26,623 nucleotides of DNA from IMG/VR virus record IMGVR_UViG_3300020395_000087, positions 1-26,623 of that record, one strand, 5' to 3'. The translations under genes were made by a program, and so were the position numbers. The DNA is from a virus. Within the stretch, counting starts at the first letter, position 1. The number at the start of each line of letters is the position of its first letter. Shown here one piece after another: positions 1 through 26,623 of this stretch. Under the pieces are notes generated by a model. It made no database searches and was not told where the DNA came from. It was given only the letters and a program-made list of their open reading frames with translations.

Positions 1-96
1 CTTAAGCAAGTGCCACAATTCTACCTTAACAGGTATCCCAACGCAACGTATAATGAATACGTTGACGACCTACATGATTTTCTAAACGGACTATGA
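1..96 (+). CDS. 3' end of an unidentified small gene (5' truncated)
   Basis: Frame 1 is open from the window edge to TGA at 94-96 and encodes 31 residues, ending in DDLHDFLNGL. The next gene starts inside the stop (ATGA, 93-96), which is typical of translationally coupled phage genes and supports this frame. Too little is visible to name it. The residues are rich in Tyr, Asn and Asp, with no motif I recognise. Confidence 0.55.
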   Translation, partial: LKQVPQFYLNRYPNATYNEYVDDLHDFLNGL

Positions 97-272
97 GTTT
101 TTTTCAACACGTCAAACTACATGAGTATGACATCACCGACTTAGGAATAAGACAGGCATGTTATGATGAACTCGTGGCAGATGGCAACAATTCAGACGAG
201 AAGCAATTACGCATACTCGCCGCCGCTATGTGTGAAGAGTTTAAAGATTACATGCGTCCCTTATTCTCATGA
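93..272 (+). CDS. small hypothetical protein, 59 aa
   Basis: ATG at 93 overlaps the previous stop by four bases (ATGA), and its own stop overlaps the next start the same way (ATGA at 269-272). It is the middle member of a coupled trio. The product begins MSFFQHVKLHEYDITDLG and ends KDYMRPLFS. It looks like a soluble, mostly helical, mildly acidic protein with no signal peptide or membrane segment. I recognise no family. The overlapping start and stop codons are the main evidence that it is real. Confidence 0.55.
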   Translation: MSFFQHVKLHEYDITDLGIRQACYDELVADGNNSDEKQLRILAAAMCEEFKDYMRPLFS

Positions 273-436
273 ATCAATTTCGTATTGAATGTTCAGAGGT
301 GAACTACTTCACGATCTTAGTTGAAGCAGAAACTGAAGACGAGGCATGTGACAAAGCACATGCCAATATTAGAGATTTTGACATAGAGGATGAATTCACC
401 TCTGAATGGACTATTGAGAGTGTAGAGGAATTATGA
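269..436 (+). CDS. small acidic hypothetical protein, 55 aa
   Basis: It starts in the ATGA overlap with the upstream gene and ends at TGA 434-436, about 45 bases before a terminator, so it is the last gene of this small operon. The product (MNQFRIECSEVNYFTILVEA...) is strongly acidic, with 14 or more Asp/Glu. The pattern of an aromatic strand followed by VEAETEDEACDKA resembles the short beta-alpha unit of DpnD/PcfM-like small proteins, but it is too generic for a firm name. Function unknown. Confidence 0.6.
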   Translation: MNQFRIECSEVNYFTILVEAETEDEACDKAHANIRDFDIEDEFTSEWTIESVEEL

Positions 437-479
437 GAAAATCCAGCTGACTTGCAACCACTTTAAGAACTGTCACACT

Positions 480-502
480 AGCACCCCACGGGTGCTTTTT
501 TA
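480..502 (+). terminator. Rho-independent terminator
   Basis: A seven-pair stem, AGCACCC (480-486) with GGGTGCT (490-496), has a three-base loop (CAC) and leads into a run of T. It lies just after the three coupled small ORFs and before a gene-free stretch, which is where an operon end is expected. Confidence 0.85.
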
Positions 503-511
503 TTGCTATTA

Positions 512-519
512 TATAAATG
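512..519 (+). promoter_or_regulatory. possible T4-like late promoter box (TATAAATG)
   Basis: TATAAATG matches the T4-type late octamer TATAAATA at seven of eight positions. It sits between the terminator at 480-502 and the hairpin-rich gene-free stretch, a sensible place to start a new transcript. The match is weak evidence alone, because the same 8-mer also occurs by chance inside coding sequence of this A+T-rich genome. Confidence 0.25.
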
Positions 520-856
520 TTGAGGCATCCGTAAGACAGGCAAGGGTGAGAACCAATTCAGAAGGATCTTAAATGACCGTGTATTGAACATGGTGATCGT
601 ACTGTGGAAATCTCTTTAAAACGAACCTCTGCAAACATAAGTCCTCAACACCCGTGGATCAGGGTTTAATCATTTTGAATACGGCATACATGGCATCCCT
701 GAGACTCTACGGAGTGAGGTGACAGTAAGAGAAGTAATTCTCAACCGTCTGTTGTAATTCCTCAACTAGCAGTCAGACATCTGCCTGTACACTTCTTATA
801 TGATTACTGATCCACACCCAACCAATTTACAAACTGGTACACAGTATGCTTTTTTT
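518..856 (+). ncRNA. gene-free, hairpin-rich stretch; candidate structured RNA
   Basis: No plausible coding frame is present. Several pairings are visible on the + strand. TGTTGAGG (518-525) pairs with CCTCAACA (643-650), enclosing about 117 bases. Inside it, ACCGTG (576-581) pairs with CATGGT (589-594), flanked by GATC/GATC (565-568, 595-598). Next come ACTC-TACG-GAGT (704-715, UNCG-type loop, possibly extended by CCT/AGG), GAGAA-GTAA-TTCTC (729-742, GNRA loop), and an imperfect ACCA...TGGT hairpin (821-838). A run of seven T follows at 850-856. Stable tetraloops in succession suggest an RNA that folds. It does not look like tRNA, tmRNA or any riboswitch I recognise. It could instead be a 5' leader of the gene at 900. 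Confidence 0.35.
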
Positions 857-870
857 CTTCGCTGCCTTGC

Positions 871-893
871 TATACTGTGTATGTACTCAAGGA
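871..893 (+). promoter_or_regulatory. -10-like box and Shine-Dalgarno site of the DUF3574-like gene
   Basis: TATACT (871-876) resembles a sigma-70 -10 box. AAGGA (889-893) lies six bases before ATG 900, a good Shine-Dalgarno. The in-frame ATG at 846 has no such site. The ribosome site therefore decides for the start at 900. No good -35 is visible upstream of the -10-like box. Confidence 0.5.
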
Positions 894-899
894 AATCTT

Positions 900-1205
900 A
901 TGAAACGACTTGAACTAATCATGGGACGCAACATCCCCGATAATGGGACTGTTACCGATAGCATGATGAATTCATTCATTAAGCGTGAGATCATGCCACA
1001 TTTTGAGTATGGCACTTTCATAGATGGCGAAGGTCTCTGGAAAGGTGAACTGGAAAACACTAAGATTTTTTATCTTGAGTGTCCAGACAATGAGGTTGAT
1101 GAGCACATGCTGAGTTTGAACTGCATCGCAGCAGCGTATAAAAAACAGTTCAGGCAAGACAGCGTTCTTATCTCACAAGTCCAAACCAACAACGCATTTA
1201 TTTAA
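900..1205 (+). CDS. DUF3574-like small protein, 101 aa
   Basis: With the start at 900, the product follows the DUF3574 pattern from end to end. It has a GR-x-IPDNGTVTD opening, then a helix with F and REIMPHFEYGTF (family: F...EVTPRFPdGlT), then IDGEGLWKGEL (family: GqWr), a strand, and a C-terminal AAYKKQFRQDSVLI (family: aYk.rF.QesVl). The biochemical role of this family is unknown to me. The frame stays open upstream to ATG 846, which would add a hydrophobic 18-residue N-terminus (MLFFFAALLYCVCTQGNL) resembling a signal sequence. Since 846 lacks a ribosome site and 900 has one, I prefer 900. The stop is followed immediately by the next ATG. Confidence 0.7.
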   Translation: MKRLELIMGRNIPDNGTVTDSMMNSFIKREIMPHFEYGTFIDGEGLWKGELENTKIFYLECPDNEVDEHMLSLNCIAAAYKKQFRQDSVLISQVQTNNAFI

Positions 1206-1358
1206 ATGAGCACATCAACTGCAATCCGCTATTGGACACCGACTGACCAGCGACAGTCCAGGCGTATCACGTTCAACACTTATCAGAAGGCGTTGGACAT
1301 GTTGGCATTCTATCAGGGTGCAGGCATAAGGTGTGAACTCATAGCACCTGGATTCTAA
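1206..1358 (+). CDS. small hypothetical protein, 50 aa
   Basis: The ATG directly follows the TAA of the upstream gene with no gap, suggesting translational coupling. The product, MSTSTAIRYWTPTDQRQSRR..., is basic in its first half and ends GIRCELIAPGF. The segment RITFNTYQKALDMLAFYQGAGIRCEL looks like a strand-helix-strand unit (a helix with A, L, M, L followed by a short strand). No known family recognised. Confidence 0.5.
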   Translation: MSTSTAIRYWTPTDQRQSRRITFNTYQKALDMLAFYQGAGIRCELIAPGF

Positions 1359-1369
1359 CAAATTGTTAA

Positions 1370-1391
1370 GGGTGATGGGCAACCGTCACCC
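1370..1391 (+). other. nine-pair hairpin with GCAA tetraloop
   Basis: GGGTGATGG (1370-1378) pairs with CCGTCACCC (1383-1391), with one G-T pair, around GCAA, a GNRA tetraloop. No T run follows, so it is not a standard terminator. It lies between the 50-aa and 67-aa genes and may stabilise or process the mRNA. Confidence 0.6.
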
Positions 1392-1398
1392 AATCCTC

Positions 1399-1404
1399 TA
1401 TAAT
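1399..1404 (+). promoter_or_regulatory. perfect -10 box (TATAAT)
   Basis: TATAAT lies seven bases before ATG 1411. No convincing -35 stands at 16-18 bases upstream, where the hairpin at 1370-1391 lies instead. If used, the message would start almost at the ATG (leaderless or very short leader). In an A+T-rich genome a chance match is possible. Confidence 0.35.
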
Positions 1405-1410
1405 AAGAGT

Positions 1411-1614
1411 ATGAAAAACATTTTCCTTACTAACGCTGCTGCTCGCCGTGACCCCGTTGTTCAAGCAGCAATGGCAGCAATCCTTGAAAGATTTGAGAGG
1501 ACTGGATCTTACGATCTTCCCAACCCTTACAGTTGCCAACCGCACACAGTAGAGGTTAGTCCAGTCAATTTCTTACAAGATGTGATGGACGACTTAGGCG
1601 ATCCACGGTTTTAA
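1411..1614 (+). CDS. small hypothetical protein, 67 aa
   Basis: The frame is open from a TTG at 1363, but ATG 1411 (MKNIFLTNAAARRDPVV...) is the likelier start: the 48 bases before it are occupied by the GCAA hairpin and a TATAAT box. The product has an Ala-rich, probably amphipathic helix (residues about 8-30, VVQAAMAAILERFERTG), then a proline-rich stretch, then an acidic end (QDVMDDLGDPRF). A strong terminator begins 12 bases after the stop. No family recognised. Codon use is typical of this block and less A/T-biased than in the structural genes. Confidence 0.6.
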   Translation: MKNIFLTNAAARRDPVVQAAMAAILERFERTGSYDLPNPYSCQPHTVEVSPVNFLQDVMDDLGDPRF

Positions 1615-1626
1615 CAGTCTAACACA

Positions 1627-1653
1627 CCCTGTCCGAAATGACAGGGTTTTTTT
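1627..1653 (+). terminator. strong Rho-independent terminator
   Basis: CCCTGTC (1627-1633) and GACAGGG (1640-1646) form a perfect seven-pair stem with a six-base loop, followed by seven T. It closes the left gene block. The next 75 bases hold another short C4/G4 inverted repeat (1659-1662 with 1671-1674) and no gene, up to the late promoter at 1729. Confidence 0.9.
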
Positions 1654-1728
1654 GTGATCCCCGACCCGATGGGGTTGCCGAGTGGGACTCCTAACCATTT
1701 GAAAGTCTACAAAAGTATCCCAACGAGA

Positions 1729-1736
1729 TATAAATA
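1729..1736 (+). promoter_or_regulatory. T4-like late promoter (TATAAATA)
   Basis: An exact match to the T4-type late octamer that cyanomyoviruses also use. It lies between the terminator at 1627-1653 and the first gene of the next block, in a non-coding gap. It probably drives the coiled-coil genes and the PAAR gene late in infection. Confidence 0.7.
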
Positions 1737-1754
1737 TTTCTGCGAAATTTAAAA

Positions 1755-1774
1755 TTCAAAACCTTGATTTTGAA
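1755..1774 (+). other. A+T-rich hairpin in the 5' leader
   Basis: TTCAAAA (1755-1761) pairs perfectly with TTTTGAA (1768-1774) around a six-base loop. It falls in the leader between the late promoter and the gene at 1822. It is weak thermodynamically, and its role is not known. Confidence 0.4.
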
Positions 1775-1821
1775 AAAAATTTTCCAGCAAAAAATTGCCC
1801 AAAAAACCTGAGTATGATATA

Positions 1822-2064
1822 ATGGAACAATCAAAGGAAGAAATCGCACATCAGCAGCTTTTGGAGAATCCAAAGTATGCTGTACATGTGCATGACCGTC
1901 AAATCAAACGGATTACCGAATTACTTGAACAACTTGCAAGTAGAATAGTATCACTTGAAGACAAACTAATAGATTTGGATTTAAACGTAAGATTCAATAA
2001 AACACCATCTCCCGATGGTCCGCCCGAACCACCTTCAGGAACAGATTATGGAAGAACAACCTAA
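1822..2064 (+). CDS. small coiled-coil protein, 80 aa
   Basis: ATG 1822 is preferred over the in-frame TTG at 1795, which has no ribosome site; neither has a strong one. Residues about 25-55 (RQIKRITELLEQLASRIVSLEDKLIDLD) show leucine/isoleucine heptads typical of a short coiled coil. A proline-rich tail follows (TPSPDGPPEPPSG). The protein is small, soluble and charged. It leads an operon of tail or spike genes, so a structural or chaperone-like helper role is a guess. Its coiled coil resembles that of the ORF at 2148. It overlaps the next gene by 17 bases. Confidence 0.6.
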   Translation: MEQSKEEIAHQQLLENPKYAVHVHDRQIKRITELLEQLASRIVSLEDKLIDLDLNVRFNKTPSPDGPPEPPSGTDYGRTT

Positions 2065-2293
2065 TTTAGAAGACATACTGAATAACTTTGAGGAATTCTG
2101 TGATAACTTTGAATACTCAGCAGCAAAACGATTTTCTGGAATAGATAATGAATCAAGACAACCAATTGACAATACAGAAGTGCAACGAATTACTCCAACA
2201 GTTGTCCGAGAGGTTGACGATGGTGGAACAAAGGGTATTGAACTTAGAGTACCCCCAATTGATGTACAAGCCACCGAAATCCCAGAAGCATGA
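2048..2293 (+). CDS. acidic hypothetical protein, 81 aa
   Basis: ATG 2048 has AGGA at 2037-2040, seven bases upstream. The product begins MEEQPNLEDILNNFEEFCDNF and is strongly acidic at the N-terminus, then rich in short beta-forming stretches (VQRITPTVVREVDD, GIELRVPPIDVQ). Its third codon positions are mostly A/T, as in the rest of the genome, so this is the better-supported frame where it overlaps the ORF at 2148 (2148-2293). No family recognised. Position just before the PAAR gene suggests a tail-related role (inference). Confidence 0.6.
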   Translation: MEEQPNLEDILNNFEEFCDNFEYSAAKRFSGIDNESRQPIDNTEVQRITPTVVREVDDGGTKGIELRVPPIDVQATEIPEA

Positions 2294-2369
2294 GAGTATA
2301 GCAGAAACACTAGATTATATTCATAACAGTATAGAGGAATTAAAGCAATGGCAGTCCCAGGACCAATAG
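2148..2369 (+). CDS. overprinted small coiled-coil protein, 73 aa
   Basis: ATG 2148 opens a 73-codon frame that overlaps the gene at 2048 out of phase for 146 bases. It then continues alone to 2347 and runs 22 bases into the PAAR gene. Residues about 9-34 (IQKCNELLQQLSERLTMVEQ...) form a coiled-coil heptad pattern. This segment aligns without gaps with the coiled coil of the protein at 1822 (shared ELL-x-QL, R and E positions; about 9 of 27 identical by eye). A second helix follows (SIAETLDYIHNSIEELKQWQ). Third positions are G/C-rich only inside the overlap, as expected when the other frame constrains them. The ribosome site is weak. Confidence 0.55.
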   Translation: MNQDNQLTIQKCNELLQQLSERLTMVEQRVLNLEYPQLMYKPPKSQKHESIAETLDYIHNSIEELKQWQSQDQ

Positions 2370-2701
2370 CAACTGGTGCAAGTACAATAGCAACAGGACA
2401 TTTATGTACAGTTACTACTACACTTGATCCATTAACATTATCTAAGACAGTACTTGCAGGTGCTGGTGGAAATTTAATTGCGATTGGTGCAGGTGTTGCT
2501 AAGATGACTGAGACATTGACTATTTTACATCCAGTTGGTGTGCCACCCCTGTGTACTGGTCTACATGCCATGCCAATCCTTACGGGTATACCAACTGTTT
2601 TAGTTAACAAGAAACCTGTGGCAGTTGTTGGCAGTCAAGTAGATGCTGGCACAGTCACGAGTGGAGTGGCAACCGTACTTATTGGTACTAAGGGAGTATA
2701 A
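2348..2701 (+). CDS. PAAR-like spike-tip protein (T4 gp5.4-like), 117 aa
   Basis: The start has GAGGA (2334-2338) nine bases upstream. The chain is Gly/Thr/Val-rich and ends with IPTVLVNKKPVAVVGSQVD and VTSGVATVLIG, which fits the PAAR repeat (sPTVlinGkPaArvGD...). PAAR proteins form a small metal-bound cone that caps the central spike of contractile tails and T6SS and helps pierce the cell envelope. Candidate metal ligands are H18, C20, H61, C69 and H73. Length is close to T4 gp5.4 (97 aa). In T4 the gp5.4 gene also lies just before gene 6, which fits the baseplate genes downstream here. No recognisable effector extension. Confidence 0.8.
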   Translation: MAVPGPIATGASTIATGHLCTVTTTLDPLTLSKTVLAGAGGNLIAIGAGVAKMTETLTILHPVGVPPLCTGLHAMPILTGIPTVLVNKKPVAVVGSQVDAGTVTSGVATVLIGTKGV

Positions 2702-2703
2702 AG

Positions 2704-2715
2704 ACTTAATTAAGT
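2704..2715. repeat. 12-bp perfect palindrome
   Basis: ACTTAATTAAGT is its own reverse complement and lies three bases after the PAAR stop, in an 80-base A+T-rich gap. A weak AT-rich inverted repeat follows (ACTAT/ATAGT, about 2741-2760). No T run follows. It may be a protein site or chance in A+T-rich DNA. Confidence 0.3.
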
Positions 2716-2781
2716 TATACAACAATTGAATATTATATATGACTATCCTGCATATATAGTTTAACTTTATGAATTTTATTC

Positions 2782-2919
2782 ATGGCAATTATGAATGGTG
2801 GGAATTACATCCCTGCAAAACCCAAGACAACTCGTCAAGGGATGTCAAAGAATACGAAGCTTAGTGCGTCAGCACGAAATGGGCGTGGGAAACGATACCG
2901 AGGTCAAGGTAGAAAATGA
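2782..2919 (+). CDS. small basic protein, 45 aa
   Basis: ATG 2782 opens a 45-residue frame whose TGA overlaps the HNH start as ATGA (2916-2919). The product is highly basic and Gly/Asn-rich (begins MAIMNGGNYIPAKPKTTRQG, ends GRGKRYRGQGRK), suggesting an extended nucleic-acid-binding or structural tail peptide. The ATGA coupling and the strong Lys/Arg bias support it. I have the impression of similar small basic proteins in other cyanophages but cannot verify this here. Function unknown. Confidence 0.6.
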   Translation: MAIMNGGNYIPAKPKTTRQGMSKNTKLSASARNGRGKRYRGQGRK

Positions 2920-3641
2920 ATACCGATAATACCTCTTCCTCCGACCAAAACGCCGAAAGCTCCGATATGCTTACTGTATTTGGAACTGAAAAGTTCCGTC
3001 CAATCCGTAGATTTGGTAAAACTATACCAAATTATTTTATTTCCGAAACGGGTGAACCTTGGAGTACCAAGGCTGTCTCTACTGGAAAACCACTGGTTCC
3101 CTGTGGTAGAGCAGACATGAAACGAAATGGTAATACTCCAAGAGATTCAAATCATCCAAATTGGTTAAAAGCTTCTAAGGTCTATAGTGCTGGTGCAAAA
3201 GTAGCACCAGATGGTAAACCAAGGAAAGCATACCCTCGTATTAATTGCGTCCTCCCCCATGACTGGTCTGACGATAGATACGAATACCATTATAATAAGA
3301 CTGCTAAAGCACCTCAGATCACAATAGACCTCCATAAGGCAGTTATGGACACTTGGAGACCTATTGATGAGTATCCACCTGATCAGTTAAAGGAAACCTG
3401 GAATGACGTTCCAGAGGTCTGGAGACAGTGGGTTAGGGATACTGTTATCATAGATCATATAGATGGTGATACATGGAATTCCAATGTGGAAAATCTAAGA
3501 TATTGCACACCAAGAGAAAACAACTCATTCGTTAAGGATCAAAAATACTTTGGTAATACACGTAAGAGAGATAAACTCACTGGTGAATATCTAAATAACA
3601 CTAGTGACGAGAATCATTGTGATGAAGACCGACAAGAGTGA
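2916..3641 (+). CDS. HNH (homing-type) endonuclease, 241 aa
   Basis: A Ser-rich leader (residues 1-20) is followed by a NUMOD4-like start (FRPIRRFGKTIPNYFISETG). A helix follows with H140 in IDLHKAVMDTW, matching the 'vHrlva' region before the nuclease. The HNH_3-type core is IIDHIDGDTWNSNVENLRYC (D180, H181, N190, N193), followed by TPRENN. Such enzymes nick or cut DNA using one metal ion. Phages carry them as free-standing homing endonucleases that spread beside their target gene. It starts inside the stop of the small basic gene (ATGA), so it is expressed with the structural operon. No intron boundaries are visible around it. The N-terminus is probably the DNA-binding part. Confidence 0.88.
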   Translation: MNTDNTSSSDQNAESSDMLTVFGTEKFRPIRRFGKTIPNYFISETGEPWSTKAVSTGKPLVPCGRADMKRNGNTPRDSNHPNWLKASKVYSAGAKVAPDGKPRKAYPRINCVLPHDWSDDRYEYHYNKTAKAPQITIDLHKAVMDTWRPIDEYPPDQLKETWNDVPEVWRQWVRDTVIIDHIDGDTWNSNVENLRYCTPRENNSFVKDQKYFGNTRKRDKLTGEYLNNTSDENHCDEDRQE

Positions 3642-3786
3642 CGATTTCATTAAGTCTGGTAAAAGACTTATAACTGACCAAGATTCAGATAAATTGTTGT
3701 CTGAAATCTCCAAACATAATGTAACTAAAATTAATGCTAGAATTTCAACACAGGACAGCAACACTGTTTCCGACAATTCTAATTGA
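3622..3786 (+). CDS. possible small hypothetical ORF, 54 aa
   Basis: ATG 3622 overlaps the end of the HNH gene by 20 bases. The frame runs to TGA 3784-3786, overlapping the oxygenase gene by 53 bases. It fills the otherwise empty gap between those genes. The product (MKTDKSDDFIKSGKRLITDQ...) is charged and Ser/Asp-rich, with no motif. A GTG at 3604 could extend it. No clear ribosome site. It may be just an open frame. Confidence 0.3.
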   Translation: MKTDKSDDFIKSGKRLITDQDSDKLLSEISKHNVTKINARISTQDSNTVSDNSN

Positions 3787-4465
3787 ATTTAAATTAGAAA
3801 ATTCAACTGAATTCAATAAGTCCGTAATAGATCATCTCTATGCGGAACGAGAAAAGAATCCAAATCCAGAAAATAACTATTCTGCGAATGGACCAAAAGC
3901 ATGGCACTCTGAAAAGAATTTACATCTAATAGACGAACAGTGGTCAAGAGATTTATATAATCTTATAGTGAATACTGCTAGTACCTATGCTAATAGGGAA
4001 ATCCCTGATGATTCCTATGTTGAGTGTTGGGGCATGATTTTACCCAATGGTTGCTATTCAAATTACCACACTCATCCAGGATGTAACATTAGTGGTACAT
4101 ATTGGTTACAAGTACCAAAAGAAATGGAAGGTTTGGAAGAAAAGGATGGAGAGGAAGTAGGGGGAAGGTTCTGTGTACCTGATCCTAGAAGCGGTGCTTC
4201 AGCAGGATTGGATGTTCTACCCACATTTGCTAAATTACCTGTACCTGGTCATGGTATGACATTCGGTAGTTGGTTACCTCATTGGGTTGAGAGTCACTAT
4301 TTTGATGAAGATAGAATTGCATTGTCGTGGAATATTACATTAGGACATTCTATATCTGATGTTGAACAACAAGAGAAAAGAAGGGAGCAACCAGGGCAAA
4401 CTTGGAACGATAAAAAGAAGATAATTACTCCTCCACCAAAAGTTACGCAGAAAATTATTCTATAA
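3734..4465 (+). CDS. Fe(II)/2-oxoglutarate-dependent oxygenase-like protein (TIGR02466 type), 243 aa
   Basis: The N-terminal ATLFPTILIEF matches the 'lFptpi' opening of this family, so the start at 3734 fits despite no clear ribosome site. The double-stranded beta-helix core shows SNYHTHPGCNISGTYWLQVP (H112/H114, first metal-ligand region), then RFCVPDPRSG, then GMTFGSWLPHWVESHYFDED with H183 as likely distal ligand. R194 (DRIALSWN) would bind the 2-oxoglutarate carboxylate. Members are predicted to hydroxylate using O2, 2-oxoglutarate and Fe(II); the phage substrate is unknown. A charged tail (residues 205-243) extends past the core. It lies directly before gp25, and location in a late structural operon suggests virion-protein modification (inference). 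Confidence 0.82.
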   Translation: MLEFQHRTATLFPTILIEFKLENSTEFNKSVIDHLYAEREKNPNPENNYSANGPKAWHSEKNLHLIDEQWSRDLYNLIVNTASTYANREIPDDSYVECWGMILPNGCYSNYHTHPGCNISGTYWLQVPKEMEGLEEKDGEEVGGRFCVPDPRSGASAGLDVLPTFAKLPVPGHGMTFGSWLPHWVESHYFDEDRIALSWNITLGHSISDVEQQEKRREQPGQTWNDKKKIITPPPKVTQKIIL

Positions 4466-4467
4466 TC

Positions 4468-4475
4468 GCTAAATA
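4468..4475 (+). promoter_or_regulatory. late-promoter-like box (GCTAAATA)
   Basis: GCTAAATA matches TATAAATA at six of eight positions and lies 28 bases before the gp25 start, a spacing similar to the better box before gp8 (36 bases). By analogy with T4 late promoters, transcription would start near 4481, inside the 5' arm of the hairpin at 4477-4502. The match is imperfect. Confidence 0.4.
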
Positions 4476-4476
4476 A

Positions 4477-4502
4477 CTACTGACTTCGTATATTGTCGGT
4501 AG
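4477..4502 (+). promoter_or_regulatory. hairpin abutting the gp25 start codon
   Basis: CTACTGAC (4477-4484) pairs along its full length with GTCGGTAG (4495-4502), with one G-T pair and a ten-base loop. The 3' arm ends at the base before ATG 4503. In read-through mRNA it would hide the ribosome landing region, including GGTAG, the only purine-rich candidate site. Confidence 0.6.
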
Positions 4503-4895
4503 ATGACGACCAAATTGTCCTTTAAGGACATTAATATCACATTTAAGAAGCATCCTGTTACTAATGACTTAGTTGTTAGTAGGGATGCTTCTGCTATTAA
4601 GCAAGCATTAACTAATTTACTGCTTACTAATAAAGGAGAGCGTCTATTCAACCCAAGATACGGATCAAGCATAAGAAGCTATCTATTTGAACCACTAGAT
4701 TATGGTACTGCAGCTCAAATACAGGCAAATATTGTTTATACTATAAACAAATTTGAACCAAGAGTAGATTTGGAAAATGTTGAAGTAACTCCAGATTATG
4801 ATAATAATGGTTTTGAAGTTGAAATGGTTTACACTATAGATGGCATTGATGCTCCACCTACTGCGGTAGACTTCTTCCTAGAACGAACGAGATAA
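4503..4895 (+). CDS. 25: baseplate wedge protein gp25 (T4-like), 130 aa
   Basis: The GPW/gp25 fold is clear: strands with FKDINITFKKHP and NDLVVSRD, a helix AIKQALTNLLLT, then the hallmark NKGERLFNPRYGSSIRSYLF (residues 43-62), then an LDYGTAAQIQANIVYTINKF helix and paired strands. In T4, gp25 (132 aa) joins gp6 and gp53 in the baseplate wedge and is the sheath-initiator-like component conserved across contractile systems (TssE in T6SS). Length matches. The stop overlaps the gp6 start by one base (TAATG). A hairpin and a late-promoter-like box directly precede it. Confidence 0.95.
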   Translation: MTTKLSFKDINITFKKHPVTNDLVVSRDASAIKQALTNLLLTNKGERLFNPRYGSSIRSYLFEPLDYGTAAQIQANIVYTINKFEPRVDLENVEVTPDYDNNGFEVEMVYTIDGIDAPPTAVDFFLERTR

Positions 4896-6694
4896 TGCCA
4901 TACACTCAATTAAACAATTTAGATTTCGTTGATATCAAAACAACTCTCAAAGAATACATGAGAGCACAAACTGATTTCAGTGATTACGATTTTGAAGGGT
5001 CAGCAATAAGCCAAATCCTTGATGTATTGGCGTATAACACGTATTACACTGCCTTCAATACAAACATGGTAGTCAATGAGTTATTTCTTGACTCAGCGAC
5101 TCTGAGAGACAATGTAGTGTCTTTAGCAAAACAGTTAGGATATAATCCTAAGTCTGTTACTGCACCTAGTGCTACTATAGATTTAGATCTAACCTTTACT
5201 CAAACTGCACCAGCAACTGTTGTGTATAAAGCTGGTAGTGGATTTGTAACAAATTATGATGATACCTTATATCGTTTCGTTTTAAATGAAGATTATGAAG
5301 TAAGTGTTGATAATAATGTTGCTTCGTTTACTGACATAAAGGTATACGAAGGTTCTTTGATGAAAATGACTACATCAGTGGATCTTTCAACAAAACAAAG
5401 ATTTATTATTGAGAATTCTTCAGTTGATACTAATACTATAAAAGTAAAGGTATATCCTTCTGGAAGTTCTGTTAATTTTGATACCTATAAATTGGCAAAT
5501 AATATATTAGATATTGGATCTGATGATAAGGTATTCTTTATTAATGAGCAAGAAGATGAAAATTACGAAATCTTCTTTGGTGATGGTGTTTTGGGAAGAA
5601 AATTAGAAGACGGTGAAGTAGTTGAAATAACTTATATCATAACAAATGGTGTTGCTACTAATGGTGCAAGTAAATTTAAGTTTAATGGTATATTAAATGA
5701 TGAGAATGGTAATGTAATACAACAACCATTTGCTAATTCTAGTTTAATTACGAAATCTATTGCTTCAGGTGGAGCAGACATTGAAAGTATTAGTAAGATT
5801 AAACACAATGCTCCTAAGTATTACGGATCACAAAACAGAGCAGTCACATCAAACGATTACAAGGCAATTGTCAGGAATTTATATCCAGCAGTGAGTGATA
5901 TTATTGTATTTGGTGGTGAAGAGCAAGAACCACCTGCATATGGTAAAGTATTCATTTCTATAAAACCAACAGAAGCATCTAGTTTGTCTTCTTATACAAA
6001 GAATGAATTGGTTAAAGAGTTAAAACAATATACTGTTGCTTCAATCAAACCAGAGTTTGTTAATCCTTCAATTCTTTATCTTGAGTTGGATAGCAAAGTA
6101 TATTATGATGGAAATCAAACAAAATTGATAGAACAGGAAATTGCTGCTAAGGTTGCAACTGGTATAACTGAATATCTTAAAACATCTGATACAGAAAAGT
6201 TTAACGGAAAGTTTAGATATAGTAAATTTATTAGTGTTATTGATAATTGCAATAATTCTATTAATTCTAATGATACTAATATTATTATGAGAAAGGATTT
6301 TATAGCACAGATAAATTCATCTTCATACTATGAAGTATGTTTCCAAAATAAATTCCTTAAAGATTGTGATAGTTCCGTTGTTTCATCCACTGGAATGACA
6401 GTATTTGAATATCCAGAGTATACAACTTACTTAGAGGATAGAGATGGCAAAATAGTCCTATATAGACTAGATTCCTTAACTGGTGAAAAGATATTGTTAG
6501 ATGATTCTGTGGGAACCGTTGATTATGAAAAAGGTGAAGTTCAATTGTACGACTTTACTATTTTAAAAGGTACTTATTCTGATAATCGTATTGAGTTACG
6601 AGTCAAACCTGCTAATAAAGATATTGAAGTTAAACGTGAGGCATATCTAGACGTAGATGTGTCAAAGAGTAAATTTATTGCATATAAAGAGTGA
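4895..6694 (+). CDS. 6: baseplate wedge protein gp6 (T4-like), 599 aa
   Basis: The N-terminus (residues 4-84) matches T4 gp6: a DFSDYDFEGSAISQILDVLA helix with YNTYYTAFNTNM, then TLRDNVVSLAKQLGYNP. Residues about 227-258 carry the baseplate_J signature (FGDGVLGRKLEDGEVVEITY, then NGVATNGAS). Residues about 290-410 hold the second conserved block (GGADIESISKIKHNAPKYYG, NRAVTSNDYKAIV). In T4, gp6 (660 aa) forms dimers that make the continuous inner ring of the baseplate wedges and contacts gp7 and gp25. The start overlaps the gp25 stop by one base; the stop overlaps the next gene as GTGA. The C-terminal part from about residue 480 is less conserved and resembles short strands of the neighbouring proteins. 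Confidence 0.94.
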   Translation: MPYTQLNNLDFVDIKTTLKEYMRAQTDFSDYDFEGSAISQILDVLAYNTYYTAFNTNMVVNELFLDSATLRDNVVSLAKQLGYNPKSVTAPSATIDLDLTFTQTAPATVVYKAGSGFVTNYDDTLYRFVLNEDYEVSVDNNVASFTDIKVYEGSLMKMTTSVDLSTKQRFIIENSSVDTNTIKVKVYPSGSSVNFDTYKLANNILDIGSDDKVFFINEQEDENYEIFFGDGVLGRKLEDGEVVEITYIITNGVATNGASKFKFNGILNDENGNVIQQPFANSSLITKSIASGGADIESISKIKHNAPKYYGSQNRAVTSNDYKAIVRNLYPAVSDIIVFGGEEQEPPAYGKVFISIKPTEASSLSSYTKNELVKELKQYTVASIKPEFVNPSILYLELDSKVYYDGNQTKLIEQEIAAKVATGITEYLKTSDTEKFNGKFRYSKFISVIDNCNNSINSNDTNIIMRKDFIAQINSSSYYEVCFQNKFLKDCDSSVVSSTGMTVFEYPEYTTYLEDRDGKIVLYRLDSLTGEKILLDDSVGTVDYEKGEVQLYDFTILKGTYSDNRIELRVKPANKDIEVKREAYLDVDVSKSKFIAYKE

Positions 6695-9600
6695 TAAAGA
6701 CTGCAAATAAGATCTCATTTTTAATTGAGTCTCAATTACCAGATTTCATAAACGAAGAGTATGAACTTTTTAGTAAGTTCATACAAAAGTATTATGAGCA
6801 ATTAGAGATTCAAGGACAACCTTTGGATATTATTAGTAATATCCAGAGTTATCGTGATATTGATTTTTATGAAAATGATATATTAAAGCAGTCAACTACA
6901 CTGGTTGGAGTACTTAGTGATGCAGACACTGTTATAACAGTAGATGATGCTACTTCATTCCCAGAGAAAGGTGGGTATATTAAGATAGATGATGAGATAT
7001 GTTTTTATGATAGTAGAAATGAAACACAGTTTTTAGATGTAAGTCGTGGTGTAAGTGGTAATACGACTTTAGGAGATTTATATACCAAGAGTAATTTTGT
7101 AACAACACAAGCTACTACTCATGTAAATGGTAGTACTGTACAAAATATTAGTAATTTATTTTTATATGCTCTTGTAAAGAGTTTTGAAAAGCAATATCTT
7201 GCAGATTTTCCAGAAGCATATTTAAAAGAAGAAGTTGATAAGAGAACATTAATAAAGAATATAACTAGTTTTTATCAATCAAAGGGTACTGATAATTCAA
7301 TTAAATTCTTATTCAAATGTTTAATTAAAGATGATCCTAATCCATCTATCTTATATCCTAGAGATTTCACAATTAAGTCTTCTGATTCCACTTGGATTAA
7401 TAACTATTCTTTAAAGGTAAAGATTGTAAGTGGCAATCCTGTTGATTTAATAGGTAATAAAATTGTTCAAACTACTGGTATATACGCTTCTGCGATAGTT
7501 GATAATGTTACATATACTGGAAAATATGATGGTGATGATTTATACGAGATAATTCTTGCAGAAGATACTATAAATGGATCTTTTAGTATTGCAAATAAAA
7601 CAAAGTTAACAAAGGATATTACATCTTTAGATACCATTGGTAATAGAGTTAATGTATTCTCTACTCTTGGTTGGGATAAGGAAGGGCAATTCTTTATAGA
7701 TGGAGAAAAATTTTCATATAAAGAAAAGAACGTAAATCAATTTGTTATATCAGATAGAACCTCTAATGGTATTCATTCTGTAGGATCTATAGTAACTTAT
7801 GGAGATACTGTATCTGGTTCCAATGTAACTATGTTGGTTTATGGTATTTTTTATGGTGTTGAAAATACCAAAAGTGTTCCTTATTCAAATGTTGGTGATA
7901 CAATTGATATTTCGGAACCAGGTTTTACTACTGATGATGTAAGAATTCTTGATAGTCAAAATAACATTAGGTGGGAATTGTATGGAATTACACCTGCTGT
8001 ACCTGAATTAAATTCTAATGTTTCAGCAATATATGAAGATGATGATTCTTATTATATTGCATCTTCTGGTTGGCCTTCTCATGTTATAGGAGCAGGTATA
8101 TCAACTGGTGGAACTGATCAGAAATATTTAAAAATTATTAGGAAGAGACCTATTTCTACAACTGAGTCTTATGAGACTAAGTATAGAGATGTTGGTATTG
8201 CTATTAATGGTATTCCATTTCTAAGTTATAAGGATGAAGATGTTGTTTATAGTGGTGCTATTGAAAGTATCTCTATAATCAATAGGGGTACTGGGTATAA
8301 TAATGCTCCTTTTGTATTGGTAAATAATACTCCAAATATAGCACGTGCAAAACTTGCTGGTCAGGTTGTTGAATCAGTAGTTGTTGATGTTCCTGGTGAG
8401 TATGATATTATACCAACAGTAGATATTGTATCTGGTAGGAATGCTAAAGCAACTGCTGTTGTTACCAATGGAGAAATAACAAGTCTTATTATTGATAATC
8501 CTGGTGAGTACTATTCACATCCACCACAAATTAGAATAGCAGATAAAGTGGGTAAGGGTAGGTATGCAAGTTATATTGCAGAAGTTTCAACTTCTGGTCA
8601 GATTACTGGGTTTACAAAAATAACTGGTGGAAGTCTTTATACACATGGTAATGTTGTTGTTGATATTATTCCAGATGGATCTGGTGCTACTGGAATTGCA
8701 TCTATAAAAGAATGGAGAAAAGATAGGTATTATAAGCATAATATTACAAATTCAAATCTAGACTTTGATAATGGATATAAGTTTGATAATATTATTCCTT
8801 CCAAGGGACACGGATATGCTTATTATGCTTCTCCCTCTACGTTAAGAACAAATGATAATGGAGGATCTCATTCACCTATTCTTGGATTTGCATACGATGG
8901 AAATCCTATCTATGGTGCTTATGGGTATTATGAACCATTAGATTCTACTAGTGCTATTTCTCAGATGACATCTAGTTACTCTTTGAATACAGCAAGAGTA
9001 GGTGGACCAGCAGAGGATTCTTCTAATCCATTAGGTTCTTTTATTAATGATTATACTTATATTCCTGGATACGGAACATTAGATGAAAATAATGGACGTT
9101 TTTGTGTTACACCAGAATTTCCTGATGGTACTTATGCATATTTTGTTACTGTTAATAGTTCTAATGAACCCGTATTCCCATATATTATAGGAAAGAATTA
9201 TTATTCTATACCAATAGATTCTAATTATAATTCAGAGATATCTCAAGATGATATACCAAATACAGCTTTAAGGTTGAGAACAGGTGGTATTGATAAGAAT
9301 GGGGATTTAACTACTGCTCAAATTGCTGAAGTAACTAGAGGAACTGTATCATCTGCTACAATTGCTAGTAGTGGAAATAATTTTTCTGTTGGTAATAAAT
9401 TAGTTATTGATAACAGTAATACTGGAGGATCTGGTGTTGTTGGTGAGGTTTCTTCTGTTAAAGGGAGTAGTGTTGTATCATTAGATTCTCAGTCTTCTAA
9501 GGTTCTTTATTTTGATCTTAGTAATATCGGATACCTTTTTGCTGGAGATACCATTACACAAGCAAATACTGGTGCTACAGGAACTTTAATTGGTGATGTT

Positions 9601-12600
9601 ATATCTGCTAAGACATTTGTTTTAAAGAATGTAACAGGAACATTTAATAGTACAGATGTACTATCTTCTAATACTGAAGTTGTTTCTTTGATATTAGATA
9701 AAAGTTCCTCTTATAGTAAAGGAGCTATAGTAGTATTGGAAGATGGTATAGCTGTTGAACCTGTTGCTAGGGGAGAAGTTTTAGAATCAACAACAAATCA
9801 AAATAGTGTAAAATTAAAAGTTACAAAAACAGGGTTTGTTCCTTCAACTACTTTGTTCTTATCAAGTGAAAATTTAAATGATACTACTGGATCTAAGATT
9901 TTCTCTATTACACCATTAAGTTCAAATCTTTCAATATTTGAAATAACTGATAATGTAGCTTTACTTACTACTTCAGTACCACATAATGTTAATGTTGGAG
10001 CAGATATTGATGTTGATATAAATCCAGATGATAATACAACAACAACTAATTATTTTGTAAGAAGTAGAATATATCAAGAAGTAACCCTTAAAAACCTAGT
10101 CATATCAAGGGTTCTCAGCGATACAGGAATTGGAAGAAGTGAGATTCTCAATAGTGGTGCAAATTATACAGATGATGTTTATGAGAATATAGCATTAACT
10201 GGTGGAACTGGTAATGGTGCTAAAGCAAAAATCACAGTTCAGAACAATCTTGTAACAAAAGTAGAGATAACTGAAAAAGGTACTGGTTATAATAAATTTG
10301 ATCTTCTTACTGTAGGAGATACAGCTTTAGCTAAGACTGATACAAGTGAACCAAGGCTAGCAGTTCGTGTTGACCATGTTGGTTTCTCATCTGAAAATTC
10401 TAAATTACATCTTGATAGTTCTTTAGATATAAAAATTAATGATCATCTTATAATAGGTGATGAAATTGTCAAGGTAGAAGGTATTGTAGACAATACTGTT
10501 ATAGTTCAAAGAGGATCTAATAAGGTAGATCATTTTGATGGTGCTGTTGTTGCAGTGAATGATCCAGGGTATAACCTCTCTAGTGGATATAAAATTAATA
10601 GTACTGGTGTTGTTACCGAGGATTCTAATAATGCAATTGTATTATCGTATGATTCAGTAACACAAAAAGTGGTATTTGTTTATGATTACAATCAATCATT
10701 GACCAGTATTGATTCTTTATCATTAACATCAGTATTTTTTGATGAGAGTTCTCCAAAATCTAGACTGGTAGAGATTGAGAGTTATTCATCTCCACAGATA
10801 TATTTTGAGTTTTCCACAGATGGATCTACATTTACTAGAAATCCTATAATTGATATTAAGAAATATTACAAATATAACTTTGATGTTACTCATTCATCAA
10901 TGACTGGTAAGAAGTTTAATATTTCTCCTAGTATTAATTTTAATATAGTTACTCCTGAGTTATTAAAGGTTCCACCTTTGATTGATCTTAAATTAGGATT
11001 TGGAGCAAGAACAGATTCCAATACTTATACAAATAAAGAAGAAGTATATTATTCAAAATACTATTATTATGATGAAAATGGTATAGTTTCTAGTGAAGGA
11101 TCTTATTTTAATATAGTTGAAGATCCTTTACAAGGATCTAAAAAATCTTTATATACAACATCTATAGATATAGTATATTTAACTGGTGTAAAAGCACCTC
11201 ATGATGGCAGTGGATCTATTTCGTATACTACTAAGTCATCATTTGCTGTTGGTGAAATAGCATCTGTTAATATAGTAAATATTGGTCGTGATTATAGTAG
11301 GATACCAATAGTAACAGGAATCTATAATAATGATGGTGTTGTTGATAAAAATGTAGAATGTTATTTAAGTAGTAATGATATTGGTATTCCAACTAGTATC
11401 AAGATATTTAATAATGGTGGATTATATCATAATGATTTTTCATTACAATCTACTTTTAAATCTAATTCTGTATTGATTCTAAAATCAATATCAAAAAAAT
11501 TACCAATTTATAGAAAAGGTGAGATTGTAATTCAAAAAATTAATAATGTAGAAGTTGCTAGAGCAAGAGTTACTTCATGGATTGAAGGATCTAATATTCT
11601 TATAGTTGATAGAGTTACAGGGATTTTTAGAAAAGATCAAGATGTTATTGGTCTTGGAACTTATGAAACTGCCAAATTAAAAAGTATTAGTTTTACGAAA
11701 TTTTCTCCTGTTATTAAAACTTATTTTGATAACTTAGGTTACTATGGTTCTGATTATGGTAAGATTAGTGATTCCAATCAGAAGATTCATGATTCATACT
11801 ATTATCAAGATTATTCTTATTTGATAAAATCAAAGACTCCTGTTGATAATTGGAGATCTTTAATTAAAGAAACTACTCATCCAGCTGGATTCCAATTATT
11901 CGGTGAAGTATTAATTGAATCATCTGGACAAAATAGAATGCCAGGAAACACTAGTGTTAGTAGAGTTAGTGTTATACAAGCATGGAATCCAGAAAAGAAT
12001 AAGATTACAGTACAGAGTACTAAGAAACAGATTACTCAAAATATTGTACTGATGAAGAACCTTAATGTTGAGAAGGGTGTTGGTTCTGCATCTCTTGATA
12101 CAGCAAGTCTTTCTGAGATTAGTGCTGGTAATATATTCTTAGATGCTCCTTTCAATGGATCTCTTACAAATAAAGGTAATTTAGAAGGTAGAACAACATT
12201 TACATTAAAAGATATTAATGGACATATAGTAAGACCATATAATGAGCAGTCATTGATTATTACTTTGGATGGTATATTACAGGAACCTGGTGTTTCTTAT
12301 ACTATTTCTGGAGATCAAATTACTTTTGCTCAACCTCCATTAGGACCATCTGTTAAGAATGAACAAGATATTCCTGGTGTTACATTCTATGGTAAATTAT
12401 TTGAGTTTAAGAAAGATAGTTTAAATCAGAGATATCTTAAGAAGATTAGAAATATTTTCCAGAGGACTGGAACTTGGATAGATGCTGCTAATCAGCTTGA
12501 GATGAATAGAACATTTATTCAAGAAGAAACACTTGGTTATATTAAGAATAAGTATCCAGTATTATCATGGGGATCTTTAGAGTCTAAGTGTATAAGAGAT

Positions 12601-15600
12601 ATAGGATTGTTTGTTGATGCTGTAGCACATGATTTGAGATTTGGAGGAAATGAAAAGACTATTCTTGCTGCTGAATCTTATTTTACTAATGATACTCTTA
12701 CATCTTTAATAGGTGATGCAGTCTTAGTTGATCCTACTAAACCTAATGGAGATAAGATTTCTGAGTTAGAAGCAACTATAGAAGCATTCAGTTACATGAA
12801 TCGTCTTGCTAAGTTAGCAATGAGGAACTGGGATTATATTGATCGTCAGGTTTCTTGGACTCCTGGTACTAACCAAGTTACTATTAGTGACACAAATAAT
12901 ATTGCTTTGGGTATGAGAGTTAGTGCTGGTAGGGCATTTCCTAAAGAAGCAAGAGTTATTCAAATTGTTGATGATAGAAATATCAGAATTGGAAGAAAAT
13001 TATCTGATACAGAAGTAGAAAATATAAATTCTCTTCCTCTTGCAGAGACATCAGTAAATATCATTTCTGATAATACTACTCTTGATGATAATACAAATAC
13101 AGTTAGTTCTATAACTCAGGTTGGGGAAGGTTTCTATCTTCGTATTGGATCATCAGTTTATTATGCTTTAACACCAGCTGATTCTGCTCTTCCTTCAGAT
13201 AATGCTCAAATGATATTCTCATTTAGTCCTCTTAATGATGGTACTTATTATGATGCTTCGTTGTTAATTGAAAGGAACAAGTCTGATATTATTGCTTCTG
13301 CTATTGCTGCTGTTGATGCTAAGTATCCATCACATGCTGTTACAGGATATACTGCTAAGTGTGAAAGAGATTTGGGATATTTAATTGATGCTGTTAATTA
13401 CTCATTGAGATATGGTGGAAATGAAAAGATAATTCACTTTGCAAGAAGTTTCTTTGTTGGAAATGATATGACTCACTTGTATGGTGAGTTACCAGAAGCT
13501 TTATATGCTTTCCATCAAGCAAGAGATTTGATGATAAAAGCAATGAGAAATCAAGGTGCTGTTACTGATAGTTCAATTCGTATTGATAATCAAGTACCTT
13601 TGTGTGCTCAAATTGAAAGTGCAATAGCAACATATGTTTCTAGTGTTGAAGTTATTCTTGAGAGAGGAGTTAATGCGGTTGCGTTAATAAGACAGAATGA
13701 TAATGATAGTGGATATTGGTCAAATACACAGTCTTATACAAATATTAATATACTACCAGATCCACAATTAGTTAATGGGGTACTGAAAGAATGTGAAGAT
13801 GTCTCTTCTGCATTAGATTCTTTATATGAGAATGTTAAGCAAACATTAAATACAGGAGTTGGAACTTCATCTATATCTAAACCAGATTACATTAATAACG
13901 AAAATAATATATTTGAATTATATTATACCGATGGAACTGCTGTTGATACTGAAGTCAATGAAGATCTATTTGTAGCATTAAGTGGGGTTTTACAACACAC
14001 AACTTCTTATTATATTGATAGAACTACTGTACCAAATAAGATTGTTTTTGATGCTCCACCTATTTGGGGTCAGAATGAAAATACAAAAACAGTTTATGAA
14101 CCATTAGCTGTTGAAAAATTCTTTGCTCATGGAGTAGGTGCTTATCTTAGATGTACTATTAATACTAGTGATACTAAAGGATCTAACGGTCCATTTTTAA
14201 TTCTTGATTCTAAAGATGAGTCTAAGATAATTAGTGCTCCAGAATTTGCGTTAGTCTTTATTGATGGTGTATTACAAAAAGAAAAAGATTCTTATATTAT
14301 AAATGGACCTACTATTACTTTTAACAGAAAGATTTACAAAGGTAATAATGTTGAAATGATTGTTCTTTATGGAAGAGATTTAGATTCTTCTGTTAGTCTT
14401 TATGATTTTGAGTCTAATGAGTATTATAATGAGATTCTATTGACTTGTGATGCTGGATCTACTAACGATTTTGCTGCTTGGAAGAAGTGGTTTGGTTTAT
14501 CACACGATGATCATCAAGTAGCATATCAAAAGATAAATGGAGAAAAGGTCTTTATAGGTAATGTAAAGACATACACTACAACTAATCAGAAATTGATTAT
14601 TAATCTTTCTGGTAATAATCCTGCAATGGATGGATCATCAATATTCTTCTCTGGTACAGATAATTTCTTTGGTGCGGAAGATTTCAATGATGAGTATGAA
14701 TTAACAGGAACAACTAATACAATTTCAGTAGTAAGAAACAGTTATAATGATTATAGAATGCAGAGAAATTCTGCTAGATGGTTATATGGATCTAAGAAAG
14801 CAGATAAGTCTTTCTATGAAAAACATAGAGGTAGTGCTAACTTAATTGCTGGAGATTCTATTAGAATACATGGTGAAGATAATTATAGAACTATAAAAGA
14901 ACTTCCTCAGTACGTAAGTCCTAAAACTTATAATTCTGGTGATGAGGTATCAAATAATTTCTTTGGATCTTGTTTTACTACAGATTATATTGGTAATAGA
15001 AGAGGAGAAGGTCTTTCAGTTACCTGTCAAGTGACTAATGGTGAAGTATCTTCTATTACTTGGAATAAGACTACTTACAATGCACAAAATCAAGTTGAAA
15101 AACGTAGTGATGCCAAGGGTTATGATACTACACCAATATTACATTTCATCCCTACAGATCAGAAAGGTGGTGGAGCAAGAGCTGAGGTTATTGTATGTGA
15201 CGGTGAGATTGTTGATATAGTATTAACAAATTCTGGTTCTGGTTATACTACGGCTCCAACAGTTGTTACTGCAAGACAATATGATCTTATTAAACAACGT
15301 GGAAGAAAAATTGATAGTTTAATTAATATAAAGGTAGAAACTGAGTTACTATACAATACGTTCCCAGGAACGATTATTCCTGTTGATATTACTCCTATTA
15401 GAGGAACTGATCCTGTTTCTCCAATTCCACTTGATCCAAACCTTCCTGGTGATAAAGATCCAGACGGATATGTACGTTCTTCATTAGCTTCTTCTAATCA
15501 TATTCAAATTACTGAATTTATTAATAGAAGATTGGATGTACCTTCTCCTGATGGAAAAACACTTGAAGTTAATAGGTATTTCCCAACAGTAGTTGATTCT

Positions 15601-16314
15601 GTAAGACTTCCAGATATATCACATACATCACAAGGAACAAGTATTTTAGAACTTGGTGCTTATGATGCACGTATGTTTAAACCTTTTGTTTGGGTAACCA
15701 CGAAGGGTATTATAACAGTACCACCTGGCCCAGGTCCAGGCCCAGGTCCAGGACCAGGTTTTCCTCCTGGTCATCCAGGAAATCCTGATGAAAAGCGTTA
15801 TACATATCAATTAGGATTCGTTGATCATCGTGGATTTGTAAAACCACCTCGTTTAGAGAATATGACAATGAGACCTTCATTCTTCCAATGGGAGGGTGCT
15901 AAGTTTATGAGTACAGGAGATATTTTATCACCAGCAGGTCATTCCGTATCAGAATATACTATTGAAGAATTTGATAGGTATGGATTCAATCTATTACAAT
16001 TTTCCGCAAATGCTTACTCTGGTTGGGCAGATGATGGATATTCGTTTAATATAGGTTATCCAACTATTAATAATTATCTAAGTCAACTAGAAGTTGATAA
16101 TCTACCATCTGAATTTCAAGGTGGATTTGTTAGAAATGGTGGTGTAATCTATGCTAGTACTAGGTTATTCCCTTCTTCTGGAGTTATTTCCATTGGAAAA
16201 GAAAAAATATATTATAGTAATAAATTGACTGATCGTTTCTTAGGATGTCAAAGAGGATTTGCTGGTTCTATTATAGAAGAGCATCCTGTGGGATCTTATC
16301 TAAGAAACGCCTAA
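6691..16314 (+). CDS. 7: giant baseplate wedge protein, gp7 (T4-like) homologue, 3207 aa
   Basis: GTG start overlaps the gp6 stop (GTGA). Residues 193-215 (FYQSKGTDNSIKFLFK...) match T4 gp7 FYSTKGIEASYKFLFK. Residues 252-273 (LIGNKIVQTTGIYASAIV) match LVGQTIYTATGRCNVTYI. Residues about 1717-1745 (WRSLIKETTHPAGFQLFGE) match WKSDVIRFVHPVGFGF. T4 gp7 (1032 aa) is the large outer arm of the baseplate wedge, binding gp10, gp8 and gp6. Here its N-terminal half is missing, about 1450 residues are inserted between the second and third matches, and about 1460 are added after. The insert holds repeated G-x-GY...P modules, a YHYH domain (about 706-845) and strand modules of the GxIxIGxExI type. The tail holds duplicated KC-x-RDIG domains (about 1945-2060, 2190-2285), three LxGxLQ modules and a Gly-Pro linker (3011-3032). 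Confidence 0.85.
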   Translation: MIKTANKISFLIESQLPDFINEEYELFSKFIQKYYEQLEIQGQPLDIISNIQSYRDIDFYENDILKQSTTLVGVLSDADTVITVDDATSFPEKGGYIKIDDEICFYDSRNETQFLDVSRGVSGNTTLGDLYTKSNFVTTQATTHVNGSTVQNISNLFLYALVKSFEKQYLADFPEAYLKEEVDKRTLIKNITSFYQSKGTDNSIKFLFKCLIKDDPNPSILYPRDFTIKSSDSTWINNYSLKVKIVSGNPVDLIGNKIVQTTGIYASAIVDNVTYTGKYDGDDLYEIILAEDTINGSFSIANKTKLTKDITSLDTIGNRVNVFSTLGWDKEGQFFIDGEKFSYKEKNVNQFVISDRTSNGIHSVGSIVTYGDTVSGSNVTMLVYGIFYGVENTKSVPYSNVGDTIDISEPGFTTDDVRILDSQNNIRWELYGITPAVPELNSNVSAIYEDDDSYYIASSGWPSHVIGAGISTGGTDQKYLKIIRKRPISTTESYETKYRDVGIAINGIPFLSYKDEDVVYSGAIESISIINRGTGYNNAPFVLVNNTPNIARAKLAGQVVESVVVDVPGEYDIIPTVDIVSGRNAKATAVVTNGEITSLIIDNPGEYYSHPPQIRIADKVGKGRYASYIAEVSTSGQITGFTKITGGSLYTHGNVVVDIIPDGSGATGIASIKEWRKDRYYKHNITNSNLDFDNGYKFDNIIPSKGHGYAYYASPSTLRTNDNGGSHSPILGFAYDGNPIYGAYGYYEPLDSTSAISQMTSSYSLNTARVGGPAEDSSNPLGSFINDYTYIPGYGTLDENNGRFCVTPEFPDGTYAYFVTVNSSNEPVFPYIIGKNYYSIPIDSNYNSEISQDDIPNTALRLRTGGIDKNGDLTTAQIAEVTRGTVSSATIASSGNNFSVGNKLVIDNSNTGGSGVVGEVSSVKGSSVVSLDSQSSKVLYFDLSNIGYLFAGDTITQANTGATGTLIGDVISAKTFVLKNVTGTFNSTDVLSSNTEVVSLILDKSSSYSKGAIVVLEDGIAVEPVARGEVLESTTNQNSVKLKVTKTGFVPSTTLFLSSENLNDTTGSKIFSITPLSSNLSIFEITDNVALLTTSVPHNVNVGADIDVDINPDDNTTTTNYFVRSRIYQEVTLKNLVISRVLSDTGIGRSEILNSGANYTDDVYENIALTGGTGNGAKAKITVQNNLVTKVEITEKGTGYNKFDLLTVGDTALAKTDTSEPRLAVRVDHVGFSSENSKLHLDSSLDIKINDHLIIGDEIVKVEGIVDNTVIVQRGSNKVDHFDGAVVAVNDPGYNLSSGYKINSTGVVTEDSNNAIVLSYDSVTQKVVFVYDYNQSLTSIDSLSLTSVFFDESSPKSRLVEIESYSSPQIYFEFSTDGSTFTRNPIIDIKKYYKYNFDVTHSSMTGKKFNISPSINFNIVTPELLKVPPLIDLKLGFGARTDSNTYTNKEEVYYSKYYYYDENGIVSSEGSYFNIVEDPLQGSKKSLYTTSIDIVYLTGVKAPHDGSGSISYTTKSSFAVGEIASVNIVNIGRDYSRIPIVTGIYNNDGVVDKNVECYLSSNDIGIPTSIKIFNNGGLYHNDFSLQSTFKSNSVLILKSISKKLPIYRKGEIVIQKINNVEVARARVTSWIEGSNILIVDRVTGIFRKDQDVIGLGTYETAKLKSISFTKFSPVIKTYFDNLGYYGSDYGKISDSNQKIHDSYYYQDYSYLIKSKTPVDNWRSLIKETTHPAGFQLFGEVLIESSGQNRMPGNTSVSRVSVIQAWNPEKNKITVQSTKKQITQNIVLMKNLNVEKGVGSASLDTASLSEISAGNIFLDAPFNGSLTNKGNLEGRTTFTLKDINGHIVRPYNEQSLIITLDGILQEPGVSYTISGDQITFAQPPLGPSVKNEQDIPGVTFYGKLFEFKKDSLNQRYLKKIRNIFQRTGTWIDAANQLEMNRTFIQEETLGYIKNKYPVLSWGSLESKCIRDIGLFVDAVAHDLRFGGNEKTILAAESYFTNDTLTSLIGDAVLVDPTKPNGDKISELEATIEAFSYMNRLAKLAMRNWDYIDRQVSWTPGTNQVTISDTNNIALGMRVSAGRAFPKEARVIQIVDDRNIRIGRKLSDTEVENINSLPLAETSVNIISDNTTLDDNTNTVSSITQVGEGFYLRIGSSVYYALTPADSALPSDNAQMIFSFSPLNDGTYYDASLLIERNKSDIIASAIAAVDAKYPSHAVTGYTAKCERDLGYLIDAVNYSLRYGGNEKIIHFARSFFVGNDMTHLYGELPEALYAFHQARDLMIKAMRNQGAVTDSSIRIDNQVPLCAQIESAIATYVSSVEVILERGVNAVALIRQNDNDSGYWSNTQSYTNINILPDPQLVNGVLKECEDVSSALDSLYENVKQTLNTGVGTSSISKPDYINNENNIFELYYTDGTAVDTEVNEDLFVALSGVLQHTTSYYIDRTTVPNKIVFDAPPIWGQNENTKTVYEPLAVEKFFAHGVGAYLRCTINTSDTKGSNGPFLILDSKDESKIISAPEFALVFIDGVLQKEKDSYIINGPTITFNRKIYKGNNVEMIVLYGRDLDSSVSLYDFESNEYYNEILLTCDAGSTNDFAAWKKWFGLSHDDHQVAYQKINGEKVFIGNVKTYTTTNQKLIINLSGNNPAMDGSSIFFSGTDNFFGAEDFNDEYELTGTTNTISVVRNSYNDYRMQRNSARWLYGSKKADKSFYEKHRGSANLIAGDSIRIHGEDNYRTIKELPQYVSPKTYNSGDEVSNNFFGSCFTTDYIGNRRGEGLSVTCQVTNGEVSSITWNKTTYNAQNQVEKRSDAKGYDTTPILHFIPTDQKGGGARAEVIVCDGEIVDIVLTNSGSGYTTAPTVVTARQYDLIKQRGRKIDSLINIKVETELLYNTFPGTIIPVDITPIRGTDPVSPIPLDPNLPGDKDPDGYVRSSLASSNHIQITEFINRRLDVPSPDGKTLEVNRYFPTVVDSVRLPDISHTSQGTSILELGAYDARMFKPFVWVTTKGIITVPPGPGPGPGPGPGFPPGHPGNPDEKRYTYQLGFVDHRGFVKPPRLENMTMRPSFFQWEGAKFMSTGDILSPAGHSVSEYTIEEFDRYGFNLLQFSANAYSGWADDGYSFNIGYPTINNYLSQLEVDNLPSEFQGGFVRNGGVIYASTRLFPSSGVISIGKEKIYYSNKLTDRFLGCQRGFAGSIIEEHPVGSYLRNA
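15721..15780 (+). repeat. Gly-Pro repeat linker within the gp7-like gene
   Basis: Imperfect CCAGGT/CCAGGC hexamers encode about five tandem Pro-Gly pairs followed by FPPGHPG (residues 3011-3030). The segment is G+C-rich against a very A+T-rich gene. It separates the last about 175 residues from the body of the protein and is probably a stiff or flexible linker. Confidence 0.8.
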
Positions 16315-16322
16315 TTAAATTA

Positions 16323-16330
16323 TATAAATA
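16323..16330 (+). promoter_or_regulatory. T4-like late promoter (TATAAATA) before gp8
   Basis: An exact late octamer lies in the 51-base gap between the gp7-like gene and gp8, 36 bases before ATG 16366. It would give gp8 and the DUF4815 gene their own late transcript, independent of the 9.6-kb gp7-like gene. AAGAG (16352-16356) is the likely gp8 ribosome site. Confidence 0.72.
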
Positions 16331-16365
16331 AACCAGATTCGTCTTAACAACAAGAGCTCAGTGCT

Positions 16366-18123
16366 ATGGCAGCTATTATTTCAGAAAAATTTAGAATCTT
16401 CAATGCGAAGCAATTCTTAGAATCACTTGGTGAAGCGGAAGCAACCAATATGTATTTCTTCGTTGGAAGATCCTCAAAGTGGGATGTTTACATAGAACTA
16501 CACAATATCAGTGGTACTTTCCAAGTAGGAGAAACCGTCAGTGGCGGTGGATGGAGTGCAACAGTAGCGGAAGTACACGCTAACAGTTTACTCTGTTCTA
16601 ATGTTCTTCCTACTTCTACTACAACTCCTTCATGGGGAACTACCATTACTGGTGGTACTTCAACCGCAACTGGAGTCTCTAGTATATACAGATATGCCAC
16701 GGAAGAAATTCCACCATTGCCTTTAGATAATCAAATTGAGAAGCAATCAGTTTATAATGAATTAATTGCTGCCAAACGAATCAATTCTGATGCTGCTCGT
16801 CTTGTTATTCCTCGTTACAACTGGAATACTCAAGTAAATCCTAAGTTTGATATGTATAGACCTAACTATTCAGCAACTCCTGCTGGTGGTGGATCTGTAG
16901 GTAAGCAAACTGCTCTTGGAAATAATGGACTAACAAGTGCTAAATTCTATGTTATGAATAACACATATGAAGTATTTAAGTGCTTGTATAATGGTGAATC
17001 ACCTGCTAATCCAACTGGTGTTAATGTTGTAGACGAACCAAAGAGTAATCCTACTGCTGGTCAAGGTACATTTGCAAATGGAGTATTCATCTCAGAAAAT
17101 GGAAATTATATTTGGAAGCATTTATTCACTCTACCTACAGGTGATGTTCTTGCTTTCTTATCAACAGATTTCTTACCAATTGCTGCTTCAGGTGAGACAT
17201 CAAGAGTTGCTGTTGAAGGTTTAGCAGTTGATGGTGGAATTCATGTAGCAGTAGTTAAAGATGCTGGTGCTGGTCTTCCTTCGTCAAATACTTATTATTC
17301 AAAAATCATTGGTGATGGTACAGGTGGAATAGTTAAGTTCACTACAGATGGATCTGGTACTATAACTGGTGCTTCAGTTGAGGCAGCAGGTAGTGGATAT
17401 ACTTATGGTAATGTATTGTTGGAACAGGGTAATGTATTTACTGATGCAGCTGCAACTGCTGCTGTAGGTACTGTTAATGCTTCTTCAACAGGTTCTATAG
17501 AAGCAGTTATATCACCTGAAGGTGGACATGGTTCTAATGCTGATGCAGAACTCTTTGGTAAGAGAGTGATGACAAACATTAGATTGACTTATGATGAAGG
17601 ACAAGGTGATTTCCCTGTGGATAATGATTTCCGTAGAATTGGTATTATTCAAGATCCAACTACTTGGGGAACAGCTGCTAAGGCAACTAGTTTAACAGTA
17701 CGTGGAACACATGTTGTCAAGATCAATAACCACACAGCAGATTATGTTGTTGATGAAGTTATCTCACAGGCTAATGCAGGTGGTACATCTAAAGGTACTG
17801 TCGTATCTTGGGATTCTACTGATGGCATTCTAAAATATTATCAGTCTCCAGATGTTCATACTAGTGGTGGTAAAGTACATGCATTTGCAGCAGATGCTAC
17901 TGTTGCTATAGTTGGTGCTACTTCTACTGCTTCTGGAACCGTTGATACAGCAACGGGTACTGTAGGAACACCTGTCGTTGTTACTGATATTTCATTCGTA
18001 GAAGGTCTTTCAAATCCTGAGATTGAACCCAACTCTGGAGATATAGTATACATAGAGAATAGAAGACAGATTACACGTGCTCCTGACCAGATTGAGGACA
18101 TTAAACTTGTAATTGAATTCTGA
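16366..18123 (+). CDS. 8: baseplate wedge protein gp8 (T4-like), 585 aa
   Basis: Residues 3-39 (AIISEKFRIFNAKQFLESLG, YFFVGRSSKW) match the T4 gp8 start (AIVTSKFRTEKMLNFYNSIG, ITFGRSEPW). Residues about 129-154 (AARLVIPRYNWN) match LDAVIPRRDW. NGNYIWKHLFTLP (about 246) matches GDGYVWEYLFEIP. DFRRIGIIQDP (about 418) matches FRQISIITNP. The end, GDIVYIENRRQITRAPDQIE, matches GEMIYMENRPPIIMAMDQTE. In T4, gp8 (334 aa) is a dimer linking gp7 and gp10 in each wedge. The extra 250 residues sit in three insertions: about 44-107 (TFQVGETVSGG module), about 295-400 (with AAGSGYT) and about 445-545. These resemble modules in the flanking giant proteins. AAGAG precedes the start by nine bases, and a late promoter lies upstream. 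Confidence 0.93.
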   Translation: MAAIISEKFRIFNAKQFLESLGEAEATNMYFFVGRSSKWDVYIELHNISGTFQVGETVSGGGWSATVAEVHANSLLCSNVLPTSTTTPSWGTTITGGTSTATGVSSIYRYATEEIPPLPLDNQIEKQSVYNELIAAKRINSDAARLVIPRYNWNTQVNPKFDMYRPNYSATPAGGGSVGKQTALGNNGLTSAKFYVMNNTYEVFKCLYNGESPANPTGVNVVDEPKSNPTAGQGTFANGVFISENGNYIWKHLFTLPTGDVLAFLSTDFLPIAASGETSRVAVEGLAVDGGIHVAVVKDAGAGLPSSNTYYSKIIGDGTGGIVKFTTDGSGTITGASVEAAGSGYTYGNVLLEQGNVFTDAAATAAVGTVNASSTGSIEAVISPEGGHGSNADAELFGKRVMTNIRLTYDEGQGDFPVDNDFRRIGIIQDPTTWGTAAKATSLTVRGTHVVKINNHTADYVVDEVISQANAGGTSKGTVVSWDSTDGILKYYQSPDVHTSGGKVHAFAADATVAIVGATSTASGTVDTATGTVGTPVVVTDISFVEGLSNPEIEPNSGDIVYIENRRQITRAPDQIEDIKLVIEF

Positions 18124-18155
18124 TTCTTATCCCCAAAAACTAGAGATAAAGTGAG

Positions 18156-21100
18156 ATGCCTCAGAAGACTAACCTAAATGTAGCTCCATACTACGATGAT
18201 TTTTCACAGGATAAGAACTTCTACAAGGTGCTCTTTCGCCCTGGATACTCAATCCAAGCGAGGGAGTTAACCCAGTTACAGTCTATCCTGCAAAATCAAA
18301 TTGAAAGTTTTGGTAAATATGCTTTTAAGCAAGGTGAGCTGGTAATACCAGGAGAAGTTGGATTTAATAACAAACTTAATTTTGTTAAATTATCATCCGT
18401 ATCTGAGATACCTATAAATCAGGATGGAAAGATAGTTTATAAGAAGTATGATATTACACAATTAAAAGGTCAATCTTTAAAAGGATTAACTTCTGGTGTT
18501 ACTGGTATTGTAGTTGAATCTGATATAGCTACAGAAACTACTTCTGATATTATATTTGTAAATTATACAAATAGTGGTGATGCAGGTAATGAGGATACAT
18601 TCCGACAAGGTGAGACCCTAGAGGTCGTAGATGGCGTTAATACACCACTCCTAGTGGTTGGAACCGATGGTAGTGTACTTCCTACTAGTATTTCTATTAC
18701 TAATCCTGATACAGGCGAAACAACCTCGTTAGAGAGTCCTGCAATGGGTTATGCTTCTGCTGTTAAAGTAGAAGAAGGTATTTACTTTGTAAATGGACAT
18801 TTTGTTAGAACAGCAGAACAATTATTAATAGTTGATAAGTATTATAATTCTCCTTCTGCTAAGGTAGGATTTAAGATTTTAGAAAGTGTTATAACTTCTG
18901 AAGAAGACGCATCATTGTATGATAATGCAATAGGATCTAGTAATTATAGTTCTCCTGGAGCAAATAGATTAAAAATAGATCTCCAATTAGTTAAGTATTC
19001 GTTGAATGAAATTACTGATAAGAATTTCATTCAATTATTATCAATCAAGAGAGGTTCTGTACAAAGTCAAGTAGTACAAACGGACTACAATCTGTTAGAG
19101 AATACTCTTGCTAGAAGAACTTATGATGAGTCTGGTGATTATGTTGTTGATAATTTCTCTTTGGATGTAAGGGAGTATTATCAACAAGATGGAAATCTTG
19201 GAGTATATTCTCTTGATGATATTGGAACAGTAAATGGATTATCACCCAATGATGCTAAGAATAAATTAGTAGCAAGTATTGGACCTGGTAAAGCTTACGT
19301 TAAAGGTTTTGAGATTGTTAATACAGAAACAAAATATCTTCCTATTGATAAAGCAAGAGAAACACTTGGTAGGGACGATATACGTTTAAAAACAACAGGT
19401 CTTCCAACATATAAGATTACAAATACTTGGGGTAGTGTTCCTTTAAATTCTGAAGGTGCGGATCTTATTGCTTACCCAAATGTATTTTTAACATCAACTT
19501 TTAGTGATGGAAGTGTTGGATTAAATGGAAGTGAATTAGATACAGATAAAAAACAAACTATATCTCGTAGAGGACAACTGTTTGATATAAACACAGCAGT
19601 CAAAACAATATATGTTAATATTGATCCTTCAATAGATTTAAATAATTTAGATATAACAAGTTCAACTCCAGTAGTTACAGATAATTTTGATAAAAGATTA
19701 CATCATATTTCATTAACTGGATTGTGGATTACAAAATCAAGATCTACAGCAACTTCTAGTGCCATAGCAGCAAAGGTTGATGTTATTGGATATTCTGAAG
19801 TTAGCTTAATGGATGCTAATTCTTCTACTAGTGTTACTTACCTTGAATTAACTGTTACTGGTGAGAAAGATATCCTTGATGAATATCTTTTAGAGTATGA
19901 TACAGGGTCAGCTGATTTATTCAGACAATTCTTTAGAACTAAAGCAGATGCTGAAGCAGTATCTGCAACACCTTTTGGTAGAATAGTTGATTATAATGAA
20001 ACAGTTACCCCAGTAATAGGAACAGCAAAACCAAGTAATTTTACATTTATTGAAAAAGGAGATGGTTTTAATCCAGATACTGATGTAGTTATTTCAAAAG
20101 GAAGAACTTCTCAAGGAAATCCATCTTACAATACTACGTTTGGATTTTCTTATTTTGATCCTCAATTCTTCACTAAAATTATTCTTGATGAACCAATAAC
20201 AGTAGTAGATAGTTTTACTCCTGGACAATATGTTTATGGTCTTGATAGTGGTGCTTATGGTGTTGTAGAAGGATCTTCTAGTACCAAATATACATCACAT
20301 AAGACCTTAATGGTCAAGACTTTATTTGGAACATTTAAATCGGGTGAAACTATTAAAGATGAATCAAATAATACTTTAAGAATTGCAAAAGACAATACTA
20401 TTTCTCATTTCATTGTTCCTAAAAGAGGACAAGATTATGTAACAGGAACTACTCTTAGAATTAATGGTGTTGAATACGATGGATCTAAGATTGAACTACT
20501 TCTTAGTAGTGGTGGTGGTATAGTTAATGCTACTATAAAAAATAGAGCTGGTGTTTCTATTCAGTATGCACAACCACCAGTTGTCACTGTAGAACAAGCA
20601 GCTGCTGGAGGAACACCTGCTGCTGCTGTTGTGGTTCCAGTTTTGATTAGGAACGCAGTAACAACTTATACACCACAAAATGTTAAGTCATTATATTCTG
20701 AATTTGGTGCTGGTGGTGCTAACACCCATGTATTCACTTCTGATGTTGATTTAAATAAGCAGAAGTATTCTGAAATAGTATCTGTTACTGACTTCACTTT
20801 TAGTGGAGAACAAGGAAGAAAATACATTGAATGTAATGGATTTGGTGGAGATTCAACTACATTTATTCAGCAAGGTGATTTGATACAGTTTACTGATTCT
20901 GCAAATAATGTAATACGTTCTATAGTACAAAGAGGAACAAGATCTGATGGTGTATTAAAGTCTAGAATTTATTTGGATTCTTCTCTTGCTTCTCCTGTTG
21001 TTAATGCTAGTGTTGTAAGAGTACGTCCATCAATTGATAATTTTAATCAAGGTTCTCTTTTATATAAAACAGGAACTAATCAAGTTAGTTCAATTGTAGC

Positions 21101-24100
21101 TAATAGTGAAGATTCTAAGATTAAGTATTATCTTAGAAGAGATTTTATTGCACAAGGTGTTGGTGGTTCTGGTAAAATTACATTTTCTGCTCCTTTACCA
21201 TTTGGTACTCAGAGATTTGTTTCATTTAGTGAAAGTAATTTCTTAGTTACTATTCTTGATCCAGGTGATGCTCCCGATGTTTCTAAAGGTGATATTGTAT
21301 ATGTTACTTCAGAACAAGTTGTTATTGAGTCATCAACTGATTCTGCAACTGGATTAACTGCTGGTAGTGTAAGATTGGATCTTCCTTCTACTTATTTTGG
21401 TGGAACTGGTTCGTATACAAATTATCCAAAATTAAAGCTTACTGCTACATTGGAAGTAAGTAAAGCAAAACCAAGACTTAAAACAGCAATTATTGATAAG
21501 AGAATTATTATTGATTCTATTGGTGATACTATTATTCCTTTCCGTGGAAGGGATTATGATACTGATGCAATTGAAACATATAGTTATGCTGATGCATATA
21601 AACTTAAATATGTTTATGAAGGATCTATAACAGAAGCTCCTGTTGCAGATAAGAATGGTAATCTTATTACTGGTACTGATGTTACATCAAGATATACATT
21701 TGATGATGGACAGAGAGACACAATCTACGATGTTTCACGAATTATATTAAAACCTGGATATGATGTTCCATCTGGTAAATTATTGATTGCTTTTGATTAT
21801 TTTGATCACACCTCTGGAGATTTCTGTACGGTTGATTCTTATTTACATGAAGCAGGTGTTGGTCCAGAAGAGATTCCTTCTTATAATTCTCCAGCAATAG
21901 GTAAAGTATCTTTAAGTGATGTTCTTGATTTTAGACCTAAAGTTGATAATGATGCTATTATATCTGGTTTCTTAAATACATCATTACTATCTGCTAGTAA
22001 TACAAGATCATTTACTGGTGCTGGTGGTATTGTTTGTAGTACTCCTGCACCCGATTCTAATTTAGAATATACTTTTGGTTTTTCACAATCTCAATATCTT
22101 GATAGAATTGATGCTGTATTCTTGAATAAGAGTGGTCAGTTTATTATTAAGGAAGGTAATTCTTCATTAAATCCATCTAAACCAGATTTAATAAGTGACT
22201 CTATGCCACTATATTATGTTTATGTACCTGCTTTTACAACATCTAATAAGGATGTAAAGATTGTTCCTGTTGATAACAAGCGTTATACAATGCGTGACAT
22301 TGGTAAGCTTGAAAAACGTATTGAGAGATTAGAATATTACACAACATTAAGCATACTTGAGCAGCAAGCATTGAATATGCAGATCACTGATAGTGTAGGT
22401 CTGACGAAATTTAAGAGTGGTTTTATAGTTGATAACTTTGAAACTCATAGTATAGGATCTCTTCAGTCTCTTGATTATAAGTGTTCTGTTGATACACAGC
22501 AGTCTGTTTTAAGACCACAATCTAAAGAGGATTCATTTAAGTTAGAAGAAGTTAATACTAGAGATGATCAAAGATCCATTTCTGGATATAAGAGAACAGG
22601 AGATCGTATTACTCTTCCATATACTGAATTAGAATTACTTGGAAATGACTTTGCTACTAAAACTATAAATCCTAACCCATTTGTTGTTATTCAATATGTT
22701 GGAGATTCATTTATTAGTCCTAGCACAGATTCTTGGTATGATACTAGTGTAGCACCTCTTGTTAAAGATAATAATACCAATCTTTATTCTATCTTCCTTG
22801 CTAAGAATGAGATTAGAGATGCATTCTCAAGTCTTTATAATTCATATAAGATTAATTGGATTGGAGCTAATAAAGCATTCTTTAATATAGGATCTTTTGG
22901 TGATGTTAATAATAATGTTGCTGATGCTAGAGTTACTGATGCTTCTGTTTCTAGTTCATCAAATGTTAGTTTACAAAACAATGAAGTTGGTAAAGGTATT
23001 AATACAAGAGGAGTTGGTACTAGTGTAGTTGCTACATCTTTATCTTTCTTTGCTAGAACCGTACCTATTAAGTTTAAAATTAATAGACTTAAACCAAATA
23101 CTATTATCCATGTATTCATGGAAGGTAAAAATATTGCTCGTTGGGTAAATCCTGATTTAAATTATAGTGGAATTGCAGGTAGCTCTTTAACTACTTTCAA
23201 TAATACAATAAAAACAGATGATAATGGTAATGCTAGTGGAGTGATATTAGTTCCTGCTGGTAAACCACCAAGAGAAAATGCTGTTTGGAATGGTAATATT
23301 GATGATGTTGTTTATGATACTGAAGGTGATGAAATAAGATTCACTACAGGAACTTTGACAATAAGATTTACATCAAGTTCTTCAAATGCATCTAAAGATA
23401 GTGTAGAAAGTTTTGCTGAAACAAAATATTATGCTACTGGGTTATTACCAGAAAATCCTGTTTCTATTATATCTACTACTCCTTCATACTTTAAAGCTAA
23501 CGAAGGTAAACAAGTAACTAATAGCACTACATCAATTCCATTCAAACCAAATCCACTTGCTCAAACAATTAAGATTGAGAATTTTGATGGTGGTTTATTT
23601 ACTACTGGAGTTGATATATTCTTTGCACAGAAGAGTGCTAATATTCCTATTAGAGTTTACATAACTGATATTCAAAATGGTAAACCAGGTAAGAATATAC
23701 TTCCAGGAACACAAAAAGTTATTTCTCCAGAAACATATCTAAGAGTCGTTGCTAGTGATACTCTTTACATCACAAAGGATGAAATTGTAACAGGATCAAC
23801 TTCTGGTGCTTTTGGTCCAGTATCAAAAGTATATGATAAGAATAATGTTGAAGTTACTGTATCTTCTGTTGGATTATTCACTTTAAATAATGATCAGGTT
23901 TATACATTAGCTCTTGCTAATAATAATGGTACGTCTTTCTTACAAGACGAAGTTCTATCTATACCATCATTAATTGCATCTAATAACGAAAATAATACAA
24001 CACTATCTCTTAAGATAGCAAAAGATTCTGGTTCTATTTCAGAACTTCGTATTACTAATACAGGTTCTAGTTATGATACAGCTTTGTTAACTATTGAGAG

Positions 24101-26336
24101 TCCTCAACTTCCTGGTGGAGGAACTGCAACTGGAACTGTTAGAGTTTCTGGTGGTAAAGTATATCATTCAGAATTAATTTCTATAGGTTCTGAATATACA
24201 GAACCTCCTTCTGTTGTTGTTAGAGGAACAGGTACTGGTAATTCAGGAGCAGAGATTACTTCTATAGTTGATATTAATACACCAGCAGTTCGTATGGGTG
24301 TCGCTATTGATCAAGATGGAATAACAAATTCAACTGTTCCAACTAACTTCAAGTTTGATTATCCTGTTTATTTACAAAATGATACTGAGTATGCTCTTGT
24401 TCTTGAAACAGATTCAACAGATTATCTTGCATGGTCTTCTAAGTTGGGTGAAATAGATATTGCTACTAGCACAACTGTTACAACACAACCTTCTTTAGGA
24501 TCTCTCTTTAAAACAGCTACTGGTTGGACAGAAGATTTATTTGAAGATCTTAAATTTAAGATGTATCGTGCTGAATTTGATGTTTCTAGAACAGGAATAT
24601 TGCATTTAACTAATGAAGATCTTGGTTATGAGCATCTTGGTTTAGATTCAATTGAAACTAATGCTTTATCTGATACAAATGCCACATCTGATTTATTCAA
24701 AAATAATAGTTTTATTGTTAAAATAAATCATTATGATAATGGATTTAGTACTGATGGTACTTCACATGTATTCTTTAAAGGAGCAGAATCTACTGGTGGA
24801 GTAACATCTTCTCAGTTAAATTCAGGATTGTTCCAAGTGAATAATGTTGGAATTGATAGTTATAATATTACTTCAACCAACAGAGCTACAGCAAATGCAT
24901 TTGGTGGTGGTACAGGTGTACTAGCATCTTATAATAGAAAGTTTGAAAAATTACATGCGATTGTTCCTAGTATTTCTTTCAGTGAAACTAAGATTGATTC
25001 TTCTATTAAGACAACTAATATTTCACCTATAGATGACAATATTGGTACATATACATCATATACACAATCTGAATATGAAAAGACTTTCTTAAATGAAGAT
25101 TTCTTCTTTATCAATCAAAAGGTAATTGCTTCTAGAATTAATGAAACAGTTAATAATATTGATAGGTCATTAACATATAAACTTGATCTTTCAAGTACTG
25201 TTTCTCATTTATCACCATTGGTTGATTTGTCTAGATCTTCTGTTAAAACAATTACTAATAGAATTGAAAATGCATCTGGTAGTGAGTCTAGATTTGGTCG
25301 TAGAGATCAAATATTAGAATTTAAAAAAGTATATACGTTCCAGTTAGATGGTATTGATACTGGTGCTGGAGAATCTATCACATCCCCATCAACAACAAGA
25401 CAGACTTTAACTGGACAAACTACAAAAGCTTCTGGAGATATTGTTAAAGTTACTGGAACAACTATCTGGGTTAAATTAAGTACAGTAAATTCATTTGCTC
25501 CTGGTGAGAAAGTTGTCTTCTCTACAGACACATTTACATCTCAATCTGGTGCTGGTAATGGTGTTACTGTTGCTTTTGGAAGCATATCTGAAGTAATACC
25601 ACAAATACCTAATACTTTATCACCAGTAATAACAATTACTGGAAGATATCCATCTGATTCATCTGTAAAATACACAGATAAAATTTCTGGAACAGTAATC
25701 ATTTGGAATGTTGAGGAGCAACAATTAACATTATCAAATCAGAAACAACCTATTGATAATGATTATACAAGTTCAATTACTCAGGGAAATAATTTTATAA
25801 GAACAGCTACACAAGTTGATGATATATTCCGTGTAGGTGATTATATCTCGTGGGAAGGTCAAGATGAATCGGAAGCAGATTTTGTTGAGATATCTAAAGT
25901 ATCTTATACAAATGGAATAGATTATACCTCTGATATAAAATCAAAAAATAGTTCAACTCTTGCTAAGTATGTAACTAAAGAAATTGGTATACAGAATCCT
26001 GCAACTTCTGTTAATGTCAAATTAACTGCTAATACTAATGATGTTGGAAATATTGGAGTCCTATATAGGATTAAAAAATCTTCTTCACAAGAGAATTTTG
26101 AAGATATTGAATGGGTATATTTCAATGATGATGGTTCACCAGATGTTGATGTAATTGCAACTGCTGAGAATTCTATTAGTGGAATCACAGAGAAGCAATC
26201 TTCATATCAAGAATTATCATATAGTATTGATAACCTTCCTGAGTTCTCATCATTTGCCATTAAGGTCGTAATGAAATCAAATAACCCTGCATTTGTACCG
26301 AAGATCCAAGATCTACGGGCTGTAGCATCATACTAA
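18156..26336 (+). CDS. giant DUF4815-containing virion protein, 2726 aa
   Basis: The N-terminus (APYYDDFSQDKNFYKVLFRP, GYSIQARELTQLQSILQNQI) is the typical DUF4815 opening found in cyanophage structural proteins. A second conserved block (about 1378-1410, MRDIGKLEKRIERLEYYTTL) is a short coiled coil of the same family. Between and after them lie beta-rich modules: FxxGQYV...SGAYGVV (about 690), PPVVTV (about 805), GSSYDTALLTIE and GSEYTEPPSVVV (about 1970-2030). Residues about 2079-2143 (YALVLETDSTDYLAWSSKLG, then QPSLGSLF) resemble late segments of other large tail proteins. It occupies the place of T4 gp9/gp10 after gp8, so it is probably a peripheral baseplate or fibre-attachment protein (inference). 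No transmembrane segment. GTGAG directly precedes ATG. No frameshift seen in 8.2 kb. Confidence 0.83.
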   Translation: MPQKTNLNVAPYYDDFSQDKNFYKVLFRPGYSIQARELTQLQSILQNQIESFGKYAFKQGELVIPGEVGFNNKLNFVKLSSVSEIPINQDGKIVYKKYDITQLKGQSLKGLTSGVTGIVVESDIATETTSDIIFVNYTNSGDAGNEDTFRQGETLEVVDGVNTPLLVVGTDGSVLPTSISITNPDTGETTSLESPAMGYASAVKVEEGIYFVNGHFVRTAEQLLIVDKYYNSPSAKVGFKILESVITSEEDASLYDNAIGSSNYSSPGANRLKIDLQLVKYSLNEITDKNFIQLLSIKRGSVQSQVVQTDYNLLENTLARRTYDESGDYVVDNFSLDVREYYQQDGNLGVYSLDDIGTVNGLSPNDAKNKLVASIGPGKAYVKGFEIVNTETKYLPIDKARETLGRDDIRLKTTGLPTYKITNTWGSVPLNSEGADLIAYPNVFLTSTFSDGSVGLNGSELDTDKKQTISRRGQLFDINTAVKTIYVNIDPSIDLNNLDITSSTPVVTDNFDKRLHHISLTGLWITKSRSTATSSAIAAKVDVIGYSEVSLMDANSSTSVTYLELTVTGEKDILDEYLLEYDTGSADLFRQFFRTKADAEAVSATPFGRIVDYNETVTPVIGTAKPSNFTFIEKGDGFNPDTDVVISKGRTSQGNPSYNTTFGFSYFDPQFFTKIILDEPITVVDSFTPGQYVYGLDSGAYGVVEGSSSTKYTSHKTLMVKTLFGTFKSGETIKDESNNTLRIAKDNTISHFIVPKRGQDYVTGTTLRINGVEYDGSKIELLLSSGGGIVNATIKNRAGVSIQYAQPPVVTVEQAAAGGTPAAAVVVPVLIRNAVTTYTPQNVKSLYSEFGAGGANTHVFTSDVDLNKQKYSEIVSVTDFTFSGEQGRKYIECNGFGGDSTTFIQQGDLIQFTDSANNVIRSIVQRGTRSDGVLKSRIYLDSSLASPVVNASVVRVRPSIDNFNQGSLLYKTGTNQVSSIVANSEDSKIKYYLRRDFIAQGVGGSGKITFSAPLPFGTQRFVSFSESNFLVTILDPGDAPDVSKGDIVYVTSEQVVIESSTDSATGLTAGSVRLDLPSTYFGGTGSYTNYPKLKLTATLEVSKAKPRLKTAIIDKRIIIDSIGDTIIPFRGRDYDTDAIETYSYADAYKLKYVYEGSITEAPVADKNGNLITGTDVTSRYTFDDGQRDTIYDVSRIILKPGYDVPSGKLLIAFDYFDHTSGDFCTVDSYLHEAGVGPEEIPSYNSPAIGKVSLSDVLDFRPKVDNDAIISGFLNTSLLSASNTRSFTGAGGIVCSTPAPDSNLEYTFGFSQSQYLDRIDAVFLNKSGQFIIKEGNSSLNPSKPDLISDSMPLYYVYVPAFTTSNKDVKIVPVDNKRYTMRDIGKLEKRIERLEYYTTLSILEQQALNMQITDSVGLTKFKSGFIVDNFETHSIGSLQSLDYKCSVDTQQSVLRPQSKEDSFKLEEVNTRDDQRSISGYKRTGDRITLPYTELELLGNDFATKTINPNPFVVIQYVGDSFISPSTDSWYDTSVAPLVKDNNTNLYSIFLAKNEIRDAFSSLYNSYKINWIGANKAFFNIGSFGDVNNNVADARVTDASVSSSSNVSLQNNEVGKGINTRGVGTSVVATSLSFFARTVPIKFKINRLKPNTIIHVFMEGKNIARWVNPDLNYSGIAGSSLTTFNNTIKTDDNGNASGVILVPAGKPPRENAVWNGNIDDVVYDTEGDEIRFTTGTLTIRFTSSSSNASKDSVESFAETKYYATGLLPENPVSIISTTPSYFKANEGKQVTNSTTSIPFKPNPLAQTIKIENFDGGLFTTGVDIFFAQKSANIPIRVYITDIQNGKPGKNILPGTQKVISPETYLRVVASDTLYITKDEIVTGSTSGAFGPVSKVYDKNNVEVTVSSVGLFTLNNDQVYTLALANNNGTSFLQDEVLSIPSLIASNNENNTTLSLKIAKDSGSISELRITNTGSSYDTALLTIESPQLPGGGTATGTVRVSGGKVYHSELISIGSEYTEPPSVVVRGTGTGNSGAEITSIVDINTPAVRMGVAIDQDGITNSTVPTNFKFDYPVYLQNDTEYALVLETDSTDYLAWSSKLGEIDIATSTTVTTQPSLGSLFKTATGWTEDLFEDLKFKMYRAEFDVSRTGILHLTNEDLGYEHLGLDSIETNALSDTNATSDLFKNNSFIVKINHYDNGFSTDGTSHVFFKGAESTGGVTSSQLNSGLFQVNNVGIDSYNITSTNRATANAFGGGTGVLASYNRKFEKLHAIVPSISFSETKIDSSIKTTNISPIDDNIGTYTSYTQSEYEKTFLNEDFFFINQKVIASRINETVNNIDRSLTYKLDLSSTVSHLSPLVDLSRSSVKTITNRIENASGSESRFGRRDQILEFKKVYTFQLDGIDTGAGESITSPSTTRQTLTGQTTKASGDIVKVTGTTIWVKLSTVNSFAPGEKVVFSTDTFTSQSGAGNGVTVAFGSISEVIPQIPNTLSPVITITGRYPSDSSVKYTDKISGTVIIWNVEEQQLTLSNQKQPIDNDYTSSITQGNNFIRTATQVDDIFRVGDYISWEGQDESEADFVEISKVSYTNGIDYTSDIKSKNSSTLAKYVTKEIGIQNPATSVNVKLTANTNDVGNIGVLYRIKKSSSQENFEDIEWVYFNDDGSPDVDVIATAENSISGITEKQSSYQELSYSIDNLPEFSSFAIKVVMKSNNPAFVPKIQDLRAVASY

Positions 26337-26348
26337 AGGATCCCCATC

Positions 26349-26623
26349 ATGCCATTAAGAAACGTATTATCATCATTCACAATAGAACAGCAGAGGTTAG
26401 AGATTAATGCTCTTGCTGGAGATGTCAATAACATAGAAACAGGAGTAACTGCCGTTGCTAATGCAACTACAGCAACCACTGCGACTACAGCAACCACTGC
26501 TTTAACTGCTAATGCCCTTGCAGCAGGTGCAACTGGTGCTGACCTCACATTGAGTGGGACGCTAACAGTCAACGGCACTCAGACGATTTTGAACACTGCC
26601 ACACTTGAGGTGGAGGACAAGAA
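26349..26623 (+). CDS. tail-fibre-like virion protein, N-terminal part (3' truncated)
   Basis: ATG 26349 has AAAGGA (26335-26340) eight bases upstream, overlapping the stop of the DUF4815 gene, so the two are coupled. The visible 91 residues begin MPLRNVLSSFTIEQQRLEIN, a helical start. An Ala/Thr-rich repeat (ATTATTATTALTANALAAG) comes next. Then comes LTLSGTLTVNGTQTILNTAT and LEVEDK, the strand motif common in cyanophage and other marine phage tail-fibre proteins, often with a C-terminal S74 chaperone domain that would lie outside the window. Role inferred: trimeric fibre or host-contact protein. Its base composition is noticeably richer in G+C than the preceding 20 kb. Confidence 0.8.
   Translation, partial: MPLRNVLSSFTIEQQRLEINALAGDVNNIETGVTAVANATTATTATTATTALTANALAAGATGADLTLSGTLTVNGTQTILNTATLEVEDK
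26466..26501 (+). repeat. 18-bp tandem repeat, two copies, in the fibre gene
   Basis: ACTACAGCAACCACTGC plus one variable base occurs twice in a row (26466-26483 and 26484-26501) and encodes the Thr/Ala repeat. It could expand or contract by slippage without breaking the frame. Confidence 0.8.

Follow-up and report, generated by a model that had tools for sequence, protein, structure and literature searches.

Locus and gene context

The window analysed here is the whole stretch of 26,623 nucleotides of IMG/VR record IMGVR_UViG_3300020395_000087, a 26.6-kb virus record that represents a genome fragment of a T4-like cyanophage. The product encoded at 4895–6694 resembles over its full length the gp6 baseplate wedge protein of T4-like cyanophages (identity up to 57.9%). 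Judged by a gene order like that of P-HM1, a run of small genes holds a gene-free stretch and is followed by the PAAR–gp25–gp6 region. The stretch begins after the intrinsic terminator of the upstream gene, where an earlier note, made from the letters alone, had placed one (Table 1). No ORF of 60 aa is present, in agreement with the absence of a coding frame noted at that time; the longest ORFs that touch 505–845 have 37 aa in a list reaching down to 20 aa, and the ORF that runs from 846 is the gene at 900 extended upstream.

A −10-like TATTAT box stands at the entrance of the stretch and is absent from the output of a generic promoter scan of the window. At the other end, the weak hairpin recorded earlier at 821–838 and the run of seven T after it were both recovered; they lie outside the two RNA units described below and are a possible 3′ end of the transcript. 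A second −10-like box separates the RNA from the next gene in the window and also in S-SSM7, where it reads TATAAT.

Table 1. Features of the gene-free stretch and its borders (window coordinates)
Feature	Position	Strand	Details
Intrinsic terminator of upstream gene	480..502	+	480–496, 7 pairs, then TTTTTATTGC
−10-like box TATTAT	507..512	+	from sequence; six bases ahead of basal-stem base 519
RNA unit A	518..650	+	basal stem 518–525/643–650; the stem listing gives start 519, 131 nt
Domain A core	535..632	+	helix 537–540/627–631 (one bulged base), helix 548–551/611–614; conserved GGCAAGGGTG, TTTAAAACGAACCTC
Module M, seated in domain A tip	559..606	+	helices 560–561/602–603, 565–568/595–598, 576–581/589–594
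Module M, non-helical parts			3×3 internal loop 562–564/599–601; bulge UUAAAUG 569–575; loop UAUUGAA 582–588
RNA unit B	654..815	+	9-bp stem 654–662/807–815; 7-bp stem 667–673/800–806
Domain B, outer part	688..788	+	stem 688–690/786–788 plus 692–695/782–785
Domain B, inner part			internal loop UCC/ACAUC; stem 699–701/774–776; model match spans 685–791
Domain B variable cap, hairpins	704..763	+	TACG hairpin 704–715; GTAA hairpin 729–742; basis is pairing only
Domain B variable cap, helices	716–719/760–763; 721–725/749–753	+	basis is pairing only
CCAATTTACAAACTGG (822–837) and T7 (850–856)	822..856	+	outside units A and B; candidate 3′ end
−10-like box TATACT of next gene (ATG at 900)	871..876	+	from sequence; precedes the same gene in many relatives

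Architecture of the two units

The 8-bp pairing that closes unit A and the bulged hairpin inside it, both read from the letters beforehand, are present in the sequence; the hairpin at 565–598 consists of two helices separated by a one-sided bulge of seven bases and ends in a loop of equal size. The TACG and GTAA hairpins were also placed correctly, while the outer stem of unit B was overlooked: both tetraloop hairpins are enclosed by the 9-bp and 7-bp stems of this unit, and corresponding stems were found in four relatives (L004, L007, L046 and L218). The proposal of a possible undescribed phage RNA fits the evidence, except that what was taken for a single RNA is a neighbouring pair of units, both belonging to a modular family.

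Every pair of the structure drawn for the window is a standard pair; the two outermost pairs of the domain A model do not form there. Folding energy adds little. For 505–860 the z-score is −1.31, 10 of 100 shuffles being equally stable, and with 300 shuffles each it is −1.85 for unit A, −2.31 for unit B and −2.64 for module M, so that the energies are only mildly below those of shuffles. For 516–820 the minimum-energy fold (−82.1) and the comparative fold (−59.1 as drawn, −75.0 when completed) disagree inside both units. The case for RNA structure is founded on compensatory changes in relatives, folding energy being weak as sole evidence.

Collection of relatives

A distant blastn search of named phages matched 12 records, of which one, Marine virus AG-345-O18, was informative: its 40 matching bases are the bulged hairpin, each helix of which shows paired substitutions. 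A further 75 loci were collected via relatives of the gene at 900, and pattern scans of IMG/VR yielded 31 stretches for the hairpin core, 18 for domain A and 18 for domain B. As the records were partly picked for holding these elements, the frequencies given below are not population estimates. Left unused were three stretches that fit the hairpin-core pattern without the flanks of module M (L201, L206 and L208) and one that failed the stem filter (L199); four stretches from the domain A scan (L325, L329, L330 and L334) look like chance. A relaxed M pattern returned 100 contig stretches from bacterial genomes, none with the module flanks and none titled Prochlorococcus or Synechococcus; the seven that passed a loose stem filter were taken as chance, and several contigs of one Elusimicrobia genome matched through an apparently unrelated repeat.

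As read from their sequences, the relatives share three recurring modules, namely the domain A core, domain B and hairpin module M. The M alignment (A1) comprises all 22 distinct cores. The domain A alignment (A3) contains 16 cores out of 44 distinct instances (one of the 44 being a runaway match) and excludes M-bearing forms, most long caps and near-duplicates; among the excluded rows, those of the window, L058, L141, L213, L324 and L331 are poorer in the named pairs. The domain B alignment (A4) contains 19 cores and excludes L218 and the L008, L029 and L330 forms.

Covariation in the three modules

Covariation in homologous regions had been put forward as a check by the earlier note; by a count simpler than that of R-scape, it favours structure in three parts, with scores above shuffled and slid controls in all three modules. 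The 22 cores of module M align without gaps. Three helices were specified before the count was made, and in these 264 of 264 cells are paired. Six of the 12 pairs are changed on both sides, a number reached in 6 of 500 shuffles, and double-changed cells amount to 31 versus 7.9 in shuffles, with slid structures 26–53% paired. Because loops and CC/GG pairs were prescribed when relatives were searched for, part of their invariance was built in, and only the remaining, free pairs count as evidence. The window's own copy matches the M model with 75.3 bits (the window is within the training set), and the model also recovers L027 and L033, where the UAUUGAA loop is swapped for a longer hairpin. A candidate 3-bp contact of the M bulge with the M loop was noted, both strands of which are invariant.

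In domain A, 97.5% of the 159 cells of the 16 cores are paired and 6 of 10 pairs are changed on both sides; the covariation score is 0.520 versus 0.121 in shuffles, and slid structures are 44–70% paired. Extending the count to all 43 distinct instances leaves 417 of 430 cells paired, with 13 misses in eight rows, all of them at the outermost two pairs of the base or at the second helix's innermost pair. The window, which lies outside the training alignment, matches the model with 32.6 bits (E 2.9e-6). A GGGU–ACCC pseudoknot considered for the compact forms was dropped because long-cap forms lack it.

For domain B, the 19 cores have 96.5% of 227 cells paired, a covariation score of 0.374 versus 0.128 in shuffles and 31 double-changed cells versus 10.0, while slid structures are 28–46% paired. 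The number of pairs changed on both sides (4 of 12) is not above shuffles, 200 of 500 of which reach 4, nor above one slid version (5). The window matches this model with 45.5 bits (E 1.9e-9; window within the training set).

G·U pairs are frequent at varying positions (13/22 and 12/22 in M, 14/19 in B), which argues for RNA rather than DNA. With the compensatory base changes by which a structured non-coding RNA is recognized present, the gene-free stretch looks like it encodes a real structured viral RNA, shared by marine cyanophages and not yet described.

Modularity, copy number and distribution

Module M occurs in 27 distinct 85-base contexts of about six structural kinds. By script, eight of these are in a domain A tip and four in a domain B tip; the other 15, read by eye, comprise nine compact hairpins, each closed by a short basal stem of its own, two copies capping another hairpin after domain A, three closed by a GGCA/GTAAGTCC stem and one alone in a larger unit. 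The base of domain B carries differing caps as well (M, short hairpins or the window's tetraloop cluster). From these contexts it is read that modules are exchanged at hairpin tips, and the locus region itself is a patchwork of small-gene cassettes.

Domain A was sought in sets of 27 and 25 records, 51 distinct in all as G006 is common to both. Matches were found in 15/27 and 15/25 (29 distinct records); 26 of the 51 have exactly one match each of at least 30 bits, while only a weak match is present in G024 and G036 (21.8 bits) and in P-HM2 (23 bits, partial). Second weak matches occur in G008 (20.3 bits, inside the coding gene 3001–3291 of L059) and in G019 (16 bits, opposite strand). Taken from these scores, the domain A core is present in at most one confident copy per record. 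Module M was found in 6/27 records (one weak) and 7/25, and domain B in 3/27 and 9/25; two copies of each are held by G029, so that neither is strictly single. A seemingly single-copy core combined with tip-swapped modules offers a natural experiment on phage RNA evolution.

Among 14 named cyanophages and AG-345-O18, domain A is present in S-SSM7, S-SSM5 and P-HM1, three phages that had come to light by way of this domain, and P-HM2 has part of it. With the stricter filters used there, it was not found in P-SSM2, Syn1, S-RIM32, ACG-2014e, Syn9, S-PM2, S-SM2, P-SSM7, P-SSM4, S-CAM9 and AG-345-O18; of the 11 named cyanophages not picked for domain A, P-HM2 is the only one with a match. T4-like cyanophages are much studied, yet some of their genomes hold this covarying RNA family, which in the three named carriers lies under annotated small hypothetical proteins. 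The overlapping annotations are SSSM7_050 (GU071098), SSSM5_057 (GU071097) and PHM1_076 (GU071101), and the proteins are probably spurious. Domain A lies at 41164–41243 in P-HM1, a phage of Prochlorococcus MED4, and at 41929–41984 in S-SSM7, a phage of Synechococcus WH8109. Since the three carriers have named hosts, expression and function are directly testable.

Promoter spacing and downstream genes

Among the compact forms, 9 of the 15 for domain A and 6 of the 9 for M begin six bases after a TATNNT box. In a further two compact A forms (L326 and L327) and three compact M forms (L002, L205 and L209) the box or a box-like sequence is directly at the stem, and the remaining 4 of the 15 compact A forms are inside larger units. 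A blunt search for promoter-spaced stems was too noisy (305 found versus 217 in block shuffles). Sorted by spacing from the box, 241 and 228 stems occur at 6 and 7 versus 145–205 at other spacings, a modest excess in loci that were chosen for these elements. The whole of S-SSM7, scanned in pieces, has 68 and 93 stems 6 or 7 bases after TATNNT versus 60–88 elsewhere, counts in which leaders as a general class are not clearly evident.

The first ORF of at least 45 aa after domain A was read for 44 of 49 matches. A downstream ORF exists in 42 of the 44, 13 to 331 bases after the match end, and these ORFs, mostly for small proteins, form 20 clusters, a rough count because some ORFs may be spurious. 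The consistent downstream gene or pathway by which riboswitches and other 5′ UTR elements are recognized was not observed for domain A, the only module read in this way; with 42 first ORFs in 20 clusters, domain A does not look like the control of one gene. In ten compact domain A forms, the match ends 22–46 bases ahead of the ORF.

Relation to known RNAs

At gathering scores, Rfam returned no match for the window or for 20 relatives, and when four short stretches were scanned permissively the best match had E 0.093, a chance-level value. The earlier impression that the stretch resembles neither tRNA nor tmRNA nor a group I intron core was upheld, ARAGORN reporting 0 genes in the window and Rfam models giving no match to the intron. 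GOLLD and ROOL are large phage-associated structured RNAs, far larger than the RNA described here, which has no Rfam match. No title or abstract describing modules A, B or M was found in searches of the open-access literature.

The cyanophage RNAs that appear in the available text of PMC9964418, PMC9602691 and PMC2864571 are CfrI, PhotoRC-II, wcaG, manA and the glutamine riboswitch. The manA (RF01745) and wcaG (RF01761) motifs are structured RNAs of marine T4-like cyanophages as well, and they too sit at or close to leader positions; they differ in that their covariance models have no match here and in being tied to metabolic genes (for sugars, nucleotides, exopolysaccharides or photosynthesis), whereas domain A has no fixed gene and is followed by 20 ORF clusters, mostly of small proteins. 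The glnA/glutamine riboswitch (RF01739) and PhotoRC-II (RF01717) are comparable as cis-regulatory RNAs of cyanophages, with the same two differences: no covariance-model match and no fixed downstream gene in the present family. CfrI of S-PM2 is likewise a cyanophage non-coding RNA, but antisense to psbA according to the available part of PMC9602691, whereas the locus here lies between genes.

Interpretation and alternatives

The reading tentatively preferred, to which slightly less than an even chance is given, is that the stretch would encode one non-coding RNA unit, or two side by side, with a promoter in front, acting in trans, protected by a 5′ stem and binding protein through the tip modules. 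Transcription of the unit would be driven by the −10-like box immediately before it. Its 5′ end, locked in the basal stem, would thereby be protected from 5′-end-dependent decay such as that by RNase E, to which a 5′ end held in a stem is resistant. A host or phage protein would dock at bulges and loops conserved in the tip modules, the likely binding surfaces being M's bulge and loop together with the strands conserved in domain A, and the RNA might serve as a scaffold or decoy during infection, with unit A as the core and B and M as accessory binding modules. Paired changes in three parts, varying G·U pairs, the common start after the box and frame-breaking lengths argue for a transcribed structured RNA, and the at-most-single-copy core without a fixed gene favours a role in trans. 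Also in its favour are the second −10-like box and the S-SSM7 spacing scan. Counted against it are the ten compact forms placed close before an ORF as a cis-acting leader would be, the many records without domain A, the weak and second weak matches, the doubled M and B of G029, the both-side count of domain B and the mild folding energies. A bolder version is judged unlikely: it pictures a rearrangeable RNA machine with one core copy and accessory modules, which may share a single long transcript, as in the window, or be dispersed over the genome as separate short 5′ leaders, as in L034, where M and domain A are about 1.3 kb apart, and which would nevertheless assemble or act together as one ribonucleoprotein during infection.

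The proximity of compact forms to ORFs keeps a cis role open, and the units may be 5′ UTR elements that stabilize or regulate their own mRNA via a module-bound ligand or protein, in a riboswitch-like or autoregulatory manner. This is a possible, if somewhat doubtful, alternative. The six-base spacing of most compact forms speaks for it, as does the placement of manA and wcaG in potential 5′ UTRs or their linkage to seemingly regulated genes in the available text of PMC2864571, whereas the gene after domain A varies among phages, none of the 51 records has a second confident copy of domain A, and another −10-like box intervenes before the gene in the window and S-SSM7. That the hairpins are instead recombination or mobile sequences spreading at the DNA level between small-gene cassettes, devoid of RNA function, would suit the various contexts of M, the caps swapped at tips and the cassette patchwork; it is made improbable by the many kept pairs that are G·U, by the single spacing to a −10-like box in most compact forms and by a domain A that is at most single-copy with confidence. 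That the RNA has diverged from a known family to which it still belongs is just as improbable, even though distant members can escape Rfam models and this group of phages also has manA and wcaG (available text of PMC2864571), as the best hit of the permissive scans was an A-rich run of 19 bases (CrcZ). Decayed or small protein-coding genes, a reading that the hypothetical proteins listed over domain A in S-SSM7, S-SSM5 and P-HM1 would suggest and that the earlier note had named as a way to fail, are very hard to credit: instances of domain A differ in length by amounts that are not multiples of three, its helices vary by paired changes, and the window has only the short ORFs given above.

Further conserved elements

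Several other conserved stretches were noticed around these loci. Sequences like CCAATTTACAAACTGG precede neighbouring promoters in relatives, and a repeat like CCAGTTNACAAACTGG/T-CAC, which may be a transcription-factor site, occurs at 822–837 of the window and a short way 5′ of many of these phages' promoters, in some cases separated from them by a terminator. The window at 1655–1740 and L069 at about 5440–5540 share a conserved GGGACTCCTAACC ... CTACAAAAGTATCC .. CGAG .. ATAAATA arrangement ahead of structural genes, noted also in L323 and L397 and with related letters in P-HM1 and P-HM2; it resembles a late promoter region whose upstream part lacks an explanation. The window ORF 2916–3641 has an IDHIDGD...N stretch, which we take to resemble an HNH nuclease, perhaps a homing endonuclease.

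Larger relatives have an extra conserved stretch after domain A or M, GACCTGTAACTC..GAT.GGCATGGAA.TTGC....GGTCAATC with variations (L058 4060–4380, L060 3658–3960, L065 4110–4330, L069 5230–5400 and L401), which is probably a further RNA domain. A closing motif GGGCA ... GTAAG(T/A)CCC surrounds different domains in L025, L058, L060, L204 and L401. Finally, other short stems in L008 (963–1025), L029 (2090–2133) and L056 (2701–2749) share the GTG/CAC base and also lie six bases from a −10-like box, but enclose different contents.
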